DNA from: a virus
Virus record (IMG/VR): IMGVR_UViG_3300023174_000001
Location: 1 to 64,000 of that record
Reading direction: 5' to 3' (one strand)
DNA length: 64,000 nt
Shown: piece by piece, positions 1 through 64,000 of the stretch
Layout: each line of letters begins with the position of its first letter
Position numbering within the stretch: the first letter of the stretch is position 1
Translations under genes and position numbers: made by a program
Notes under the pieces: model-generated
What the model was told of the DNA's origin: nothing
Database searches by the model: none
Seen by the model: only the letters and a program-made list of their open reading frames with translations

Positions 1-1
1 T

Positions 2-565
2 ACAGTCGCTATCCTCTCAAGCAACAATCAAATGCTTTTCCACAGCAAAAACTTTGACCACCTACAAACTTTTGGTGGCACTCCACTGGTAGTAGGTTCT
101 GGCTACACTGGCAACGGTCCTCGTATTCCTGTTGCTACTGCAACTATTAGCGGTAGTACTACGCTGACTATAAACACTTCAGGCGACCACTACCTACTTG
201 CAGGTGACACTGTTCGCTACTCTGTTGTTGGAGCAAACATCAACCAGTCTTCTACTTCTACAGCAGTTGTCACTAAAGTCGACGCTGATACAGTAACAAT
301 TACTATTGCAAGTGCCACTAACCGTTCTCAAGAAACGGTAACTGGTTATATTCAGCAGTTGGGAACCAACTCTGCAAAATGGATTTACGCTACTGGCAAT
401 GTCAAGACTTACCTTGGCAATGTAGATGTAGTAAATGACAACCTAGGTCAAGGTTATGACATTGCAGGAAACAAGAATGACATCAGATTAAAGGCAATCC
501 GACCTGCTGCGGTTTACTTTGATACATCCATCCACCTCGCTGTTCGAGTCGACCTAACAGCATAA
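2..565 (+). CDS. Probable major capsid protein, C-terminal part (5' truncated)
   Basis: The frame is already open at the left edge, ten codons before the first ATG, so this is the end of a longer gene. The end AVYFDTSIHLAVRVDLTA resembles the closing beta strand of HK97-fold major capsid proteins, and the position just before the major tail proteins fits. Residues about 30-110 from the first Met are Ser/Thr-rich beta sequence (LLAGDTVRYSVVG, a hydrophobic/Thr alternation) that looks like an inserted surface domain of the kind repeated in the tail proteins downstream. The capsid call is an inference from the tail end and synteny; another head protein with a beta insertion is possible. Confidence 0.55.
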   Translation, partial: TVAILSSNNQMLFHSKNFDHLQTFGGTPLVVGSGYTGNGPRIPVATATISGSTTLTINTSGDHYLLAGDTVRYSVVGANINQSSTSTAVVTKVDADTVTITIASATNRSQETVTGYIQQLGTNSAKWIYATGNVKTYLGNVDVVNDNLGQGYDIAGNKNDIRLKAIRPAAVYFDTSIHLAVRVDLTA

Positions 566-586
566 CAATTAAGGAAAAACAGTCAA

Positions 587-1702
587 ATGGCTACTCAAGA
601 ATATGCTGCTAGCATCCAAGGTGTGTCAATCCGTGTTACACGCCTAGACGCTGCTGGCAACCTACTAAACGGGGCTGGAGACTCTTACACTACTTCAGCC
701 TTTATGCGTGTCTCATTCACCCCTGAATATGAAGAGGGCGATGAAATTACCGAAAAGTCAGCAAACGGTACCGTTTGTGTAACTTACAAGGCTCCAGATA
801 CTTTGAAGCGTATCACTATGGAACTTGCCATCTGTGAACCAGACTCTGAACTTTCACAACTACTGTCTGGAGGTCTACTTCTTCGTAAGACCGTAGATGG
901 CGTTGTAAAGAGCGTTGGTTGGGCAGCCCCTGGTGTTGGAGACGACCCAGCAGGTTTTGGTGTCGCTATTGAGGCTTGGTCTCACGCAGTAAAGGATGGT
1001 AAGCGTGCTTCTGTATTGCCTTACTTCCACTGGGTATTCCCATATGCTAAGTTGCGTCAGTCTGGTGACCGTGTAATTGAAAACGGTATGCTAGCCACAA
1101 CTTTTGAAGGCTATGGTCTTGGAAACCGCAACTTTGAGTCTGGTGTAGATGGTCGCTGGGAGTTCCCAGTAGCAGCAGAACGCCCTTACTCATATGCTCG
1201 TACTTCTTGGGCTCCAGTTGGTCTACAAGGCTTCTACACTTGGACTGACAACTCTACCGACCAGCAGTTCTTTACCGCTGGTGGAAACATTCAGGGTCAG
1301 ACTACTCCATACATTACTCAGGTTAATGCTAGCGGAACCACTGCAACAGTTATCTTCAGTGCGGCCCACAACCTTGCTACCAACGACAAGATTTATGTAT
1401 CTGGTGCTGGTGAACCGTTCAACACAATCACTTCTGGTGTTCTTGCTACGAATGTTAACGCCACTGCTATCTCGTACACGATTCCAAACTCGTTTACTGG
1501 TACAGCAACTCTTGACAAGTTCAGCAGACTACAAGTTGTTGATGCTATCACCGAGAACGCTGCTTACACCGCAGTCACCACAGCAGCAATTGACACCAAG
1601 TACGCTAACGGTGCTGGTGAGGACACTTACAATGTTCCTGGAAGCCTATCATTTGTTGCTGACAACAATGTTGACTTCATTATCAAGTCAAACGAAGACT
1701 AA
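587..1702 (+). CDS. Major tail (tube) protein, copy 1
   Basis: 371 aa, with Shine-Dalgarno AAGGA ahead of the ATG. The N-terminal 200 residues (SFTPEYEEGDEI, YKAPDTLKRITMELAICEP) match what I know of actinophage major tail proteins, which polymerise into the tail tube around the tape measure. Residues about 245-300 hold a beta module (TATVIFSAAHNLATNDKIYV). The C-terminal 65 residues, ending NNVDFIIKSNED, return to a core sequence shared with the next gene. Copy 2 follows after 15 bp, and their first 180 residues differ at only one position (F124 here, N124 there), although the DNA differs at many synonymous sites. Which copy dominates in the tube cannot be told from sequence. Confidence 0.85.
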   Translation: MATQEYAASIQGVSIRVTRLDAAGNLLNGAGDSYTTSAFMRVSFTPEYEEGDEITEKSANGTVCVTYKAPDTLKRITMELAICEPDSELSQLLSGGLLLRKTVDGVVKSVGWAAPGVGDDPAGFGVAIEAWSHAVKDGKRASVLPYFHWVFPYAKLRQSGDRVIENGMLATTFEGYGLGNRNFESGVDGRWEFPVAAERPYSYARTSWAPVGLQGFYTWTDNSTDQQFFTAGGNIQGQTTPYITQVNASGTTATVIFSAAHNLATNDKIYVSGAGEPFNTITSGVLATNVNATAISYTIPNSFTGTATLDKFSRLQVVDAITENAAYTAVTTAAIDTKYANGAGEDTYNVPGSLSFVADNNVDFIIKSNED

Positions 1703-1717
1703 GGAGAAAAAGTCTAA

Positions 1718-3055
1718 ATGGCTACCCAAGAATACGCAGCAAGCATCCAAGGTGTATCTATTCGAGTTACTCGTCTAGACGCTGCTGGAAACTTGCTTAA
1801 TGGTGCTGGTGACTCGTACACCACTTCTGCGTTTATGCGTGTGTCTTTCACACCAGAGTACGAAGAAGGTGACGAAATCACTGAGAAGAGTGCTAACGGA
1901 ACTGTATGTGTAACATACAAGGCTCCTGACACTCTAAAGAGAATTACTATGGAGTTGGCTATTTGTGAGCCAGACTCTGAACTTTCTCAGTTGCTTTCTG
2001 GTGGTCTATTGCTTCGCAAAACAGTTGACGGAGTTGTAAAGTCTGTTGGTTGGGCTGCTCCAGGCGTAGGTGATGACCCTGCTGGTAATGGCGTTGCCAT
2101 TGAAGCGTGGTCACACGCTGTAAAAGACGGAAAGCGTGCAAGCGTTCTTCCATACTTCCACTGGGTATTTCCTTACGCAAAACTTCGTCAGAGTGGTGAC
2201 AGAGTTATTGAAAATGGTATGTTGGCAACCACATTCGAGGGTTACGGTCTAGGAAACAAGAACTTTGGTTCTGCTGTTGATGGCCGTTGGGAATTCCCTG
2301 TTGCTGCTGAAAGACCATACTCTTACTCAAGAGCATCTTGGGCACCTATCGGGCTTGCTGGCTTCTACACTTGGACTGACCAGGCTTCTTACCAGAAGTT
2401 CTTTACCAAGTCTGCAATTCAGGGTGCTACCACTATTGCTGTTGACAGCATTTACGGTGTATCCAATGTTGCTACTGTAACTCTAAGCAATACTGCTACT
2501 AATGCTGGAATTGTTACTGGAGACCTAATCTATGTAAACAACTGTGGCGAGCCTTTCAATACGGCAACTATTGGTACAGCAATCACGGTGTTGGGAGACC
2601 AGACCGCTTCTGCAAATGTGGCTGTTTCAAATGCGACAATCACTGTTGCTAGCACTACTGGTTATGTAGTTGGTCAGTCTATTGCTAAGGTTTCTGGAGG
2701 GGCAACAATGGCAAATACTACAATTGCTTCGATTGTGAATGCTACCGCATTTACAGTTACTGGGGCACCTACTGGTGCTGGAAACTTAGTGTTTAGCATT
2801 GCTGGCGGAAATGCGTTCTACTACACAACTAACGCAAACCTTTCAGCAAACCTAACAGCAACGCTGGACAAGTACAGTCGTGTTAGCCTAGTTGACAGTC
2901 TGACTGAGGCTGGTTCATACACAGCAGTTACTACCACTGATATTGACACTAAGTATGCTAACGGTGCTGGTGAAGATACCTACAATGTTCCTGGCAACTT
3001 GAACTATGTATCTGACAACAATGTTGACTTCATTATCAAGTCAAACGAGGACTAA
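1718..3055 (+). CDS. Major tail (tube) protein, copy 2, longer insertion
   Basis: 445 aa, with Shine-Dalgarno AAGGAG. The N-terminal tube domain is nearly identical to copy 1, and the C-terminal core is again shared (DTKYANGAGEDTYNVPG, NNVDFIIKSNED). Between them, residues about 245-380 form a longer Ala/Thr/Val-rich beta insertion than in copy 1, apparently two modules (VTGDLIYVNNCGEPFNT, then TTGYVVGQSIAKVSGG). Tail tube proteins of siphophages often carry such surface domains on the outside of the tube. The pair may build a mixed tube in two display formats, or one copy may be a minor form; both are inference. A strong hairpin follows the stop codon. Confidence 0.85.
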   Translation: MATQEYAASIQGVSIRVTRLDAAGNLLNGAGDSYTTSAFMRVSFTPEYEEGDEITEKSANGTVCVTYKAPDTLKRITMELAICEPDSELSQLLSGGLLLRKTVDGVVKSVGWAAPGVGDDPAGNGVAIEAWSHAVKDGKRASVLPYFHWVFPYAKLRQSGDRVIENGMLATTFEGYGLGNKNFGSAVDGRWEFPVAAERPYSYSRASWAPIGLAGFYTWTDQASYQKFFTKSAIQGATTIAVDSIYGVSNVATVTLSNTATNAGIVTGDLIYVNNCGEPFNTATIGTAITVLGDQTASANVAVSNATITVASTTGYVVGQSIAKVSGGATMANTTIASIVNATAFTVTGAPTGAGNLVFSIAGGNAFYYTTNANLSANLTATLDKYSRVSLVDSLTEAGSYTAVTTTDIDTKYANGAGEDTYNVPGNLNYVSDNNVDFIIKSNED

Positions 3056-3067
3056 TAGTTAGATAGA

Positions 3068-3111
3068 AAGGCGGCGAGATTGGTTGATTTTCTTCCAATT
3101 CTCGTCGCCTT
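3068..3111 (+). terminator. Stem-loop after the tail tube genes
   Basis: The left arm at 3068-3083 (AAGGCGGCGAGATTGG) pairs with 3095-3111 (CCAATTCTCGTCGCCTT) with one mismatch and one bulge. No T-tract follows, so it may act as an attenuator or 3'-end stabiliser after highly expressed tail genes and not as a full terminator. Confidence 0.6.
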
Positions 3112-3132
3112 ACTTCTTACCTAAGGATAGAT

Positions 3133-4239
3133 ATGACTGCTTTATGGATTCAACCAGAAGAGTTAGGTGATTACGCCAACTCTGAGTTTGCTCTAGAGGC
3201 TGCTAAGACTGCTTCACACTTGTTGTGGGCTATGTCTGGTCGTAAATATTCTGGCGAGACTGTCGTTACCGAGCGTTATACCTGCGTAATTCGTCGTTCT
3301 CGTCTTGGTGCGTCAAATAAAAACACAGACGGAGTTTTGTTTGGTGGAACTGTATATAATATTCCATCGTCTGATTTTGACTATGACGGATATGCTTCAC
3401 TAACCGTTGATGGTATCTCACCTGAGTCTCGTATCAAACTTCGTGGCGGACCAGTTACAAGAGTTATTACAGTCAGAAACCGTAATGGTGAATTGGTGGA
3501 CCCATCTAGTTACTACTTAGTAGACCACTCCACTTTACATGTGAGCCTAGCCACCCCTTGGACACCTTGTAATACTGAAATTACTTATGCTTATGGTCAG
3601 AACCCACCGACATCTGGAAAGATGGCGGCACGCACTTTGGCAATTGAATTTGCCAAACTTTGGTCTGATGATGAGACTTGTGCTCTCCCGCAGCGTGTAA
3701 CTTCTGTCTCTCGGCAGGGTGTTTCTTTCACTATTCTTGACCAGCAGGACTTTATTCAAGAATTGCGTACTGGTCTCTATGCTGTTGACTTGTTCTTAAA
3801 AACTGTCAATCCAGATGGTGCTAGAAGGAAAACTAAGGTCTATTCAGTAGACACTCCAAGAGCCAGAAGGTACAACCCTAAAGCACTTGTTTATACGACT
3901 GGCACTAAGGACTTGATAGTTCCACCTGGTACTGGCAATACTGGCTCTACTACTCTAGGGCTAGCAAATATCAATGCTACTTTTTTGACTAGCCAAGCAG
4001 GTTGGACACCAGCACTGACGCTGAAAAGCCACTCAGGTGCTAAGTCTTTAACCTTGAGTAATGCCTCGGCAAATGTAAATACTAATGCTTCTACCATTAC
4101 TTTGTCTGCTGGTTATTCAGACACTTTGGCAACAATCGGTATGGTAGACCCAGGCACTTGGGACTTGTATGCCACCCACACAAACAACAGCGTTGTGCTA
4201 ATCACATCAGGAAACCTAAAAATCAACCTAAATGGTTAG
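3133..4239 (+). CDS. Head-to-tail adaptor/connector protein with C-terminal beta domain
   Basis: 368 aa. The N-terminal 250 residues (LGDYANSEFALEAAKTASHL, then a beta-rich centre and an acidic helical end) resemble the gp6/gp15-type connector proteins of actinophages that sit under the portal and open the path for DNA. The last 100 residues are unlike this: a Thr/Ser/Asn-rich beta segment (GAKSLTLSNASANVNTNAS) that seems to be an added surface domain like those in neighbouring virion proteins. The gene order is odd, because the tail tube genes precede the adaptor here, while most siphophages place them after the completion proteins. Start ATG has AAGGA 8 nt upstream. Confidence 0.6.
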   Translation: MTALWIQPEELGDYANSEFALEAAKTASHLLWAMSGRKYSGETVVTERYTCVIRRSRLGASNKNTDGVLFGGTVYNIPSSDFDYDGYASLTVDGISPESRIKLRGGPVTRVITVRNRNGELVDPSSYYLVDHSTLHVSLATPWTPCNTEITYAYGQNPPTSGKMAARTLAIEFAKLWSDDETCALPQRVTSVSRQGVSFTILDQQDFIQELRTGLYAVDLFLKTVNPDGARRKTKVYSVDTPRARRYNPKALVYTTGTKDLIVPPGTGNTGSTTLGLANINATFLTSQAGWTPALTLKSHSGAKSLTLSNASANVNTNASTITLSAGYSDTLATIGMVDPGTWDLYATHTNNSVVLITSGNLKINLNG

Positions 4240-4277
4240 TTCTACAATAGAAGTAGCCCCTAAAAGAAAGTAAAAAT

Positions 4278-4502
4278 ATGACACACATTCAAACAAACTT
4301 TACTGCTGAAGCAATGAACACTGGTAAAAAGACAGATGCTGTAGTAGCACCTGTAGAGGCAGAGCCTAAGAAAAAGGTAGAGCCTGAGCCTGTTGCTGAA
4401 GTTGTAGTAGAGACTCCAGTTGTTGAAGAAGTTGTAGTAGTCGAAGAGACTTCAGTTGTCGAAGAGACAGTTGTAGTTGAAGAGGCTCCACTAGCCGAAT
4501 AG
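4278..4502 (+). CDS. Small acidic Val/Glu repeat protein
   Basis: 74 aa. After a short polar N-terminus, residues about 24-70 are a low-complexity run of Val, Glu, Pro and Ala with repeats such as VVEETSVVEETVVVEE, strongly negative overall. I do not recognise a family. The position between connector and tail-completion genes suggests a small virion or assembly factor, perhaps a flexible extension or a charge-based chaperone. The repeat is visible in DNA as GTTGTAGT/GTCGAAGAG units, so the copy number could vary between strains by slippage. No Shine-Dalgarno is obvious; TACAAT lies upstream in the intergenic gap. Confidence 0.5.
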   Translation: MTHIQTNFTAEAMNTGKKTDAVVAPVEAEPKKKVEPEPVAEVVVETPVVEEVVVVEETSVVEETVVVEEAPLAE

Positions 4503-4512
4503 TAGGCAACTT

Positions 4513-5016
4513 ATGTCAACGACAACAATCGCAGATGTTTCGAGCGATGCCCTAAGTCTAAAAAATATGATGGATGGGATACTTTTGCGTATCGAAACTG
4601 TTTTTCAGTCATACAATGTGCCACTTCCGTCACGCCGTTATTGGACAATGGGAGAGGTAGCCGTCGACTGCGAGCAAGTTGTTGTGAACTTTTTACAAAT
4701 GTATTTAGGTACACCTGGAGATGAGCAATCTACTCCTCAGCGATGCCATGTGCCACGCACTGCTACGGTAATTATTAGTATCTCTAGGCAAGTTGCTACC
4801 GTTAGTCAGAATGGTAGACCTCCTACTGGAGACAAAATTACTGAAAGTTCTTACTCTTCTGCTATTGACGCTTGGGTTCTTATGGAGTCTTTGCGTGAAT
4901 TTGATATGTGGGATGACTCTGGTTATGGATTAGGAGTAATTGCCACCCTTGACACCTCTGGTCCCGAAGGTGGATTCCAAACTGTCAATATGCAACTAAC
5001 ACTTGGTGTCCCATAA
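4513..5016 (+). CDS. Putative tail terminator / tail-completion protein
   Basis: 167 aa. An N-terminal helical segment (SLKNMMDGILLRIETVFQSY) is followed by alternating strands (RTATVIISISRQVATV) and an end (GFQTVNMQLTLGVP) like small tail terminator proteins, which cap the tube to stop growth and dock to the head. Its place between the connector and an HK97 gp10-like protein, ahead of the chaperones, is the expected slot. The sequence alone is not diagnostic; a head-tail stopper is the main alternative. The stop codon overlaps the next ATG by one base (TAATG), so the two genes are translationally coupled. Confidence 0.45.
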   Translation: MSTTTIADVSSDALSLKNMMDGILLRIETVFQSYNVPLPSRRYWTMGEVAVDCEQVVVNFLQMYLGTPGDEQSTPQRCHVPRTATVIISISRQVATVSQNGRPPTGDKITESSYSSAIDAWVLMESLREFDMWDDSGYGLGVIATLDTSGPEGGFQTVNMQLTLGVP

Positions 5017-5576
5017 TGCCTTACGGATTACCAGACAGTTGGTTAGGATATGGGGCTCAAAAAGCATTTAAGGGATTAGCAAGAGCAACTAGGGTAGGTG
5101 GAGGTAGAGGCAGTCGTGGCTCATCTTCATCTACTCAATATAGTTATAGATTTCAAAAACTTGTTTTGTATACGCCTATATTAGAGGCTGAATTAAAAAC
5201 TTCTAAAGGCCAATTGTGGAAAACCCTTGAGCGTAGAGGAAAACTAAGTTTATTACTAGCCAAAAACCAAGTTGGTAAAAAAACAGGAAAATTGGCACTG
5301 TCCATAAAAATGGACCACATAACGACTCCCCGTGGTCAAGAACTAAAAATTGGCTCTAAAAACAATATTGCCTACCTACATCACGAAGGCACCAGACCCC
5401 ACTTAATTAAACCAAAAAATGCCCCCCAATTGGTATTTATGAGCAAAGGCAGAATAATTAGAACTCAGTTGGTTAGACACCCTGGCACTAAGCCAAATAG
5501 ATACCTTTCCGACCAACTGTTTATTTTTCAAGATTTAGCAACCATCTATAAAGGTAAGTCTTTTCCTAAGGTTTAG
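5016..5576 (+). CDS. HK97 gp10-like tail-completion / neck protein
   Basis: 186 aa, basic, beginning at a TAATG overlap with the preceding gene. The arrangement TGKLALSIKM, ELKIGSKNNIAYLHHEGTRP and LVRHPGTKPNRYL is the layout of the HK97 gp10-like family: a helix with GxL, a Gly-Ser strand leading to a Tyr and a Gly-Thr-Arg, then His-Pro-Gly near the C-terminus. Members act at the head-tail junction. The first 45 residues are Gly/Ser/Arg-rich and probably disordered. Codon use is A/T-rich like the genes around it. Confidence 0.6.
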   Translation: MPYGLPDSWLGYGAQKAFKGLARATRVGGGRGSRGSSSSTQYSYRFQKLVLYTPILEAELKTSKGQLWKTLERRGKLSLLLAKNQVGKKTGKLALSIKMDHITTPRGQELKIGSKNNIAYLHHEGTRPHLIKPKNAPQLVFMSKGRIIRTQLVRHPGTKPNRYLSDQLFIFQDLATIYKGKSFPKV

Positions 5577-5663
5577 TGAAATCACTACTTTTTTTATAAA
5601 GTAAAATAGTTTTAGGTTGAAACGCAACCTGAATTACACATTCACAAGAAAGATTATATAAAT

Positions 5664-5990
5664 ATGCCTAGATTTAAAGACTTTGGAAATGGCGGAGATG
5701 CCGCTCAAGCCGAGCCAATTTCATTCAAGTTGTGGGGCGAAGAGTTCCACTGCGTACCATCAATTCAAGGAAAACTACTTCTTGAGATTGTTTCTGACTC
5801 TTCCTCAGATGACCCATCAAAATCTGCTTTAGTTATGGAAAAATTCTTTGCCGCTGTACTAAAGCCAGACAGCAAAAAGAAATTTGACACCGTTCTTTCT
5901 GACCCTGAGCAAATTACTACTCTAGATACTCTAGGTGACATTGTTGCTTGGTTGATGGAAGAGTATTCAAACCGCCCAAAAGAGCAGTAG
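5664..5990 (+). CDS. Tail assembly chaperone, unshifted form (G-like)
   Basis: 108 aa, acidic; the product made when ribosomes do not shift. Such chaperones bind the tape measure and recruit tail tube subunits. The core FKLWGEEFHCVPSIQGKLLL and the C-terminal helical part fit small chaperones of actinophages, and the position directly before the tape measure is diagnostic in siphophages. A slippery heptamer lies four codons before the stop and leads into the next frame. Weak hairpins (ACTTT/AAAGT and AGGTTG/CAACCT) lie in the 87-base gap upstream. Confidence 0.8.
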   Translation: MPRFKDFGNGGDAAQAEPISFKLWGEEFHCVPSIQGKLLLEIVSDSSSDDPSKSALVMEKFFAAVLKPDSKKKFDTVLSDPEQITTLDTLGDIVAWLMEEYSNRPKEQ

Positions 5991-6385
5991 ACAGCCTCCT
6001 AGAGTGGGCTGTTAGCCTTTGGCATTATGTAAATGGAAAAGCGTTAATGAATGGCATAAATTTATCAAGCATGGAGGCAGACGACATGCTTGATATCATT
6101 CATTATCTCTTTGAAGAAGACTTACGCTATTCCACTGGTGAACAAGCACAGGCCGTAGAAAAAACTAGAGAAATCATCTACGGTCAACTTTACGGACAAG
6201 AATACATATTTAAAGGCAGTACTTCTAATAAAGCGTCTACAAATTCTTTTAATGAATTTGATGATATTCAGCCATTTGACCCTAAAAAGAAAGTCACTAA
6301 GCCGTTCATCCCAGCAACGGAGTTTGACCCAGACACTGGTATTCCATTGACTGGAAATGGTCGATTAGAAGCACCACTTAACTAA
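5664..6385 (+). CDS. Tail assembly chaperone, -1 frameshift fusion (GT-like)
   Basis: Predicted 240-aa product: codons 1-106 of the upstream chaperone, then a -1 shift at 5975-5981 so that reading continues as AGA GCA GTA and on to the stop at 6385. The second frame has no good independent start in the overlap and begins with RAVDSLLEWAVSLWHYVNG directly after the slip, as expected for a T-type domain. Only a small share of ribosomes is expected to shift in this class, giving a fixed ratio of the two forms during tube assembly. The downstream part is acidic and ends in a Pro-rich segment (ATEFDPDTGIPLTG). Confidence 0.8.
5975..5981 (+). promoter_or_regulatory. Slippery heptamer CCCAAAA for programmed -1 frameshift
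   Basis: In the frame of the first chaperone the bases read C CCA AAA, a perfect X XXY YYZ site. After slipping, CCC AAA is re-paired and translation continues in the frame of the downstream domain. The zero-frame stop TAG at 5988-5990 is only two codons past the site. Confidence 0.85.
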
Positions 6386-6403
6386 GGAGGAGGTGAATAA
6401 AAA

Positions 6404-9400
6404 ATGCCAGTCGTAGGTGAAGCCCATATTATCGTTAGGGCCATTACAACCAATGTTGCTAAAGACATTAATAAAGGTTTTAATGGCGTAAGCGGTTCGG
6501 GCGGAAAAAATGCTGAAAAGGCTGGACAAGACCTATCCTCTAGATTTATGAGGGGTTGGAATAAAGAAATGGACACCAACCCATTCACAAAACTCTCTAA
6601 TGCCTTAAAAGAAATGAACCCAGCCGCCGAGCAGGGATATAACGCAATTAATGAATTAATTGTAAAAGGCTATAAGGGTGCTACAATGGCTTCCGTTTTT
6701 GGTGGCTCAATTGGTGTAATAATAGGTGCACTTGTATCTTTAGTTGCTGCGGCTGCTGGTGCTGCTACTGCTTTGACAGCAGTAGTTGGATTATTTGTAT
6801 CTATGAAAGCAGCCACGGCTGTTGCAAAGATGGCATTTAATGGTGTTGGAGAAGCAGTACAACAAGCAACACAGCAACAAAAAGTTCAAGTACAAACTTT
6901 ACAAGATTTACGAGAAGAACTTCAACAATTAAAGTTTGATGCTGAAGACGCTGCTTTAGCCGAGGAACAGGCTGCTATATCTTTAGAAAAAGCCCGTGAA
7001 GGTCTTGCTAGAACTGCTGATTTACCAGCCGACAGTCGTGCTCGTCGTGAAGCAGAACTTGCTTACAAGCAAGCAGAACTAAACTATCGCCGTGCTAAAG
7101 ATAGAAGTGCTGACCTAAATAAAGAACTAAAGACTGGGGCAAAGGCTAGAGCAAAGGCTGCTGCCAATGACCCGTATGCCAACCTTACCGAGACTCAAAA
7201 AAGTTTTGCCAAGTTCCTTGTAAAACTACAGCCTATTTTTAAAACTCTTAGAGAAGCCGTTGCCAAGGGGTTCTTGCCACTGCTACAAGCAGGTTTGACA
7301 AAACTTATGACTTCTGGCACTTTCAATGACATTTTTAATGGCATTAAAAATATTGGTGCTGCTTTGGGCAAGGCTTCAAAAGTACTGTTTGACTTCTTTT
7401 CTTCCGCCGAGGCTGGCAGATATCTAAGAGAAATCTTTGACATGATTTCTGGAGTTGTGAAAGAATTTGGCCCTATTCTTTCTAAATTCTTTAAATCTTT
7501 CCTAAAAATTCTTGCTGCTTCTGCTCCTATCACTCGAAGGCTTGCCGAGTTTATTTCTAAATTGCTCGGTGATTTCAATGCTTTATTGGATAGAACTGGA
7601 GATATCGGGCTTAGAAGATTCTTTATTACAGCCGCTGATATGGCTGGTAAATTTGGCAAAATTTTTGGCAATATCTTTGGCGGGTTTGCCAAAATTGTTG
7701 AGGCAAACTTTGGTCCAGGCACTGGTGGTGATTATCTACTCAACTGGCTGATTGAGGCTACTCAAGGTTTTGGCACCATGGGTAAGAGCGGTGGTCAATT
7801 AAAGCAATTCTTTAATGATGTTGCCGTAAACGCTAAGAAGATGTTTAGTGGCATTGGTAGCATTATCAAGCAAATTGTATTAATTGGTGCTGACCCAAAC
7901 ATTGGTGAATTTTTTGTAAGAATTAAAAAGGCTGCTCCTGCTTTTAGTAGCATTTTGAAAAAGGCTGGTCAAGCACTACCTACCGTGGCTGATTTGATTG
8001 TAAAAATTGTTGAAATCATTGACAAAATGACTGACAATGCTGCTATTGAAAACTTTTTTAAGACTCTACTTGCTGGTGCCGATAAGTTCTACAAACTTAT
8101 AAGTAATCCTGTTATTCAAAGTATTCAAAGTTTTACTGGTCAAATTCACGCTGTAACTTTAGGTATTTTAGAACTTTACAAAAAAGGTAAGCCATTATTT
8201 GACTTTTTGTACACAGGATTCCGAAAAGTAAACGGAGCCGTAGGTGGAATTTTTAATTTCTTTAGGGCTAATAAAGAAACTATAAAAAATATTTTTGGTA
8301 AAGATGCAGTCAAAACAATAAAAACAATGACTGGTACCGTCACAAATATGAAAGACAAAATTGCCAAAACTATGGCAAGTTTCAAAAAAAGTGCGGAGTT
8401 TGTAAAGTTTGGTCCAAAATTAGCAAAGGGTCAGGCTGATGGTAGGTCTAGAGACTATACGGGTGTTTTAAAAAATACTCGTGGTGCTGCTGCCATGAAA
8501 AATGTCTCTGAGAAAACAAGAAAATTGTTGGCTGCCGATAGCGGTGCTTTAAGTAATTTCTGGGGAAAAGTCAGGCTACAGTACGAAATGGCTATGCTGA
8601 GAATGAAGTTGTACTTCAAGGGGGCCAGAAGCGGATTTGCCAAAATGAAGGTTCAGGGCTCAAGCACTTTAGCCACTCTTGACAGAAGATTCATACAAAT
8701 GACCAAAAGCACAAATAAATCTATTGCTGCTTTTGGTAGGTTGGGCAGAGCAATGACATTCCTGCTTAGAAACCCAATACTACTTGCAATTGGTTTACTA
8801 ATAGCGGCATTTGTCCTTCTTTACACAAAGAATGAAAAGTTTAGAAATGCCATTAATGACACTTTCAAACCAGCCCTAGACGCTTTGGGTGAAGCATTTA
8901 GAGTAATTATGCTTGCTCTACAGCCAGTAATCAATGCTTTCAAAGTTCTTATGAAAACTTTGATGGGCGGTGAAAACGGAGACGGTCAAGGTCCGCTTGT
9001 AAAATTCTTTATAATGCTGACAGACATCATAAGTCAACTAATACAAATGTTAGCACCTCTAATTGCTCAGTTAGTGACAAAACTTGCTCCAGTTATAGAA
9101 CAACTAATTTTGGCTTTGGTACCAATAGTAGAAGTAATTATGAAGATATGGTTTACTATTCAAGGTGCACTAATGAAAGTCATTATGACTCTTGTGCCGA
9201 TAATTCTAAAACTTGTTACGGTATTGGTTGACATGCTTATGCCAGTATTTGACGCTTTAATACAGTTCTTGTTGCCAATAATTAAATACATTGGATTGCT
9301 CTTTGAATTGATTGGTGCTGGGCTTGACCTCCTAATGACTGGAGATATGGACACATTCCAAAAAAAGTTTGCGGAAATTGGTCAATCAATAGTACAAACT

Positions 9401-9856
9401 TTGGCTGACATTTTTACTGGATTTGTTAATCTAATAATTTCACTCCTAAACCTATTACTAAAAGTAATGATAAACAGCGGAGTTTTGTCTATTCTTGCTG
9501 ACATTGTAAAGGCGGTTTCTGGCGGAACCATTGATATTAAGGCAATGGTAAATGGTGGATTAATACCTTCAATGCCTAGAATTCAAGTTCCTCAGTTATT
9601 TGCTGAAGGTGGAGTTGTTAGCCCGTCTTCTGGCGGTACTTTAGGTATTCTTGCCGAGGCTGGAAAGCCTGAGCGTGTAGAGCCACTAGACCCTGATGGT
9701 TTGTCAAAGCGAGATAAAGCAATGATTCAAATGATGGGTGGAGGGAACGGTGGCATAAATGTTACTGTTCACGGAAGTCCAGGTATGGATGTAAATGCTT
9801 TGGCTGCTGAGGTAAGTAGAAGGCTTGCCTTCCAAATGCGTAAGGGTGCTGTCTAA
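6404..9856 (+). CDS. Tail tape measure protein
   Basis: 1150 aa, preceded by a strong Shine-Dalgarno (AAGGAGG). The tape measure sets tail length and is ejected ahead of the DNA. Seen here: a hydrophobic Ala/Gly block at about 98-134 (GSIGVIIGALVSLVAAAAG), a coiled coil rich in Gln/Glu/Ala/Arg at about 155-240, long helical repeats of Lys/Phe/Ile, a second membrane-like block near 790-812 (NPILLAIGLLIAAFVLLYT) and a Gly-rich C-terminus typical of the family (FAEGGVVSPSSGG). At about 0.15 nm per residue this predicts a tail near 170 nm. The stop overlaps the next ATG, so translation is coupled. Confidence 0.9.
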   Translation: MPVVGEAHIIVRAITTNVAKDINKGFNGVSGSGGKNAEKAGQDLSSRFMRGWNKEMDTNPFTKLSNALKEMNPAAEQGYNAINELIVKGYKGATMASVFGGSIGVIIGALVSLVAAAAGAATALTAVVGLFVSMKAATAVAKMAFNGVGEAVQQATQQQKVQVQTLQDLREELQQLKFDAEDAALAEEQAAISLEKAREGLARTADLPADSRARREAELAYKQAELNYRRAKDRSADLNKELKTGAKARAKAAANDPYANLTETQKSFAKFLVKLQPIFKTLREAVAKGFLPLLQAGLTKLMTSGTFNDIFNGIKNIGAALGKASKVLFDFFSSAEAGRYLREIFDMISGVVKEFGPILSKFFKSFLKILAASAPITRRLAEFISKLLGDFNALLDRTGDIGLRRFFITAADMAGKFGKIFGNIFGGFAKIVEANFGPGTGGDYLLNWLIEATQGFGTMGKSGGQLKQFFNDVAVNAKKMFSGIGSIIKQIVLIGADPNIGEFFVRIKKAAPAFSSILKKAGQALPTVADLIVKIVEIIDKMTDNAAIENFFKTLLAGADKFYKLISNPVIQSIQSFTGQIHAVTLGILELYKKGKPLFDFLYTGFRKVNGAVGGIFNFFRANKETIKNIFGKDAVKTIKTMTGTVTNMKDKIAKTMASFKKSAEFVKFGPKLAKGQADGRSRDYTGVLKNTRGAAAMKNVSEKTRKLLAADSGALSNFWGKVRLQYEMAMLRMKLYFKGARSGFAKMKVQGSSTLATLDRRFIQMTKSTNKSIAAFGRLGRAMTFLLRNPILLAIGLLIAAFVLLYTKNEKFRNAINDTFKPALDALGEAFRVIMLALQPVINAFKVLMKTLMGGENGDGQGPLVKFFIMLTDIISQLIQMLAPLIAQLVTKLAPVIEQLILALVPIVEVIMKIWFTIQGALMKVIMTLVPIILKLVTVLVDMLMPVFDALIQFLLPIIKYIGLLFELIGAGLDLLMTGDMDTFQKKFAEIGQSIVQTLADIFTGFVNLIISLLNLLLKVMINSGVLSILADIVKAVSGGTIDIKAMVNGGLIPSMPRIQVPQLFAEGGVVSPSSGGTLGILAEAGKPERVEPLDPDGLSKRDKAMIQMMGGGNGGINVTVHGSPGMDVNALAAEVSRRLAFQMRKGAV

Positions 9857-12543
9857 TGGCTACTAACTTAATAACTAATCCGTCTTTCATCACTAGCACT
9901 ACTGGGTGGATAGGTGGCGTACTTACACAAATTGTAAACCCGACTATTGCTCTTGACAGCAGTGAGCCACTATATGGCACTGGTTACTCTGCTTCAGTCA
10001 CATTCCTAGCCGCTAATAAAAATAGCGGAATAGTTATAGACAATAGTTACTCTGTTAAAGTTAATGCTGGAAGTGATTATACATTTTCTGCTTATGTAAA
10101 AGTACCTAGTCCACACTTAGCATCTGATTTTTCTTTGAGGGCATATTTTGATACTGCTGCTAATGGTGAAGGCAATCAAACATTACTGGACTCTCAAAAA
10201 ACAACTATTTCTTCCTATGACGGCTGGGTAAGACTTACTTTTACTTTTACAGTTCCAGCAACTTACAATTATTTCCGTGGATTTATATATAGAAGCGACA
10301 CTAAATCTGCTTCTGTTGGTGGGTACTATAAATTTTTAGTTGATGCTATTCAACTTGAAACTGGCACTACTGCTAGTGCTCTAGTTTATGACCAAGGTCA
10401 GAAGAATAAACTTGTAGATAAGTCTCTTACCAATGTCTATATTGACCACCTAACTGGTATGAAACTCAAAGCGGACATCCGTCTTGGTGATTTTGTGTTC
10501 AATCGTATCGACGAGTATGGAGTAGTTTGGGTTGTAGATAATGTTGATGGTTGGTGGAACTTACCAGAAGTAAATGTTCAAGATTTACCTAGAGGTTGGG
10601 GAGATGGTTCATACACAACTTTTGGAAGATTTGGTGCTAGAACGCTAACAATTACTGGAAGTTTTTTACTACAAGATACTGACACTCAATTAGAAGCAGC
10701 CAGAGAGCGTTTAATCAATGCCATAAATCTTGTCAAAAAAGATGCTTGGCTGGTTCTTGATGAGAAAACTCCAAAGGCATTAAAGGTCAGAATAAGTGGG
10801 ACTCCAGAAATATCTACTACAAACCCTAGAGGTAGAACTAATTTTTCAATTGGTTTAGTAGCAGCCAACCCAATCAAATTTAAATGGGAAGACGCTAGGG
10901 ATGATGGATATGCTTTAGAAACAATTACAAATAATTCTTCAAAAGTAATTAGAAACGATGGAAATACTCCAGTTCCAGTTATTTTTGAAATTATTGGACC
11001 AACCACTGGCCCCGCATCTTTATTTAATAAAAAATCCGAGCAATTGATTGATGTAATTTACAGACTTGACAAATATAAGACTTATGCCGTATATAGTGCT
11101 AAAGTTTTAAATGGTAATTTAGTATTTACAACCACTGATTCTCACGGATTTTCAGTTGGCAACCCAGTAGATTTACTAAATATAGTAGATGTTTTTGATA
11201 TATCAAGTGTAGTTTGTAGTACAAATAATTACTTAGACATAAGCACTACACTAAAGCACAATTTTTCAGTAGGTCAAAGAATTTATTTGACTGGTATTAG
11301 CGGTCTTACTAATTACTCCAGCGTAACAGATGGCGAGTACGGAATAACTGGTACCTATTCTTCGGATGATTATAAATTTAGAATTTCTGTTTCTGGGCTG
11401 ACTACTGCTGCTTCTCAATCTGGCATATCATCATCAAATTTCTCTGTTTCAGCCAATACCTCTAGTATTGTTTTTGATGGGCCTAATAATGTGGCAACTG
11501 TAACTACACAAGCGGCACATGGTTTTTCTACACAAGACCAAGTTGTTTTATCTAATGTTGGTGCTGTATACAGCGGTACTTATACAATAACTTCTGTTCC
11601 GTCTACAACTTCATTTGAGGTTCTTTTATACAATTCTCAGACTATAACTTCAGTAACTGATTATGAATCAACCTTGTCTCTTGGAACAATAACTATTGGA
11701 AGTACTTTATCTGCTCAAGCGGATGATTACATAACAATTGATGGGGTAAATGAAAGTTTTAATGGAACCCATAAGGTTGCATCAGCAAACAGCACCGCTA
11801 TCACTTTTTACAAAAAATTTGGCAGTACCGCTAACTCCACAAGCATTTCTTCAAATCCAGGCACAGTTTACTTATCTGACTTAAGTTCTAGGTCTTCTGC
11901 TTCATTTACTAACGGGAAAGCCTATTATGGAAATATTTACAATGGCTCTTTTACCGTTTCTAGTGTTTCATCATCTACTCCAGACGAATTTACAGTGAAT
12001 AGGCCAATTTATTACCCTAATGTTGGACTCTCTTACATAGGGGCTTACGATGGCAATACATTTCCTATTGTCAGAACATACGCTGAAACTCTAAGCATTG
12101 ACACTTATACAAAAGACATTGCCATAAATGGTGAAATTGGCGGGTATAGGTCAAAACTAGACACGGTTGTTGATTGGATTGAACTTCAACCTGGTGATAA
12201 TGAGATTGCTTTTGACGACTTAAATAAAATTTCTGCCACTCAGGTTGCTTTCACAACTAGCGGAAATGTGGCAACTATCACCTTAGAATCTAATCACAAT
12301 TTTGTCGCTGGCTCTCAAATTAAACTTATCGGGCTAAATACAGTTAGTGGTGGCTCGAATGTTTTTGCCAATGCTTCTACTGCTACAGTTGCCACCATTC
12401 CAGACACAAAAACATTCACTTTTACTCCAACTAATTATTCTGGTGCTTCTAACATTTCTCCAACTACGGTGTCTACTGGATACATATATGAAGTCAGTAA
12501 GGCTTATGTGAATGTTTACTACCGCTCAGGTTGGATTGGGTAG
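9856..12543 (+). CDS. Distal tail (Dit-like) protein with CBM and beta repeats
   Basis: 895 aa. Residues about 1-175 look like a carbohydrate-binding beta sandwich (NLITNPSFITSTTGW, then VNAGSDYTFSAYVKV and YYKFLVDAIQLETG), the fold often fused to phage tail tips. Residues about 185-340 match a Dit/Sipho_tail core (LTNVYIDHLTGMKL, FGRFGARTLTITGSFL, RTNFSIGLVAANPIKF). From about 360 to the end there are several copies of a module with the pattern H-G/N-F-S-x-G-x-x-V-x-L-x-N/G. The protein should form the ring at the tube tip that anchors the fibres and binds cell-surface glycan. Confidence 0.7.
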   Translation: MATNLITNPSFITSTTGWIGGVLTQIVNPTIALDSSEPLYGTGYSASVTFLAANKNSGIVIDNSYSVKVNAGSDYTFSAYVKVPSPHLASDFSLRAYFDTAANGEGNQTLLDSQKTTISSYDGWVRLTFTFTVPATYNYFRGFIYRSDTKSASVGGYYKFLVDAIQLETGTTASALVYDQGQKNKLVDKSLTNVYIDHLTGMKLKADIRLGDFVFNRIDEYGVVWVVDNVDGWWNLPEVNVQDLPRGWGDGSYTTFGRFGARTLTITGSFLLQDTDTQLEAARERLINAINLVKKDAWLVLDEKTPKALKVRISGTPEISTTNPRGRTNFSIGLVAANPIKFKWEDARDDGYALETITNNSSKVIRNDGNTPVPVIFEIIGPTTGPASLFNKKSEQLIDVIYRLDKYKTYAVYSAKVLNGNLVFTTTDSHGFSVGNPVDLLNIVDVFDISSVVCSTNNYLDISTTLKHNFSVGQRIYLTGISGLTNYSSVTDGEYGITGTYSSDDYKFRISVSGLTTAASQSGISSSNFSVSANTSSIVFDGPNNVATVTTQAAHGFSTQDQVVLSNVGAVYSGTYTITSVPSTTSFEVLLYNSQTITSVTDYESTLSLGTITIGSTLSAQADDYITIDGVNESFNGTHKVASANSTAITFYKKFGSTANSTSISSNPGTVYLSDLSSRSSASFTNGKAYYGNIYNGSFTVSSVSSSTPDEFTVNRPIYYPNVGLSYIGAYDGNTFPIVRTYAETLSIDTYTKDIAINGEIGGYRSKLDTVVDWIELQPGDNEIAFDDLNKISATQVAFTTSGNVATITLESNHNFVAGSQIKLIGLNTVSGGSNVFANASTATVATIPDTKTFTFTPTNYSGASNISPTTVSTGYIYEVSKAYVNVYYRSGWIG

Positions 12544-12545
12544 TG

Positions 12546-12551
12546 TATAAT
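12546..12551 (+). promoter_or_regulatory. Candidate -10 box TATAAT before the tail hub gene
   Basis: A perfect TATAAT lies in the 40-base gap between two tail genes, 32 bases ahead of the next ATG. No clear -35 box lies inside the upstream coding sequence, so this is suggestive only. Confidence 0.4.
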
Positions 12552-12583
12552 TACTATAAAGACAGATACACAGTTAGGCAATT

Positions 12584-15500
12584 ATGTCAGATACATCAGT
12601 AGAGTATAGATATTTCATAACAAATATTGTCACTAATCAAGTGATTGCTGAAGTGCCGCTAACTGGCGTATCTTATGAAAGAGGATTGAAAGACGCTGGT
12701 TCTTTTTCTGGCACACTAAGCCTTTCCGTAGAGACAGAAGGTATTGATGTCTATAATACAACTTTGCCCGGTAAAAACGCTATATATGTAGTTAGAAATG
12801 GCGTTTGTGTTTGGGGTGGAGTGATTTGGTCTCGCAGTTATGATGTCGTTGATAAAAGTGTTTCTATCAATGCTAATGAATTTACAAGTTATTTTCAGCA
12901 TAGAAAAATTTGGAAGACTTGGAATCTAAATCACGACGGCACTTGGGTATATGTCGACCCTAAAAATGACCAGCAACTAATTGTTGAGTTAGCCAAGAAT
13001 GACAAAATAACTATTGAAAAAGGCGTTGCCGTTGAACTATCTTTCTTAGATAAGCGTGGCTACAATCTTAGCGGTCATTTTAGAGTAAATAAAAATTTCT
13101 ATAACGCTTCCAAAATAACTGTTGACATAGAGGCTTTACAGTGGAATGTTCCTGGCGTATCTCACACATTCCAAACTAAAAAAGATGGAATCTACGATGT
13201 TGTTCAACGAGAAGTTACTCAAGGCAGTAAAGAAGTAAAAATCACAACTGACGAGCCTCATATGCTTAGCGTTGGCGATGAGATTTCTATTACAAATCTA
13301 GACTCAGATGTTCCAATTGCTCAATATAAAACTTATAAGTCTCAAAGTGCCGAGTATCCAATAGCCCCGATATCTTCCACATCAAAGATAATTAGGTATT
13401 GGGCATCGTTTTTAGTTAACCTAACACAAAACGCAGGTCCTCAGGTATATGCAGACCAGTTTGTGATAACTGGTATAAAAACTGCTGGAATTTCAGTCGG
13501 AGCAAAAATTAGTCAACTGACTGATGTTGCATTGTCTAAAAGACTTGGCACAAACATGGGTGCTGGTCCATTTGAAGATGGGTTTGATTGTAGAGTCACT
13601 AAAATTCTTAGCGACTATTCGCTACAATTTAGTGCTTACAGTTATGGCAGTTCAGTCAACACTGCTGCTAGTAGAACTGGCCCGATATCCCTTAAATTTG
13701 AAAATAACAAATCTGGCTATGTAGCGAGCACAGACAATAAGACAGGGCAACTAACTTATTCTTTCCAACCTAAGAATTACGCTTGGGCTGGAAAAATAAA
13801 AGTCGGCAGTTTGATAAAAACAAATGGCATAAAATCACTTGAAACTTATGCCGATGGGACAGCAAAACCAGATAAGGTTTTTGGAGACTTACCAGGAACA
13901 AAAACGCGTTTCCCTCCAGAGGGTGGTTCTACTTACACCGCTGTTATCACTGGTAGCGGAGACACTAAAAAGATACAACTAACAACTGGTTATGCTCAAG
14001 GCAACAATGTTAAAAAAATTAAACCTGGAATGTTGTTTTATATTGTAAGCCAAAGCGGTGGTGCTGCTGTATCTATAAACGATTCAGTTGTAAAAGATGT
14101 GGGAAATCCTAGTGGACCAGACGATACAGCAAATAACTGGTTTACTTTAGAAAGCATGCCTTGGCCTGACGCTTCCTCAAGAAATATAAGATTTGACATT
14201 GCTGAAAATGAATATCACAAAGTCTCTAAAATACTTTACCCAGATGTAGTAAAAACTATGGCTGATTACTACTACGCCAGCCAAAAAACTGACTTTGTTA
14301 CCGTTCCAGCCTTAGAATTTAAACGCTCTGTTTCAGACCCTCTCAATTGCTCTGCTTTTTTATATAACTGGAACCCACCAAAAGCAGACGCAACTTTTAC
14401 AATTATTGATGTTGAAACACACGATTATCCGTACACAAAAAGCAAAGCCGCGGTGTGTGCTAACACTGAGACTGGAGAATATGCTCCAATTATAAAAGTT
14501 ATTGACAGTAAAACTTTTGTTGTCAACTCCTCCTGTGAAGCAAAATATACAGATACCAGCACAAAACAAACAGATGCAAAAATTGCTTGGAATGGTAGGT
14601 ATCAAGCAAGTATGTACACTCACACGGATACATACGAGCAGGTTAGGTACTTCTTAGGTAAAGTTTATGAAGATTTTGTTTCAATAAAAAACAATAATCC
14701 GTTCTTAAGCAATTTGGAAAAAACTCAAATAAAAAGTGCAAATTTTGATGGTGTAAAAGATGTTGCCACAATCTCTACTGGATTCCAACAACCTGTCTAC
14801 AGTAAAATAATTTACATAGATTACAACAGTGGAGCCCCTACAATTGTTGCAAAAATAGGACTACCCTCACCGTACAGCCCATTTGATACAACCGAAGATG
14901 TTGGTAAAGAAATAACAATCACTGGTTCGGATGAAACAATAAATGGAACATTCTTTATAAGACAAATAGGCAATGATAAAGATTATGTTTATTACAAATT
15001 GGCCGACAGTGAACAAAACATAAGTAGTTATGCTCTAACCAATATAAGTTCTAATGGAACTAAAATAACTTACACTACCTCTGCAAATCACAATATTAGA
15101 GTTGGGCAATTTGTCACAGTTGGTGGTTCAATTACTAAATTGAATGTCAACAATGTTGAGGTTGAGAGCGTTACTTCAAATACACTGGTGGTTTCTCAGC
15201 AAGCACAAATTGGCAGTAGTGGCTCTGACAGCGACCCCAAATGCTCTATCTTCACATCAGATAGACTTACAGCGACAGAAAAATTGCCACTTAATTCTTC
15301 TGTAATAACTTTTGGTAAGCACGACTTATCTGCTGGAAATAACATAGAAATCAGCGGTCTGACTAAAGAAAATTATGACGGAACTTGGAAAGTTTCTTCT
15401 GTGCCTGACCCTGTTTCATTTACATACAAACCATCTTTTGAATCCTTAAAAATAAAAAGTGTAAAACTTGAATGGTTAGTAGATAGTTATGTTGTAACTA

Positions 15501-17362
15501 TTAAGTTAGATGAAAAACCTGATTTTTCTAAATATTCTTATATGGAAAAATCAACAAAAATAAAAATATCTAATTTAGGTTCTCCGTATGATGGTACTTT
15601 TACTTTAGACAATTACTTTGAACTTTCATCTGGCGATGAAACTTCATATTTTTTCTCTTACAAAATATCTGGTGCCAATACCACAAGACAGGTACACCCT
15701 CTTAGGTCTTCAAACTTTAGTCAAAGAACTTATGGAACTCCAAAAACTATAACTTTTGCTAACTATGTGGCAGAAATTGGCGGGACCAAAACAAAACTAA
15801 GCCCTACTGGTAGAGGCACAACTACTTATACAGTGCCTTCACACGGATTTTCAGTCAATCAACAAGTAGTTGTGTCAAATATTGGTGGAGAATTTACTCA
15901 ATTAGCAGGAAATTCCAATCTTTATTCTCAATATATAGTCACTGTTTCTTCGGTTGCAAATGTTAACGCATTTACTGTTAACAACATAAGCAACGCAAAT
16001 AATGAAAGTCTTTGGAAACTAAAAAACAATTCTGATTTAGAAATTGGAAAGTCCAATACCACTAGAACCCCAAGTAGTGCTACGATAACGGCTTACGATG
16101 GCTCTGTGGATAGACCAGACGACATCTATCCAGTAGTAAAAATTGATGATTTACCTACTGTAAATAACGCTACAACTTTGACTGTTGACATAACTGGTAA
16201 AGCGTTTAATGCTAAAACAAAGACCGTTTACCTGCAATTGGCATCTGACCCTGGATTTGCTGTTGGTCAAACCGTATTTATAGAAGAAACTGACGACATA
16301 GCCAATAAGAATATTTTCAATGGTTACTACACAATAAGCGAATTTACTAAATGGACAGACAACAAATACCAACTTGTTTATAACTCAAGCGATAAAAAAC
16401 AGAAAAAAGACATTGGTGAATTTGACAAAAAGCAAAAACTTCTTGCTTATAAAAAAGAGAGCACTAATAGTGCTGCCAAGGCAACTGTTTATGCTCAAGT
16501 AATAGTTGGAAGTTATGGCTCATTTACTGAAAATTCTGACCCTCAAATAGAATTCTCTACTTATGAAGATTCTGGAAATTATCAAAGAGTGCCAGTATAT
16601 TTTGGCCATGAATTAAAAATTGTCGGAGAATATCTGTCTGAGTATTCAGATAAATACATAGTTAAACCTGGTAGCACAAAAATTATTAGAAATGTGTATG
16701 GTTTTGAGTATCGAATTGACTGCGTTTATGACCAAATAAATTCTACTTTTAGAAGAATATTTACTTTCTTGCCTATCACATACCCAAATCCTCCTGTTCA
16801 CGGAGAAGTTTCTCCGCCTAGCAGATTTGGTGCTGACAAAATTGTTTTTGAGTACCCAGGCAACATAAGCAATCTTTCTCTAGAAGAATCGGCTGAAGAG
16901 GCTTCTACTAGATTCTTTATGGTTGGTAGTGATGGCGGTACTGGAACTCAAGGGGCTTCTAAGTCATATGTTGGGGTTGCCCACAAAAACCTTTTGGCTG
17001 ATAATTGGCCATTATTAGATTCCGACGAAAACAATGACAAGTTGGATTTAATTTCTGAAATATCAGAAAATGCTTATAGATATCTAAATGAAACTAAACC
17101 ACCGTCTGGCACCTTCCAAATTGGAGTTGTTGGGAACCTAGACCCTGTAGTAAACACATATCAGCCGGGGGATTGGTGTAGCATTATAGTAAATGATAAG
17201 TTTATAAAAGACAGGCTGGCTAGTGATTTGGAGCCTAGAAACGATGTAATTGTGAGAAAGATTATTTCTTATAGCGTTGAAGTTCCAGACGCTCCATCGG
17301 TTCCTGAAAATGTAAGCATAAGCCTTATTACAGAGTGGGATGTTGATAAGCGTGGCAACTGA
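12584..17362 (+). CDS. Minor tail protein / tail hub (Tal-like) with many beta modules
   Basis: 1592 aa. The start (VPLTGVSYERGLKDAGSFSG, then VYVVRNGVCVWGGVIWS-type strands) and the far end (YQPGDWCSIIVNDKFI, RNDVIVRKIISYSVEVPD) look like the two halves of an actinophage tail hub, similar to gp27/Tal proteins that close the tube and attach spikes. The 1200 residues between are largely inserted beta modules sharing HxxSVGxxVxVSN signatures (for example SHGFSVNQQVVVSNIGG and NHNIRVGQFVTVGG). It is much longer than a minimal hub of about 400-600 aa, so the extra mass is probably surface-exposed. It overlaps the start of the next gene by 23 bases. Confidence 0.65.
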   Translation: MSDTSVEYRYFITNIVTNQVIAEVPLTGVSYERGLKDAGSFSGTLSLSVETEGIDVYNTTLPGKNAIYVVRNGVCVWGGVIWSRSYDVVDKSVSINANEFTSYFQHRKIWKTWNLNHDGTWVYVDPKNDQQLIVELAKNDKITIEKGVAVELSFLDKRGYNLSGHFRVNKNFYNASKITVDIEALQWNVPGVSHTFQTKKDGIYDVVQREVTQGSKEVKITTDEPHMLSVGDEISITNLDSDVPIAQYKTYKSQSAEYPIAPISSTSKIIRYWASFLVNLTQNAGPQVYADQFVITGIKTAGISVGAKISQLTDVALSKRLGTNMGAGPFEDGFDCRVTKILSDYSLQFSAYSYGSSVNTAASRTGPISLKFENNKSGYVASTDNKTGQLTYSFQPKNYAWAGKIKVGSLIKTNGIKSLETYADGTAKPDKVFGDLPGTKTRFPPEGGSTYTAVITGSGDTKKIQLTTGYAQGNNVKKIKPGMLFYIVSQSGGAAVSINDSVVKDVGNPSGPDDTANNWFTLESMPWPDASSRNIRFDIAENEYHKVSKILYPDVVKTMADYYYASQKTDFVTVPALEFKRSVSDPLNCSAFLYNWNPPKADATFTIIDVETHDYPYTKSKAAVCANTETGEYAPIIKVIDSKTFVVNSSCEAKYTDTSTKQTDAKIAWNGRYQASMYTHTDTYEQVRYFLGKVYEDFVSIKNNNPFLSNLEKTQIKSANFDGVKDVATISTGFQQPVYSKIIYIDYNSGAPTIVAKIGLPSPYSPFDTTEDVGKEITITGSDETINGTFFIRQIGNDKDYVYYKLADSEQNISSYALTNISSNGTKITYTTSANHNIRVGQFVTVGGSITKLNVNNVEVESVTSNTLVVSQQAQIGSSGSDSDPKCSIFTSDRLTATEKLPLNSSVITFGKHDLSAGNNIEISGLTKENYDGTWKVSSVPDPVSFTYKPSFESLKIKSVKLEWLVDSYVVTIKLDEKPDFSKYSYMEKSTKIKISNLGSPYDGTFTLDNYFELSSGDETSYFFSYKISGANTTRQVHPLRSSNFSQRTYGTPKTITFANYVAEIGGTKTKLSPTGRGTTTYTVPSHGFSVNQQVVVSNIGGEFTQLAGNSNLYSQYIVTVSSVANVNAFTVNNISNANNESLWKLKNNSDLEIGKSNTTRTPSSATITAYDGSVDRPDDIYPVVKIDDLPTVNNATTLTVDITGKAFNAKTKTVYLQLASDPGFAVGQTVFIEETDDIANKNIFNGYYTISEFTKWTDNKYQLVYNSSDKKQKKDIGEFDKKQKLLAYKKESTNSAAKATVYAQVIVGSYGSFTENSDPQIEFSTYEDSGNYQRVPVYFGHELKIVGEYLSEYSDKYIVKPGSTKIIRNVYGFEYRIDCVYDQINSTFRRIFTFLPITYPNPPVHGEVSPPSRFGADKIVFEYPGNISNLSLEESAEEASTRFFMVGSDGGTGTQGASKSYVGVAHKNLLADNWPLLDSDENNDKLDLISEISENAYRYLNETKPPSGTFQIGVVGNLDPVVNTYQPGDWCSIIVNDKFIKDRLASDLEPRNDVIVRKIISYSVEVPDAPSVPENVSISLITEWDVDKRGN

Positions 17363-20300
17363 TAGAAGTAGAAAATATAGGTCCATAACTGCTCGCATCG
17401 CAGATATGGATAAAAAACTAAACTCTGTTTCAAAGAATATGCAAACAGCAACGGGCGGTTTAGCCGATGACGCTGTGTCTGAAGAGTCTATTCAAAGTAA
17501 TTCCATCACATCAGATGCCTTACAAATTGAATCAATTACTGCCGATAAAATAGCACCTAGCGTTTTTGAAAATGCTTCTTCTGGTATTCAAAGAGTTCCA
17601 GCACCGCTAACTTCAGTAAATTACTGGAACTCTGCCATTTACGGAAACATAACTGCTTTTACGGATGCTTATTTTGCGGATAAAGAAAATAAAAATGTTG
17701 AAGCGACTGAAAGCGGAATTTTATTTAGTCCAGAATCTAATAGTTCTTTAGTTATTAGCAAGGCTCAGTTATTTGAAAATGGCATTGTAGTTTTGACTAC
17801 TGATGTGGCTCACGGCTATGAGACGCTTGACTACATAACTATTAGAAATCTTGGCTCACCTTTTGACGGCCAGTGGGTAATTTCTAATGTACCGACTACA
17901 ACTACAATTGTTTATACAATAAATCAATTCTCCGAAGATAGTACCGATGTGGGGGAAGATAGTGGTGCTTATGTCGTCGTTGGTGGAAGTTTTGGAACTA
18001 CTTCAGTGTCAGAAACTGCCAGTTATAAACATTCCATAATTAGAAAGTCTTTTGTAGATGGTGTAATAACTCTAACTCTTTTAGACGACACGGATGTAAC
18101 TTCTACTTATCAAACTCACGGCTATGAGGTCGGCTATACCATAAGCGTTATTGGATTAGGTTCTCCATATGACGGCGTTCATAGAATAACTTATGTACCA
18201 GAAAGTCAGAACAATATAGTTCAGTACAGAGTCGACAACAAAACCGTTGACGAATTTGAACCAAAAATTTCTCTAACATCTGCTTTTGGAGATGGCGAGA
18301 AGATAACTTATGAATCTTCAACAAATCACGGACTTTCTGTAAATCAAATTGTAGAAGTAAGTGGATTTACTACAACCACTGGATACAACTTGACTGGAAG
18401 AGTTAGCGGTGTTTATGGTAGTGGCTCTACATTTACTATTGATTCAACAGTTGTTCCAGCGACTAATTACCCAGAAACTGGTGGGACATATTATTGTAAA
18501 ACAGCAGAAATAACCGTAGATGCTGATGCTGTTCTGTTTTTGACTGGAAAAAATCCAACCCCTACTAGCCGAAATGTTTTAGTAAGTTGGTCAGCCGACA
18601 AACCAATAAACATCTATGCCGCCATTTGGGTTTCTAATTTTCCTGACAATATATTTTTTACAGAGATAGATAGCACTAAAAACCCTAATGTTTATGACTT
18701 GACTGGCATAAATAATTACTTGTGGAACATTCCTCAGGACATAACTCATTATGCTATCTACGCTGAAGTCCTTGCTGGCGGTGAAGAAACTACACTAAAA
18801 GATTTTTATGTTTTTGAGGCAGTCGGCAACGCAGATAAAAAATTACACAAAGTAATTGGTGCTTCTGTAGAGCCTGTTGTAGATGATAAAAACAAAATAA
18901 CTATTTACACCGATAATCCACATCCTTATTCTGTAGGCGACTATGTGATTTTAAGTAATATGGAAAAAGTTTCAGACTCACTGAACGATGTTAAATATGA
19001 AGTTCTAACTGTTTCTGACGATAAAAAAAGTTTTGTAGTAGAAAAACCTACATACAAACTATCTGTAAATACAGCAAGTGGTACTTTCTTAGTAAATACT
19101 TACCCAACACAAAGCATTTCTGGAAAAGTGTTTGTCGCACAACCGTTTACTTCTAGCAATACGACGGCACTTCCAAATGGCTCCGCCACTGCTTTGGTCC
19201 CAAACACTACGACAACAAATCTAAAAACTGGACTTATTGCTACTTTGACTGCTGGTAGCAATGCTGTAACTTTGACAACTGGAAATACAGATGGATTACT
19301 TGTTGGGCACTCTCTAGTAAAAACTTCTGGTGCTGGAGCATTCTTAAGTGCTGGAAATGCTTTTGTTGCTAGTGTAAACGCCTTAAGTACTACGCAATTT
19401 ACAACTACAACAACTCACAACACCAGCGGTTCTATAACTTTTAACAGTGCTAGAACAGATACCTCTTTTGATTCTTTTAGAGTTAGCAATGTAAGTGGTG
19501 GGACTAACACCGTTGATTTGACTTTCTATGTGCCAACTACAATTGTTGATGACCAGACTGGATTAGTTGCCACCTTGACAAGTGGAAGTAAAACTGTAAA
19601 TCTGACTACTGGAAATACAAATTCTATTTATGTCGGTCAATTTTTGACCAAAACTAGCGGAACTGGTGCTTTTGGTAATTCTGGTCTTGTCTATATCACT
19701 AGCGTAAATGCTAGTAGTACAACTGAATTTACTGTTGATTACGACCATGGAACTTCTGGTTCAACTACTTTTAAACTTTCTTCGGTTGGAAAAGTTTCTT
19801 TGGATGCCAGTGTTATCGGTGGAAACAAACAGGGTCAAATTACCACGATAAGTTCTAATGGCCTTACTCAGAAAACTAGCGAAGGTGGAGATTCGGTAAA
19901 CCTAACCGATGACACCAATGTTGATAATCATTTATCTATTAAAGATGTACGAGAAGAAGTTGTTGCTTCTATTTCTGCAACTGGTGCTGGAACTTTTAAA
20001 ACTCTAGACGCTGACTCTTTGTCTGTTGATACTGATATCACTATTGGAAGTGAAAATATTTCTTTAGTTGGAATTACTAATGCTACTTACACAAGTTTTA
20101 TTGATAAAAAATATAATGGTAATTCTTATTCTGGTTCGCTTTTAGACAGACTGGCTCGTGGAACTATTTATCAAGCAGTTTGGCTAACTCCTACTGCTAA
20201 TATTCCTGCCAACGCTCAGTACTACGGCCTGGCTGCTGGGACTTTTAAATTAGACTCAAATAGGCTTTATCAGGTGTTTGTAAGTTCTTCTGGTATGAGG

Positions 20301-22217
20301 GCAAACCCCGATGCTGCCGCTGCTTTTGAAATTTTACTGAGTACAACCCCAATTAGAGTAGATGATTCTGCCGACCTTAGTCATATGGCTCGTGTTTTGA
20401 ATAAACCAATTTATGGATTTGACTCTATAAACTCAAGTGGAAATACAAGTGCTAACACTGCCTCGACAAGTTTGTATGTTTCTAATGGGTACTGGGGAGA
20501 TTTACAGGGACATTTTTATGCAATTAGCCCTACCCCTGTTGCCACTAATACAACTACTTTTACAATAACTAACTGGCAAAGACATTCAAATGGAAATGCG
20601 ACGATAACGGTAGACAACAATTCCACTACTATAACAAGAACTTCTAATGCTGGAAAGTATATACAGTCAACTATTAATGCTAACTCTCATATGTTTATTG
20701 GGGTAAGCATTAGCAACACTACATATGGTCCACACATAAATGGAACATATGAAGTTTCAAAACTTAGTAGAAATACATTCCTAATAGACACCACAAATAC
20801 CACTGCTGTTGCTCTGCAAAGTAATAATACTTCGCTTGGAACTATAACTCTTGTAGACCCTATTATGACTAATACAAAAGCAACTTTTAGTGGGGCTTAC
20901 CTAACTGGAATAACTGGAACTGCAACTGCTGGAAGCACAACTATAAATGCCATTTCTTCAACTGCCAATATTTTTGCTGGAGACACTATTTACAGAACCG
21001 CAGGGGCAACTCTTGTCAACACTACTGTAGTTAGCGTAACTAATAGCACAGCAATCGTTGTTGCAAACTCTGCTGGAAGTTCTGGAAGCATAACATTTAG
21101 CACAAATCTGACTGTTGCCACGAGCGATGGAACTAACCATACTTATGTATTGGAAAACCTATTTCAATCAGGTCAATTAGTTGATGTAGATTCAAGCAAT
21201 GCTTCTTGGGACATTACTGGCGGAACAATTGTTTCTGCTAATGCCACTCAATTTACAATTACCCCTACTGGTACTCCTCAAGCCAATGGAAATACAAATA
21301 CTGCCGCAACTACCGCTACTTGGTCAGATAGGCAAGTCCAATTGCACAGAAATTATTTACCTTCTGAAACAGATTTATACTATGTAGTTAGACTAAGACA
21401 CGGTGTGTCTACATTTGATGAATATAAAATTACTGTGTCTGAAAACCCAAACAATATGCTGGCTGTTACCGACTTAGGTCAAGCAAAACAAATGACTTTT
21501 GTTGCTCAACAGGGCAATAGTGCTACACCTTGGACATCTGGCTTACCTATTGGCTACACAAATACTGCTGCCAATGCATCTTCTTCTTCTACTAACACAG
21601 TGACAGTTACTGAAACTCAAACCGTGTATGCCAGCGATTCTGCTTACTACGACAATTACGGTAAAGGTAGCGGGACAAGTATTCCTTATGCTTATCAATA
21701 TTATCTATATCAAGGTAATCCGGGCACTGCCTCTGGAATAAAAAAATCTGCTGTCTTGTTTCCTGCATTTGTCTTTACTGGAAAAACAGACGGTCTTACA
21801 ATTACAAAACTTGAGGTTTACTTGAGAAATAGGCACTCTTACAACTCAAGTGGGCTTACTGCTTACATAGGAGCATTTAGCGGAGCACTAGGGTCTTCAG
21901 TTCCACTAGCACTAAATGCTTGTGTCGCTACTACAACTACCTTTACTAAAGGTCAAGGTAAATGGGTACAACTTCCTCCAAGTTGGTACAGCACATTTAA
22001 AAATAGTGGCTCAGGAATTATTGGCGGTATTTTGCTAGGCGTTACTGACGAAAACCCAGACACTTACTACGACGGTATTAGTAATTATGGGTATTTTGAC
22101 GGCGTTACTTTAAATGAAGCCCCGCAATTAAGAGTTACTTTTAAATACAATGCTTCAGTCAGTGGTAATAATAGTTCTGGAGGGGGCGGCGGTGGCGGTG
22201 ACTACATTGCAATCTAG
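17340..22217 (+). CDS. Large minor tail / receptor-binding protein
   Basis: 1625 aa if the ATG at 17340 is used; a GTG at 17352 is an equally possible start. The N-terminus is a short charged helix (ARIADMDKKLNSVSKNMQ), followed by SITSDALQIESITADKIAP, a pattern common in tail fibre attachment regions. Residues about 120-560 carry repeated beta modules (HGYETLDYITIRNLGSPFDG, HPYSVGDYVILSNM), then Thr/Ser/Asn-rich repeats with TAGSTTINAISS-like units. The last 250 residues look like a compact binding domain, ending in a Gly run and DYIAI. By position it is a tip protein that contacts the receptor; this is inferred. Confidence 0.6.
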   Translation: MLISVATDRSRKYRSITARIADMDKKLNSVSKNMQTATGGLADDAVSEESIQSNSITSDALQIESITADKIAPSVFENASSGIQRVPAPLTSVNYWNSAIYGNITAFTDAYFADKENKNVEATESGILFSPESNSSLVISKAQLFENGIVVLTTDVAHGYETLDYITIRNLGSPFDGQWVISNVPTTTTIVYTINQFSEDSTDVGEDSGAYVVVGGSFGTTSVSETASYKHSIIRKSFVDGVITLTLLDDTDVTSTYQTHGYEVGYTISVIGLGSPYDGVHRITYVPESQNNIVQYRVDNKTVDEFEPKISLTSAFGDGEKITYESSTNHGLSVNQIVEVSGFTTTTGYNLTGRVSGVYGSGSTFTIDSTVVPATNYPETGGTYYCKTAEITVDADAVLFLTGKNPTPTSRNVLVSWSADKPINIYAAIWVSNFPDNIFFTEIDSTKNPNVYDLTGINNYLWNIPQDITHYAIYAEVLAGGEETTLKDFYVFEAVGNADKKLHKVIGASVEPVVDDKNKITIYTDNPHPYSVGDYVILSNMEKVSDSLNDVKYEVLTVSDDKKSFVVEKPTYKLSVNTASGTFLVNTYPTQSISGKVFVAQPFTSSNTTALPNGSATALVPNTTTTNLKTGLIATLTAGSNAVTLTTGNTDGLLVGHSLVKTSGAGAFLSAGNAFVASVNALSTTQFTTTTTHNTSGSITFNSARTDTSFDSFRVSNVSGGTNTVDLTFYVPTTIVDDQTGLVATLTSGSKTVNLTTGNTNSIYVGQFLTKTSGTGAFGNSGLVYITSVNASSTTEFTVDYDHGTSGSTTFKLSSVGKVSLDASVIGGNKQGQITTISSNGLTQKTSEGGDSVNLTDDTNVDNHLSIKDVREEVVASISATGAGTFKTLDADSLSVDTDITIGSENISLVGITNATYTSFIDKKYNGNSYSGSLLDRLARGTIYQAVWLTPTANIPANAQYYGLAAGTFKLDSNRLYQVFVSSSGMRANPDAAAAFEILLSTTPIRVDDSADLSHMARVLNKPIYGFDSINSSGNTSANTASTSLYVSNGYWGDLQGHFYAISPTPVATNTTTFTITNWQRHSNGNATITVDNNSTTITRTSNAGKYIQSTINANSHMFIGVSISNTTYGPHINGTYEVSKLSRNTFLIDTTNTTAVALQSNNTSLGTITLVDPIMTNTKATFSGAYLTGITGTATAGSTTINAISSTANIFAGDTIYRTAGATLVNTTVVSVTNSTAIVVANSAGSSGSITFSTNLTVATSDGTNHTYVLENLFQSGQLVDVDSSNASWDITGGTIVSANATQFTITPTGTPQANGNTNTAATTATWSDRQVQLHRNYLPSETDLYYVVRLRHGVSTFDEYKITVSENPNNMLAVTDLGQAKQMTFVAQQGNSATPWTSGLPIGYTNTAANASSSSTNTVTVTETQTVYASDSAYYDNYGKGSGTSIPYAYQYYLYQGNPGTASGIKKSAVLFPAFVFTGKTDGLTITKLEVYLRNRHSYNSSGLTAYIGAFSGALGSSVPLALNACVATTTTFTKGQGKWVQLPPSWYSTFKNSGSGIIGGILLGVTDENPDTYYDGISNYGYFDGVTLNEAPQLRVTFKYNASVSGNNSSGGGGGGGDYIAI

Positions 22218-22233
22218 TAAAAATTTAGTTAGG

Positions 22234-22239
22234 TATAAT
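22234..22239 (+). promoter_or_regulatory. TATAAT six bases before an ATG: leaderless promoter
   Basis: TATAAT ends six bases before the ATG at 22246. Bacterial transcripts start about 6-8 bases after the -10 box, so the mRNA would begin at or next to the start codon. No Shine-Dalgarno precedes this ATG. Leaderless mRNAs are common in actinobacteria. Confidence 0.6.
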
Positions 22240-22245
22240 TAGAGT

Positions 22246-22563
22246 ATGATTCAAGTAAATGATATAGTGCTTGCTACGCTACAAGACGGTAAGTCAATTG
22301 CTACTCAAAACTTCACCGTAACTGAAATTGACGGTACTAAGTATTTTGGCGGTGTCTTAGATTGCGATACCGACGCTGGCTGGGTAGTAGAAATTCTTAG
22401 AAAAAACATTGACAATCTTGCTCTACCTGAAACTATTTCAGAAATTAGGGCCACTGACAGAAGTAATCGTGTTCACGAATTAGTTGGTAAAGGTACTTCT
22501 TGGCGGGACTCAAATGGAAATTTATTTAATGTGGCAAACATCATTAGTTGGTCAGCGGTCTAG
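22246..22563 (+). CDS. Hypothetical small protein after the tail module
   Basis: 105 aa; I recognise no family. It is beta-rich with a Trp-containing C-terminus (GNLFNVANIISWSAV) and a central acidic helix. It is the first gene after the virion genes and before DNA metabolism, apparently with its own leaderless promoter, so it may be expressed separately. Its last base is followed directly by a stem-loop containing the extended -10 motif of the next gene. No membrane segment, Cys cluster or catalytic motif is visible. Confidence 0.65.
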   Translation: MIQVNDIVLATLQDGKSIATQNFTVTEIDGTKYFGGVLDCDTDAGWVVEILRKNIDNLALPETISEIRATDRSNRVHELVGKGTSWRDSNGNLFNVANIISWSAV

Positions 22564-22584
22564 CCACACTCTGTGTGCTAGCAT
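22561..22584 (+). promoter_or_regulatory. Hairpin overlapping extended -10 motif TGTGCTAGCAT
   Basis: TAGC-C-ACAC (22561-22569) pairs with GTGTGCTA (22573-22580) with one bulged C. The right arm runs into TGTGCTAGCAT (22574-22584), which fits TGn-TAnnAT and sits 28 bases before the ATG at 22612. The same motif occurs before several other genes in this window. Confidence 0.5.
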
Positions 22585-22611
22585 TTGAGAAAGACATATG
22601 AAAGATAACAA

Positions 22612-23082
22612 ATGTATGAAGTGAAAGATGGGGCTAGAACTTTACAGTTTGATGGCACGGTTTTAGGTAAATCTTCTTCTTGGCGTAAGGGCTCTTATCG
22701 CTGGATTGAGTTTGAACTTTACAAGACCGAGAGTGGCTCTTATGTGCTATCTCGTATTGGGGTCTCGCTAATTTACCACGGTGCTGGTTGCCCATTAGTA
22801 AAAAAGTACGGTCTAAAAGAATCTTCAGTAAAAGACCTACATCAAGACGCTATCCCTTGTGAAGAGTGCTATCCAGATGAAAGCGTTGATTTAGTTTTCC
22901 CTGAAAATTACAGGTACTGGGCTCAAGTGTCAGAAGACCCTAAGGCTGTTCTTGAAGCACTTTATAAATATGATGTTGGCGGGGCTAGATACCTTACTAA
23001 TGTCGCTCAAAGACTTCTTGAGGTTGCTTCTAAGCAAGACTCAGGTATTGATTCAGTGTATAGAATAGAAGTAATCCCTTAG
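22612..23082 (+). CDS. Conserved-looking hypothetical protein
   Basis: 156 aa, family not recognised. An N-terminal beta half (YRWIEFELYKTESGSYVLSR) contains Tyr and Trp typical of a small barrel. A centre with three Cys (GAGCPLVKKYGL and IPCEECYPDE) could bind metal, and the C-terminal half is helical (AQRLLEVASKQ). It stands between the virion genes and the polymerase, preceded by a promoter-like motif, so it may be an early gene. A nucleic-acid or regulatory role would be a guess. Confidence 0.65.
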   Translation: MYEVKDGARTLQFDGTVLGKSSSWRKGSYRWIEFELYKTESGSYVLSRIGVSLIYHGAGCPLVKKYGLKESSVKDLHQDAIPCEECYPDESVDLVFPENYRYWAQVSEDPKAVLEALYKYDVGGARYLTNVAQRLLEVASKQDSGIDSVYRIEVIP

Positions 23083-23096
23083 AGGAAGAAGTAAAT

Positions 23097-23369
23097 ATGT
23101 TGGAGCCAGAGCAAGTTCCGCCAGCCCAGCCGACTTCTTCTCTGCCTGATGATGTTGATTTGAAACATCTCTCGGTGCTTTCTATTCATATGCACGAGTT
23201 GTTCACTCACCTACAGAGACACGGTTTTAGTAAAGATGAAGCACTAACTCTTACTGGTATGGTACTGTCTTCCAATTCTTTATATAAATTTGACATCTAC
23301 TCTGACATAACTTTGGATATTGAAGATGACCAAGATTTTGGGGGTTTAGATGGCGAAGATTTTGTATAA
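23097..23369 (+). CDS. Hypothetical acidic protein upstream of DNA polymerase
   Basis: 90 aa, starting with ATG after AGAGGAAGAAG, a good Shine-Dalgarno. A Pro/Gln-rich start is followed by a helical core (LSIHMHELFTHLQRHGFSKD) and a very acidic tail (LDIEDDQDFGGLDGEDFV). Small acidic tails of this kind can mimic DNA or mediate contact with polymerase or SSB, but no family is recognised. It lies 33 bases before the polymerase gene and probably shares its transcript. Confidence 0.65.
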   Translation: MLEPEQVPPAQPTSSLPDDVDLKHLSVLSIHMHELFTHLQRHGFSKDEALTLTGMVLSSNSLYKFDIYSDITLDIEDDQDFGGLDGEDFV

Positions 23370-23402
23370 GTAGTAAACTCATAAAACGACGATTGGACAC
23401 AA

Positions 23403-25226
23403 ATGACAAGTGATTTGGAAAATACCCAACTACATCTAGTAAACAGCGTAGAAAAGGCTGGCAAGTTTTTGACTTGGCTGAGCCAGCGTCGCCCGTATGA
23501 TGCTATTGCTATTGACACCGAAACTGGTGAACTTCCTGGTCGCCCACGCAAGGATGCTTTATCTCCTTGGCACGGCAGATTACGCTTAGTCCAAGTTGGC
23601 GATGGTGAGCAAGGCTGGTCTATCCCTTGGGATGAATGGTCTGGTGTTTTTTATCAAGCAATGGACAGATTTGATGGTCAGATTGTTTGCCACAACATTG
23701 CGTTTGAGGCTAAATGGTTTGAAATGCAATCTCGCTGGTCTATGCCTTGGCATCGTGCCCACGACACAATGATTATGTCGCAGATTATTGACCCTATTGG
23801 TTCTGCTGCTCTAAAGAAACTTACATCTCAATATGTGGATTCAAGGGCTGCTGCTCTCCAAACTGGGTTAGATAATGCCCTACACGAAAACGGTTGGACT
23901 TGGGGAACCGTGCCTGTCAACTTCGAGCCTTACTGGTCTTATGGTGCTTTGGACACCGTTCTTACTATGAAACTGTTTGAGCAGTTTTGGGAGAAGTGTG
24001 GTCCAGGCCAGATTTATTCAGTACCTTATGAATTAGAAATGGCTACTCGCAAGATTGCTACTCGTATGGAACTCAACGGTGCTCGTGTAGACCTTGACTA
24101 TTCACAAAAAAAGTTTGATGAACTAAACCAATACGGAGAGCGTGTTCGTAAATGGGGGCAAGAAACCTACGGTATGTCTATCACTAGCAACATTCAACTT
24201 GTCCGTCAGTTAGAAAAGATGGGTGCTGACATTATTGAAACCACTCCTAGTGGGCAGAAGTCAGCGTCTAAAGACCAACTAAAGATGCTGGTCCGTGATG
24301 GCTCTCCTGAAGTTCAACAACTGGCTGACATTGTTTTGAAACAACGCAAGGCTGACAAGTTGGCTAACACTTACTTCAAGAACTTTCTTGAGGGCAATAT
24401 CAATGGAATTGTCCATCCGTCTATTCGTACCCTTGCGGCAAGAACTGGTCGTATGTCAATTACCGAACCTGCTCTACAGACTTTGCCATCTGGCGATGCC
24501 ACTGTTCGTCGTGCTTTTATCCCTAAAGATGAAGACCACCTAATCATCTCTTCCGACCTTGACCAAGTTGAGTTCCGTCTAACTGCTAACTTTAGCCAAG
24601 ACCAAGACCTAATCAACCTATTCAATGAAGCAGACCGCACTGGCGGAGATGTGTTTACTGAAATTATGCGTCAGGTTTATCAAGACCCTACTGCTCAGAA
24701 GTCGGACAACCGACGCAAACTTATCAAGGGTGTAGTTTATGGAAAGTTGTATGGTGCTGGCGTAACTACTATGGCACTAACGGCTGGGGTAGCAGACGCT
24801 CAAATGAAACCTGTTGTTGACGCTTTTGATACCAGTTATCCAGGTGTTCGTTTTATGGCTCAGGCTATTGAAGATGCTGGTATGCGTCGCCTACGCTCGG
24901 AGGGTGTTGGTTATGTAAAAACTAAGACTGGTCGTAGATTGCCTTGCGATGATGACCGTGTGTATTCGCTAACTAATTATTTGATTCAAGCAAGTGCTGC
25001 TGAAATTTTTAAGCAAAACTTGGTAAAACTTGACCAAGCCGATTTGACAGAGTATCTTATTGTCCCTGTACACGATGAAATTGTTCTCAATGTTCCAAGA
25101 GAGGGTTACCAAGAAATTATGGAAACTGTAAAGCAATGTATGACTACAACAGATGGTTGGGCAGTGCCTTTGACTGCTGGTGTAGATGGTCCTTTTGAAA
25201 ATTGGGGTAGTAAGTACGATGCCTAA
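23403..25226 (+). CDS. Family A DNA polymerase with 3'-5' exonuclease domain
   Basis: 607 aa. It replicates the phage genome. Exonuclease motifs: DTETGEL at about 38-44, CHNIAFEAKW near 96-105 and YGALDTVLTM near 180. Polymerase motif A is SSDLDQVEFR near 381, motif B RRKLIKGVVYGKLYG near 437 with the Lys and Tyr of the O-helix, and motif C VPVHDEIVLNV near 553 with catalytic His-Asp-Glu. There is no 5' nuclease domain; the length fits phage family A enzymes. Motif B has Tyr-Gly where T7 polymerase has Tyr and many others Phe. The end overlaps the resolvase gene by 8 bases. Confidence 0.95.
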   Translation: MTSDLENTQLHLVNSVEKAGKFLTWLSQRRPYDAIAIDTETGELPGRPRKDALSPWHGRLRLVQVGDGEQGWSIPWDEWSGVFYQAMDRFDGQIVCHNIAFEAKWFEMQSRWSMPWHRAHDTMIMSQIIDPIGSAALKKLTSQYVDSRAAALQTGLDNALHENGWTWGTVPVNFEPYWSYGALDTVLTMKLFEQFWEKCGPGQIYSVPYELEMATRKIATRMELNGARVDLDYSQKKFDELNQYGERVRKWGQETYGMSITSNIQLVRQLEKMGADIIETTPSGQKSASKDQLKMLVRDGSPEVQQLADIVLKQRKADKLANTYFKNFLEGNINGIVHPSIRTLAARTGRMSITEPALQTLPSGDATVRRAFIPKDEDHLIISSDLDQVEFRLTANFSQDQDLINLFNEADRTGGDVFTEIMRQVYQDPTAQKSDNRRKLIKGVVYGKLYGAGVTTMALTAGVADAQMKPVVDAFDTSYPGVRFMAQAIEDAGMRRLRSEGVGYVKTKTGRRLPCDDDRVYSLTNYLIQASAAEIFKQNLVKLDQADLTEYLIVPVHDEIVLNVPREGYQEIMETVKQCMTTTDGWAVPLTAGVDGPFENWGSKYDA

Positions 25227-25689
25227 GCGTTTGATTCTTTCAGTAGACCCTGGTAAAGCCAGTGGTATTTGCTTATTTGAATATGAGAATGGTAGAGAGC
25301 CAAAACTTGTTTGGTCTGGTGAATACCAACAAAATCAATATGCCGAGCCAATTAGAAATGCTCTACGCTCTTCAATCGAGTTCTCTATGCCTATTGAAAT
25401 TGTATGCGAAAGATTCACCATCAACGCACAAACCGTAAGAAACTCTCAAGCACCTTATTCCTTAGAGCAAATCGGTATTTTAAAACAGATTTTGCTGGAC
25501 CACGGTAAGAATCCAGAAGATATAATACTTCAATCACCTGCTGATGCTAAAGCAATGTTTAGCAATGAAAAACTCAAAACACTTGGGTTTTGGCACAAAG
25601 GTGGCGAAGGTCACGCACTTGACGCAATTAGACACGCCGTGCTACGATTAGTGAAAATTGGTTGGATTCCCAGCAAATTGTTGGAATAA
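25219..25689 (+). CDS. RuvC-like Holliday junction resolvase
   Basis: 156 aa from the ATG at 25219, chosen because it sits just after a GGGGTAGT-like ribosome site and overlaps the polymerase stop by 8 bases; an ATG 33 bases upstream is possible. It has an RNase H-like fold: SVDPGKASGICLFE gives the first Asp, IEIVCERFTI the Glu, and GEGHALDAIRHAVLRL the last acidic residues. Such phage resolvases cleave branched DNA before packaging and assist recombination. It lies in the polymerase-helicase-nuclease operon. Confidence 0.8.
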   Translation: MPKRLILSVDPGKASGICLFEYENGREPKLVWSGEYQQNQYAEPIRNALRSSIEFSMPIEIVCERFTINAQTVRNSQAPYSLEQIGILKQILLDHGKNPEDIILQSPADAKAMFSNEKLKTLGFWHKGGEGHALDAIRHAVLRLVKIGWIPSKLLE

Positions 25690-25695
25690 TTAGAG

Positions 25696-25742
25696 ATACT
25701 AGCAAGAAACTACAAATAACTTTCTGCTTTCTGTGCTAGTAT
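25696..25742 (+). promoter_or_regulatory. 14-bp stem-loop whose right arm carries TGTGCTAGTAT
   Basis: ATACTAGCAAGAAA (25696-25709) pairs with TTTCT-g-TGCTAGTAT (25728-25742), one bulged G, 18-nt loop. The right arm is also an extended -10 promoter match 27 bases before the helicase ATG; the left arm is the same motif on the opposite strand. It could be a 3'-end hairpin for the resolvase transcript, a promoter with an operator-like inverted repeat, or both. Confidence 0.55.
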
Positions 25743-25768
25743 GTAAGTAATGACGAAAGGAAAACCCT

Positions 25769-27592
25769 ATGACTATTAGTGTGGAATTAGACACTACTGG
25801 CTCAGACATCATTATTGATGCTGATTGGCGTTTCAAAGAACTGTGTAAAAGTCTGCCTGGAGCGACTTTTGATGGTTCTATAAGTAAATGGAAAGTACCA
25901 GTATCTTGGTCTGCTTGTTTGGCACTACGCTCAACATTCAAGGAAGAACTTGTTCTTGGAGATGCTCTAAAGGCTTGGGCATCAAACGAGCGTGCTACAC
26001 GCATTGACCCTGCTATGGCTCTGCGTGATTTAGAGTCTTTGCCTGATGGCGAAACTGGAAACGAAGACTTATTCCCACATCAGCGTGCTGGCGTAAAGTA
26101 CCTATCTGTCGCTAAGCGTGCTTTGCTTGCTGACGAGCCGGGTCTTGGTAAAACTGCTCAGGCTATTCGTGGTCTAAAACAAATTCAAGAAAATGGCGAT
26201 GATGTATTTCCAGCAATGATTGTTTGCCCTAACACTTTGAAGAAGAACTGGAAACGAGAGTTTGCTAAGTGGTGGCCAGAAGTAAAGGTACAAATTATTT
26301 TTGGTACTGCTACTCAGCGTCGTAAGCAATTTGAAGAACCAGCAGATATTTATATCATCAACTGGGAGTCTCTACGCTCACACTCACGCCTAGCACCGTA
26401 CGGTTCAATTGCTCTTGCTCGCTGTAAGGCTTGTAAGGGACACGATGACCGTATCACTGAAAACAAGTGTGAAGTTCACGAGCGTGAACTAAACCGTATT
26501 GATTTCAAGGCTGTTGTAGCCGATGAAATGCACCGCTCAAAGGACCCTAAGTCTAAGCAGAGCCGTGCTCTATTTGCTGCCACTGGTGATGCTGATATTC
26601 GTTTTGCCCTTACTGGCACACCTATGGCAAACAATGTGCTTGATATGTGGGCAATTCTTCACTGGATTAGTCCTAGAGAATTTCCTACCAAGACCAAGTG
26701 GATTGACCGTATGGTAAATACAATGCTCAATGCGTTTGGTGGAATGATGGTTCTTGGTCTAAAGCCACATATGGAAGAAGAGTTCCACAAGACTGTTGAC
26801 CCGCTTATGCGTAGAATGTTGAAATCTCGCGTGTTGCCTTGGCTACCTGAGATGATGTTTGAGCGTCGTGATGTAGAGATGTCTACTAAGCAAGCAAAGG
26901 CTTATGCTCAAATGCGTGACAATATGATTGCGTTGCTTGAAGACCCGTCTGGAAGTGCTGACACTTTAGTGGCACCTAGCGTTCTTACTCAGACTACCCG
27001 CCTACTTCAGTTTGCTAGTTCTTATGCTGAACTAACAACAGATGGAAAGACTGGTGAGCCTAAGGCAACTTTGTCAGCCCCGTCTTGTAAGGTTGATGCT
27101 CTTATGGATGATATTAAAAATGGAGACTTTGGAGACGATAGCGTTGCTGTCTGTGCCGTATCTCGTCAGTTGCTAGAACTTCTTAGTGAAGAACTAGACA
27201 AGGCTAAAATTCCACACGGAATGATTACTGGTGCTAAGTCTGAAGACGAGCGTCAGGAGGCAATTGATGATTTTCAGTCTGGTCGTATTAAGTGGATTCT
27301 GTTTACCGATAAGGCTGGTGGTGTTGGAGTTACTTTGACCGCAGCACGCCGTTTGGTTATGCTACAAAGACCTTGGTCTCTTGTAGACCACAAGCAAGCA
27401 CTTGACCGTGTTCACCGCATTGGTTCTGAGATTCACGATTCAGTAATCATTATGGATTATGTTACTGAGGGAACAATTGAAGAGCGTGTTATCCAAGTTC
27501 TTGAAACTAAGGCTGATAACTTTGAGCAGATTGTTCGCGATAAGAGTAAGTTATTAGAGTTGCTAAAAGATGACAAAGCAGGTAAGTTGTAA
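25769..27592 (+). CDS. SNF2-type superfamily II helicase
   Basis: 607 aa. Walker A ADEPGLGKTAQA at about 124 and a DEMH box (VVADEMHRSKD) near 251 define the first RecA domain. GVGVTLTAARRLVMLQRPW and DRVHRIGSEIHDSVIIMDY in the C-terminal half are SNF2 family motifs V and VI. An insertion near 215-235 has CKACKGHDD and a later Cys/His pair, possibly a small zinc knuckle. Such phage enzymes translocate on duplex DNA to remodel forks or branches (T4 UvsW is a functional parallel). Shine-Dalgarno AAAGGAAA; the stop is two bases from the next ATG. Confidence 0.88.
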   Translation: MTISVELDTTGSDIIIDADWRFKELCKSLPGATFDGSISKWKVPVSWSACLALRSTFKEELVLGDALKAWASNERATRIDPAMALRDLESLPDGETGNEDLFPHQRAGVKYLSVAKRALLADEPGLGKTAQAIRGLKQIQENGDDVFPAMIVCPNTLKKNWKREFAKWWPEVKVQIIFGTATQRRKQFEEPADIYIINWESLRSHSRLAPYGSIALARCKACKGHDDRITENKCEVHERELNRIDFKAVVADEMHRSKDPKSKQSRALFAATGDADIRFALTGTPMANNVLDMWAILHWISPREFPTKTKWIDRMVNTMLNAFGGMMVLGLKPHMEEEFHKTVDPLMRRMLKSRVLPWLPEMMFERRDVEMSTKQAKAYAQMRDNMIALLEDPSGSADTLVAPSVLTQTTRLLQFASSYAELTTDGKTGEPKATLSAPSCKVDALMDDIKNGDFGDDSVAVCAVSRQLLELLSEELDKAKIPHGMITGAKSEDERQEAIDDFQSGRIKWILFTDKAGGVGVTLTAARRLVMLQRPWSLVDHKQALDRVHRIGSEIHDSVIIMDYVTEGTIEERVIQVLETKADNFEQIVRDKSKLLELLKDDKAGKL

Positions 27593-27594
27593 AT

Positions 27595-28575
27595 ATGAAT
27601 GACAAAACTACAAACGAAGTAGAAATTTCCGTTGAAGAAAAGAAGCCTTACACGCTTTCTAACTCGGAAATTCAAGTATTCAAAGATTGTCGTCGCAAGT
27701 GGTGGCTCGGTTATTACCGTCGCCTACAGCCACGCCAAAAACAATTTACTGGTGCTCTTGCCTTAGGTTCTCGTGTTCACGAGGCTTTGGATATGCACTA
27801 CTCAAGTGGACAAGACTTGCTAGAGGCTCACTCACAACTTGTAGAGCGGGACATAGCAAAACTTGTTGCTGAGTATCGTGATACTTATGACCTTGAGGCA
27901 GAAGCCGAACTAGGTCGCATTATGCTTGAGGGCTATCTTGAGTGGATGGCAACCGAAGGTATTGATGCTGACCTCGAAATGATTTCTACTGAAGAGATTA
28001 TTCAGATGCCATTGTTTGATGGCGAAGTTGTTCTTCAAGGTAAGTTGGATATGCGTGTTCGTCGTAAGTCTGATGGCGTGCGTATGTTCCGTGACTTCAA
28101 AACTGTTGGTGGTTCGTTTGCGGATTTTGCTAACCAAGCACAGATGAATGAACAGATTCTTACTTATATGCTTTTGGAATCTGCCCAGAACAAAAAACCT
28201 GAAGAACGCTCCGAGGGCGGTATCTTCACTATGCTAAAAAAAGTAAAGCGAACAGCAAATGCTCGCCCACCGTTCTACGAGCAGATTGAAGTCCGCCACA
28301 ACCAGTACACAATGCGTTCTTTCTGGCAAAGAATTCACGGTACTATCTCTGACCTAATGGGTGTCAAAAAAAATCTTGATGCTGGGGCAGACCCTAATTT
28401 TGTCGCTTACCCAAGTCCCGGCAAGGACTGCAAGTGGAAGTGTCAGTTCTACACTATTTGCCCGCTTATCGACGACGGTTCCGCCGCCGAGGCAGCAATC
28501 AGTGAGATGTACGAGGTCGCCGACCCGTATGGTTATTACAAATCAGAAGACGAAAAGAAAGGTAGTGAGAACTAA
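27595..28575 (+). CDS. Cas4/RecB-like PD-(D/E)XK exonuclease with Fe-S cysteines
   Basis: 326 aa. LSNSEIQVFKDCRRKWWLGY starts the fold, with the first Cys; LQGKLDMRVRR followed by MFRDFKTVGG is the GxxD...D-x-K catalytic core; and DCKWKCQFYTICPL gives three more Cys near the C-terminus, the pattern that binds a 4Fe-4S cluster in Cas4/AddB-type nucleases. It probably resects DNA ends for the Sak4-like annealing system encoded next, whose start overlaps this stop by one base. No CRISPR repeats are seen in this window, so a Cas role is not suggested. Confidence 0.85.
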   Translation: MNDKTTNEVEISVEEKKPYTLSNSEIQVFKDCRRKWWLGYYRRLQPRQKQFTGALALGSRVHEALDMHYSSGQDLLEAHSQLVERDIAKLVAEYRDTYDLEAEAELGRIMLEGYLEWMATEGIDADLEMISTEEIIQMPLFDGEVVLQGKLDMRVRRKSDGVRMFRDFKTVGGSFADFANQAQMNEQILTYMLLESAQNKKPEERSEGGIFTMLKKVKRTANARPPFYEQIEVRHNQYTMRSFWQRIHGTISDLMGVKKNLDAGADPNFVAYPSPGKDCKWKCQFYTICPLIDDGSAAEAAISEMYEVADPYGYYKSEDEKKGSEN

Positions 28576-29333
28576 TGTCACAAGTACATCGTTCCCTAAC
28601 TCTTATGGTCTATGGCGAGTCAAAGGTTGGTAAATCAACTTTTGCTGTCACAGCACCATACCCTCGCCTAATGCTAGATGTTGAGGGTGGACACCGTTTC
28701 CTACCTATCAATGTGAAGTATTGGGACCCAATGCGTGAAGAGCCACCTGTGGCTGACGGCACTTGGGACACCGTAGTTGTTCAGGTTCGTGACTACGATG
28801 TAGTCCTAAAAGCGTTCCAGTGGCTACAGTCAGGTAAGCACCAGTTCAAGTCGCTTATCATTGACTCCATTTCAGAACTTCAAGTGAAGTGTATGGACAA
28901 CATCGCTGGTACAGAGCAGATGAAGATGCAACAGTGGGGTGAACTACTTCGCCACATGGGGCACCTACTTCGTGACTTGCGTGACCTTACTTCGCACCCT
29001 ACTCAGCCGTTAGAGGCTGTGGTTATGACTGCTATGGCTAGCCGTGGTCAGGATAACCGTATGCACCCTTATCTACAAGGTCAGTTGAAAGTTCAGGCAC
29101 CGTATTTCTACGATGTCCTTGGCTACATCTCTAACGAAACTATTCCAAACCCAGACCCAACTCAATTGCCTTACAAGGCACGCCGTATGTATGTGGAACG
29201 CACGGATGAAGTTGAGGCTGGAGAGCGTGTTCAAGGTCGTCTTGGTGCTATTGTTGAGCAAGAAAACCTTGGCGTTGAGCGTATGCTCGATATGATTTTC
29301 GGTGTAAAGACCGAGAAAAAGAAGTCGGCTTAG
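28575..29333 (+). CDS. Sak4-like RecA-fold ATPase (recombinase)
   Basis: 252 aa. Walker A GESKVGKST at residues 14-22, a Walker B-like strand FKSLIIDSISEL near 95-106, and the compact RecA-like core place it with Sak4/AAA_24 phage ATPases, which promote single-strand annealing together with a cognate SSB. The partner genes agree: Cas4-like nuclease upstream and SSB-like protein 46 bases downstream. The C-terminal 40 residues are charged (VEAGERVQGRLGAIVEQE). It overlaps the upstream gene by one base. Confidence 0.8.
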   Translation: MSQVHRSLTLMVYGESKVGKSTFAVTAPYPRLMLDVEGGHRFLPINVKYWDPMREEPPVADGTWDTVVVQVRDYDVVLKAFQWLQSGKHQFKSLIIDSISELQVKCMDNIAGTEQMKMQQWGELLRHMGHLLRDLRDLTSHPTQPLEAVVMTAMASRGQDNRMHPYLQGQLKVQAPYFYDVLGYISNETIPNPDPTQLPYKARRMYVERTDEVEAGERVQGRLGAIVEQENLGVERMLDMIFGVKTEKKKSA

Positions 29334-29378
29334 GAAACTAACCGATTTATTCAACCCCCTATAAATTAAGGAGATGCT

Positions 29379-29909
29379 ATGAGTAGCATTAACTGGGCTG
29401 ATTTAGTAAAGGATGCTGGAGAATCTTCCAGCGGAAATTACGAGCCGTTGCCCAACGGCGATTATGACCTCAAGGTAATTGAGGTAAAAGCAACAGTCAC
29501 CGCTAGCGGTAAGACTATGTTCAAGTTGACTACGGAAGTTCAGGGTGGTGCTTATAACAAGCGTCGCGTCTGGGACAACCTAGTTATCTCTCCAGAAAAC
29601 AAGAACGCCTTGGCTATCTTCTTCGGAAAGATGGCTGCCCTAGGACTTCCTCGTGAGTTCTTCAACAACAACCCATCAAACGCTCAGATTGAGGCATCTC
29701 TTGATGGCAAGTTGTTCCGTGCTCAGGTTGGCTCAAGAGAGTGGCAAGGTAGCAAGCGTAATGAACTAACTAAGTATTATGTTCAGGCTTCTCAGGTTGC
29801 TACTCCAGTTGCTACAACTGCTGGTGCTGCGGTTCCACCGCCACCACCTGCTCCAGCCCCTGCACCTGCTGGCGTTCCACTATCTGCTCCAGCAGACGCT
29901 CCTTTCTAG
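29379..29909 (+). CDS. SSB-like single-strand DNA-binding protein (DUF669-like)
   Basis: 176 aa with Shine-Dalgarno AAGGAG. An OB-type N-terminal domain (NGDYDLKVIEVKATV, KTMFKLTTEVQGG) resembles phage DUF669 proteins. It is followed by a Pro/Ala linker at about 145-165 and the tip PADAPF, which recalls the acidic Pro-Phe tip by which SSBs recruit replication partners. It stands directly after the Sak4-like gene and ends its operon: a strong terminator begins 14 bases after the stop. Binding of ssDNA is inferred from fold and context. Confidence 0.75.
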   Translation: MSSINWADLVKDAGESSSGNYEPLPNGDYDLKVIEVKATVTASGKTMFKLTTEVQGGAYNKRRVWDNLVISPENKNALAIFFGKMAALGLPREFFNNNPSNAQIEASLDGKLFRAQVGSREWQGSKRNELTKYYVQASQVATPVATTAGAAVPPPPPAPAPAPAGVPLSAPADAPF

Positions 29910-29922
29910 GAACCTATTAAGA

Positions 29923-29966
29923 GGGACATCGCCCGCTATAATTAGTGGTGGGCGGTGTCCCTTTTT
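29923..29966 (+). terminator. Strong Rho-independent terminator after the replication operon
   Basis: GGGACATCGCCC (29923-29934) pairs with GGGCGGTGTCCC (29950-29961) over 12 positions with one G-T pair, followed by TTTTT. Confidence 0.9.
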
Positions 29967-29987
29967 ACATATACAAATAAGGAAATG

Positions 29988-30989
29988 ATGTCAAAAGTTT
30001 TTCTTACTGGCATGTCTGCTCCCCAGGCATCACCGAGTACTAATCAGAAAACACTAACCTACGCTGGAGTTCTAAACAAAGTATTAGTTAGTGCTGGTCA
30101 CGAAGTTACTTGGGCTAGTCCAAGCGTTCATATGACTGCCGAATCTTTGGATAAATTTGATGCGGTACTGGTAGGTATATCACCAATCACAAGTCTTGGT
30201 GCTAATAGAGTTTATGGTGCTTTGAGTGTAATAAACGCATTGAAAAATTCTGACAAACTTACCCTGTTTGTCGATACTTCAACTCCTAGTCAAATTGAAC
30301 CTAGCCTAAAGTCGGTTATAAATAACCCAGATAGTTTGACTAAGCAATTCTTTTCTTACAGAAAAGAGTTCTCTAATGTAATTGGAGATAAAGATTTACT
30401 TTCTAATGTTATTGCTGGTGCCAAATATCTTTATGAAGAAGATTGGACTACCACTATCTACCCAAAACTTCCTTGGAAGTCAGAATTTAGAATTATAAAA
30501 AATGCTAGGAAGAACCTAATTGGAGTAAACCTAGACTCACACTTGGTCCAAGAGCCTGTGGGTTCTTATGACAGAAGACTGAAATGGTCTGTAGATAATC
30601 TGTCTACCCCGTGGGCAACATCAGTTCTGTCTATCATAGAACTTCCTAATTCCCCTATGAAGTGGAATAAAGGTTGGACAGACGCTCAGGTTACTGAACA
30701 GATTTCTCGCTCTATAGGTGCCATTCTGTCTCCAGACAAGAGAGACGGCACTTATTGGTCTTATCGCTATGTTCAAGCAATGGATGCTTGTACCCCAATT
30801 GTCACTGACTGGAAAGAAAGTCAGGCTCTAGGAGATGCTTGGAACATTTTGGCTACTAATATAGAGTCTATGAGCCAAGACAAAAGGGATTTGATTGCTA
30901 CTGCTCAGCGGGATATTTATCTTGCTAGCATACCTAGCAAAAAAGAGGCTGTAGAGATACTACAGAATTCTATATTTAGGAGAAAATAA
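29988..30989 (+). CDS. Putative glycosyltransferase (GT-B-like)
   Basis: 333 aa from the second ATG of ATGATG, the one spaced correctly from AAGGA; an upstream GTG lies inside the terminator and is rejected. The N-terminus, VLNKVLVSAGHEVTWASP, is the first Rossmann half of a GT-B fold. Near the C-terminus, YVQAMDACTPIVTDWKESQA occupies the usual E-x7-E-like nucleotide-sugar region, though without the classic second Glu. It probably transfers a sugar to virion protein, DNA or host glycan; substrate unknown. It is the first gene after a terminator, so it needs its own promoter (TATAAT at 29937-29942 is a candidate, within the hairpin loop). Confidence 0.55.
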   Translation: MSKVFLTGMSAPQASPSTNQKTLTYAGVLNKVLVSAGHEVTWASPSVHMTAESLDKFDAVLVGISPITSLGANRVYGALSVINALKNSDKLTLFVDTSTPSQIEPSLKSVINNPDSLTKQFFSYRKEFSNVIGDKDLLSNVIAGAKYLYEEDWTTTIYPKLPWKSEFRIIKNARKNLIGVNLDSHLVQEPVGSYDRRLKWSVDNLSTPWATSVLSIIELPNSPMKWNKGWTDAQVTEQISRSIGAILSPDKRDGTYWSYRYVQAMDACTPIVTDWKESQALGDAWNILATNIESMSQDKRDLIATAQRDIYLASIPSKKEAVEILQNSIFRRK

Positions 30990-31411
30990 TGCCAGAAGTA
31001 AATATTGATTGGGTAAAAACTCAATTTGCTAAAATTAACATCCACAAAGGTACTGGCCTTGCTGTAATTGAATTACTAGAGGCTTGGGGAAAATTAGACA
31101 TCAAAAACCCAGAGGTGGCAAAGACTGTGCTTTCTGTGTTTTCTGAACTTGCTCAGGGTAGGGCTATAGTTCCACCAGACAACTTTATTTGGGTACAGGC
31201 TCGTCGTGGCGACATCAAAGTTAGGGATGTGGTTCGTGTAAAGGCTGATGGTTATCCAGGCACAACTGGACAAGCCCATAACGGAAGAGTTGGCGTTGTC
31301 ATTGCTATTCGTTCTGGTGACATCATTGTAGATATTACGGATGAACTAGAACCAGTAGTAAAAGGTGCTCACCATTTACCTGAGGTATTAGAAAAAAGGA
31401 TTTCTGCCTAA
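30989..31411 (+). CDS. Hypothetical protein with C-terminal SH3-like segment
   Basis: 140 aa. The start overlaps the preceding stop (TAATG). The N-terminal 60 residues are helical; the second half (RRGDIKVRDVVRVKADGY, then GRVGVVIAIRSGDIIVDI) reads as a small beta barrel of the KOW/SH3 type found in RNA- and protein-binding factors. I do not recognise the family. It forms a tight run with a glycosyltransferase, a 63-aa protein and a methyltransferase, each overlapping by one base, so they are co-translated. Confidence 0.6.
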   Translation: MPEVNIDWVKTQFAKINIHKGTGLAVIELLEAWGKLDIKNPEVAKTVLSVFSELAQGRAIVPPDNFIWVQARRGDIKVRDVVRVKADGYPGTTGQAHNGRVGVVIAIRSGDIIVDITDELEPVVKGAHHLPEVLEKRISA

Positions 31412-31602
31412 TGAAAACAAAAATGACTTTTACTACTATTGGTAGCAATAGAATTGATATTGAAAGACGGGCTGTTGACCAAATAGCCGAATTTCTTGGT
31501 ATTGATAAGTCGGAAGTGGATTCCAAATGTGATGTTGAAATTCACATACAGGCTGACATTAACGATAACTACACAGCAACTGTCTATGTGAGGGTAAAAT
31601 AA
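31411..31602 (+). CDS. Small hypothetical protein
   Basis: 63 aa, joined to its neighbours by one-base overlaps on both sides. Pattern: a strand pair (KMTFTTIGSNRIDIE), a helix (AVDQIAEFLGIDKSEVD) and a final strand pair (VEIHIQADINDNYTATVYV), a compact alpha/beta protein. No family recognised and no catalytic residues evident. Coupled translation suggests it works with, or in equal amount to, the proteins on either side. Confidence 0.6.
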   Translation: MKTKMTFTTIGSNRIDIERRAVDQIAEFLGIDKSEVDSKCDVEIHIQADINDNYTATVYVRVK

Positions 31603-32132
31603 TGGGAGATTCAGCACACGAAAATAAGTCTTGGGCTTCTACAGTCATAAGCAAACTACAACCAAAAAGTGTTTTAGATATCGGTCCTGGACAGGGTATT
31701 TATGGAAGAATTGTTCGTAAGTACTCACCTGCAACTGAAAGACTGGTTGGCGTAGAGATTTGGGGACCCTATGTTGAGCAATACAAAATTCGCGAGTTTT
31801 ATGATGAAGTTTGGATTTGCGATGCTCGCATTTATCCTGATTTTAAATATGACTTAGTAATCTTTGGAGATGTCTTAGAGCATATGACTAAGGAAGATGC
31901 TATTGCCTTATGGAAGAAAGTTTCTAAGCAAGCAAAATACGCCATTATATCTGTACCTATCATTCACTACCACCAAGGCCCCAATAACAACAATCCTTAT
32001 GAAGTTCATGTAAAGGAAGACTGGACTAGCGAAGAAGTGATGGAAAGTTTCCCCGGCATAGTGGCTCATGAAGATTTTGCTATTACAGGAATTTACTTAG
32101 CAAAGTTTGACAATACTAAGAAAAAGAAGTAG
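31602..32132 (+). CDS. SAM-dependent methyltransferase (class I)
   Basis: 176 aa. VLDIGPGQGIYGRIV is motif I that binds S-adenosylmethionine, LVGVEIW the acidic end of beta 2, and YDLVIFGDVLEHMTKEDA motif IV, where the Glu-His of small-molecule and protein methyltransferases sits in place of the DPPY of DNA enzymes. So it probably acts on a small molecule, sugar or protein. The neighbouring glycosyltransferase suggests capping or tailoring of a glycan, but this is a context guess. Confidence 0.75.
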   Translation: MGDSAHENKSWASTVISKLQPKSVLDIGPGQGIYGRIVRKYSPATERLVGVEIWGPYVEQYKIREFYDEVWICDARIYPDFKYDLVIFGDVLEHMTKEDAIALWKKVSKQAKYAIISVPIIHYHQGPNNNNPYEVHVKEDWTSEEVMESFPGIVAHEDFAITGIYLAKFDNTKKKK

Positions 32133-32163
32133 TATCTATAACACAAATGACAAAAGGACAATT

Positions 32164-32655
32164 ATGCAAACATTCGTACCACTTACTAGCACTGCCACAG
32201 ACATTGCTAAAGTTCTAGACAACAAGCGTCTCAACAAGCAAGCCCTAGAAGGCTGGCAGATTCTTATGACCCTGCTCGAACTAGACCCTGAAGGCAACCA
32301 CCGAACACCTAAAGGCTGGGCTAATCACCCTGCCGTAAAGATGTGGCGTGGGCACGAGATGGCTCTGTTTATGTACATCTACGCAATGGTTGAAGAGTGG
32401 AAGTCTCGTGGCTACAAGTCAACTATTGCTACCAAGGCTTGGAATACTGTTCAGGTTGCTATGGAAAGAAAACTAATTACTGAAGAAATCACGGCACCTG
32501 CTTGGATAGAAGATGTTGAACTGTTTGAGAAAATTGCTTCTACCCACAGACTTGCTTTGCTATGCAAAGACTACGAGTGGTATTCGCAGTTCGGTTGGCC
32601 AGAAGATACAGGCTCTAAACCAGAAGCATATGATTATTTCTGGCCAGTTGCCTAA
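32164..32655 (+). CDS. Pyrimidine-dimer DNA glycosylase family protein
   Basis: 163 aa from the ATG at 32164, preceded by AAAGGAC; a longer reading overlaps the previous gene without a good ribosome site. The motifs ATDIAKVLDNKRLNKQALEG and GWANHPAVKMWRGHEMAL match the family of T4 endonuclease V-related pyrimidine-dimer glycosylases (Pyr_excise) as I know it, including the conserved NHPA and MWRG. Such enzymes start repair of UV damage, useful to a phage in sunlit water. The catalytic N-terminal residue and Glu cannot be assigned with certainty by eye. Confidence 0.75.
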   Translation: MQTFVPLTSTATDIAKVLDNKRLNKQALEGWQILMTLLELDPEGNHRTPKGWANHPAVKMWRGHEMALFMYIYAMVEEWKSRGYKSTIATKAWNTVQVAMERKLITEEITAPAWIEDVELFEKIASTHRLALLCKDYEWYSQFGWPEDTGSKPEAYDYFWPVA

Positions 32656-32687
32656 ATAATAGAACGGCGTGTCTCGCCCTGCTTTAT

Positions 32688-32715
32688 TCTATAAAACAGT
32701 GTATTCTTTTATAGA
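32688..32715 (+). promoter_or_regulatory. Perfect 9-bp inverted repeat overlapping the ribosome site region
   Basis: TCTATAAAA (32688-32696) and TTTTATAGA (32707-32715) are exact inverted repeats separated by 10 bases, just before the gene at 32725. The right arm runs into AGAGGT, the Shine-Dalgarno, and the left arm holds TATAAA. It could be an operator or an RNA hairpin that hides the ribosome site. Confidence 0.5.
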
Positions 32716-32724
32716 GGTAATCAT

Positions 32725-33072
32725 ATGAAAGATTCACGCAAAGGCGAAACACTCTGGAGTGAGTGGTTTGGCGGTGGCTACGAAAGAAACACTTCTAGTG
32801 CCACTGTTTTCTACACTGAAGACCATATTGATATCCACAACGAAATAGTGAGACGAGCATTAGCCTCTGCCATTCAAAGAGACGGTATTACCGACTCTCT
32901 TGGCGGGGCTTTTCGTTTACTTGACGGTCCAGTAATTGTCCTTGAAGGATACGCTGGATTTGTCGATGGAGACGATGAAATGACCTTATGTGATAAAGAT
33001 GGAATAACTACGCACGAAGATAATGCAGATAGCGTTATTCCTATCACTTGGGTTGAAATAAATGTCGATTGA
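32725..33072 (+). CDS. Hypothetical acidic protein
   Basis: 115 aa with Shine-Dalgarno AGAGGT. The start is rich in Gly/Trp (LWSEWFGGGYERN), then a helix (DIHNEIVRRALASAIQRDG) and an acidic C-terminal half (GDDEMTLCDKDGITTHEDN). No family recognised. It is controlled by the inverted repeat directly upstream if that element is real, and its end overlaps the WhiB-like gene by 11 bases, suggesting common expression. Confidence 0.6.
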   Translation: MKDSRKGETLWSEWFGGGYERNTSSATVFYTEDHIDIHNEIVRRALASAIQRDGITDSLGGAFRLLDGPVIVLEGYAGFVDGDDEMTLCDKDGITTHEDNADSVIPITWVEINVD

Positions 33073-33529
33073 AAAAACTAAATGGCTAGCCGATTCCTTA
33101 TGTTCTAAAAAAGAGAATAAGCATATGATTGAGTGGTTCTTCTCGGAAGAGCCTGAAGAAAAGTATGCTGCTAAAAACTTATGCTTTGCTTGCCCTGTGC
33201 GAAAAGACTGTATCAAGTATGCTCTTGAAGAAAAGCAAATTTGGGGTGTATGGGGAGGTAGAGATGAAAACGAGATTCGTAGAATTCTATCCGTAGACGC
33301 TAATGGCGACGAATGCCGTAGAGAGCGTTATCCTCAGTGTCCGTTCTGTTTTGCCAGAACTGCCAAACTAAAAACTTATATTGTTGATTTGCCTGGTGGC
33401 GGTCGCTGGACTACCGCTCGTATGGTTGAGTGTACAGATTGTACTTTTGCTTGGCGTAGCCGTACAAGTGCTAATGCGGTAAACGCATACCACTTACAAA
33501 AAGAAGATAAGAAAAAGCCTAAGAAGTAA
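33062..33529 (+). CDS. WhiB-like Fe-S regulator fused to a C-terminal zinc ribbon
   Basis: 155 aa. Residues about 10-75 are a WhiB domain: an early Cys (SLCSKKE), then LCFACPVRKDC giving three more Cys in CxxC-x5-C, and the hallmark GVWGG turn (QIWGVWGGRDENEI). WhiB proteins bind a 4Fe-4S cluster and the principal sigma factor, and are limited to actinobacteria and their phages. Residues about 90-135 add YPQCPFCFA and MVECTDCTFAW, two CxxC pairs that look like a zinc ribbon; typical WhiB proteins of about 80-130 aa lack this. The tail is Lys-rich. It may alter host transcription during infection. Confidence 0.88.
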   Translation: MSIEKTKWLADSLCSKKENKHMIEWFFSEEPEEKYAAKNLCFACPVRKDCIKYALEEKQIWGVWGGRDENEIRRILSVDANGDECRRERYPQCPFCFARTAKLKTYIVDLPGGGRWTTARMVECTDCTFAWRSRTSANAVNAYHLQKEDKKKPKK

Positions 33530-34732
33530 TTACAGTCTTACTGGAATTACGCTGATATTTTCTCTAGGGTCATAGTCTCCACCAAACACCATAGTCAATA
33601 GACCTGGCTTGGATTCTAATCCTGCTCTGTCCCTAAACCACTCTGAACCTGGGTCTGTTGTTGGGCACTGTACCCACAGACGGTCTCCGATATCCATTGT
33701 GCGGAAGTTGTGGAAGTGCCCTGACACCCACAGGTCTGCCCCACCTAGTGCGGTTTGACCTGCTGACTGCTGTGATAGGTACTTCAAGACATTGTTTTGA
33801 TTTGCTTGATGTCCGTGAAAAATACCAAGCATAGTTCCATTGATATCAACTGTAAGAGTTTGATGTCCAGATGCTGGATAACGGAACTCTACATGAGACA
33901 GTGCTGGGTTCTCAGCACAAGCATCTTGAACTGCTGAAGCAATCTCCACATTCCAACCATCTGCGGGGTCTGCTGACACTTGGCGAGTTACTTCATCGTG
34001 GTTTCCGTTTACTACTGGGACTATAAGCCTTTCGCAATAAGGGGCTAATGCTTTTATTTGTGCCATAAGCAATCTACGAGCAACTCTTACCTGCTCTGTA
34101 AGACCTAAGTCTGATGATGCTAAACCTTGAAGTCTTCCGTTCTGACTTGTATTGCCTTCAACATGGTCGCCCGGCAAACCTAGAACGATGGTGCCAAGAT
34201 TGAGACCCATTTTTTGTAGACCTTTGAAACGAGCCACCGATTGTGATGTCAGGTTTAGTAGTCTGTCAATTGATTGCTGAGTTCCACCAGAGCCAGTCTT
34301 CTTACCAATCTGCTGGTCGCTTGGGAATACCGCGTAAGCACCTTCACCAGTGCCCATCTTTATGCCACGCTCTGGCTTCCACTTTTTGATTTCATCAATT
34401 AGTTGCTCAGCATCAAGTTTTTCTGCTCGGTCAACACCAATTGGTAAAAGATTTACACGGACTGACTCTAGCCACTCACCGTGATAGGTCTGCCAGCGTG
34501 AGCGTCTTAGCGAAGCCACTGCCCAATCGTCAGGGTCTAGCCCAAACTCTTCAAGAATAGTTTTAGTGTCTGGGACTTCTCCAGCAGGTCTTGGCTTAGA
34601 AACAACAAAACCACCCTTAGATTCATCTACATCTAAGCGTGGTCGCCATTCTTCTGGAGTATTTGTGTATCTTATGTCAGAGCCAGATTTTCCTGGACTA
34701 GCCATATCTTCAAGACGGTCTGAGATGGTCAT
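33530..34732 (-). CDS. Calcineurin-like metallophosphoesterase
   Basis: 400 aa from the ATG that overlaps the upstream stop by one base. Metal-binding motifs: FPSDQQIG (motif I, with Gln where most have His), GLPGDHVEGN (GD), VVNGNHDEVT (GNHD), FHGHQANQ and VSGHFHNFRT (GHxH). This is the set of Mre11/SbcD-type nucleases and related phosphoesterases. A 110-residue N-terminal region with Arg and Asp precedes the core. Actinophages often annotate such a protein as an Mre11-like nuclease; the substrate here is not proven. It is convergent with the WhiB gene, with no gap for a terminator. Confidence 0.75.
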   Translation of the reverse strand: MTISDRLEDMASPGKSGSDIRYTNTPEEWRPRLDVDESKGGFVVSKPRPAGEVPDTKTILEEFGLDPDDWAVASLRRSRWQTYHGEWLESVRVNLLPIGVDRAEKLDAEQLIDEIKKWKPERGIKMGTGEGAYAVFPSDQQIGKKTGSGGTQQSIDRLLNLTSQSVARFKGLQKMGLNLGTIVLGLPGDHVEGNTSQNGRLQGLASSDLGLTEQVRVARRLLMAQIKALAPYCERLIVPVVNGNHDEVTRQVSADPADGWNVEIASAVQDACAENPALSHVEFRYPASGHQTLTVDINGTMLGIFHGHQANQNNVLKYLSQQSAGQTALGGADLWVSGHFHNFRTMDIGDRLWVQCPTTDPGSEWFRDRAGLESKPGLLTMVFGGDYDPRENISVIPVRL

Positions 34733-35004
34733 TATTTTCCTGCCACTAGATTGAAGCAACCGCAGTCTTTGCGACGGTGCCTATCAACGGTGCTTAGACT
34801 AATATCATAACCCTCTTCACGAAGTATCTTGGAAAGGGCAACATTGGTAACTCTGCCTGGAACACCTTCTGGAACATCAAAGGTTTCAATCAAAATCTTT
34901 TTATCTTTTTCAGACAGAACTTCTCCACCCAAAAGCAAGCCGATTTTACATAACTTAGTATTAGATTCTTTAGACGCTGATTGTAAGCGTTCTGATAGAG
35001 ACAT
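34732..35004 (-). CDS. Small putative HTH protein
   Basis: 90 aa. The C-terminal half, TNVALSKILREEGYDISLST followed by VDRHRRKDC, reads as a helix-turn-helix in which a recognition helix carries His-Arg-Arg, ending with CGC that could bind metal. Proteins of this shape occur in actinophages near terminase or nuclease genes. It is translationally coupled to the metallophosphoesterase through a TAATG overlap, so the two may act together on DNA. Confidence 0.55.
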   Translation of the reverse strand: MSLSERLQSASKESNTKLCKIGLLLGGEVLSEKDKKILIETFDVPEGVPGRVTNVALSKILREEGYDISLSTVDRHRRKDCGCFNLVAGK

Positions 35005-35054
35005 ATCTAAATCCTTCGGTCAGGTCTGTCATTATTTATGATACTTGATAGCGG

Positions 35055-35396
35055 CTAAGAATTTACCCTTATATCAGCCTTTTTTGAACGGCGTGTCTTG
35101 GCTGGCTCTACTGGCAAATTTGGGATTAGGAATTCTTTTATAAGCGTCAATTCTGTTGTTGTCTTTATAGAGTGTGCTTCAATGGTGTTTACTCGGTCTG
35201 CTAGAGACGAGCCACCGTTTTCCCAGAGTTGGTGCTCTACTCTGTCTAGTCTGTCAGCAATCGTGCGACCATTTTTATCAACGCCAATTGCATCTCCAAT
35301 TCTTCTAGCGACCCTATAAATAGCGACAAGCGAGCCAATAATTATGCCTAGAGCAGTTATTACTGCTGCGATGGTTAGAATAAGTTCCTGAGCCAT
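35055..35396 (-). CDS. Single-pass membrane protein with coiled coil
   Basis: 113 aa. Residues about 4-27 (ELILTIAAVITALGIIIGSL) form one transmembrane helix, followed by a basic stop-transfer patch (YRVARRIG) and a helical coiled segment (IADRLDRVEHQLW ... LADRVNTIEAHS) and a basic end. This arrangement occurs in actinophage DUF2746-like proteins and in some lysis accessory proteins. It heads the - strand operon and faces the PrimPol gene across a 200-base divergent promoter region. Confidence 0.6.
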   Translation of the reverse strand: MAQELILTIAAVITALGIIIGSLVAIYRVARRIGDAIGVDKNGRTIADRLDRVEHQLWENGGSSLADRVNTIEAHSIKTTTELTLIKEFLIPNLPVEPAKTRRSKKADIRVNS

Positions 35397-35522
35397 GGTT
35401 TAGAATAGAACTCTCGTTTTGGTCTTCGTAGTGAAGAATTATGATTATAACTATTGTATCAAAAAAGAAAATCCTTATTTTTTGTTGAGACTTGCGGCCT
35501 TTCTAAGATATTTGAATTACAA

Positions 35523-35533
35523 AGTGCTAATAT
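35523..35533 (+). promoter_or_regulatory. Extended -10 motif AGTGCTAATAT in a divergent intergenic region
   Basis: The gap 35397-35602 separates divergent operons. On the + strand AGTGCTAATAT matches the recurrent TGnTAnnAT motif, 70 bases before the ATG of the primase gene. On the - strand TATAAT reads toward the membrane protein gene (complement of 35443-35448). A small hairpin ACAGG-CAA-CCTGT lies just before the primase start. Nothing else is seen here. Confidence 0.5.
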
Positions 35534-35602
35534 GGTCAAACTAGAACAACGCAAAAAACGATAGAGAGACAGGCAACCTGTGGATTGGGCAATGATTATC
35601 TG

Positions 35603-38236
35603 ATGTCATCAGACCACAAAGAACGGCTAAAAAAGGCTACCGACTGGTACGCCAAGCAGAATTGGAAGATTCTCCCTTGCTACGGAATCAATGATTCTGG
35701 TCGCTGTACCTGTAATGGTCAGCACGATGAACCTAAAGATGTAGGTAAGCATCCAGCAATTGGAGATTGGAATACCCGTGCTTCCGATGATGAATTAGTT
35801 GTACAGACTTGGTGGACCAATTCCCCTGAGAACAATGTTGGCGTTGTATGCCAGAAGTCTGGCTTCTTTGTAATTGACATTGACCCACGCTCTGGTGGTA
35901 TTGACTCTTGGGAAAAGTTTCAAGAACTTATGGAGTATGACCTACCTGAAACCGTAGAAGCGTACACTGGTGCGTATTCCTACAACGGAAAAAATTCTCG
36001 TGGTCGCCACATCTATTACAGAATTGCCGACAGTGAAAAACTAATCGGAAACTTGAAATCTCTAAACTTGCCGGGCATTGACATCAAGCACAACGGTTAT
36101 GTTTTACTTGCACCGTCTCGCCACTTCTCTGGTGTGAATTACGAGTGGGTTGAGGGTAAGGCTCCTTGGCAAATTTCTATTGCGGATGCTAACGAAAAAC
36201 TGCTTTCAATTTTGCGTAAAGGTGGCCGTAGAAACACTGGAACTTCACTAGGAGACGGAGACTGGGGTTCTTTCTCTGAACTTGATTACAGTGGCGAATC
36301 TGTAGACATTGCTAAGTTTCTTGAGGAGGGTATTGACGAGGGCTCTCGTGCCGTAGATATCTATAAGTTGGCTTGTGCTCTTGCCAACAAGATGGGCGTG
36401 GATACCGAATACAAGCGTATGGCGATTGAAACACTGATGATTCGTTTCAACCACGAAAAGGTTCGCCCGCCTATGGAACTTGAGGGCCCGAATTCTTTGC
36501 TTATGCACACTCGTCGTGCCATTGAATTTGTTTCCAACAATCCAATTACAGAAGCGATTTGGCCTGGACTTCAAGATTGGGCTACTAAAAATAAAAATCA
36601 AAATGTTGCTGGCTATCAAGGTCAAGTAGAGCGTGAAAGTACTTCTGACCCAGATGATGTAGAGATTTATCAAAGCACCTCACTTCACGGAACCGTTGGT
36701 GGTGCCGTAGACGAGGCTGCTCGTAATGGAATTTCTATCGCTCAGGCTTTCGGTTCTGGCGACATTGACATTCCTAAAGACCCAGACGCTATCACTGAAG
36801 CAGAGGGTGGAACTCCAGGCAAGCGTTCCCTATCAGATATTGGTAATGGTCGTAGATTAGTAGACGCTTTTGGTTCTTCTGTTCGCTACACTCCAGGAAT
36901 TGGTTGGTTTATTTGGAACGGTCAGTACTGGAAAGCCGATGCGGAAGATTTAGGTATGCAGGAGTTGGCTAAGAAACTAGCACCAATCATTGCTTCTGAA
37001 GTTTCTCAGTACGATGACCAAGACAAGAAAAACGATGTCGTAAAGTGGGCTGGACAAGCCAAGGCTAATGGTCGCCTAAACAGTGCCATTGATAGTGCCA
37101 ACTCTGATACTCGTGTTGTCACAGCAGTTGAGTCTTGGGATGGAGATAAGCATCTTCTAGGCGTAGCAAATGGTGTAGTTGATTTGAAAACTGGTGAACT
37201 CATAAAAGGTAGACCAGAACTTCACATTACAAAGAGAGCACCTGTTGGCTATACTCAAGGACTACGCAATGTTCGTTGGGAGCAGTTTGTTGACTTTGCT
37301 ACTGGTGGAGATAAAGAACTTCAAGAATGGCTTCAGCGTGCTGCTGGATACACTCTTACTGGTTTGAATACTCAAGATGTTATGTTCTTGGTTTACGGTC
37401 CGCCGGGTTCTGGTAAGAACACATTTGTTGAAGCACTCGTAAAAGCATTAGGCACTCAGCAATACTCTTGGCCTCTAGACTCAAGTATCCTTGCCGCTAA
37501 TGATGGGTCATCTAGTAGCACTGACCTATACCACTGGGCGGAACTTCGTGGTCGTCGTATGGTTTGGGTTGACGAGTTACCAGACTCCGAGCGTCTAAAA
37601 GAAAACTCGGTAAAGAAACTTACTGGCTCATCTGAAATTTCTGCTCGTTCTCCAGGTGAAAAGCCATTCACATTTGAGTCAAGTGCTAAGTTGTGGGTCA
37701 CCACCAACCACAGACCTATCATTACTGACGAGGCTATGTGGAGAAGACTTCGCCCTGTGCCTTGGAGCAATGTTCCAGATAATCCAGACCCTGACCTAAA
37801 GGCTTACTTGTTTGACCCTGAGGGTGCTCTACCTGCTGTGCTGTCTTGGGCTGTCGAGGGAGCAATAAGATATTTGAACTCTAGTGCTAGAGACCCTCTT
37901 GGTTGGTGTACTGCTGTAAAAACTGCTGGCGAGATGTACCAAAAGAACGAAGACCGCATTGGTATGTTCTTGGAAGAAGAGACTAAGGAATCTAATGGTG
38001 GCTCCTTGGCTGTAAAGAACCTTTACTCTGTCTACCGTATGTGGTCAGAAGACCGCGGTGAAAGGGCTATGACTCAGATTGCGTTTCAGCGTAAACTCTC
38101 TGACCGTGGTCTTGATATAGTAGGACAAGGCTCTAGAGCAGAGATTCAGAATATGATTCTCTTGCCTAAGGCAGTACCAACATCAACTGATGTTGACTGG
38201 AGTGTTGTAAACAGATTCAATACAAACCGTTTCTAA
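35603..38236 (+). CDS. PrimPol-D5-like primase-helicase
   Basis: 877 aa from the ATG at 35603; a TTG six codons earlier could also serve. The N-terminal 220 residues are a primase-polymerase domain: VGVVCQKSGFFVIDIDPRSG with the DxD pair, SRGRHIYYRI with catalytic His, and GIDIKHNGYVLLAPS. The C-terminal third is a superfamily III helicase of the D5/P4 type: FLVYGPPGSGKNTFVEAL (Walker A), MVWVDELPDSERLKE (Walker B) and KLWVTTNHRPIITDE (motif C with Asn). One protein thus primes and unwinds at the phage origin. An early Cys cluster CYGINDSGRCTCNG may bind zinc. Confidence 0.9.
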   Translation: MSSDHKERLKKATDWYAKQNWKILPCYGINDSGRCTCNGQHDEPKDVGKHPAIGDWNTRASDDELVVQTWWTNSPENNVGVVCQKSGFFVIDIDPRSGGIDSWEKFQELMEYDLPETVEAYTGAYSYNGKNSRGRHIYYRIADSEKLIGNLKSLNLPGIDIKHNGYVLLAPSRHFSGVNYEWVEGKAPWQISIADANEKLLSILRKGGRRNTGTSLGDGDWGSFSELDYSGESVDIAKFLEEGIDEGSRAVDIYKLACALANKMGVDTEYKRMAIETLMIRFNHEKVRPPMELEGPNSLLMHTRRAIEFVSNNPITEAIWPGLQDWATKNKNQNVAGYQGQVERESTSDPDDVEIYQSTSLHGTVGGAVDEAARNGISIAQAFGSGDIDIPKDPDAITEAEGGTPGKRSLSDIGNGRRLVDAFGSSVRYTPGIGWFIWNGQYWKADAEDLGMQELAKKLAPIIASEVSQYDDQDKKNDVVKWAGQAKANGRLNSAIDSANSDTRVVTAVESWDGDKHLLGVANGVVDLKTGELIKGRPELHITKRAPVGYTQGLRNVRWEQFVDFATGGDKELQEWLQRAAGYTLTGLNTQDVMFLVYGPPGSGKNTFVEALVKALGTQQYSWPLDSSILAANDGSSSSTDLYHWAELRGRRMVWVDELPDSERLKENSVKKLTGSSEISARSPGEKPFTFESSAKLWVTTNHRPIITDEAMWRRLRPVPWSNVPDNPDPDLKAYLFDPEGALPAVLSWAVEGAIRYLNSSARDPLGWCTAVKTAGEMYQKNEDRIGMFLEEETKESNGGSLAVKNLYSVYRMWSEDRGERAMTQIAFQRKLSDRGLDIVGQGSRAEIQNMILLPKAVPTSTDVDWSVVNRFNTNRF

Positions 38237-38299
38237 GCACTTACCTACACAGATATGTTGTAGAGTAAAAATGTCTAGTTGCGGGAGAGTAACAAGATA

Positions 38300-38325
38300 G
38301 GGCTGGGGTCGCAAGACCTCAGTCC
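38300..38325 (+). other. Leader hairpin with GCAA tetraloop
   Basis: GGCTGGGGTC (38301-38310) pairs with GACCTCAGTCC (38315-38325) across a GCAA (GNRA) loop, with two G-T pairs. It ends 19 bases before the ATG at 38345, so it lies in the 5' leader of the glycosyltransferase mRNA. No T-tract follows, and AGAAAGAT comes after it as a ribosome site. Confidence 0.6.
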
Positions 38326-38344
38326 TCCTAACAGAAAGATAAAT

Positions 38345-39196
38345 ATGAAAATTGTAATTGGTACACCTATGTATGGTGGAAACTCTAAGAGCGTCTATGT
38401 ATCTTGCTTGACGCAACTCACTGCTTTACTAAATCAGGCAGGGCATCAAGTAAACCTTATGTCTATTACTAACGAAAGCCTAATCACTAGAGCAAGAAAT
38501 ACTCTTGCTCATATGTTTATGAAGAGCGATGCCGATGCTTTGCTATTTATTGATGGCGACCACGGATGGGTTTCTGAAGACATTGTAAAGATGGTCAACT
38601 CAGGTAAAGACCTTATTGGTGCCATCTACCCTATGAAGTCCATCAATTGGGACAATGTTCGTAAGGCTGCTCTTGCTGGTAGAGAAAATCTCGAACTCTA
38701 CTCTGGAAACTTTGCTGTTAATTTTTTGCCAGACTCTCAGACTTTTAAAGCAGACGAGCCTTTTAAGGTTCGTGATGTTGGTACTGGAATGATGTTTATT
38801 CGTCGTAATGTTTTTGAGGAGATGGCTAAATCAGATTTAGTTGCTAAATATAGAAACAACTCTCCTACTATTGAAATTGAAATGGGCGAAGAAATTAATG
38901 AGTTTTTTACTACTTACATCACGCCTGAGCCAGAGTCTATTCTTTTATCTGAAGACTATGCTTTCTGCGACATTTGGCGTAAGTTAGGTCACGATGCGTA
39001 CGCTGCTCCTTGGGTAAGAATTACTCACGCTGGTGAATATAACTTCCCTGGCTACTTCCTGAATACTTTAGAGATTCAAGGACAAGTGGAAGGTACTACA
39101 AATGGAACTTTTAGCCAGCCAGTCCCTACTGAATTGAGTCAATCAGATTCTTTACAGTCGTTGGATACCATAATCGCTGATTCTGAGTTGGAATAG
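38345..39196 (+). CDS. GT-A glycosyltransferase
   Basis: 283 aa from the ATG at 38345, which follows AGAAAG; longer readings have no ribosome site. It starts as a nucleotide-sugar fold (MKIVIGTPMYGGNSKSVY), keeps RARNTLAHMFMKSDADALLF and the DxD-type metal motif in FIDGDHGWVSED, and has DVGTGMMFIRRNVFEEM, typical of GT2-like enzymes. HAGEYNFPGYF near the end may bind the acceptor. Its 3' end overlaps the converging recombinase gene by 71 bases, which is unusual in this compact but mostly 1-10-base-overlap genome. Confidence 0.75.
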   Translation: MKIVIGTPMYGGNSKSVYVSCLTQLTALLNQAGHQVNLMSITNESLITRARNTLAHMFMKSDADALLFIDGDHGWVSEDIVKMVNSGKDLIGAIYPMKSINWDNVRKAALAGRENLELYSGNFAVNFLPDSQTFKADEPFKVRDVGTGMMFIRRNVFEEMAKSDLVAKYRNNSPTIEIEMGEEINEFFTTYITPEPESILLSEDYAFCDIWRKLGHDAYAAPWVRITHAGEYNFPGYFLNTLEIQGQVEGTTNGTFSQPVPTELSQSDSLQSLDTIIADSELE

Positions 39197-39785
39197 AGTC
39201 TCGGTTTAGTCCGTCAGCAATCTTTTTAAATGAAGCCCCCTGAGAGCGTTCAAAGATAATTCGGTCTTTGATTTCTTGGGGGGTTTTGTTCATTGGCCCC
39301 ATGTCTACTCCCCAAACAATTCCACGCTGGCGACGGTCTTTATGGACATCCTTCTGTCGCTCAGAGATAATCCCACGCTCCATCTCAGCCAAAGCAGACA
39401 TAATCGTAACCACGAAACGCCCTTGATAGGTGGAGGTGTCTAAGTTTAGGTCAAGCATTACCAAACGCCAATTGTTTACATTAGCCCTATCTACAATGCT
39501 CAAGAAGTCCTTCGTAGAGCGTGCCAAACGGTCTATGCGGGTGACAAATATTGCTTTGGCTTCTCCACTATCCAACCGTTTCAAAGCGTCTGTAAGGGCT
39601 GGTCTGCCCGTAATTGACTTACCTGAACGACCTTCTTCCCTAACAACTTCTACATTCTCGTACCCTGCTAGTTTGGCGGCTTGCTCTAGTTGTCTAGTCT
39701 GAACATCTAGGCTCACTCCGTCGCTGGCTTGAAGTTGAGTAGAGACTCTTGTATATAATAAAGCCAAATCTTTATTCGGTTCCAT
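39126..39785 (-). CDS. Small serine recombinase (resolvase/invertase family)
   Basis: 219 aa. ALLYTRVSTQLQASDGVSL carries catalytic Ser15 next to the conserved Arg; FVTRIDRLARSTKDFL holds the Arg pair and EMERGIISERQKD starts the long E helix. After the catalytic domain, at about 155-215, is a short Recombinase/HTH-like region (GASFKKIADGLNRDSIPTQ). It is shorter than large serine integrases (over 450 aa), so it is more like a resolvase or DNA invertase. It terminates the - strand block that carries the tail-fibre genes, and its end overlaps the glycosyltransferase tail to tail. Confidence 0.85.
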   Translation of the reverse strand: MEPNKDLALLYTRVSTQLQASDGVSLDVQTRQLEQAAKLAGYENVEVVREEGRSGKSITGRPALTDALKRLDSGEAKAIFVTRIDRLARSTKDFLSIVDRANVNNWRLVMLDLNLDTSTYQGRFVVTIMSALAEMERGIISERQKDVHKDRRQRGIVWGVDMGPMNKTPQEIKDRIIFERSQGASFKKIADGLNRDSIPTQNQRLWYPTTVKNLIDSIQ

Positions 39786-40128
39786 TGGTATCCGTCTGTT
39801 TTCCTTGTGCCAACTGAACCTTACGCTTTTTCTTATATTCTTTTGCCAAATGCTGTTCAGTTTTGTTCTTAGCGTGTACGGTCTTAATCATTTCTAATGA
39901 GCAACTTCTGAATGACTCCATCTTTCTTGACCCACCCCAGACATCTATCCACTCTTTACCTTTTTCGGTTTTTACATATTTTATAAATATGTATCTACCA
40001 GACCAGCCTTGAATTTTTAGTTCCGTGCCGGGCCTCACATTGCGACCATTGATTTGCATCTCAGTAGTAATTTCCCAAAGTGCGTTTGGTTTTACTGACT
40101 CTACAATTTGTTGTTTCTTTTTAGACAT
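39772..40128 (-). CDS. Conserved actinophage hypothetical protein (basic)
   Basis: 118 aa. EITTEMQINGRNVRPGTELK, then KIQGWSGRYIFIKYV and EWIDVWGGSRKMESFRSC, reads as a five-strand small barrel with a basic helical tail (KEYKKKRKVQLAQGK). I have the impression of similar proteins in many actinobacteriophages, with no assigned function. The fold and positive charge suggest nucleic-acid binding. It overlaps the recombinase start by 14 bases, so the two are probably made together. Confidence 0.6.
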   Translation of the reverse strand: MSKKKQQIVESVKPNALWEITTEMQINGRNVRPGTELKIQGWSGRYIFIKYVKTEKGKEWIDVWGGSRKMESFRSCSLEMIKTVHAKNKTEQHLAKEYKKKRKVQLAQGKQTDTNGTE

Positions 40129-40158
40129 TGCTTACTCCTATCGGTAAAGACAAGCCTA

Positions 40159-41256
40159 TCATAAAGATATAGTTTTGTCAATACCCACATATTCGTGTGA
40201 ATAACTCCAGCGATTTGGGTCGATGCTCCATCTCGCTTTTCCGTCTAAGTTTAGGCCGTCTGTGCGACGCTTATGATTTTTAGATGTCGGTTTCCACAGT
40301 GCTGACTGGTCTCTGTACCCGCCAAGGCGTGGATGGCTGGTCTTAGAAAAATATCTTTTGCCGTTGTCTAAATAGTGCTGGGCAACGGCTTCTGAAATTT
40401 TTGGTCCAAAGCCAAACCCTTGAAAATCTGGTAGCACCACAAGACGGTGCTCTCTGTATGCTTCTTTTACTGTTCCAGACGGGTAAGCAAGTGAAGATGC
40501 AAACCCTACTACTGACCCGTTCCAGAGTGCCAAGTAGCAGTGTGCTGACTTGTTGAGCGATTCGGAGAGATAGTGGTGCGGAGCAAAGTGCTTCCAAACT
40601 TCGTTTGAGCAAGGATGGATTTCAAGAACCAAGTCTGGTCGATGAAGATACCTTCCCGAAGCCCACTCGCCTCTGTCAGTGTCAATAATCCAATCTGGTT
40701 CTAGATACTCAAGTACATCTCTATGACAAGTAGCAAGAACTATACCTTTTACATTATTTTTTCTGACATAGCGAGCCATCGCAGTTGAGGCAGCCTTAGC
40801 AACATTGCGGTCAATCACAGAAGTAAACTCGTCAATCAAAGCATTGTTGTGTAGAGAACGAGCCAAGTCAGCACGAAACTGCTGGCCATTTGAAAGTACA
40901 TTGTAAGGTTTTACCCACTCTGGCACCGACATAAGTCCAGCAGCAGAAAGTTTTTCATTAGCGTCTACTGGAGTATTGAAGTGCGAGGCTATTGATTGAT
41001 TTTCTTGCCAAATAAGTTTTTCTTGGATAGTCCCGAATTGGGACAAAAGTTTTGATTTTCCAGTTCCAGATGCCCCAACAATAACCCCGATGCCAAAGTC
41101 TTTAGGTAGGTCTGTAGGTAGCAGATACGGGAAAAACTGCTCTGTTCCATCTGATTTGTAGTCAAAAGGTTTTATCAGTTCTTGAGTAATATCATCTAAA
41201 ACTACCCGTGAAATAAGGGGAGTCTGAGAACGCTCTAAAGGTTTCCAGTCAGTCAT
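40159..41256 (-). CDS. ABC-type ATPase fused to a GNAT acyltransferase domain
   Basis: 365 aa. N-terminal ABC ATPase: Walker A GASGTGKSK at 61-69, signature-like LSNGQQFRADLA at 121-132 and Walker B ALIDEFTS at 139-146, then ATCHRD as H-loop. There is no transmembrane part, so it is not a transporter. Residues about 225-315 form a GNAT domain (CYLALWNGSVVGFASSLAYP, RLVVLPDFQGFGFGPKISEA with the acyl-CoA loop). The final part, TSHPRLGGYRDQSALWKP, resembles the Mom-like branch of GNATs that modify adenine in phage DNA. A role in DNA modification is inferred, not shown. Confidence 0.75.
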   Translation of the reverse strand: MTDWKPLERSQTPLISRVVLDDITQELIKPFDYKSDGTEQFFPYLLPTDLPKDFGIGVIVGASGTGKSKLLSQFGTIQEKLIWQENQSIASHFNTPVDANEKLSAAGLMSVPEWVKPYNVLSNGQQFRADLARSLHNNALIDEFTSVIDRNVAKAASTAMARYVRKNNVKGIVLATCHRDVLEYLEPDWIIDTDRGEWASGRYLHRPDLVLEIHPCSNEVWKHFAPHHYLSESLNKSAHCYLALWNGSVVGFASSLAYPSGTVKEAYREHRLVVLPDFQGFGFGPKISEAVAQHYLDNGKRYFSKTSHPRLGGYRDQSALWKPTSKNHKRRTDGLNLDGKARWSIDPNRWSYSHEYVGIDKTISL

Positions 41257-41295
41257 AAAGATAGCCTAGCACCCGGCGTGCGACAATTGTTGTAT

Positions 41296-41454
41296 ATGGG
41301 ACAACAAAATAAAGTGCCAGACCCTTACAGGTGTCAAGTATGTAATTCCTTTTTTGTGGTACAAATGCTGGCTCGGTGCTGTGAGATGAAGCACGATGGA
41401 GTTGTCTTTGAGAGACGGCCTGAGCAGGAGCCTAGACCTAAATCAAAGGAATAA
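41296..41454 (+). CDS. Tiny putative zinc-finger protein on the opposite strand
   Basis: 52 aa, the only convincing + strand gene within the - strand block. YRCQVCNSFFVVQMLARCCE followed by MKH provides two CxxC/CC pairs and a His, a plausible zinc finger; the tail is charged (FERRPEQEPRPKSKE). No Shine-Dalgarno is visible, so it may be leaderless. It is convergent with the 81-aa Cys protein, with 4 bases between their stops. Confidence is limited by size. Confidence 0.5.
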   Translation: MGQQNKVPDPYRCQVCNSFFVVQMLARCCEMKHDGVVFERRPEQEPRPKSKE

Positions 41455-41458
41455 GTTA

Positions 41459-41704
41459 TTACCACTTGCCAAGTGGACACTTGGCTGCTTCTAATTTTGT
41501 CTTGAATTCCATAAAGCATCCGCATTGCTTACACTGGTCTACTACTTTGATAAGTTCTGGACACTCTCTACAGATAGCCATACGACCAGCAGCGTGACTT
41601 TCGTCAATCTTACGGGTCTTAGGGTTTAGCAGGTCTAACGGTGTTACACCGTTCTTTTCCTTGTACTGCTCCCAACGAGATTTTTTAGGCTCAGTGCTCA
41701 CCAT
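41459..41704 (-). CDS. Cys-rich small phage protein (zinc-binding)
   Basis: 81 aa. AICRECPELIKVVDQCKQCG, then CFMEFKTKLEAAKCPLGKW, gives six Cys in the order CxxC...CxxC-x-C...C with a closing CPxxKW, a pattern I recognise from small proteins in many marine and freshwater phages and some bacteria. It should fold around one or two zinc ions. Function is unknown; the location next to fibre genes suggests expression in the late cassette. Its start overlaps the end of the next - strand gene by 14 bases. Confidence 0.7.
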   Translation of the reverse strand: MVSTEPKKSRWEQYKEKNGVTPLDLLNPKTRKIDESHAAGRMAICRECPELIKVVDQCKQCGCFMEFKTKLEAAKCPLGKW

Positions 41705-42086
41705 GGAACCTGTCTAAAGTAGTCATATCTGTATCTAATATCACAAACTCATTATTGACAAACAAGGCATTTGGAGACGACACATACATTCCATAAGGAT
41801 AATCTAAAAGGCTAAGTACTTGTGGGTTGCTTAGTAGAATGCTTCCAAAATATTCAGTGGTCTGTAGTTCTTCTAAAACTGTACCTTCTTTTAAAAATCT
41901 AACTGTAATGCCATTGTGTTCTGGGTAGTTAGCGGAGATATCCACTACCTCGTCTGCCTCTTGAAAAATAGTGGCGTGTCCTACATAAAGTGGTAAATCA
42001 TAGACGCACTGGGTATCTATAACCCAGACTAGGGGTACACCATTTACACCTTTGTGTACAAATTCAAGAGAACTATCTGTAAGCAT
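41691..42086 (-). CDS. Hypothetical protein of the fibre cassette
   Basis: 131 aa, no family recognised. It is largely beta (VNGVPLVWVIDTQCVYDLPL, YGMYVSSPNALFVNNEFVIL) with aromatic residues and ends in a charged His-rich tip (LDRFHGEH). The position between structural-like fibre genes and a Cys-rich protein suggests either a fibre accessory/chaperone or a small virion protein. No membrane segment or signal peptide is present. Confidence 0.6.
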   Translation of the reverse strand: MLTDSSLEFVHKGVNGVPLVWVIDTQCVYDLPLYVGHATIFQEADEVVDISANYPEHNGITVRFLKEGTVLEELQTTEYFGSILLSNPQVLSLLDYPYGMYVSSPNALFVNNEFVILDTDMTTLDRFHGEH

Positions 42087-42095
42087 TTTATTATC

Positions 42096-42566
42096 CTAAC
42101 AGTTGTTTGGGTCAAAACCAGAGCCTGATGATGGAGAACAAGTCGCACCTGCTCCATATGGACCACAGGTGGAGGTTGATGTACAACAGCCGTAGGCAAT
42201 CTGTGCTGAAGTACATCTCCTATTAGTTCCAGTAGTTACCGTCATTGTAGAACTAAGCGTATTAGAACTTTCAGTTGCTCCTCCACCTGGATTGTTTACA
42301 GCAGTAATTGTAAAGGTATAAGTTCCATCAGTTGTTGGAGTTCCGCTAATATTTACATAAGTGTTAGCAAGATAAGTAAATGTCATTCCTGTAGGAATAG
42401 AGCCCGTTGTGACGCTTGCAGATGTAAAGTTAGAAACAACAAAACTGAGAGCGTACCCATATCCAGTGTAATAACTGCCAGTAAAAGTTCCAAAATAAAA
42501 ATTTGGTGTAGGTGCAACACTTACACCTTTTAGGGAACCAATCAGACCAGCAACTACACCAGACAT
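42096..42566 (-). CDS. Ig-like (He_PIG-type) virion protein with Cys-rich tail
   Basis: 156 aa. SIPTGMTFTYLANTYVNISG followed by TPTTDGTYTFTITAVN is the putative Ig fold found in adhesins and phage surface proteins. The first 15 residues (MSGVVAGLIGSLKGV) are Gly/Val-rich. The last 40 residues hold six Cys (RCTSAQIAYGCCTSTSTCGP, then ATCSPSSGSGFDPNNC), unusual for a phage fibre and able to form disulfides outside the cell. It is coupled to the upstream fibre gene by a one-base overlap, so it probably decorates that fibre. Confidence 0.65.
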   Translation of the reverse strand: MSGVVAGLIGSLKGVSVAPTPNFYFGTFTGSYYTGYGYALSFVVSNFTSASVTTGSIPTGMTFTYLANTYVNISGTPTTDGTYTFTITAVNNPGGGATESSNTLSSTMTVTTGTNRRCTSAQIAYGCCTSTSTCGPYGAGATCSPSSGSGFDPNNC

Positions 42567-43852
42567 TATGTTAATCCGTTACCGCTAATAATCCAAGTAG
42601 TGCCAGTTGTCTTTACTGCTGTAGCCATACCGTTGGCAGCAAGAGTTCTAGTTCCAGTAGTTCCAGCACCTGCTAAATACATTGTGTCTGTAGTAATAGC
42701 AATAGATAGTGAAACGGATGGGGCAGTAATAAATGTAAGAGTTGTTCCGATTTCAAAAGCCACATTCGTGTTGGCTGGAATAGTGTGAGTCAACGCTGTA
42801 GTAGTTGTGTAAATATGTTTACCAGCGTGTGTTGCCAGAATTGCGGTGTTGGCGGATACAGAAATTTGAGGTAGGCCAATGTAGCCAGCCGTGCTTGCTG
42901 ATGTAGCAGCGACAGCGTTGGCTGGAGTAATGGTTGGGGTAGTTCCAAATACAAGAACACCCGTACCAGTTTCGTCAGAGATAACACCTGCTAGTTGAGC
43001 AGAGGTAGTTGCTGCGTAGTAAGTGTTGCTCAGAGTTGGTTGAATCCAGAACGGAGCGTTAGTGCTTGAGTTGAAAGCAAGTGTTGAGTTATTTGTGGCT
43101 GTTCTTGCTAAGTAGGTTGTTGTATTTGCTGCTGATTGATATGGCAATGAGCCAGCAGCACCGCCCAAAACATTTGATGTTGAGCCAGATGTGGCGACAT
43201 TTAGGTTTGCTACTTGTGTTGTAGATGTAACTGTAAATGGGGCTGTGCCAGTAGCCACATTTGAGACAAATGACGGTGCTGTAACTGAGCCTGGGAATAA
43301 AGTATTTCCAGAGCCATCAAGAATGGTTGCAGTTCTTGCTAGCGTTGTAAATACGCCAGTATATTGTCTTACATAGATTGGCTCGGTGCCATCGTCTGCG
43401 GTTGCAAGTTCCACAAAACCTGCGTTTGTGGCAGTTCCACCAATACGAATTCTGAATTGGTCGTTGTCTGCCATGTTTCCATAAACAAGGTCAGTGGAGT
43501 TAGTTCCTGTAACAGTATTTATCACATAGCCAGATGTAGCAACATTTAGGTTGGCTACTTGTGTTGTTGAAGATACGGTAAACGGTGCGGTGCCTGTAGC
43601 GATGGTAGATGTAAATGTACCGCTTGTATTTACACCGCTAGTGTTAGAGACAACCAAAGCGTTGGTGATTGTTCCACCGTTAAATACCGCTGCTTGATAG
43701 CCAAGTGAAGCCCATGCGGTTGACCCAGTTCCAATTTTAAACTTTTGAGTGTCAGTTTCAAAGCCAATTTCACCAGCAGCCAAAGTTGGATTAGTGCTAG
43801 TCCAGTTTGCTGCGGTGTCTCTACGAACTTGAAGTTTAGTAGATACAGCCAT
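42566..43852 (-). CDS. Tail fibre protein, short form
   Basis: 428 aa. The N-terminus, TKLQVRRDTAANWTSTNPTL then AAGEIGFETDTQKFKIGTGS, is the attachment module common to many phage fibres and shared with the 687-aa fibre at 44109. The rest is Ala/Thr/Ser/Val beta repeat; the unit TAPFTVSSTTQVANLNVATS occurs twice with small changes. There is no obvious C-terminal lectin domain. The stop overlaps the ATG of the Ig-like protein gene. It probably mediates receptor choice; the repeats suggest frequent recombination. Confidence 0.75.
   Translation of the reverse strand: MAVSTKLQVRRDTAANWTSTNPTLAAGEIGFETDTQKFKIGTGSTAWASLGYQAAVFNGGTITNALVVSNTSGVNTSGTFTSTIATGTAPFTVSSTTQVANLNVATSGYVINTVTGTNSTDLVYGNMADNDQFRIRIGGTATNAGFVELATADDGTEPIYVRQYTGVFTTLARTATILDGSGNTLFPGSVTAPSFVSNVATGTAPFTVTSTTQVANLNVATSGSTSNVLGGAAGSLPYQSAANTTTYLARTATNNSTLAFNSSTNAPFWIQPTLSNTYYAATTSAQLAGVISDETGTGVLVFGTTPTITPANAVAATSASTAGYIGLPQISVSANTAILATHAGKHIYTTTTALTHTIPANTNVAFEIGTTLTFITAPSVSLSIAITTDTMYLAGAGTTGTRTLAANGMATAVKTTGTTWIISGNGLT
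43731..43780. repeat. 50-bp exact repeat, copy A (fibre attachment module)
   Basis: The 50 bases here are identical to 46033-46082. Both lie at the same place in the N-terminal attachment module of two fibre genes (GEIGFETDTQKFKIG). Flanking bases differ, so it forms a short island of identity able to support homologous exchange between the fibres. Confidence 0.85.
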
Positions 43853-43855
43853 TTA

Positions 43856-44089
43856 CTACCCCTGTTCTGGAGGTAGTGAACTCAGTTCTTGCTGGTAAAC
43901 GCCAATGATGTTAGTAATCTCAGTAATTTTTTGCTCTGCTTCTAAGACTAAATCTCGTCTACCGTTTATTTCAGCACCCTGCTTATTTAAATTATACTGA
44001 TACCCCTCGGAAGCAAGTTGCTCGATACGCTTAATTAGCAGTTGTCTGCGTTCTTCTACTGGCAGTAGAAATGAAAAGTCTAATGTCAT
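43856..44089 (-). CDS. Small coiled-coil protein between fibre genes
   Basis: 77 aa. A short hydrophobic start (MTLDFSFLLPVEERRQLLIK) leads into a long amphipathic helix (RRDLVLEAEQKITEITNIIG) and an acidic tail. It is translated between the two fibre genes, 3 bases upstream of the short fibre start region. Size and helical content suggest a fibre assembly chaperone or a trimerisation adaptor, but no family is recognised. Confidence 0.6.
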   Translation of the reverse strand: MTLDFSFLLPVEERRQLLIKRIEQLASEGYQYNLNKQGAEINGRRDLVLEAEQKITEITNIIGVYQQELSSLPPEQG

Positions 44090-44108
44090 TTTATATCCTT
44101 AGGATTTA

Positions 44109-46172
44109 TTAAGCGGCTCCACCGTCAATTGTAACTGCAAACAGTGTACCAGTGTTAGAGAGAGACATCAGTGTTGTGGTTCCGTCTCCAGCAAATGCTT
44201 GAATTAGGTTAGCAGTTCCAGCAGTAGCGTTTGCTCTTACAGCAAATGCTAATACATCGCTTGACACATTGATGCGTTGGGTGGTTGTGAAAGTTGTGGC
44301 ATAAGCAGCGTTTGTATTTACGGTTACAGCACCTGTAGAACCAGATACGGTAATACCGTTTCCAGCAACAAGGCTAGTTACACCAGATGATGCTGGGGTT
44401 ACCCAAGCGGGTACACCAGAAGTAATTGTAAGTACTTGGCTGTTATTTGCTGTTGAATAGGCCAACTGTGATGTGGTGTTTGCAGTTCCGTTGTAGAAAA
44501 TAACATTTGCCACACCAACAATGTTGGTAGCAAGGTTAGCGGAGGCTGACCTTAGGTTTGTTACTTCGGTTGTGGATGTTACGGTTATAGCATTTGCAGC
44601 AAACACATTGGCTGTAATGCTTCCGTTTGTGTCACGAACTGCAACGGTGTTGGCAGTGGCTGCTGTTGCTGTGTTGTAGCCATCTAGAAGGTCAGCGTTA
44701 AGGTTAGTAACTACTGTTGTAGATGCTACAGACAGAGGTGCTGTACCAGTTGTTTGAGTAGAAATCAACTGACCAGTAACATTTAGGCTGGTTCCAGTAG
44801 CAGCACCAAGTACAGGTGATACAAAGGTCGGGGTATTGTTCAATACAACCGCACCTGTACCTGTTACTGTGGTGAAGTCCGCGAGACGGGCATCCCAGTT
44901 GGCTGCTGTAGTTCCTGCTGTTGCAACACAAGTTAGAAGTACAGAAGTGTTAGCGGGTACTGTAATTACTTGGTTTCCACCAGAAGAGTTGACTGTCAAA
45001 ATTCCAGTGCTTCTATTCATAATATAGAAGGACCATCCAGTTGATAGTGTGCTAGTTACTGGAAGACCGACTGTTTGAGTAGTTGAGCCAGTAAATTGCT
45101 GGAAATAAGTACTTGTGCTGGTAAGAGTTGTGGTAGCGGCAGCGGTGGCAGTTGTTGAGTAACCTGTTAAAGCAGCCATTGTCTGCGTCGGGTTCAACCA
45201 AGCAGGAGCATTTGTTGAAGTGTTGTAGGAAAGAATAGAGTTGTTTACGGTTGCAACGGCAACTTTAGATGTGGTGTTGACGGCAGACTGATAAAGAAGT
45301 TGACCTTCATTTGCTGCTCCACCAGTAACATTGGCAGTAAGCGTTGAGACACCAGTTAGGTTTGCGGTGATTGTTCCAGCAGAGAAGTTTCCAGATGCAT
45401 CGCGGGCAACAATTGTCGAAACTGTGTTGGCATCGGTGATTGACTTACCTAGAACTTGGCTGGCAGAAAGAACGGTTGTACCGTTGATTTCATAAACTTT
45501 TCCAGATGCAAGGTCTATATCTTCTGAAGATGTCCAAGCAGCAGTTGCGTTTACCCAGTTTAAGGTCTTGTCGGTAGAACCCTTTACTGTAAGGCCAGCA
45601 CCGTCAGCGGTGACATTTGTTGCTCCGCCAATGTCCACTGTTGCGGTTGTGCAGGTTACTCCTTGATTAACAGAAACTCTAAATGCTGTTGCATTTGTGA
45701 TTGAAGTAATGGTTCCAGTAGTAAAGGTGCCTGTATTTTGAGTAACGGTCTGCCCAATTATAAGACCAGTGGTGTTGCTAGTAATAATAGTGTTGTTATT
45801 TGCTGTGGTTTCTACTGTTCTACCAAGAATTGCTGCTACAGAACCAAGTTCAATGTTCTTGTCGTCTACTTGAAGAGTAGAAGAGTTAAGTGAGGTAGTT
45901 GTACCGTTTACAGTTAGGTTTCCGCCAACGACAACATCGCCAGAAGTAGTAAGGCTTGTGATGCTGGCAGCACCTGCTAGGAGGGAGGCATCTTGTGAGT
46001 ACTTCAGGTTTCCCCAAAGTGTCCCCGTAACACCAATTTTAAACTTTTGAGTGTCAGTTTCAAAGCCAATTTCACCAGCAGCGAGAACAGGTGTAGCACC
46101 TGCTGCGGTTTGTGCGGTGACCCAGTTGGCAGCGGTATCTCTACGAAGTTGAATTTTAGTTAAAGCAGCCAT
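44109..46172 (-). CDS. Tail fibre protein, long form
   Basis: 687 aa. The same N-terminal module as the short fibre (KIQLRRDTAANWVTAQTAAG, GEIGFETDTQKFKIGVTGTL) is followed by VGGNLTVNGTTTSLNSSTLQ and VDDKNIELGSV, a motif of many fibre shafts that precedes beta-helix repeats. Much of the remainder is Ala/Thr/Asn/Val repeats (TNLNADLLDGYNTATAA). The C-terminal 60 residues (FAVRANATAGTANLIQAFAG) look like a knob. Long fibres like this recognise host glycan. It lies 20 bases upstream of the 77-aa coiled-coil gene in the same transcript. Confidence 0.75.
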   Translation of the reverse strand: MAALTKIQLRRDTAANWVTAQTAAGATPVLAAGEIGFETDTQKFKIGVTGTLWGNLKYSQDASLLAGAASITSLTTSGDVVVGGNLTVNGTTTSLNSSTLQVDDKNIELGSVAAILGRTVETTANNNTIITSNTTGLIIGQTVTQNTGTFTTGTITSITNATAFRVSVNQGVTCTTATVDIGGATNVTADGAGLTVKGSTDKTLNWVNATAAWTSSEDIDLASGKVYEINGTTVLSASQVLGKSITDANTVSTIVARDASGNFSAGTITANLTGVSTLTANVTGGAANEGQLLYQSAVNTTSKVAVATVNNSILSYNTSTNAPAWLNPTQTMAALTGYSTTATAAATTTLTSTSTYFQQFTGSTTQTVGLPVTSTLSTGWSFYIMNRSTGILTVNSSGGNQVITVPANTSVLLTCVATAGTTAANWDARLADFTTVTGTGAVVLNNTPTFVSPVLGAATGTSLNVTGQLISTQTTGTAPLSVASTTVVTNLNADLLDGYNTATAATANTVAVRDTNGSITANVFAANAITVTSTTEVTNLRSASANLATNIVGVANVIFYNGTANTTSQLAYSTANNSQVLTITSGVPAWVTPASSGVTSLVAGNGITVSGSTGAVTVNTNAAYATTFTTTQRINVSSDVLAFAVRANATAGTANLIQAFAGDGTTTLMSLSNTGTLFAVTIDGGAA
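46033..46082. repeat. 50-bp exact repeat, copy B (fibre attachment module)
   Basis: Identical to 43731-43780. It encodes the same residues in the same frame of the long fibre gene. A crossover between the copies would join one fibre attachment module to the other shaft and delete about 2.3 kb. Confidence 0.85.
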
Positions 46173-46225
46173 TTTTTTCCTTATTTACTAGAGTATTTCT
46201 ATGGTCAAATCTATATAAAAGTGTA

Positions 46226-46963
46226 TCACGCGGAGCCACCTTCTATTTTGGCTACGCCAAGGGTAGAGGTATCTTCACCCGCTGTTGTCGGGATATTGTC
46301 TACCAAAGTAACCTCTGCTCCAGAGGCTCCCGCTTTGATAGCAATCTTTAGCGTTCCAGCCAAAGTTCCGTCTTTTATGAACTGAACTGCGGTATTTGCA
46401 CCTGGAGATGCCAAAGAAGTCGCTTGTTTATTGAGTACTAAGGAATTACTTGTAATGCTGTTGGCAGTCAAAACACCCGTTTGACTGAATCCAGCAACGA
46501 CGACATTGGCAGTTGAGACAATTTCTAGGACATTTGCTGTCCCGCCAGCACCTTTTACTATTAGAGTTGAGGTATTTGCCGTTCCAGCAACCATCGTTTG
46601 GGTGCCAGTAAATGTTTGTGATGCGGTTAGGTATGGAATTACGGCACTGTCAACAGCCAAAGTCCCCGTTGTTGTGATTGTGCCCCCAGTAAGACCTGTA
46701 CCACCAACAACACTAGACACCACATTGGACCAAGTAGTGTCGTAATTGGTGGCACCTGCCTTAGTCAACACTTGACCTTGGGCACCGCCAATTGGAATTA
46801 CGGTTACGCCCGGGTCGCCTTTAGGTCCTTGTGGCCCGGTCGCACCTTGAGGTCCATAGCCTGTAATTTTTACTATATTAGTTGACTCTTGAACAAGAAC
46901 TTTGTTGGAGTCACGAGGATTTATTTTTACTAAAAGTCTCTCGTCATTTATGTCTACTGACAT
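46226..46963 (-). CDS. Fibre/virion protein with a short collagen-like segment
   Basis: 245 aa. After a 30-residue N-terminal part (RLLVKINPRDSNKVLVQEST) comes a collagen-like run of Gly-X-Y triplets (GPQGATGPQGPKGDPG) at about 35-50, then GAQGQVLTKAGATNYDTTWS, a motif common in phage fibres, and Thr/Val/Ala-rich shaft. Collagen triplets promote trimers. The C-terminus (AEVTLVDNIPTTAGEDTSTL, then GVAKIEGGSA) resembles other fibre ends in this window. It shares a transcript with the 122-aa protein, overlapping by one base. Confidence 0.7.
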   Translation of the reverse strand: MSVDINDERLLVKINPRDSNKVLVQESTNIVKITGYGPQGATGPQGPKGDPGVTVIPIGGAQGQVLTKAGATNYDTTWSNVVSSVVGGTGLTGGTITTTGTLAVDSAVIPYLTASQTFTGTQTMVAGTANTSTLIVKGAGGTANVLEIVSTANVVVAGFSQTGVLTANSITSNSLVLNKQATSLASPGANTAVQFIKDGTLAGTLKIAIKAGASGAEVTLVDNIPTTAGEDTSTLGVAKIEGGSA

Positions 46964-47331
46964 TATCGAGTCACCTCGGCTGTCACTTTGAAGTTGCCCT
47001 CAAGTAATCTAGTTACTACTCCACCGCCAGACACCAACTCTAGGTCGTAGACATATTGACCTGCGGTTAGGGCCGCTGTGTTAGTGGCAGAGATAAGTAA
47101 ATCTACAGTTCCAGCGGTTCCGCCTAAAGCAATAGTTCCCGTATTACCAGCAGTTGTAGATAAAGTAGCAATTATGGTGTTAGAAGTAACATTTGACCTT
47201 ACTTGCATACGGGCAGTGTAGCCAGTTAGATTGTAGGCATCTCTCGCTGAGTCGGTCCAAGTAAGTTGACGCTGAAAAGTAGCACCTTGCTGGCAGGTGA
47301 TGTTATAGAGTCCAGCGATTCCGTGAGTCAT
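46963..47331 (-). CDS. Small structural protein at the head of the fibre cassette
   Basis: 122 aa. QQGATFQRQLTWTDSARDAY then NLTGYTARMQVRS is a motif I associate with small phage virion proteins that sit beside fibre genes, where a barrel of about 110 residues serves as a baseplate or fibre anchor. GQYVYDLELVSGGGVVTRLL closes the fold. It is the first gene of the fibre operon; a TAAAAT -10 candidate reads toward it from the - strand near 47373-47378. Confidence 0.65.
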   Translation of the reverse strand: MTHGIAGLYNITCQQGATFQRQLTWTDSARDAYNLTGYTARMQVRSNVTSNTIIATLSTTAGNTGTIALGGTAGTVDLLISATNTAALTAGQYVYDLELVSGGGVVTRLLEGNFKVTAEVTR

Positions 47332-47390
47332 AGGAACACCGTTCGGGAGTAAGGATATAGTCCCTATTATTTTACAATAAAACTGTCCTT

Positions 47391-47465
47391 ATGACTTCGG
47401 AGCAAGACCAAAGAGACCAGTTATTAGTTGGCTTTCTTTGGCTTTATTATTGGTTAGCGAAGTAA
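47391..47465 (+). CDS. Possible 24-aa membrane micro-protein
   Basis: A complete frame of 24 codons in the 122-base gap between - strand genes: a polar start (MTSEQDQRDQ) and a hydrophobic helix rich in Leu/Trp/Tyr (LLVGFLWLYYWLAK). It is preceded by TTTTACAATAAAAC, a -10-like box, with no Shine-Dalgarno. The end overlaps the neighbouring - strand gene by 12 bases. Could be chance; included because composition and placement look purposeful. Confidence 0.25.
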   Translation: MTSEQDQRDQLLVGFLWLYYWLAK

Positions 47466-47657
47466 AAGTTTGGCAGTTTCGTCTATGACTTCAGTTGCCG
47501 ATACTTTTATAGCATCTTTATTTTCGGTCCAATGGTGGAGACAAAATAGTAGTTCGCCAGACTCCATAGTGACATGTACATATGCTTGTGCTCCACAAGC
47601 ATCGCAGCGGTCTTCATTTGTTATTACATAGTCGGGTACTTCTATTTTTGTGTCCAT
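47454..47657 (-). CDS. DUF7455-like actinobacterial small protein
   Basis: 67 aa. EDRCDACGAQAYVHVTMESG followed by ELLFCLHHWTENKDAI is a close fit to a small actinobacterial family with CxxC and CxHH metal ligands (DUF7455 as I know it), generally encoded by the host chromosome near sigma factor genes. Here it is phage-borne, an indication of actinobacterial host and possibly a host-derived regulator. Divergent from the DUF3039-like gene, with 26 bases between the two starts. Confidence 0.75.
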   Translation of the reverse strand: MDTKIEVPDYVITNEDRCDACGAQAYVHVTMESGELLFCLHHWTENKDAIKVSATEVIDETAKLLLR

Positions 47658-47672
47658 AAGACAAGTATAGGA

Positions 47673-47678
47673 TAAAAT
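47673..47678 (+). promoter_or_regulatory. TAAAAT five bases before an ATG: leaderless promoter
   Basis: TAAAAT ends five bases before the ATG at 47684 in a 26-base gap between divergent genes. There is no room for a Shine-Dalgarno leader, so the transcript is probably leaderless. Confidence 0.5.
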
Positions 47679-47683
47679 AAACT

Positions 47684-47911
47684 ATGCTTGATTTATTAGA
47701 AAGACCTGACACCCAGAATACCGACACGGATGATTCAGAACACTTTGCACATTATGCCGAAAAAGCAAAGGTTACCGAGGGGTACATTATGGGAACTCCC
47801 GTAATAGCCTTATGTGGCAAGGTTTTCATACCGTTCAGAGACCCCGAAAAACTAAGGATTTGTCCAGATTGTAAAGAAATTTTAGACGCACTATTTGCTC
47901 CGTCAGAGTAA
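47684..47911 (+). CDS. DUF3039-like actinobacterial small protein
   Basis: 75 aa. EHFAHYAEKAKVTEGYIMGT, then VIALCGKVFIPFRDPEKLRI and CPDCKEIL, matches the DUF3039 family known from actinobacteria, with Cys ligands C-x(n)-CPxC and a Trp/Phe-Pro core. Function unknown; phage copies occur in actinophages. It is the first + strand gene after the fibre block and is apparently expressed from a leaderless promoter. Ahead of the reductase gene is a TATACT-like box (47931-47936). Confidence 0.75.
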   Translation: MLDLLERPDTQNTDTDDSEHFAHYAEKAKVTEGYIMGTPVIALCGKVFIPFRDPEKLRICPDCKEILDALFAPSE

Positions 47912-47968
47912 TACTCCTAAATCACCCTTATACTAATATCTCTTCCCAACTACATAAAGGTGCCTACA

Positions 47969-50008
47969 TTGTCTATTTTTTCATTCGAACTCAACAAAGA
48001 ATTTGTTAACGGTTATAAAGAGAAAGAGTCGCCTTTTGGTTTCAAAGACGCTGCTGGCAACTCTGTAGGGGAAATTACATTTCTTCGCACATACTCACGC
48101 AAAAAAGAAGATGGAACTAAGGAAACTTGGTCGGAGGTTTGTGAGCGTGTAACTAACGGTACTTATTCTCTACAAAAGGACTACGCAAAGCAACAGCGTC
48201 TTCCTTGGTCAGATGCTAAGGCTGCTGCGTCTGCTAAAGAATTCTTTGACCGTTTGTTTGACCTCAAGTGGTCTCCACCAGGCCGTGGTCTATCTCAAAT
48301 GGGTACTGACCTTGTAAATCGTCAGAAGAACTCCGCTTCGCTTCAGAACTGTGCCTTCGTTTCTACTAACGAAATGACTAAGAACAATCCAGGCAAGCCA
48401 TTCGCATTCCTAATGGAAGCGTCTATGTTAGGTGTGGGTGTTGGATTTGATGACAAGGGTGCGGACAAGGGTTTTGAGATTCACGCACCCGGAGATGTTC
48501 AGGCTTATGCTATTCCCGACACTCGTGAAGGTTGGCAGGAATCTACAGTTGCTCTAATCAACTCATTCCTAAAAGCAGAACAAGCAACTCTAGAATTTGA
48601 CTACAGCGAGATTAGACCGTACGGTGCCCCTATTGCTACATTCGGTGGCACTGCTTCTGGACCTAAACCACTTATTGATTTACACGACGCTATTCGTAAA
48701 ATCTTCAATGGTCGTGCTGGTGAACTTCTAAACACGGTAGACATCGCTGATATTGGAAACCTTATTGGTCGTTGTGTTGTGTCTGGAAATGTTCGTCGCT
48801 CTGCTGAACTTTTGATTGGTCGCATTGACGATGACAACTTCCTAAACCTAAAGAACGCTGAAGCGTTCCCTGCTCGCAACTCTTATGATTCAGAAGAGCC
48901 TGGCTGGGGTTGGATGTCAAACAACTCAGTAATGGTAAATGTTGGAACTGACTTTTCAAAAATTATTGATGGCATTGTTCGCAACGGTGAGCCTGGCGTT
49001 ATTTGGGAAGACATCTCTAAGGCTTATGGTCGCCTTGCTGACCCAATCAACAACAAGGACTGGCGTATTGCTGGGTACAACCCTTGTGCGGAGCAGAGCC
49101 TTGAGTCATACGAAATGTGTACTCTAGTTGAGACTTACCTAAACCGCCACACTGATGTTGAGGACTTCAAGCGAACCCTAAAGTTTGCTTACCTTTACGC
49201 CAAGACCGTGACTCTTCTTCCTACACACTGGGAAGAGACCAACGCAATCATGCAACGCAACCGTCGTATCGGAACTTCTATCTCTGGTATCGCAAACTTT
49301 GCTGATAACAAAGGACTACCTGTACTTCGTACTTGGATGGATGAAGGCTATGCGGTAGTAAAAAAGTATGACTCTGTTTATTCTGAGTGGCTAGGTGTTC
49401 GTGAGTCAATCAAGACTACGACTGTCAAGCCATCTGGAACTGTGTCTATCTTGGCTGGAGAATCTCCTGGTGCTCACTGGTCTCCAGGTGGAGAGTACTT
49501 CAACCGTGCTATCCGTTTTGGAAATGATGACCCTCAGTTGGCTCTATTCAAGATGGCTAACTACAAAGTTGAGCCAGCGTCTGAAAACCCAGAGCACACT
49601 TCTGTTGTCTACTTCCCAATCAAGGCAAGTGCTAAGCGTGCTGAGAAAGATGTGAGTATTTACGAGAAGATGAACTTGGCTGCTACTGCTCAGCGGTACT
49701 GGTCAGATAACTCTGTGTCTGTAACTATCTCTTTCAATCCAGATACAGAGGCTAACGACATTCAAAAGGTTCTTCATATGTATGACGGAAGCCTGAAGAC
49801 TGTTTCGTTCTTGCCGTCTGGAAACTTTACATATAAGCAAATGCCGTACACGCAGATTACTAAAGAAGAGTATGAAGAATCTCAGGGTAAATTGTTCCCT
49901 ATTGATTTTGCTGGTATCTACGCTGGTCTAGGTCTAGATGGAATTGGTGAGGCATACTGCACCACAGATGCCTGTGAAATCAAGTTGATTGTAGAAAATC
50001 AGAAGTAA
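47969..50008 (+). CDS. nrdJ: Class II (B12-dependent) ribonucleoside-triphosphate reductase
   Basis: 679 aa from the TTG at 47969, chosen because AAAGG ends 8 bases before it; the GTG at 47960 overlaps that ribosome site. It converts NTPs to dNTPs with adenosylcobalamin. Active-site features fit the monomeric Lactobacillus-type enzyme: LQNCAFVSTNE near 126 (first redox Cys), NPCAEQSLESYEMC near 369-382 with thiyl Cys, Glu and second redox Cys at an 11-residue spacing, and TTVKPSGTVSILAGESPG. A C-terminal CTTDAC gives the external thiol pair. NrdH follows two genes later. Confidence 0.92.
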   Translation: MSIFSFELNKEFVNGYKEKESPFGFKDAAGNSVGEITFLRTYSRKKEDGTKETWSEVCERVTNGTYSLQKDYAKQQRLPWSDAKAAASAKEFFDRLFDLKWSPPGRGLSQMGTDLVNRQKNSASLQNCAFVSTNEMTKNNPGKPFAFLMEASMLGVGVGFDDKGADKGFEIHAPGDVQAYAIPDTREGWQESTVALINSFLKAEQATLEFDYSEIRPYGAPIATFGGTASGPKPLIDLHDAIRKIFNGRAGELLNTVDIADIGNLIGRCVVSGNVRRSAELLIGRIDDDNFLNLKNAEAFPARNSYDSEEPGWGWMSNNSVMVNVGTDFSKIIDGIVRNGEPGVIWEDISKAYGRLADPINNKDWRIAGYNPCAEQSLESYEMCTLVETYLNRHTDVEDFKRTLKFAYLYAKTVTLLPTHWEETNAIMQRNRRIGTSISGIANFADNKGLPVLRTWMDEGYAVVKKYDSVYSEWLGVRESIKTTTVKPSGTVSILAGESPGAHWSPGGEYFNRAIRFGNDDPQLALFKMANYKVEPASENPEHTSVVYFPIKASAKRAEKDVSIYEKMNLAATAQRYWSDNSVSVTISFNPDTEANDIQKVLHMYDGSLKTVSFLPSGNFTYKQMPYTQITKEEYEESQGKLFPIDFAGIYAGLGLDGIGEAYCTTDACEIKLIVENQK

Positions 50009-50013
50009 TTAAG

Positions 50014-50727
50014 ATGGAAAATCAAAAAATAAATAAATATGTTTCTGAAGGGTTTACTCAAGTTCAAGGCTGGGTAGAGCCAGAAATTTTTGAGTTCTTG
50101 GATTTCCTATCTAAGCATGTTTCTAGGGGGAAAGGTGTAGTAGAAATTGGAATCCATCATGGACAATTTTTCTTTGGACTTCGGGCCTTATTACCTAGCC
50201 CTGAGTTATCTGTGGCAATAGATGTATTTGAGCATCAGCAAGAGTACAACATAGACCAGAGTGGTTGGGGTAATCTTGAAATTTTTTCTGACAATATAAA
50301 AAAGTATGACCCGCATTTGGGAGAAAATATAGAAATAATTGTTGGGGATTCTACTCTAGGTGCTAATGTTGAAAAACTAAAGTCAATGGTCTCGTCGGTT
50401 AGATACATATCTATTGATGGCGGTCACACTAGAAACCATGTCATGCATGATTTGTATACGGCTGAGTCGATAATTTCCGAAGATGGAGTAATCATTGTTG
50501 ACGATTTTCTACACCCGCACTGGTTGGGAGTTACTGACGGCACAATAGAGTTTATTAGTAGAGGCACTTCTATAGTCCCATTTGCTATTGGCTATAACAA
50601 ACTTTACATGTGCAAATTAAGTAGCCATAAAAAGTTTTATGAGGCTATTGAAAATAGTAAATTCAAGCACGAAGAAGAATTTATCCAAGGATGTAAACTT
50701 TGGACTGTCTATCAGATAGGAAGATAA
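50014..50727 (+). CDS. Class I methyltransferase-like protein (Methyltransf_24 type)
   Basis: 237 aa. GVVEIGIHHGQFFFGL is the SAM-binding loop, VRYISIDGGHTRNHVMHD then EDGVIIVDDFLHPHW carries the Asp pair typical of Methyltransf_24 enzymes that methylate sugars or small molecules, often found beside glycosyltransferases. It is inserted between the reductase and its thiol donor NrdH, overlapping the latter's ATG by one base. No link to nucleotide metabolism is known; it may tailor a glycan on the virion. Confidence 0.6.
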   Translation: MENQKINKYVSEGFTQVQGWVEPEIFEFLDFLSKHVSRGKGVVEIGIHHGQFFFGLRALLPSPELSVAIDVFEHQQEYNIDQSGWGNLEIFSDNIKKYDPHLGENIEIIVGDSTLGANVEKLKSMVSSVRYISIDGGHTRNHVMHDLYTAESIISEDGVIIVDDFLHPHWLGVTDGTIEFISRGTSIVPFAIGYNKLYMCKLSSHKKFYEAIENSKFKHEEEFIQGCKLWTVYQIGR

Positions 50728-50948
50728 TGAGCGTAATTGTGTACAGCAACCCAAATTGCACTGCGTGTGAGCAAACCAAACGATTCCTAACTGTCAAAGG
50801 TGTGGTGTTTGAATCTAAAATGATTTCTGACAGCCCTGAAGTATTTTCTCTTATTGAAGAGAAAGGATATAAGTCAGCACCAGTAGTTGTTGTTGGGAGT
50901 GACAGTTGGTCTGGTTTTAGATTAGATAAGTTGAGTGAGTTGCTCTAG
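50727..50948 (+). CDS. nrdH: NrdH-like glutaredoxin
   Basis: 73 aa from the ATG overlapping the preceding stop (TAATGA). VIVYSNPNCTACEQTKRFL carries the CxxC redox pair (CTAC), then SAPVVVVGSDSWSGFRLDKL with cis-Pro and the SGFRxDKL C-terminal signature of NrdH. It should reduce the C-terminal cysteines of the phage reductase. CTAC differs from the common CVQC/CMQC of NrdH, as seen in other phage redoxins. Confidence 0.88.
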   Translation: MSVIVYSNPNCTACEQTKRFLTVKGVVFESKMISDSPEVFSLIEEKGYKSAPVVVVGSDSWSGFRLDKLSELL

Positions 50949-51130
50949 TGCCTACTTACGAATATCTTTGTGAAAAATGTAGCACTGGCTACAAAGAAAC
51001 TCGTGGTATGAACGAGCCTGAAAAAAATACGACTTGTGCTGCTAAGGGTTGTGGTGGTAATCTCAAGAGAGTATTCACCGCTCCCCCTATTCAGTTTAAA
51101 GGCTCTGGCTTCAGTTCTAGTAGGGGATAA
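50948..51130 (+). CDS. FmdB-like zinc ribbon protein
   Basis: 60 aa starting at GTG in a TAGTG overlap with nrdH. PTYEYLCEKCSTGYKETRGM and TTCAAKGCGGNLKRVFTAPP contain two Cys pairs in the FmdB/CxxC_CxxC_SSSS arrangement, ending in a flexible Gly/Ser tail with FKGSGFSSSRG. Such small zinc ribbons occur in bacteria and phages; a regulatory role is presumed. Here it is translationally coupled to the redox gene. Confidence 0.8.
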   Translation: MPTYEYLCEKCSTGYKETRGMNEPEKNTTCAAKGCGGNLKRVFTAPPIQFKGSGFSSSRG

Positions 51131-51149
51131 CTAAAGAAAGAGACTCTCT

Positions 51150-51470
51150 GTGTCAACACCAGATTCCTCCCCGTTTGTTCTTCCGTTTCTATCTGAAGAG
51201 AAGGGGATGCCAATTTGTTCTGAGATTGACCCTGAGTTATTCTTCCCCCAAGATGTTGAGGGCAATAAACTTGCCAGTTATTACGACGAAAGAGGGGCCA
51301 AAAAAATCTGCTCTACTTGCGTGTACAAGGTGGACTGCCTAGTTTACGCTTTCAAAAATGGTGAAATTGGTATTTGGGGTGGAACTACCGATGGCCAAAG
51401 AAAACATATGAGAAGAGATATGAAAATCTCTGGTCTCACTATTGAAGAAATAGCCTTACAACAAAAGTAG
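51150..51470 (+). CDS. WhiB-like transcription factor, second copy
   Basis: 106 aa from GTG 51150, after AAAGAAAGAG; a later ATG at 51207 is possible. PICSEIDPELFFPQDVEG starts the domain with the first Cys and the Asp-Pro-Glu-x-Phe-Phe-Pro of classical WhiB proteins. KKICSTCVYKVDCLVYAFKN gives CxxC-x5-C, and EIGIWGGTTDGQRKHMRRD the G[VI]WGG turn and basic DNA-contacting tail. It is closer to standard host WhiB proteins than the fusion at 33062, so it is a likely mimic that redirects the host sigma factor. Confidence 0.9.
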   Translation: MSTPDSSPFVLPFLSEEKGMPICSEIDPELFFPQDVEGNKLASYYDERGAKKICSTCVYKVDCLVYAFKNGEIGIWGGTTDGQRKHMRRDMKISGLTIEEIALQQK

Positions 51471-51531
51471 TAAAATAGAAGTAGACCCTGGGAGAGGGGT
51501 GAATTACTCACATCTACCTAGGGAGAAAACC

Positions 51532-51801
51532 TTGAAAGTATTACTAACAATCCTCAAGAGAACCATCGCTCTTGTAATCCTAAAAGTCAGTGCTGTTTTG
51601 GCTGCTGGCTCTATCGGTGGCGTTGAACTATGGAAGTCAGCATTGATTGCTGCTTTTGTTGGAGTCATGGAAGTCGCTGAGTCATTGGCTCGTGCTTATG
51701 TTGTTGATGGCGTGCTTGACCAAGATGAAATCAACATTGCTTTTGCTTCTTCAGCAGAGGCTGCTTTGGCTGAAACTAAGAAGAGCAAGTCTTCAGAATA
51801 A
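51532..51801 (+). CDS. Small membrane protein, possible holin
   Basis: 89 aa from the TTG at 51532, 5 bases after AGGGAGAAAA. Two hydrophobic helices (LLTILKRTIALVILKVSAVL and ELWKSALIAAFVGVMEVAES) with a short Gly turn, then an acidic, Lys-ending tail. Size and topology fit small class II holins, but lysin genes are 9 kb away, and other holin-like genes lie at 62.7-63.2 kb. A stable leader stem (CCCTGGGAG...TACCTAGGG) lies at 51485-51522. It is followed by a promoter motif and a terminator. Confidence 0.55.
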   Translation: MKVLLTILKRTIALVILKVSAVLAAGSIGGVELWKSALIAAFVGVMEVAESLARAYVVDGVLDQDEINIAFASSAEAALAETKKSKSSE

Positions 51802-51812
51802 TCTGCTAGTAT
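51802..51812 (+). promoter_or_regulatory. Extended -10 motif TCTGCTAGTAT with no downstream gene
   Basis: TGCTAGTAT sits right after a stop codon and about 45 bases before a terminator, with no coding frame between. If it is a promoter it would make an RNA of about 70 nt (51820-51890). Confidence 0.4.
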
Positions 51813-51855
51813 TTCCTTACAACTAGGAGTACGACCAAGTTGCATAACTAAATAG

Positions 51856-51890
51856 AAAACCCCCCTATTAGCGTCGGGGGGTTTTCATTT
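51856..51890 (+). terminator. Bidirectional terminator between convergent genes
   Basis: AAAACCCCCC (51856-51865) pairs perfectly with GGGGGGTTTT (51876-51885) around a 10-nt loop, with T-runs on both sides, serving the + strand membrane protein gene and the - strand HTH gene. Confidence 0.9.
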
Positions 51891-51897
51891 TTAAGGA

Positions 51898-52362
51898 CTA
51901 AGCCTTTTTGATTTTAGTTCTGGCTACTCCGTAGTACAAAGGGTTAGAAGAACTCAATCCCATTGCTTTGGCAATCTTGGTTAGTGAAATTCCATTGTCT
52001 TCATACTCACGGCGAAGTGCTTCGTGGTACGCTTCAACGCTCTGCTCTTTAGCAATAAGAATTCTCTGTACTGCTTCAGCCAACTGCTCTGGCGTAGCCT
52101 TGCTACGATTACGCTTGGTTGACGGTGCCACATCTGAGGTAGTCACGCGACGACGAACGCCAGCGTAAGTAACTCCAACAGCCTGAGCGATTGCGATTAG
52201 TGAGCCACCCTTGTTGTAATACTCAACAAGTAGGCGAGTGTATTCACGACTAGCGTCGTGCTGGGGGGACTTGGTGATACGAGAACCGTAAGCCTGTCTT
52301 GCTAGTGGTAGCAATTCAATTAGGCGTGGGGCGTATTCCTGTGTTAGTTCGTTGTTCTTCAT
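51898..52362 (-). CDS. DNA-binding protein with two helix-turn-helix motifs
   Basis: 154 aa, basic. Two segments read as HTH units: LIAIAQAVGVTYAGVRRRV near 55-73 and LTKIAKAMGLSSSNPLYYG near 127-145, joined by a Lys/Arg/Ser-rich linker (APSTKRNRSKATPEQLAEAV). This is a layout of phage regulators or DNA-bending proteins and is not matched to a family. It is a lone - strand gene with its own promoter region (TATAAT on the - strand near 52410-52415), facing the RNA locus, so it may regulate that locus or the divergent small gene. Confidence 0.65.
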   Translation of the reverse strand: MKNNELTQEYAPRLIELLPLARQAYGSRITKSPQHDASREYTRLLVEYYNKGGSLIAIAQAVGVTYAGVRRRVTTSDVAPSTKRNRSKATPEQLAEAVQRILIAKEQSVEAYHEALRREYEDNGISLTKIAKAMGLSSSNPLYYGVARTKIKKA

Positions 52363-52469
52363 TATCTATCCTTTGGTATTTGTCATTTGGTCAAGAACCT
52401 TTATACCTGATTATAGGCACAAGTTCTATTAGATAGCAAATTAATACAATAAGCCCAAGGCGAACAAGT

Positions 52470-52480
52470 TGTGCTAGTAT
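52470..52480 (+). promoter_or_regulatory. Extended -10 motif TGTGCTAGTAT
   Basis: Identical to the motif at 25732-25742, 32 bases before the ATG at 52512. The 149-base gap it lies in (52363-52511) also holds the - strand promoter of the HTH gene. Confidence 0.55.
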
Positions 52481-52511
52481 CTATAAGCAAATCAATAACA
52501 TAGGAGTAAAT

Positions 52512-52646
52512 ATGGCAAAGAGCAAGGGTGGCGGAAAGCCAGTACCAGAAGTAAAGAGTTCTGGTAGACAGAACGGCAAGGCTAGTAAGAAACGCCCTAA
52601 GATTTTTGACAAAGAAAAGCGTCGCTTAGTTGTAAAAACTAACTAA
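52512..52646 (+). CDS. Small basic protein upstream of tmRNA
   Basis: 44 aa with Shine-Dalgarno AGGAG. It begins MAKSKGGGKPVPEVKSSG and ends KRRLVVKTN, with 14 Lys/Arg residues and no hydrophobic core, so it is probably disordered and binds nucleic acid. It has its own extended -10 promoter and directly precedes the tmRNA promoter. It could act with the structured RNAs next to it, but no family is known to me. Confidence 0.7.
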   Translation: MAKSKGGGKPVPEVKSSGRQNGKASKKRPKIFDKEKRRLVVKTN

Positions 52647-52647
52647 G

Positions 52648-52658
52648 TGTGATACCAT
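52648..52658 (+). promoter_or_regulatory. Candidate tmRNA promoter, extended -10 TGTGATACCAT
   Basis: TGn-TAnnAT match directly after the stop of the 44-aa gene and 33 bases before the mature tmRNA 5' end; processing by RNase P would trim the leader. No -35 consensus is seen. Confidence 0.45.
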
Positions 52659-52690
52659 ATCTATATAACTAAATAGTGAAGCAACACCAA

Positions 52691-53035
52691 GGGGATGCCT
52701 GGTTTCGACTGGGAGACTTTAGTATGGTGAAGCACGCAGAGATGGCGGTCTCTCTTGAACCCGCTAAAACAATAAATGCTGAATCTCGTTCCGCATTCGC
52801 TCTTGCTGCGTAATCTTTAGTTAGGTTGCGTTCGCATTTGCCCCTAGAAAAGCAGTAGTTCTCGCTGGGCATCTAGGTTTCAAATAAAGAGAACAACCAA
52901 AGCCACGCAAGTGGAACGGTCTAGTGGCACTGCCGACCTGAAACGCAGTGTGTAGCAAACCGTGGCTGGTAAGCCTAAGCGTGTAGAAGAACATATAAAC
53001 CTTTCAGGACAGGGGTTCGACTCCCCTCATCTCCA
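52691..53035 (+). ncRNA. ssrA: tmRNA (one-piece, phage-encoded)
   Basis: 345 nt. The tRNA-like ends match: GGGGATG at 52691-52697 pairs with CATCTCC at 53028-53034 with one G-T pair, and GGGGTTCGACTCCCC forms the T arm. CCA is not encoded. The tag begins at GCT 52763 and reads AKTINAESRSAFALAA to TAA 52811-52813; the 16-residue length and AFALAA end are like the Streptomyces tag. Pseudoknot-forming G/C segments follow. It rescues stalled ribosomes and marks products for proteolysis with host SmpB, for which no gene is seen here. tmRNA is known from a few actinophages. Confidence 0.95.
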
Positions 53036-53094
53036 CGCTTGCAGACAAAGAGAGCGTACAGCGGTCTGCCCAGCCTAGGTAATGGAAACTCTCA

Positions 53095-53167
53095 AGGACT
53101 GGCGTAGCCAAGGTGCTACGAGTCGATTCGGTAAGTAGTAGTCGGTAGTGCAAATCTACACAGTCCA
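53095..53167 (+). other. tRNA-like segment without a proper anticodon arm
   Basis: 73 bases with six acceptor pairs (GGACTG/CAGTCC), a clean D arm (GTAG-CCAAGGTG-CTAC with GG in the loop) and a T-arm-like GTAG-TGCAAAT-CTAC, but no 5-bp anticodon stem with a U33. It may be a decayed tRNA or part of a larger RNA. It lies in the 250 bases after tmRNA, which hold no gene. Confidence 0.35.
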
Positions 53168-53283
53168 CAAAAGGCTCTTTACTGCTGAGTCCACAAAACC
53201 AACCAGCAGAGTGAAAACTTGAGACGACTCGTAAGAGTGGGAACCTCTGGAACCAAGGTCCAAACTTGGGAAAAGTCAGTACT

Positions 53284-53302
53284 AGGTTTGCCAAACTTTT
53301 TT
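53284..53302 (+). terminator. Possible terminator of the tmRNA unit
   Basis: AGGTTT-GCC-AAACTT, six pairs including one G-T, followed by TTTT. Weak stem, but placed 12 bases before a consensus promoter, as expected between two transcription units. Confidence 0.45.
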
Positions 53303-53313
53303 GGTGTGTTGTA

Positions 53314-53342
53314 TTGACAAATGTATTTTTTGTCTGTACTAT
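53314..53342 (+). promoter_or_regulatory. Consensus sigma-70-type promoter
   Basis: TTGACA (53314-53319), a spacer of exactly 17 bases, and TACTAT (53337-53342). It is the only perfect -35 box at ideal spacing I noticed in the intergenic DNA. It would start transcription near 53349, in the middle of the gene-less region. Confidence 0.75.
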
Positions 53343-53348
53343 CAAAAT

Positions 53349-53843
53349 ATCAAAACTGCAAAGTGCGAGGAGTTAGGCACTCCCTAGCAACCCCTCCTAG
53401 TAACGAACCCGTGAGATGAAAAGATTGCCTTGGTAATCCAAATAGTCAATACCCTAGTAGACAACGGTACGGCGAGCAGTGAGACCAATTCACGATTGGG
53501 TTTGTAGTTTTGTAAGTATTACTGAAAAGTAAAAATATACTTCTTGGCTGGATAGTCAAGGGGAGGGTTGTCTGTCAAGGCAGATACTAGGTTCGATACC
53601 TAGCAATCCACAAACAGAGTGGCGACGGTTGCTCTGGAGTATGGCTGAACAACTCCAATCTTCAGATGGGGGAGTAAGGCACTATCGGACACTAGCGTGT
53701 CGTCTTAGCGGACAAACGATAGGTGTGCTGAAAAGCGGGCTAAGAACCGAACTGAATTGGCACTGGTAGTAAAATGCAGTCTACCTACTCACATCACTCC
53801 ACGCTGGAGCCTCATTAGGTGAAAGCAATGTGGAGTGATATCC
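53349..53843 (+). ncRNA. Large structured non-coding RNA candidate (GOLLD/ROOL-like?)
   Basis: About 495 bases between a consensus promoter and tRNA-Gly with no credible coding frame on either strand, but dense stems: CTTGGCT-GGAT-AGTCAAG (53543-53560), TGTCTGT-CAAG-GCAGATA next to it, a T-arm-like CTAGG-TTCGATA-CCTAG (53587-53603), TGGAGT/ACTCCA (53635-53657), a junction CTATCG...CGATAG (53682-53722) enclosing GACAC-TAGC-GTGTC, and a 10-bp stem ATCACTCCAC/GTGGAGTGAT (53793-53839). Giant phage RNAs of the GOLLD and ROOL classes are known beside tRNA genes, GOLLD from lake metagenomes. The class is inference; a new RNA is possible. Confidence 0.55.
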
Positions 53844-53914
53844 GCGTGTGTAGTTCAATGGTAGAACTCCAGTTTTCCAAACTGGTAGCGTAGGTTCGAT
53901 TCCTACTACACGCT
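53844..53914 (+). tRNA. tRNA-Gly (anticodon UCC)
   Basis: 71 nt. Acceptor GCGTGTG pairs with TACACGC (one G-T). D arm GTTC...GAAC, anticodon arm CCAGT-TTTCCAA-ACTGG with UCC, T arm GTAGG-TTCGATT-CCTAC, discriminator T. CCA is not encoded. It decodes GGA (and GGG), a codon the phage genes use often. Located at the 3' end of the structured-RNA unit, just before its terminator. Confidence 0.95.
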
Positions 53915-53916
53915 CG

Positions 53917-53953
53917 AAGCCTCACTTCCCGCCTCTCTGGAAGTGGGGCTTTT
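53917..53953 (+). terminator. Terminator of the RNA/tRNA unit
   Basis: AAGCCTCACTTCC (53917-53929) pairs with GGAAGTGGGGCTT (53939-53951), 13 pairs with one G-T, followed by TT and a T-rich stretch. Confidence 0.85.
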
Positions 53954-53972
53954 CAACTATTTGGAGTATGCT

Positions 53973-54001
53973 TTGTATAAATTTGTGTTTAGGTTTATAC
54001 T
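53973..54001 (+). promoter_or_regulatory. Promoter for the 54-60 kb operon
   Basis: TTGTAT (53973-53978), 17-base spacer, TATACT (53996-54001). It starts the run of + strand genes at 54059, leaving a leader of about 50 bases with AGAGAAAGAG as the ribosome site. Confidence 0.6.
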
Positions 54002-54058
54002 GCCTGAATGTCCAAAAAACGATACATTATTATATAACTTTTAGAGAAAGAGCGATAA

Positions 54059-54466
54059 ATGACTAATGATTACCAACCTCACTTTGATACTGACCTAGAG
54101 CGTGGCAAAGTTGGGGAAGACCTTCTCAATACTTTCTTGGCTGATTTGGCTGGAAAGAAGTTCGAGGTAAAGACTGACTATCGTGCTTGGGAAACTGGCA
54201 ACTTTTACATTGAGACTTGGCAGTACCGACAGCCAGACGCAAGTGATAAAAAAGAATCTGGAATCAATATCACACAGGCGGAGTACTGGTGCTTTGCTGG
54301 GCCGAACAAAAATGGGTTTGTAATGATACAAACTGAAGCCTTGAAAGAACTACTTAGGGCAACTGAATATCCTGTAGCACATCAGCCAATCTCGACGCTT
54401 GACACAAACGCCAGTAAAGGTAGGCTGGTGCCAGTAGTGGATGTTCTCAGAAAGATTGGTCTGTGA
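54059..54466 (+). CDS. Putative PD-(D/E)XK-type nuclease
   Basis: 135 aa. ERGKVGEDLLNTFLADLAGK gives the first acidic residue on a helix, KKFEVKTDYRAWETGNFYIE the E-x-K core of the PD-(D/E)XK fold, with a following ETW, and AEYWCFAGPNKNGFVMIQTE the later strands. It resembles small Holliday-junction or restriction-like nucleases of phages that act in recombination or host DNA breakdown. The first gene of its operon; the stop TGA overlaps the ATG of the next small gene (TGATG). Confidence 0.65.
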   Translation: MTNDYQPHFDTDLERGKVGEDLLNTFLADLAGKKFEVKTDYRAWETGNFYIETWQYRQPDASDKKESGINITQAEYWCFAGPNKNGFVMIQTEALKELLRATEYPVAHQPISTLDTNASKGRLVPVVDVLRKIGL

Positions 54467-54609
54467 TGAACGAAATTGGTTGGGTGTTTCTTGCTTATGT
54501 TTTGATATTCGGTTTAGTAAACTTGGTTGGTATAATCTATATAAATAGATGCGTTGCTCCAACTCAGAAATCTATAGACAGAAAGATAAAAAGAAATGCA
54601 CGAAGATAG
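54466..54609 (+). CDS. Tiny single-pass membrane protein
   Basis: 47 aa. GWVFLAYVLIFGLVNLVGII is one transmembrane helix, followed by a basic tail (IDRKIKRNARR). Start overlaps the nuclease stop, and its end overlaps the next gene by 14 bases, so it fits the coupled style of this operon. Function unknown; small membrane proteins expressed early may act in superinfection exclusion or membrane takeover, but no evidence here favours one. Confidence 0.65.
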   Translation: MNEIGWVFLAYVLIFGLVNLVGIIYINRCVAPTQKSIDRKIKRNARR

Positions 54610-54925
54610 TTTCATTGAGAAGTTCAAAGCAAGCCTTGGAGACAAGTCCCTTGCTTTTTCTAATACCTTAAGCAAGATTTTCACTAAAGACGAACCTGAA
54701 ATCGTCGACGGTCCTAAGGTAAAGATAGACAAAGAAGACTATGAACTTATGGCTGTGTCTTGGAAAGAGTTGGGTGCTTCTCAAGAGAGAGAAGAACTTA
54801 GGTATGTTCTAAAGCAGATGGCTAAAATGGCTGAGTTGCACACAGATAAAAGTTTTATAGAGGGGATAAACCTTGTCTTGAAAGAGATAGAGGATAGAGA
54901 AAGAAAGAGTCAAGGCAATGACTAA
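54596..54925 (+). CDS. Hypothetical helical acidic protein
   Basis: 109 aa, charged and mainly helical (MHEDSFIEKFKASLGDKSLA, ELRYVLKQMAKMAELHTDKS). A segment near 37-45, VDGPKVKID, is shared in style with a membrane protein downstream (YIDGPKERM). No family recognised. It overlaps its neighbours on both sides (14 and 8 bases). Shine-Dalgarno-like AGAAAG before the ATG. Confidence 0.65.
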   Translation: MHEDSFIEKFKASLGDKSLAFSNTLSKIFTKDEPEIVDGPKVKIDKEDYELMAVSWKELGASQEREELRYVLKQMAKMAELHTDKSFIEGINLVLKEIEDRERKSQGND

Positions 54926-55664
54926 ATCTTTAAACGCTAGCCAAGCAATCACGGAGAAGTCTTTAAAGATAGGGATAGTAATACCATTAAGAATGACTCC
55001 TGATAGGGAGAGGTCTTTTTACCATGTTTTTAAGTGGCTGGCAAATGAGTTTGTCGACATCCCTCTCTATATAAGCGACAGCGACGGAGAGCGATTCAAT
55101 GTGTCTGAGGCTAGAAACCGTGGGTGCTTAGAAGCCATAAACGATGGTGTCGACATTCTTATGGTTCTAGATGCTGACACCACTATCACCAACAGGCCTA
55201 ATTTGGATGAGGCTTTTGAGTTAGCGACTTTGGGCGTTTTAAGTATGACTAAATTGCATATACAACTTAGTGCCAGAGAAAGCGAGGAAATATTTGCTGG
55301 TGCAGAAGTAAAGAATAAAGACTTTGATTTGACTGAAATAGAGAATTCGCCCGGTGGATTGTGGGTGTTCTCAGTCGAAGTGTTCCAGAAAATAAACGGT
55401 TGGGATGAGCGTTTTATTGGTTGGGGATTTGAGGATAACTCGCTAATTAAGGCATACGAAAAAATATATGCTAAAAAAGTTCACAGAATAGACTCAATTG
55501 CTGTGGCTTTTAATAATGAAACTAGGGACTATACTCCCGAATCTCTTCGCAAGAATGAAGAAAAATATGAGCATTATGAGGCTATCTCCAGTAAAAAAGA
55601 AATGTTAAAAATGGTGAGTAAAAATATGGTTCACTTGGATAAAAAGGAAGTTACGCTTGACTAA
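54918..55664 (+). CDS. GT-A glycosyltransferase, galactosyltransferase-like (copy 1)
   Basis: 248 aa. IGIVIPLRMTPDRERSFYHV begins the nucleotide-binding fold, VSEARNRGCLEAINDGVDIL then MVLDADTTI holds the DxD metal site, and INGWDERFIGWGFEDNSLIK is the GWDExFxGWGxED acceptor motif of beta-galactosyl/GalNAc-transferase type (Glyco_transf_7C). Closely related in plan to the gene at 59459. It overlaps the DNA methyltransferase start by 8 bases. Probable role: adding sugar to virion proteins or modified DNA bases. Confidence 0.82.
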   Translation: MTKSLNASQAITEKSLKIGIVIPLRMTPDRERSFYHVFKWLANEFVDIPLYISDSDGERFNVSEARNRGCLEAINDGVDILMVLDADTTITNRPNLDEAFELATLGVLSMTKLHIQLSARESEEIFAGAEVKNKDFDLTEIENSPGGLWVFSVEVFQKINGWDERFIGWGFEDNSLIKAYEKIYAKKVHRIDSIAVAFNNETRDYTPESLRKNEEKYEHYEAISSKKEMLKMVSKNMVHLDKKEVTLD

Positions 55665-57201
55665 GTTTTTAGACACCAATGAAGCGGTCGTGTACCACGG
55701 AAACTGCTTAGACAAACTAAAAGAATTGCCTGACAATTCCATTGATGCGATTGTCACTGACCCACCTTATGGCTTAGGTAATGCTGACCCTGAATACATT
55801 ATGTCTGCTCTAAAGATGTGGATGGATGGGGATAGAGAACATATCCCTGCTGGTAAAGGTTTTATGGGAAAGCAGTGGGATGCTTTTGTTCCACCACCTG
55901 CTGTGTGGGATGAATGTTTTAGAGTGCTAAAGCCAGGTGGACACATCTTGGTATTCGCTGGCACACGCACGCAAGACCTTATGGGGCTTAGCGTAAGAAT
56001 GGCTGGCTTTGAGATTAGAGACAGCATCTCTTGGATTTATGGTTCTGGCTTTCCTAAGTCGCTCGACATCAGTAAGGCATTAGACAAGATGGCTGGGGCT
56101 GAACGCGAAGTACTTGGTCGCAATCCGAACAGTCGTGAGAACGCCACTAAGGAAAACACTCTTTATGAGAGTGGAACTGTGGGCAAGACAGACTTTATTA
56201 CAGCACCTGCTACTGACGCTGCTAAGCAATGGGAGGGTTGGGGCACTGCTCTAAAGCCAGCAGTCGAGCCAATCATCGTTGGTCGCAAGCCACTTTCAGA
56301 AAAAAATGTATCTCTCAATGTATTGAAGTGGGGAACTGGTGGCATCAACATAGACGCTAGTCGCATTGGTCGTGCTGATAATGATGTATCAAGTGCTGGA
56401 GCACGAACCGCAACATTTGGAACGCAAGAAACTGTATCTGGTGGAGATGGTTCTGGTGGCTGGGAGCAGAACAGTGGGGGTCGCTTTCCAGCAAACCTAA
56501 TCTTCACTCACGCAGAAGACTGCGTAGAAATCGGCGTAGTAGAAGAGTCTTATGCGATAAACAAGACTGAGGAGTGGACTGGCTTCGGACAGAAAGAACG
56601 CCCCGACTACCAAAGTTCAGAACAGAAAGTGTCGACGGTCCTATATGAATGTGTAGACTGGTGTCCTGTAAAGGAACTAGATGAGCAAAGTGGGATTCTA
56701 AAGTCTGGTTCTATGGACAGCATTACAAAAGGCTATGACCCTGAAACTTTCAATACTTTTGGTAAGCAGTACGCTCGTAGGGTTGTTCACAAGGGAGACT
56801 CTGGTGGGGCATCTCGCTTCTTCTATGTTGCTAAGGCAAATAAGAAAGATAGAAACGAAGGTCTCGACGGTCTTATGGAAAAGGGTAAGGTCTACAACGG
56901 AACATCGGAAGACAGTGCTGGTAAAGCACCGGGTTCAGTAGAGGACAAGTTCTCCACTAAGCCACAAACTAATTTCCACCCAACGGTGAAGCCGACATCC
57001 CTAATGGAATACCTTGTAGCACTTGTGTGTCCTGTTGGTGGAGTTGTGCTTGACCCATTTACTGGGAGTGGAAGTACTGGCAAGGCTGCTATCCGTAAGG
57101 GTATGAAGTTTATTGGTATTGAAATGACAGACGAGTATTTACCAATCATCAAGGGTCGCCTTGAACACGAAATCAACAAGAAGAACGGAAGCCTATTCTA
57201 A
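55657..57201 (+). CDS. DNA methyltransferase, beta class (N4-C/N6-A)
   Basis: 514 aa starting at TTG overlapping the preceding stop; no in-frame ATG near. VYHGNCLDKLKELPDNSIDA then IVTDPPYGLG carries catalytic motif IV (DPPY at 35-38) near the N-terminus, and VVLDPFTGSGSTGKAAIRKG the SAM-binding motif I (near 466) at the C-terminus, the beta order. A central insertion of about 230 residues is the target recognition part. It probably protects phage DNA from host restriction; no matching restriction gene is present. Its stop overlaps the groES ATG. Confidence 0.92.
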   Translation: MTKFLDTNEAVVYHGNCLDKLKELPDNSIDAIVTDPPYGLGNADPEYIMSALKMWMDGDREHIPAGKGFMGKQWDAFVPPPAVWDECFRVLKPGGHILVFAGTRTQDLMGLSVRMAGFEIRDSISWIYGSGFPKSLDISKALDKMAGAEREVLGRNPNSRENATKENTLYESGTVGKTDFITAPATDAAKQWEGWGTALKPAVEPIIVGRKPLSEKNVSLNVLKWGTGGINIDASRIGRADNDVSSAGARTATFGTQETVSGGDGSGGWEQNSGGRFPANLIFTHAEDCVEIGVVEESYAINKTEEWTGFGQKERPDYQSSEQKVSTVLYECVDWCPVKELDEQSGILKSGSMDSITKGYDPETFNTFGKQYARRVVHKGDSGGASRFFYVAKANKKDRNEGLDGLMEKGKVYNGTSEDSAGKAPGSVEDKFSTKPQTNFHPTVKPTSLMEYLVALVCPVGGVVLDPFTGSGSTGKAAIRKGMKFIGIEMTDEYLPIIKGRLEHEINKKNGSLF

Positions 57202-57491
57202 TGACAATTATCAGACCGCTATTTGACAGAGTACTAATTGAGCAAATCAAAGCACAGGAGACAACTTCTGGTGGCTTGATTATTCCAGACAGTGCTCAGA
57301 CCCCGCCGCAAGAGGCAATCGTAATTGCTGTTGGTGAGGGAAAGCGAAACTCTAATGGTGAACTAAACCCTATTGGTGTGGCTGTGGGGGACAGAGTTAT
57401 CTTCTCGCAGTACTCAGGCACAAAGGTTGAGTATGACGGTAAGTCATACATCCTTATGAATGTGGCTGACTTGTTCGCTGTGGTGGAATAG
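57201..57491 (+). CDS. groES: GroES-like co-chaperonin
   Basis: 96 aa, the normal Cpn10 length. IIRPLFDRVLIEQIKAQETT, SGGLIIPDSAQTPPQEAIVI and VGDRVIFSQYSGTKVEYDGK follow the Cpn10 plan with the mobile loop at about 18-35 and the roof turn VGEGKRNSNGEL. Phage GroES proteins (T4 gp31 is the model) replace the host cap so that GroEL can fold the capsid protein. No GroEL is seen. It overlaps the methyltransferase by one base and the next gene by one base. Confidence 0.93.
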   Translation: MTIIRPLFDRVLIEQIKAQETTSGGLIIPDSAQTPPQEAIVIAVGEGKRNSNGELNPIGVAVGDRVIFSQYSGTKVEYDGKSYILMNVADLFAVVE

Positions 57492-57775
57492 TGCCTGAGG
57501 AAGAAGAAGAACTAAAGAGTCCCCTCGCTAAAGCAACTGCTAATGCTTTAGACCACCAAAAGAAACTGCTACACGCCACAAGCGAGGCTCTAGACGCTGT
57601 TTTCAATATGGGCTGTGAAGTCGGAGTTGCTGAAGAGCGAGACCGAATTGTAAAATGGATTGAAGAGAATGTCTCTGAGTGGGGCTCTAAAGAAGATGGG
57701 CTCTATGTGAAAAGAGACCACTTTGATTCAGATGATTTACTTGCCTTTATTAGAGGAGAGAAAAATGAGCATTGA
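57491..57775 (+). CDS. Hypothetical protein, paralogue of the next gene
   Basis: 94 aa from GTG overlapping the groES stop (TAGTG). Acidic start (MPEEEEELKSPL), then CEVGVAEERDRIVKWIEEN, which matches the next gene's GKQDGAKEERERIIKLLEEM; both look like one amphipathic helix module with G-x-x-x-EER-R-I. The rest is helical. No family assigned, but the ExRxRI motif is seen in many small phage proteins. Confidence 0.6.
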   Translation: MPEEEEELKSPLAKATANALDHQKKLLHATSEALDAVFNMGCEVGVAEERDRIVKWIEENVSEWGSKEDGLYVKRDHFDSDDLLAFIRGEKNEH

Positions 57776-57947
57776 AGCCTATGACTATGGCAAACAAGAT
57801 GGGGCTAAAGAAGAACGAGAACGCATCATCAAACTGCTAGAAGAGATGCAGGAAACCGCTTTGGCAACTGAAACAAATGAAGGAAGTAAGACTGCTTGGG
57901 TTTTAGAGAATGCTATTGCTCTTATCAAAGGAGAAACAAATGGATAA
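57765..57947 (+). CDS. Hypothetical helical protein
   Basis: 60 aa from the ATG at 57765, after AGAGGAGAG; an upstream in-frame start lies inside the previous gene and is not needed. Almost all helix: YDYGKQDGAKEERERIIKLL then EEMQETALATE. It shares the helix module with the gene upstream, so the pair probably arose by duplication. Overlap with both neighbours. Confidence 0.6.
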   Translation: MSIEAYDYGKQDGAKEERERIIKLLEEMQETALATETNEGSKTAWVLENAIALIKGETNG

Positions 57948-58041
57948 AGTTATTTGCGAGCACGACCTACTACACATTTATAATAAACACGAGTGTGATG
58001 GGTGCTGTGCTCAATACATACTTACAGAAGAAACTAAATAG
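57940..58041 (+). CDS. Tiny Cys/His-rich protein
   Basis: 33 aa: MDKVICEHDLLHIYNKHE then CDGCCAQYILTEETK. C-x-H and H-x-C-x2-CC provide enough ligands for one zinc ion. Start overlaps the previous stop by 8 bases with GGAGA ribosome site. Too small for a family call, but Cys/His spacing and overlap support a real gene. Confidence 0.5.
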   Translation: MDKVICEHDLLHIYNKHECDGCCAQYILTEETK

Positions 58042-58055
58042 AAAGAATAAATAAG

Positions 58056-58256
58056 ATGGATGAATTAGAGTGTAATTACTTAGGTTTTATCAGTACTACC
58101 GATGCTGGACTACAGACATTCTTTGCTGTGGTTATGACTGCTTTAGTAGTGGTCCTTGGTGCTAGTTTGGTTGGTGCTATAACAACTAAGAACAGACTGG
58201 CTAGTGAACTAAAGAAAGAAAAAGAGACAAATGAGCAAAGAAATTCATCAAAGTAA
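58056..58256 (+). CDS. Small single-pass membrane protein
   Basis: 66 aa. TTDAGLQTFFAVVMTALVVV then LGASLVGAI is a hydrophobic span, followed by a charged helix (ASELKKEKETNEQRN). The first 10 residues are acidic, probably outside. Overlaps the next membrane gene by 26 bases. Could be a holin-like or exclusion protein; no supporting motif. Confidence 0.6.
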   Translation: MDELECNYLGFISTTDAGLQTFFAVVMTALVVVLGASLVGAITTKNRLASELKKEKETNEQRNSSK

Positions 58257-58431
58257 GGCAAGTATTTTTACCTTCATTTCTATTGTTTTAGTGATGCTTG
58301 GAGTGCTGGCTTACGGATTTTCGGTTGTAGAAACCGATTACATCGACGGTCCTAAGGAAAGAATGGCAGAAGAATGTAAAAAACTCTGGCTAGAACAGGG
58401 TGAGGAAGTAGCAGTAAAAAATGGATGCTAA
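58231..58431 (+). CDS. Small single-pass membrane protein
   Basis: 66 aa. SIFTFISIVLVMLGVLAYGF is one transmembrane helix near the N-terminus, followed by VVETDYIDGPKERMAEECKK and an acidic helix ending in Cys. Resembles the previous membrane gene in plan but not in sequence. It overlaps the following 47-aa coiled-coil gene by 11 bases. Confidence 0.6.
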   Translation: MSKEIHQSKASIFTFISIVLVMLGVLAYGFSVVETDYIDGPKERMAEECKKLWLEQGEEVAVKNGC

Positions 58432-58564
58432 AGAACTTGGTACTGAAATAGATGCTCTTGATGAAAAGATTGAGTTGCTTGGTATTGAGATTGATGTCAT
58501 CGGGGAACACATCAAGGCTCTAGGTTTAAAAATACAAAGACTACGGGATGGAATGACTGAGTGA
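58421..58564 (+). CDS. Tiny coiled-coil protein
   Basis: 47 aa: a continuous heptad-like helix (LGTEIDALDEKIELLGIEID, VIGEHIKALGLKIQRL) with Ile/Leu at a and d positions, a dimeric or trimeric coiled coil. Start overlaps the previous stop and its TGA overlaps the GTG of the kinase fusion (GTGA), so it is co-translated. No function is assigned. Confidence 0.6.
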   Translation: MDAKELGTEIDALDEKIELLGIEIDVIGEHIKALGLKIQRLRDGMTE

Positions 58565-59451
58565 AGATTTACATTGCTGGTCCAATGTCAGGACACGAAG
58601 ATTGGAACTTTCCAGCATTCTTTGAGGCTGAAGAGAAACTGAAGGAACTAGGATATGAAACGCTCAACCCAGCCACTAATGACGGTGCTAGTCTCGAAGT
58701 TGCCATACAAAATGCAATATCCGCTCGTGATAGTGGGGCTACTTGGTCTTCTTATATGCGGCGTGATTTATCTAATCTTTGTTTATCCGATGCTGTATGT
58801 GTACTGCCAAATTGGAAGAGCAGTAAAGGTGCTTCGCTCGAAGTTCAAGTCGCACAAGCCTTAGGCATTCCTATCTACATACTAAAAGATGGAGTGCTAA
58901 CTCCACGAGTAACTGTGATTGGTATTGCTGGCTATGCTCGAAGTGGTAAAGATACTGTTGCTGATTACTTAGTAGAACATTATGGATATGAAAAAGTATC
59001 TTTCTCAACGCCGATGAAAGAGGCGATGTATCGCTTGAACCCACGCATCACCATAAATGAAAGTGTAAACAATCCAATACGAATTGGTGTAGATGTTTAT
59101 GGTTGGGAAGGTCTGAAAGAGCGTAGCCCAGATGTCCGCGGTCTGCTACAACGCTTTGGCACCGAAGTTGGTCGTGAGATGTTTGGTGAGAACTTCTGGG
59201 TGGACTACGCTCTGAACTCTATCGTCGACGGCACTAAGGTAGTAATCTCTGATGTCAGATATCCAAACGAAGTCAATGCTATAAAAGCATTAGGTGGGAA
59301 AGTTTATAGAGTCGAGAGAGATGGAGTTGGCCCTGCTAACTCTCACGCTTCTGAAAATGGGCTGGATGGTTATGAGTTTGATGGAGAACTTCAAAACAAC
59401 GAAAGTGTGGAGTGGTTGTACAGGCTTATTGAGAATCAAATACTAAATTAG
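58561..59451 (+). CDS. DUF4406 (deoxyribosyltransferase-like) fused to dNMP kinase
   Basis: 296 aa from GTG. Residues 1-112 are a nucleoside 2-deoxyribosyltransferase-like (DUF4406) domain: MKIYIAGPMSGHEDWNFPAF, then DLSNLCLSDAVCVLPNWKSS with the acidic site. Residues about 115-296 are a P-loop kinase: GIAGYARSGKDTVADYL (124-132 is GxxxxGKDT), LLQRFGTEVGREMFGENFWV and VVISDVRYPNEVNAI as in T4 gp1-type deoxynucleoside monophosphate kinases. The fusion couples nucleotide salvage and phosphorylation with the phage reductase. A shared role in modified nucleotide supply is possible. Confidence 0.8.
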   Translation: MKIYIAGPMSGHEDWNFPAFFEAEEKLKELGYETLNPATNDGASLEVAIQNAISARDSGATWSSYMRRDLSNLCLSDAVCVLPNWKSSKGASLEVQVAQALGIPIYILKDGVLTPRVTVIGIAGYARSGKDTVADYLVEHYGYEKVSFSTPMKEAMYRLNPRITINESVNNPIRIGVDVYGWEGLKERSPDVRGLLQRFGTEVGREMFGENFWVDYALNSIVDGTKVVISDVRYPNEVNAIKALGGKVYRVERDGVGPANSHASENGLDGYEFDGELQNNESVEWLYRLIENQILN

Positions 59452-59458
59452 AGGAAGT

Positions 59459-60142
59459 ATGAAAATAGGCATTGTCATACCTTGGAGACCTCAGCCGAGT
59501 AGGTTAGAGACTAAGAAATTTATAGTCAAACACTACAAAGAAATGTTTCCTGATGCGAAGATTTACTTTGCCGATAAAAAAGGCGAGAAATGGAACATGA
59601 GTGGTAGTAGAAATCTTGGTTGCGACAAGGCAATAGCAGATGGTTGCGATGTCATAGTTGTGTCTGATGCTGACATGTATGTTAAGAAAGACAGAATCTT
59701 AGACGCTTGCGAGATTTCTATCAAGCAGGGGATTGTGTCTAACCCTTATGGAAAAATTGTGTTCCTTGATGATAAGGACTCCAATCTTTTTATGAGTAAT
59801 CAGGATAAGTTTTTTGAAGATACTAAAGAACTTCTCAAGGTCTACCCTGCTCTATATGGGGGAGTATACACAATCACTCCAAGCACATTCAAGGAACTAA
59901 ACGGCTGGGATGAAAGATTTAGTGCGTGGGGGTTTGAAGATTTGGCGTTTAGAGACACCCACAAAAAGATTACTGGTCTTGATTTCTATAAAACTGGCGG
60001 ATTAGGTGTCTGGCTTGGCCACGAAGACAGAGATAAAAGTTTAGAAAGTGTAAATGAAAAACTTTATAATAACTTCTATAAGAGTTTGAGCAAGAATGAA
60101 TTGGCAGATTGGATAAAAGGAAATAGATTTGAACTTCTATGA
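59459..60142 (+). CDS. GT-A glycosyltransferase, galactosyltransferase-like (copy 2)
   Basis: 227 aa with AGAGGAAG ribosome site. IGIVIPWRPQPSRLETKKFI, MSGSRNLGCDKAIADGCDVI and VVSDADMYVKKD (DxD), then LNGWDERFSAWGFEDLAFRD match the copy at 54918 in order and motif, with about 60 residues of clear likeness. It lacks the long insert of copy 1. The substrate is unknown; together with the other three glycosyltransferases it suggests extensive glycan display or DNA glycosylation. Overlaps the next gene by 14 bases. Confidence 0.82.
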   Translation: MKIGIVIPWRPQPSRLETKKFIVKHYKEMFPDAKIYFADKKGEKWNMSGSRNLGCDKAIADGCDVIVVSDADMYVKKDRILDACEISIKQGIVSNPYGKIVFLDDKDSNLFMSNQDKFFEDTKELLKVYPALYGGVYTITPSTFKELNGWDERFSAWGFEDLAFRDTHKKITGLDFYKTGGLGVWLGHEDRDKSLESVNEKLYNNFYKSLSKNELADWIKGNRFELL

Positions 60143-60458
60143 TGAAATAAAAAATGCTATGGGGCCTAAGTATTACGACAGAGACGGCAAAAAGATTACT
60201 CAAGAAGAGTGGGGGTCTTTGACTCAAGACAGGTCTTATAAAACTATTGGCAGTTTTGAAGTCCTAGCAAATGGGGAAAGAATATCAGTTTCTACTGCTT
60301 GGATTGGGGCTGACTACGATGGGACTCAGCAAAGGCTCTATGAAACTATGGTGTTTGGTGGTCGCAATAGTGGGCTAACTAGGTTCTATGCCACGGAACT
60401 TGAGGCTATGTTGGGGCATCACGATGTGGTTGATATAGTACAAGACACCCTTTATTAG
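60129..60458 (+). CDS. Conserved-looking phage hypothetical protein
   Basis: 109 aa from TTG overlapping the glycosyltransferase. KYYDRDGKKITQEEWGSLTQ, then FEVLANGERISVSTAWIGAD and LYETMVFGGRNSGLTRFYAT, ending LEAMLGHHDVVDIV, is a pattern I have seen in many phage and actinobacterial proteins of unknown role, with a Tyr/His-rich beta sandwich. The conserved ETMVFGG and GHH could form a small active site. It is followed by a leaderless promoter for the metallopeptidase gene. Confidence 0.6.
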   Translation: MNFYDEIKNAMGPKYYDRDGKKITQEEWGSLTQDRSYKTIGSFEVLANGERISVSTAWIGADYDGTQQRLYETMVFGGRNSGLTRFYATELEAMLGHHDVVDIVQDTLY

Positions 60459-60464
60459 ATAGGG

Positions 60465-60470
60465 TAAAAT
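60465..60470 (+). promoter_or_regulatory. TAAAAT six bases before an ATG: leaderless promoter
   Basis: TAAAAT ends six bases before the ATG at 60477, in an 18-base gap, with no room for a separate Shine-Dalgarno leader. Same geometry as 22234-22239. Confidence 0.55.
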
Positions 60471-60476
60471 TGGGCT

Positions 60477-60818
60477 ATGGACATCCCAGAGCAAGTAATC
60501 GTAGGAACGCAGACATTTGATATTGTCGTGCGTAATAGAAAAGACGATGGTATGCTCAATGACGGAACCTTTGGCTACACACTAGATACTGAAAATCTGA
60601 TTGTGATTGACAGTGCTTTATCGCATAGTAGGCAGAAAGTAACGCTCCTACACGAAGTTTTACACGCTATCGGGTTTGTATATGACACATCTGTAAAGCC
60701 TAAGAAGAGCGACGAGTTCTCTATTTGGGAGCATTATTTCATTGGTATTTATGAAGAGGGACTTCTTTTGGTTCTCAGGGACAATCCAGACCTACTTGAG
60801 TATCTAAGACACGCTTAG
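60477..60818 (+). CDS. Putative HExxH zinc metallopeptidase
   Basis: 113 aa. VTLLHEVLHAIGFVYDTSVK contains HEVLH, the zinc-binding HExxH, with a later Glu in the WEHYFIGIYEEGLL helix as third ligand. Small proteins of this type are seen in phages, as toxin-like or maturation proteases, and in ImmA/IrrE relatives that cleave repressors. Likely leaderless transcript. It is the last gene of the + strand operon; the 307 bases after it hold an sRNA-like unit and two terminators. Confidence 0.7.
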   Translation: MDIPEQVIVGTQTFDIVVRNRKDDGMLNDGTFGYTLDTENLIVIDSALSHSRQKVTLLHEVLHAIGFVYDTSVKPKKSDEFSIWEHYFIGIYEEGLLLVLRDNPDLLEYLRHA

Positions 60819-60857
60819 GAAAAAAGTTCTAAATTACCTTGTCTTGTATTCATTTCC

Positions 60858-60868
60858 TGTGCTATCAT
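60858..60868 (+). promoter_or_regulatory. Extended -10 motif TGTGCTATCAT before an sRNA-size unit
   Basis: TGn-TAnnAT match after the metallopeptidase gene; TTGTCT lies 18 bases upstream (60840-60845) as a possible -35 box. No coding frame follows before the terminator at 60940. Confidence 0.5.
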
Positions 60869-60874
60869 CTTTAT

Positions 60875-60975
60875 GTAGTTAGTTCCTTCCATTCTAATTA
60901 CACGGGTAGTTGTTCATAGTTGCTCGTCTCCTTTCGGGGAAAACCCTCTGCCTTCGGGTAGGGGGTTTTCTTTTT
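60875..60975 (+). ncRNA. Candidate small RNA of about 100 nt
   Basis: Bounded by an extended -10 motif 7 bases upstream and a strong UUCG-loop terminator at 60940-60975. The first 65 bases have no ribosome site and the only ATG is followed at once by TAG. Simple description: a phage sRNA candidate, or the tail of the metallopeptidase mRNA if the promoter is not real. Confidence 0.4.
60940..60975 (+). terminator. Rho-independent terminator with UUCG tetraloop
   Basis: AAAACCCTCTGCC (60940-60952) pairs with GGTAGGGGGTTTT (60957-60969), 13 pairs with two G-T, closed by a C(TTCG)G loop and followed by CTTTTT. Confidence 0.92.
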
Positions 60976-61075
60976 ACTGTGAAAAAAGTAGCGTAGGGAA
61001 TGTAAAAATGGTAGTGTTTATTTGACGGTGGATACAGGGGTGTGTCCTTAGTCATTTGCATATACATAACAAAGA

Positions 61076-61104
61076 AAAACCCCCTGCTTTTGGCGGGGGG
61101 TTTT
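61076..61104. terminator. Bidirectional terminator facing the lysis genes
   Basis: AAAACCCCCTGC (61076-61087) pairs with GCGGGGGGTTTT (61093-61104) around TTTTG, one G-T pair, 12 pairs. It terminates the - strand endolysin transcript and backs up the + strand unit. The 100 bases between this and the previous terminator hold nothing recognisable. Confidence 0.85.
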
Positions 61105-61125
61105 ACTTATTCCTTGTCGGAAACT

Positions 61126-61644
61126 TTATGCCTTCTTGGTAGGAACTACCTTCTTTACAGCAGTCGCAACCTTAGCAGCAACAGTTGGCTTCTTGTCTTC
61201 GCCGTCTAGGTTAGCAAGAATGTGCTTCAGTGGGTCAACCAACTTTTCGTAAGCACATAGGTGAACCTTGACATCCTTACCAATTGACAAGTGGAGGTGG
61301 GCCCCGGTACTTGCTGAGCCGCTAGGGGTGTTCTTACCGCCACCTACAAGACCAACTACAGTCTCGCCACCAGCAACCTTGTCGCCCTTCTTTAGAGTTG
61401 AAGGCTTTGAAAGGTGTGCGTAGATTACGAACAACTTGTCGAATGTGCTGTGGATTAGGTAGTTTCCTAGAACATCGCTCCAGCCAGTTTCCATAACTGT
61501 TCCTGAAGTGATTGCCTTGATTGGAGAGTTCTCCTTTGGAGACCAGTCCTGACCACGGTGTGGTCTTCCGTTTCTGTATGGTGCTAGGTTTCCAAACTCG
61601 TCGTTGCGAGTTGCTTTTGGAAATGGTTCAAAATACTTTGCCAT
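61126..61644 (-). CDS. M23-family endolysin (peptidoglycan endopeptidase)
   Basis: 172 aa from the ATG at 61644, 7 bases after AAGGA; longer readings run into the upstream gene. Lysostaphin-type zinc peptidase: His29 and Asp33 in GRPHRGQDW, YAHLSKPSTLKKGDKVAGG, then GAHLHLS with His116 and His118. It would cut cross-links in host peptidoglycan. The C-terminal 30 residues are Lys/Ala/Val-rich (VAAKVATAVKKVVPTKKA), similar to histone-like tails and probably binding the anionic cell wall. No signal peptide, so a holin is needed. Confidence 0.85.
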   Translation of the reverse strand: MAKYFEPFPKATRNDEFGNLAPYRNGRPHRGQDWSPKENSPIKAITSGTVMETGWSDVLGNYLIHSTFDKLFVIYAHLSKPSTLKKGDKVAGGETVVGLVGGGKNTPSGSASTGAHLHLSIGKDVKVHLCAYEKLVDPLKHILANLDGEDKKPTVAAKVATAVKKVVPTKKA

Positions 61645-61666
61645 TGTTTTCCTTATTGTTAGTTGA

Positions 61667-62737
61667 TTATTTTTCTTCGGTGATTGGACCGCCAACAACC
61701 CAAGCAGAACAAGTTCTTGATGCGGCACACTTGAAATCAAATGCTTCGCAGTATCCTAGTTCTGCTTGGTCAATAGCATCCCAAGCATTTTGTTGACCAG
61801 AATCGCCAGCGGAAATTCCACCCTCGATACAGTCCAACATCTTTGGTGTGCGAATAAACATTACGCAGTTCCCGCACACACTCTTTTTTGCGTCAACCAC
61901 TGGTAGTGACCAACGCTTGGCTTTTTCAGCCCAAAACTCTTCATTAGGTTCTTTAGGATTTAGTGGTCCATAGCCAGCGGTCTCGATTGCTTTTTCTCTG
62001 TTAGCAAGATTGACAGCAATATCCTGAGTCGCTGGTGGACAAGAATCGTCGTCTAGGGCAAAAACCATCGACGCTACTAATGGATTCATTGAGGCAGTTT
62101 CTTTACTGCGTGGGTGAAGTTTAGGGAGTAGGTCATTGTCTTGAACATACTTAGGGTTGTTGGGCTTACCAGAGCGAACAAGTTTTAAGAAAGCATTTAC
62201 ACGAGCCATAGCCCAAGAGTTTCTGTTTTGGTCTGGGCGGTGAGAAGTTGAGAACGCACCCGCTCCACGGCGATAGACAGCCTTGAGTTTTGCTAGCGTA
62301 ACCTTGCGACCATTCTTTGCTTTAGCGTTGTGCTCTTCGACTTTCTTTTCAAGAGCCTTAGTAATCTCGGCAGTGAAAGTAATTCCTTTACCTGTATCTG
62401 CTGAGCCTTCTTTGTTCTTATCAGAGCCTTTGATTTGGTCTTTCTTAGGTGCTGGCTTAGAACCTGCTGTGGCAGTAACAACAACGCCATCTGGAATAAC
62501 AGCAAAGCGACATTTGCCATCTGGCTCCACTTCAGCAGAAATGATTGAGCACTCAGAGCCACCTCTGTATAGAACACAGTTTGAGCACTTTACGCCAATG
62601 GCAGCGACTTCGTTAGCCTCGGCTGCTTCGTAGCCAGCCCAAATGCCAGTCTCGTCTTCATTAAACTTGCCATACTTCTGAGCGAGTAGGAGCAACGCAT
62701 TAGCGAGGTCTCTCTCTTCAGGGTTTAAATTAGGCAT
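61667..62737 (-). CDS. Cys-rich two-module protein of unknown function
   Basis: 356 aa. Two Cys-rich modules (VKCSNCVLYRGGSECSII with GKCRFAV near 50-80; SVCGNCVMFIRTPKMLDCIE and GYCEAFDFKCAASRTCSAWV near 280-350) enclose a helical centre (TLAKLKAVYRRGAGAFSTSH, NRNSWAMARVNAFLKLVRSG). The centre is familiar to me from many phage proteins next to portal or capsid genes; the Cys parts resemble high-potential iron-sulfur or CxxC zinc modules. A part in capsid assembly is suggested by such neighbours but is unproven here. Translation of the endolysin follows in the same transcript. Confidence 0.6.
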   Translation of the reverse strand: MPNLNPEERDLANALLLLAQKYGKFNEDETGIWAGYEAAEANEVAAIGVKCSNCVLYRGGSECSIISAEVEPDGKCRFAVIPDGVVVTATAGSKPAPKKDQIKGSDKNKEGSADTGKGITFTAEITKALEKKVEEHNAKAKNGRKVTLAKLKAVYRRGAGAFSTSHRPDQNRNSWAMARVNAFLKLVRSGKPNNPKYVQDNDLLPKLHPRSKETASMNPLVASMVFALDDDSCPPATQDIAVNLANREKAIETAGYGPLNPKEPNEEFWAEKAKRWSLPVVDAKKSVCGNCVMFIRTPKMLDCIEGGISAGDSGQQNAWDAIDQAELGYCEAFDFKCAASRTCSAWVVGGPITEEK

Positions 62738-62755
62738 AGGTTTATTGTAAGACTT

Positions 62756-62995
62756 TTAGGACTTCTTGATTTTCTTAGAAACTGGCTTTTCTTCTTCTTC
62801 TTCTTCTTCTTCTTCTTCTGGCTTCTCATAGCGAAGTGGGAAAGTAAGCACCCAGATGCCAAGTGTCAGAGCAATTAACTTTCCAGTCAGGTCTTTAGCA
62901 GAACCCTCCAGTACTAGCCAAGCCACAGCCATACCTAGTAGGGTCCAAGCCTGACCGATGATGTCCTTTAGCAGTTCTATTAGGAAGTTCTTCAT
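62756..62995 (-). CDS. Holin-like membrane protein with poly-Glu tail
   Basis: 79 aa. Two hydrophobic helices (IIGQAWTLLGMAVAWLVLEG and KLIALTLGIWVLTFPLRY) and then ten consecutive Glu residues followed by KPVSKKIKKS. The Glu run is encoded by a GAA microsatellite (62789-62819 on this strand), so its length may vary. Size and topology fit a holin; the M23 endolysin gene is downstream on the same strand. Overlaps the next gene by one base. Confidence 0.7.
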   Translation of the reverse strand: MKNFLIELLKDIIGQAWTLLGMAVAWLVLEGSAKDLTGKLIALTLGIWVLTFPLRYEKPEEEEEEEEEEKPVSKKIKKS

Positions 62996-63210
62996 TATTT
63001 ATCTTCTTTCTTGCCAGCGAAGTATCCACCGATAATACCGATTAGACCTACGAGGGCGTTCTGTACCAGAGCGATTGCGTCTGGGTTTGTTCCTACTACT
63101 TCGCCAAGCATTTGCTGGGCATTTAGCATTGCTACATACTCACCAATGACCACTGTGCCAATAAACGCAAGTATGCCTATGGTGATGATTACCATGAGTT
63201 TGTCTTTCAT
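62995..63210 (-). CDS. Second holin-like membrane protein
   Basis: 71 aa. MKDKLMVIITIGILAFIGTV forms helix one and IALVQNALVGLIGIIGGYFA helix two, with a short soluble loop and a Lys/Asp end. This is the layout of small holins; two adjacent holin-like genes often act as holin and antiholin. The start shares bases with the stop of the thermonuclease gene and its stop with the next start, so all three are coupled. Confidence 0.7.
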   Translation of the reverse strand: MKDKLMVIITIGILAFIGTVVIGEYVAMLNAQQMLGEVVGTNPDAIALVQNALVGLIGIIGGYFAGKKEDK

Positions 63211-63626
63211 TACTTTTCTTCTTTCTGAGCAAGTGCTCGTTTGGCTTTTAGTTCCTCAAAGTCTTTTACTTTTGTGTCTCCCATATACCCCCACGCATAA
63301 CCACCTGCGATAAGTGCGTGATTGACGGACTGTCCATCTCCGTCAAGGTATAGCCAGCCCAGAACGCGACCATACTTCTCTGATGAGTCTGGCTTCTCTG
63401 TTCTGATAACGATGACTGTGGCAGCCTTTAGTTTCTTCTTGAGAAGTTCTTTGACTTCAAGACCAAGAACCTTTTCTGCCTTATCTGTTGTGCGAGACTC
63501 TGGGGTGTCAATGCCAGCAAGACGAACTCGCTTGGTGATTGAAATGTCAAAGCCTAAGTCAATGTCGACATCGATAGTGTCTCCGTCAACTACTGCCAAG
63601 ACACTCTTGACTCTGTATTCGTACAT
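63210..63626 (-). CDS. Staphylococcal-type thermonuclease (SNase fold)
   Basis: 138 aa. VLAVVDGDTIDVDIDLGFDI, KRVRLAGIDTPESRTTDKAE and EKYGRVLGWLYLDGDG are the three SNase motifs, with catalytic Arg in VRLAGIDTPE, Glu in PESR and Arg in KYGR. It cleaves DNA and RNA with calcium. No signal peptide, so it acts in the cell or is released at lysis, perhaps to degrade host DNA. It sits in the lysis operon, which is uncommon for such an enzyme. Confidence 0.85.
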   Translation of the reverse strand: MYEYRVKSVLAVVDGDTIDVDIDLGFDISITKRVRLAGIDTPESRTTDKAEKVLGLEVKELLKKKLKAATVIVIRTEKPDSSEKYGRVLGWLYLDGDGQSVNHALIAGGYAWGYMGDTKVKDFEELKAKRALAQKEEK

Positions 63627-63628
63627 AC

Positions 63629-64000
63629 TTACTTTCCTATTCTTCTTGAACCGCTTGAGCCTGTGGAGCCACCTGCTGAAACGGCTGCTGATGTAGCAGC
63701 ACCTGCTGCTGCTTGTACTGCGACACCTGCTGCGACAACAGCAGTGACCACAATCTTCTTAGACTCTTCACGCTTTGCTGGAGACATATCCGCACCTGCG
63801 TTGCCAAAGAAGTTGAGGAGTTCTACTGCCCCTGCTAAACCTGGGATGGCTGCTAGTTCTGGTGAAAGTTCAATGTCATCTTGCTCGGCAGCAAGGTAGA
63901 GAGCATCCAACGCTTGTTTGTACTCTGGTGAGCCCTCTTCTGCTGTCTCAAAGACAACAAGGGCTGCTTCTACAAGTTGCTCTGCTTGTGCTTCGGTCAG
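63629..64000 (-). CDS. Partial protein with Ala/Val-rich C-terminus (runs off the right edge)
   Basis: The frame is open to the right edge, so the N-terminus lies outside; 123 codons are visible. A helical acidic part (TEAQAEQLVEAALVVFETAE, IPGLAGAVELLNFFGNAGAD) is followed by MSPAKREESKKIVV and an Ala/Val/Gly-rich stretch (TAVVAAGVAVQAAAGAATSA) that could be membrane-associated, ending SGSRRIGK. I recognise no family. It is the upstream member of the lysis/nuclease operon. Confidence 0.6.
   Translation of the reverse strand: MTEAQAEQLVEAALVVFETAEEGSPEYKQALDALYLAAEQDDIELSPELAAIPGLAGAVELLNFFGNAGADMSPAKREESKKIVVTAVVAAGVAVQAAAGAATSAAVSAGGSTGSSGSRRIGK

What the first reader, a model, noticed from the sequence alone, without database searches (positions are those of the whole stretch)
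587..3055. Tandem tail-tube genes: near-identical protein, strongly diverged synonymous codons
The two adjacent major tail genes encode first 180 residues that differ at one position, yet of their first 58 codons 33 differ, all synonymously. Over the same stretch a simple recent duplication would be identical in DNA, and an old one would show many amino acid changes. The shared 3' end (about 36 bases) is by contrast almost identical in DNA. The pattern suggests strong purifying selection on the protein plus selection or drift that removes DNA homology, which would stop the tandem copies from recombining away. It resembles natural recoding.
Basis: seen in the sequence. Interest (0 to 1): 0.85.

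Follow-up and report, generated by a model that had tools for sequence, protein, structure and literature searches.

The report
Twin phage tail genes, codons scrambled
A lake phage carries two neighbouring genes for its tail tube whose main part makes almost exactly the same protein, yet the spelling of the two genes has been scrambled as far as the genetic code allows; comparison with relatives shows this is a real and unusual evolutionary outcome, possibly selection that stops the twins from recombining each other away.

Summary
Genes A (587-1702) and B (1718-3055) encode tail-tube proteins differing at 1 of the first 180 residues, while 104 of those codons differ synonymously and 62 of 95 fourfold sites differ. 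About eight related phages carry the same tandem pair; 127 distinct single-copy relatives do not. Among 8001 pairs of single-copy relatives, none with fourfold divergence of 0.5 or more has under 5.3% protein difference; within-genome A-B pairs have 1.1-3.3%.

Two things happened. The tube domain froze in both copies (1.6-2.7% protein difference where single-copy relatives show 12-15%); the neighbouring adaptor did not freeze. And synonymous change sped up in B, about 2.6-fold (1.8-3.9; roughly 1.4-2.8 across placements), with three-fold more serine TCN/AGY switches and a small within-genome excess of synonymous and deficit of protein differences (P=0.017, 0.033).

Likeliest cause: two isoforms co-assembling in one tube freeze the protein, and selection against DNA homology scrambled the codons. 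But A-B codon identity is random, not clearly below random, so ordinary old divergence with relaxed codon bias in B stays a serious rival. The 37-bp 3' identity is a recent local event confined to this genome.

The parts
587..1702 (+). MTP-A, upstream major tail (tube) protein, 371 aa
   Evidence: phrog_792 major tail protein E 9e-24; AlphaFold model pLDDT 77, Foldseek best hits are chains of the Bxb1 tail tip and connector entries, with other tail tube proteins below
1718..3055 (+). MTP-B, downstream major tail protein, 445 aa, the synonymously accelerated copy
   Evidence: phrog_792 E 4e-22; Foldseek hits to Douge connector, HFTV1 tail, lambda tube protein V; synonymous depth 2.6x sisters
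587..1135 (+). frozen tube domain of A, codons 1-183
   Evidence: 2 aa differences from B in 183 codons, 62/95 fourfold sites differ
1718..2266 (+). frozen tube domain of B, codons 1-183
   Evidence: same as above
1247..1513 (+). A-type variable insert (probable outward decoration domain)
   Evidence: about 50% aa difference from the B insert in all five genomes, 6-28% among A copies; confident beta-rich block in the model
2378..2866 (+). B-type variable insert, longer (probable outward decoration domain)
   Evidence: 14-33% aa difference among B copies, about 50% from A; confident beta-rich block
1659..1695 (+). 37-nt exact match to 3012-3048, C-terminal end of A; probable recent local B-to-A transfer
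   Evidence: not present in close relative L004 or other tandem genomes
3012..3048 (+). partner of the 37-nt match in B
1703..1717 (+). 15-nt A-B gap with Shine-Dalgarno GGAG for B; the two genes are arranged as one operon
   Evidence: read directly from the sequence; junction conserved in 10 contigs, all of this clade
3068..3111 (+). strong hairpin just after B, terminator-like or mRNA-stabilising
   Evidence: -30.1 kcal/mol, z -5.2
27652..28464 (+). phage exonuclease (PDDEXK_1), candidate source of recombination pressure
   Evidence: PF12705 E 1e-23, phrog_1218 exonuclease; link to the pair is inference
28596..29228 (+). Sak4-like ssDNA annealing protein next to the exonuclease
   Evidence: PF13479 E 8e-19, phrog_124 Sak4-like; link to the pair is inference

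Best explanation
A and B are tandem paralogues of the major tail (tube) protein found in one small clade of circa 135-kb aquatic actinophage-like viruses, most simply the result of one duplication in its ancestor. Shown: they keep an almost identical tube domain and carry two different, stably inherited inserts. Inferred: both build the same tube as two decoration isoforms, so any change in the tube domain must fit A-A, A-B and B-B contacts, which freezes the protein. Shown: after the copies split, the codons of mainly B changed faster than in single-copy relatives, until no shared synonymous history remained. Inferred: tandem identical copies would recombine (the phage encodes an exonuclease/Sak4-like annealing pair) and one would be lost, so lineages whose copies had drifted apart in DNA were the ones that kept both; natural selection thereby 'recoded' the pair.
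For: Outlier against 8001 relative pairs. Freeze limited to the tube domain of the tandem clade: A-A' and B-B' 1.6-2.7% protein difference at fourfold 0.3-0.5 against 12-15% in single-copy relatives; omega 0.010-0.029 against 0.03-0.10, adaptor not frozen. Synonymous depth of B 2.61x (1.80-3.86) that of sister single-copy genes; A 1.23x; adaptor 1.00x; P(B <= adaptor) 1e-4. Other control genes 0.82-1.29. Holds at Ala/Gly/Val and at all fourfold codons, so a codon-usage shift alone does not explain it. Serine TCN/AGY switches 33% in A-B against 11% in single-copy pairs. Within-genome pairs have fewer aa (P 0.033) and more synonymous (P 0.017) differences than cross-genome pairings. Parallel A2P in both copies of L005 with different codons. 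Two separate insert types kept in all genomes. Sak4-like protein and exonuclease present. A conversion-like 3' event suggests the copies can still exchange DNA.
Against: A-B codon identity is at, not clearly below, the random level (z -1.8 to +1.1), and identical runs are not shortened. B's codon bias is partly relaxed, which by itself raises synonymous rate. The permutation test has five genomes, two of them close kin. Placement of A and B among sister lineages is unresolved: third positions prefer A and B apart (AU of the paired topology 0.08), protein prefers them together, and B's acceleration shrinks to about 1.4-fold if B branched outside both sister groups. Co-assembly in one tube was not tested. 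No experimental recombination rate. The same genome tolerates another repeat with about 50 identical bases 2.3 kb apart (43731/46033).
Confidence: 0.5

Rival explanations
1. Ordinary old duplication of the histone or calmodulin type: purifying selection holds the two proteins identical, synonymous sites drift to saturation, and B drifts faster only because it is the less expressed copy with relaxed codon bias. No selection on DNA similarity.
For: A-B codon identity equals the shuffled expectation; no shortened identical runs; B's codon-bias score lies half way between single-copy tail genes and the adaptor; protein freeze alone explains the low protein difference; B crown rate is near normal.
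Against: B's stem is 2.6 times the adaptor's (0.90 against 0.34; P 0.003) although the adaptor already has relaxed codon bias; acceleration persists in Ala/Gly/Val codons; serine block switches enriched three-fold; within-genome synonymous excess.
Confidence: 0.35
2. B was acquired from another, unsampled phage lineage with the same tube protein but other codons (lateral transfer, not duplication).
For: Third positions alone prefer B next to L029/L113-type genes and A next to L098/L101-type genes (AU 0.88 against 0.08 for A+B with sisters).
Against: No single-copy pair with such synonymous distance has a protein this similar; protein data prefer A and B together and reject B outside (AU 0.043); B would still need a fast synonymous branch after transfer.
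Confidence: 0.08
3. The codons of B were changed by selection on expression or RNA (different translation speed, timing or mRNA structure for the minor isoform), not on DNA homology.
For: B has its own codon preferences (ATT, AAA, TTG, AGA up) and partly relaxed bias.
Against: Acceleration also in amino acids whose usage did not change; change is spread over the whole domain.
Confidence: 0.07

Closest known systems
SPP1 gp17.1 / gp17.1* (two major tail proteins from one gene by frameshift, 3:1 ratio; PMC8718954)
   Same: Two tube isoforms sharing one tube domain and differing in an outward part.
   Different: Here two separate genes, with the shared part spelled in different codons; no frameshift; ratio unknown; the differing part is an insert before a shared C-terminal segment.
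Duplicated histone, ribosomal-protein and calmodulin genes (yeast histones PMC4700949; calmodulin from own knowledge)
   Same: Paralogues in a tight complex kept near-identical in protein.
   Different: In yeast histones identity is attributed to gene conversion, which also copies synonymous sites; here synonymous sites are fully scrambled, so conversion cannot be the cause over the tube domain. The copies are adjacent direct repeats in a phage, and one copy shows a faster synonymous branch.
Laboratory recoding of repeated genes to stop recombination (own knowledge)
   Same: Same protein, DNA homology removed.
   Different: Natural here, and inferred from sequence only.
phrog_792 major tail proteins of actinophages (DSL-LC01, Pumpernickel, Sixama, Mimi)
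   Same: Same gene family and same place between the capsid-side gene and the head-tail adaptor.
   Different: All are single-copy.

Membership tests
Tailed-phage major tail (tube) protein family, phrog_792 | Sequence match to the family | tested here: met
   E 9e-24 and 4e-22
Tailed-phage major tail (tube) protein family, phrog_792 | Tube-protein beta-sandwich fold | tested here: met
   Foldseek best hits come from Bxb1 and Douge connector or tail entries, tail tube polymers, HFTV1, lambda tube protein V; whole-chain TM-scores are low (0.2-0.5)
Tailed-phage major tail (tube) protein family, phrog_792 | Position between major capsid and adaptor/tape-measure genes | tested here: met
   Major capsid candidate at L253:5315-7333 by its place and relatives, adaptor phrog_783 at 3133-4239, tape measure at 6404
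SPP1-type dual tail protein system | Two isoforms made by translational frameshift of one gene | tested here: not met
   Two complete genes with separate starts and Shine-Dalgarno sites
SPP1-type dual tail protein system | Both isoforms present in the same virion tube | not testable with these tools
   Needs virion proteomics or cryo-EM
Conserved-protein paralogues with saturated synonymous sites (histone/calmodulin type) | Near-identical protein with synonymous sites at saturation | tested here: met
   179/180 residues identical, pS 0.81, codon identity at random level
Conserved-protein paralogues with saturated synonymous sites (histone/calmodulin type) | Synonymous rate not raised above background | tested here: not met
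   B 2.6x sisters, adaptor 1.0x; about 1.4x in the least favourable placement
Concerted evolution by gene conversion | Paralogues within a genome share synonymous states | tested here: not met
   Within-genome synonymous differences are more, not fewer, than cross-genome; exception is the 3' end of the window genome

The most novel reading that the evidence does not exclude
Natural recoding: selection against homologous recombination between tandem copies drove a burst of synonymous change in one copy, and still keeps the two copies of each genome apart in DNA while holding their tube domains identical in protein.
Probability: 0.42. Interest if true: 0.82.

Novelty: new variant of a known kind. 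Interest (0 to 1): 0.66.

Why it matters
Tandem duplicates are expected to be lost quickly by recombination, in phages above all. A lineage that kept such a pair, froze the protein and scrambled the codons gives a natural, countable case for asking whether selection acts on DNA similarity itself. It would also show a second route, besides frameshifting, by which a phage makes two tail-tube isoforms.

Tried and rejected
Rejected: assembly artefact (the pair is found in contigs from several metagenomes); recent duplication (synonymous sites saturated); ordinary old paralogues with normal protein divergence; gene conversion as the cause of protein identity (synonymous sites not shared); codon-usage shift as the sole cause of B's acceleration. 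Led nowhere: RecA, RecT and ERF families are absent from the genome (Sak4-like found instead); the MTP search in 84,980 bacterial and archaeal genomes found no relative; no DNA-level match to B in 50,697 phage records; shortened identical runs and codon identity below random were not found; the 2x2 test of shared ancestral codons gave odds ratio 1.00 for A-B against medians of 2.6-4.0 in controls, but after stratifying by site conservation it gives no evidence of avoidance; Nei-Gojobori dS is undefined (pS > 0.75) for the pairs; no Pfam match and no solved structure by sequence. Five literature searches for natural recoding or synonymous divergence of duplicates returned no report of it; the library holds open-licence papers only.

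Full report
What is there. The window is the start of a 135,069-base viral contig whose end overlaps its beginning (end of L253 against window start), so it appears to be a complete, circularly closed phage genome. Gene order is major capsid candidate, a following gene, MTP-A (587-1702), MTP-B (1718-3055), head-tail adaptor, further tail genes, tape measure. Both tail proteins match phrog_792 'major tail protein'. AlphaFold models have mean pLDDT 77 and 75 and resemble tail tube proteins best, although whole-chain TM-scores are low. B has its own Shine-Dalgarno (GGAG) in the 15-base gap after A, and a strong hairpin follows B (z -5.2).

The observation. In codons 1-180 there is one amino acid difference, 104 synonymous codon differences and 75 identical codons; 62 of 95 fourfold sites differ. 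Nei-Gojobori pS over 183 codons is 0.76-0.87 in all tandem genomes, beyond the correctable range. A-B codon identity equals what shuffled synonymous codons give (z -1.8 to +1.1), whereas A or B against single-copy relatives keeps shared codons (z 0.4 to 4.1).

Relatives. IMG/VR scans with the tube domain, the adaptor and a distant tail protein gave about 240 loci. Tandem copies occur only in phages whose adaptor is at least 91% identical to the window's: window, L004, L005, L007, L008 (=L009, L010), L011/L012, plus L006 and L013, whose contigs begin just before B. A junction-pattern scan found the same contigs and no others. The nearest outside groups (L098, L101, L104, L105; adaptor 74-77%) are single-copy, as are the isolates DSL-LC01, Pumpernickel, Mimi and Sixama.

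Outlier test. In 8001 pairs of 127 distinct single-copy tube domains, the smallest protein difference at fourfold divergence 0.5-0.6 is 5.3% and at 0.6-0.8 is 7.0% (means 17.6% and 18.7%). A-B pairs at 0.57-0.74 have 1.1-3.3% within genomes. A-A' and B-B' pairs also have unusually low protein change: 1.6-2.7% at fourfold 0.3-0.5 against means of 12-15%. The adaptor shows no such freeze: 5-6% at fourfold 0.36-0.40 in the tandem clade, 7-10% at 0.42-0.43 in single-copy relatives. Omega is 0.010-0.029 within A and within B and 0.03-0.10 among single-copy relatives. The inserts behind the tube domain differ by about 50% between A and B in every genome but only 6-28% among A and 14-33% among B, so two stable isoforms exist.

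Synonymous rate. On third positions of conserved codons, with the tandem clade placed as sister to L098/L101/L104/L106, the group with the most similar adaptors, the depth since the split relative to the sisters is 2.61 for B (bootstrap 1.80-3.86), 1.23 for A (0.77-1.90) and 1.00 for the adaptor (0.72-1.50); P(B <= adaptor) is 0.0001. B's stem is 0.90 against 0.34 for the adaptor and 0.31 for A. Control genes: capsid 0.82, upstream gene 1.29, two downstream genes 0.85 and 0.89, and a saturated tape-measure segment 1.27. In the larger tree the A and B third-position stems (0.37, 0.63) exceed all of 50 comparable single-copy clades (maximum 0.24). The acceleration remains in codons of Ala, Gly and Val, whose usage is alike in B and in single-copy genes (2.3x). 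The placement of B is not settled: third positions prefer A and B apart, protein prefers them together and rejects B outside both sister groups (AU 0.043). B is the longest branch in all four placements; I estimate the excess as 1.4- to 2.8-fold across them.

Serine switches. Changing between TCN and AGY serine codons needs two changes through another amino acid. A-B pairs show it at 33% of shared serines, single-copy pairs of at least 0.5 fourfold divergence at 11% (95th percentile 30%), A-A' 0%, B-B' 2%.

Within against across genomes. Over five genomes, within-genome A-B pairs have fewer amino acid differences (18 against a permutation mean of 21.6, P 0.033) and more synonymous codon differences (535 against 513, P 0.017) than mismatched pairs. 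Effect size is a few codons per pair; window and L004 are close kin, so this is suggestive only. One clear case of joint protein change: L005 has proline at residue 2 in both copies, with CCT in A and CCA in B.

What speaks against active avoidance. Codon identity is random, not clearly below random. Longest identical runs are 15-20 nt, no shorter than in shuffles. The table of retained ancestral codons gives odds ratio 1.00, lower than in controls (2.6-4.0) but equal to independence. B's codon usage is half relaxed toward the genome average. Another repeat with about 50 identical bases is tolerated elsewhere in the same genome.

The 3' end. The 37-nt identity (1659-1695 with 3012-3048) is not seen in L004, whose A gene has the same 183-residue domain but another C-terminus. 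It is best read as a recent local transfer from B to A. It suggests that the copies can still exchange DNA.

Mechanism. Best explanation (0.5): two isoforms in one tube freeze the shared domain, and selection against recombinational loss favoured DNA divergence, mostly by change in B, mostly soon after duplication. The phage has a PDDEXK exonuclease next to a Sak4-like annealing protein (27652-29228), a plausible source of recombination; RecA, RecT and ERF families were not found. Co-assembly and recombination rate are inferred. Main rival (0.35): old histone- or calmodulin-like paralogues with ordinary drift and relaxed bias in B.

Known ground. SPP1 makes two major tail proteins in a 3:1 ratio from one gene by frameshift (PMC8718954); here two genes would do a similar job. 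Paralogues in tight complexes kept identical are known from yeast histones, where gene conversion is proposed (PMC4700949); conversion cannot explain the tube domain here because synonymous sites are not shared. I found no report of tandem tail-tube genes with scrambled codons in the searches made, in a library that holds open-licence papers only.

Noticed in passing
window 52691-53036: Phage-encoded tmRNA with tag peptide AESRSAFALAA, followed by a tRNA-Gly(TCC) at 53844-53915.
   Followed up: no
L007 (contig IMGVR_UViG_3300008117_000049), MTP-A: The A reading frame is shifted near residue 245, so the gene reads in two pieces; sequencing error or real loss of A not decided.
   Followed up: partly
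window 43731-43817 and 46033-46119: Direct repeat 2.3 kb apart whose first 50 bases are identical, unlike the scrambled tail genes; 43183/43528 is another repeat 345 bases apart.
   Followed up: no
window 27652-29228: Adjacent PDDEXK exonuclease and Sak4-like annealing protein genes, a likely recombination module.
   Followed up: partly
G000 contig ends (L253 against window start): The contig end repeats the window start inside the gene upstream of MTP-A, so the 135-kb genome appears to close into a circle.
   Followed up: partly
window 4278-4502: Small ORF rich in Val/Glu/Pro repeats between the adaptor and the next tail gene.
   Followed up: no
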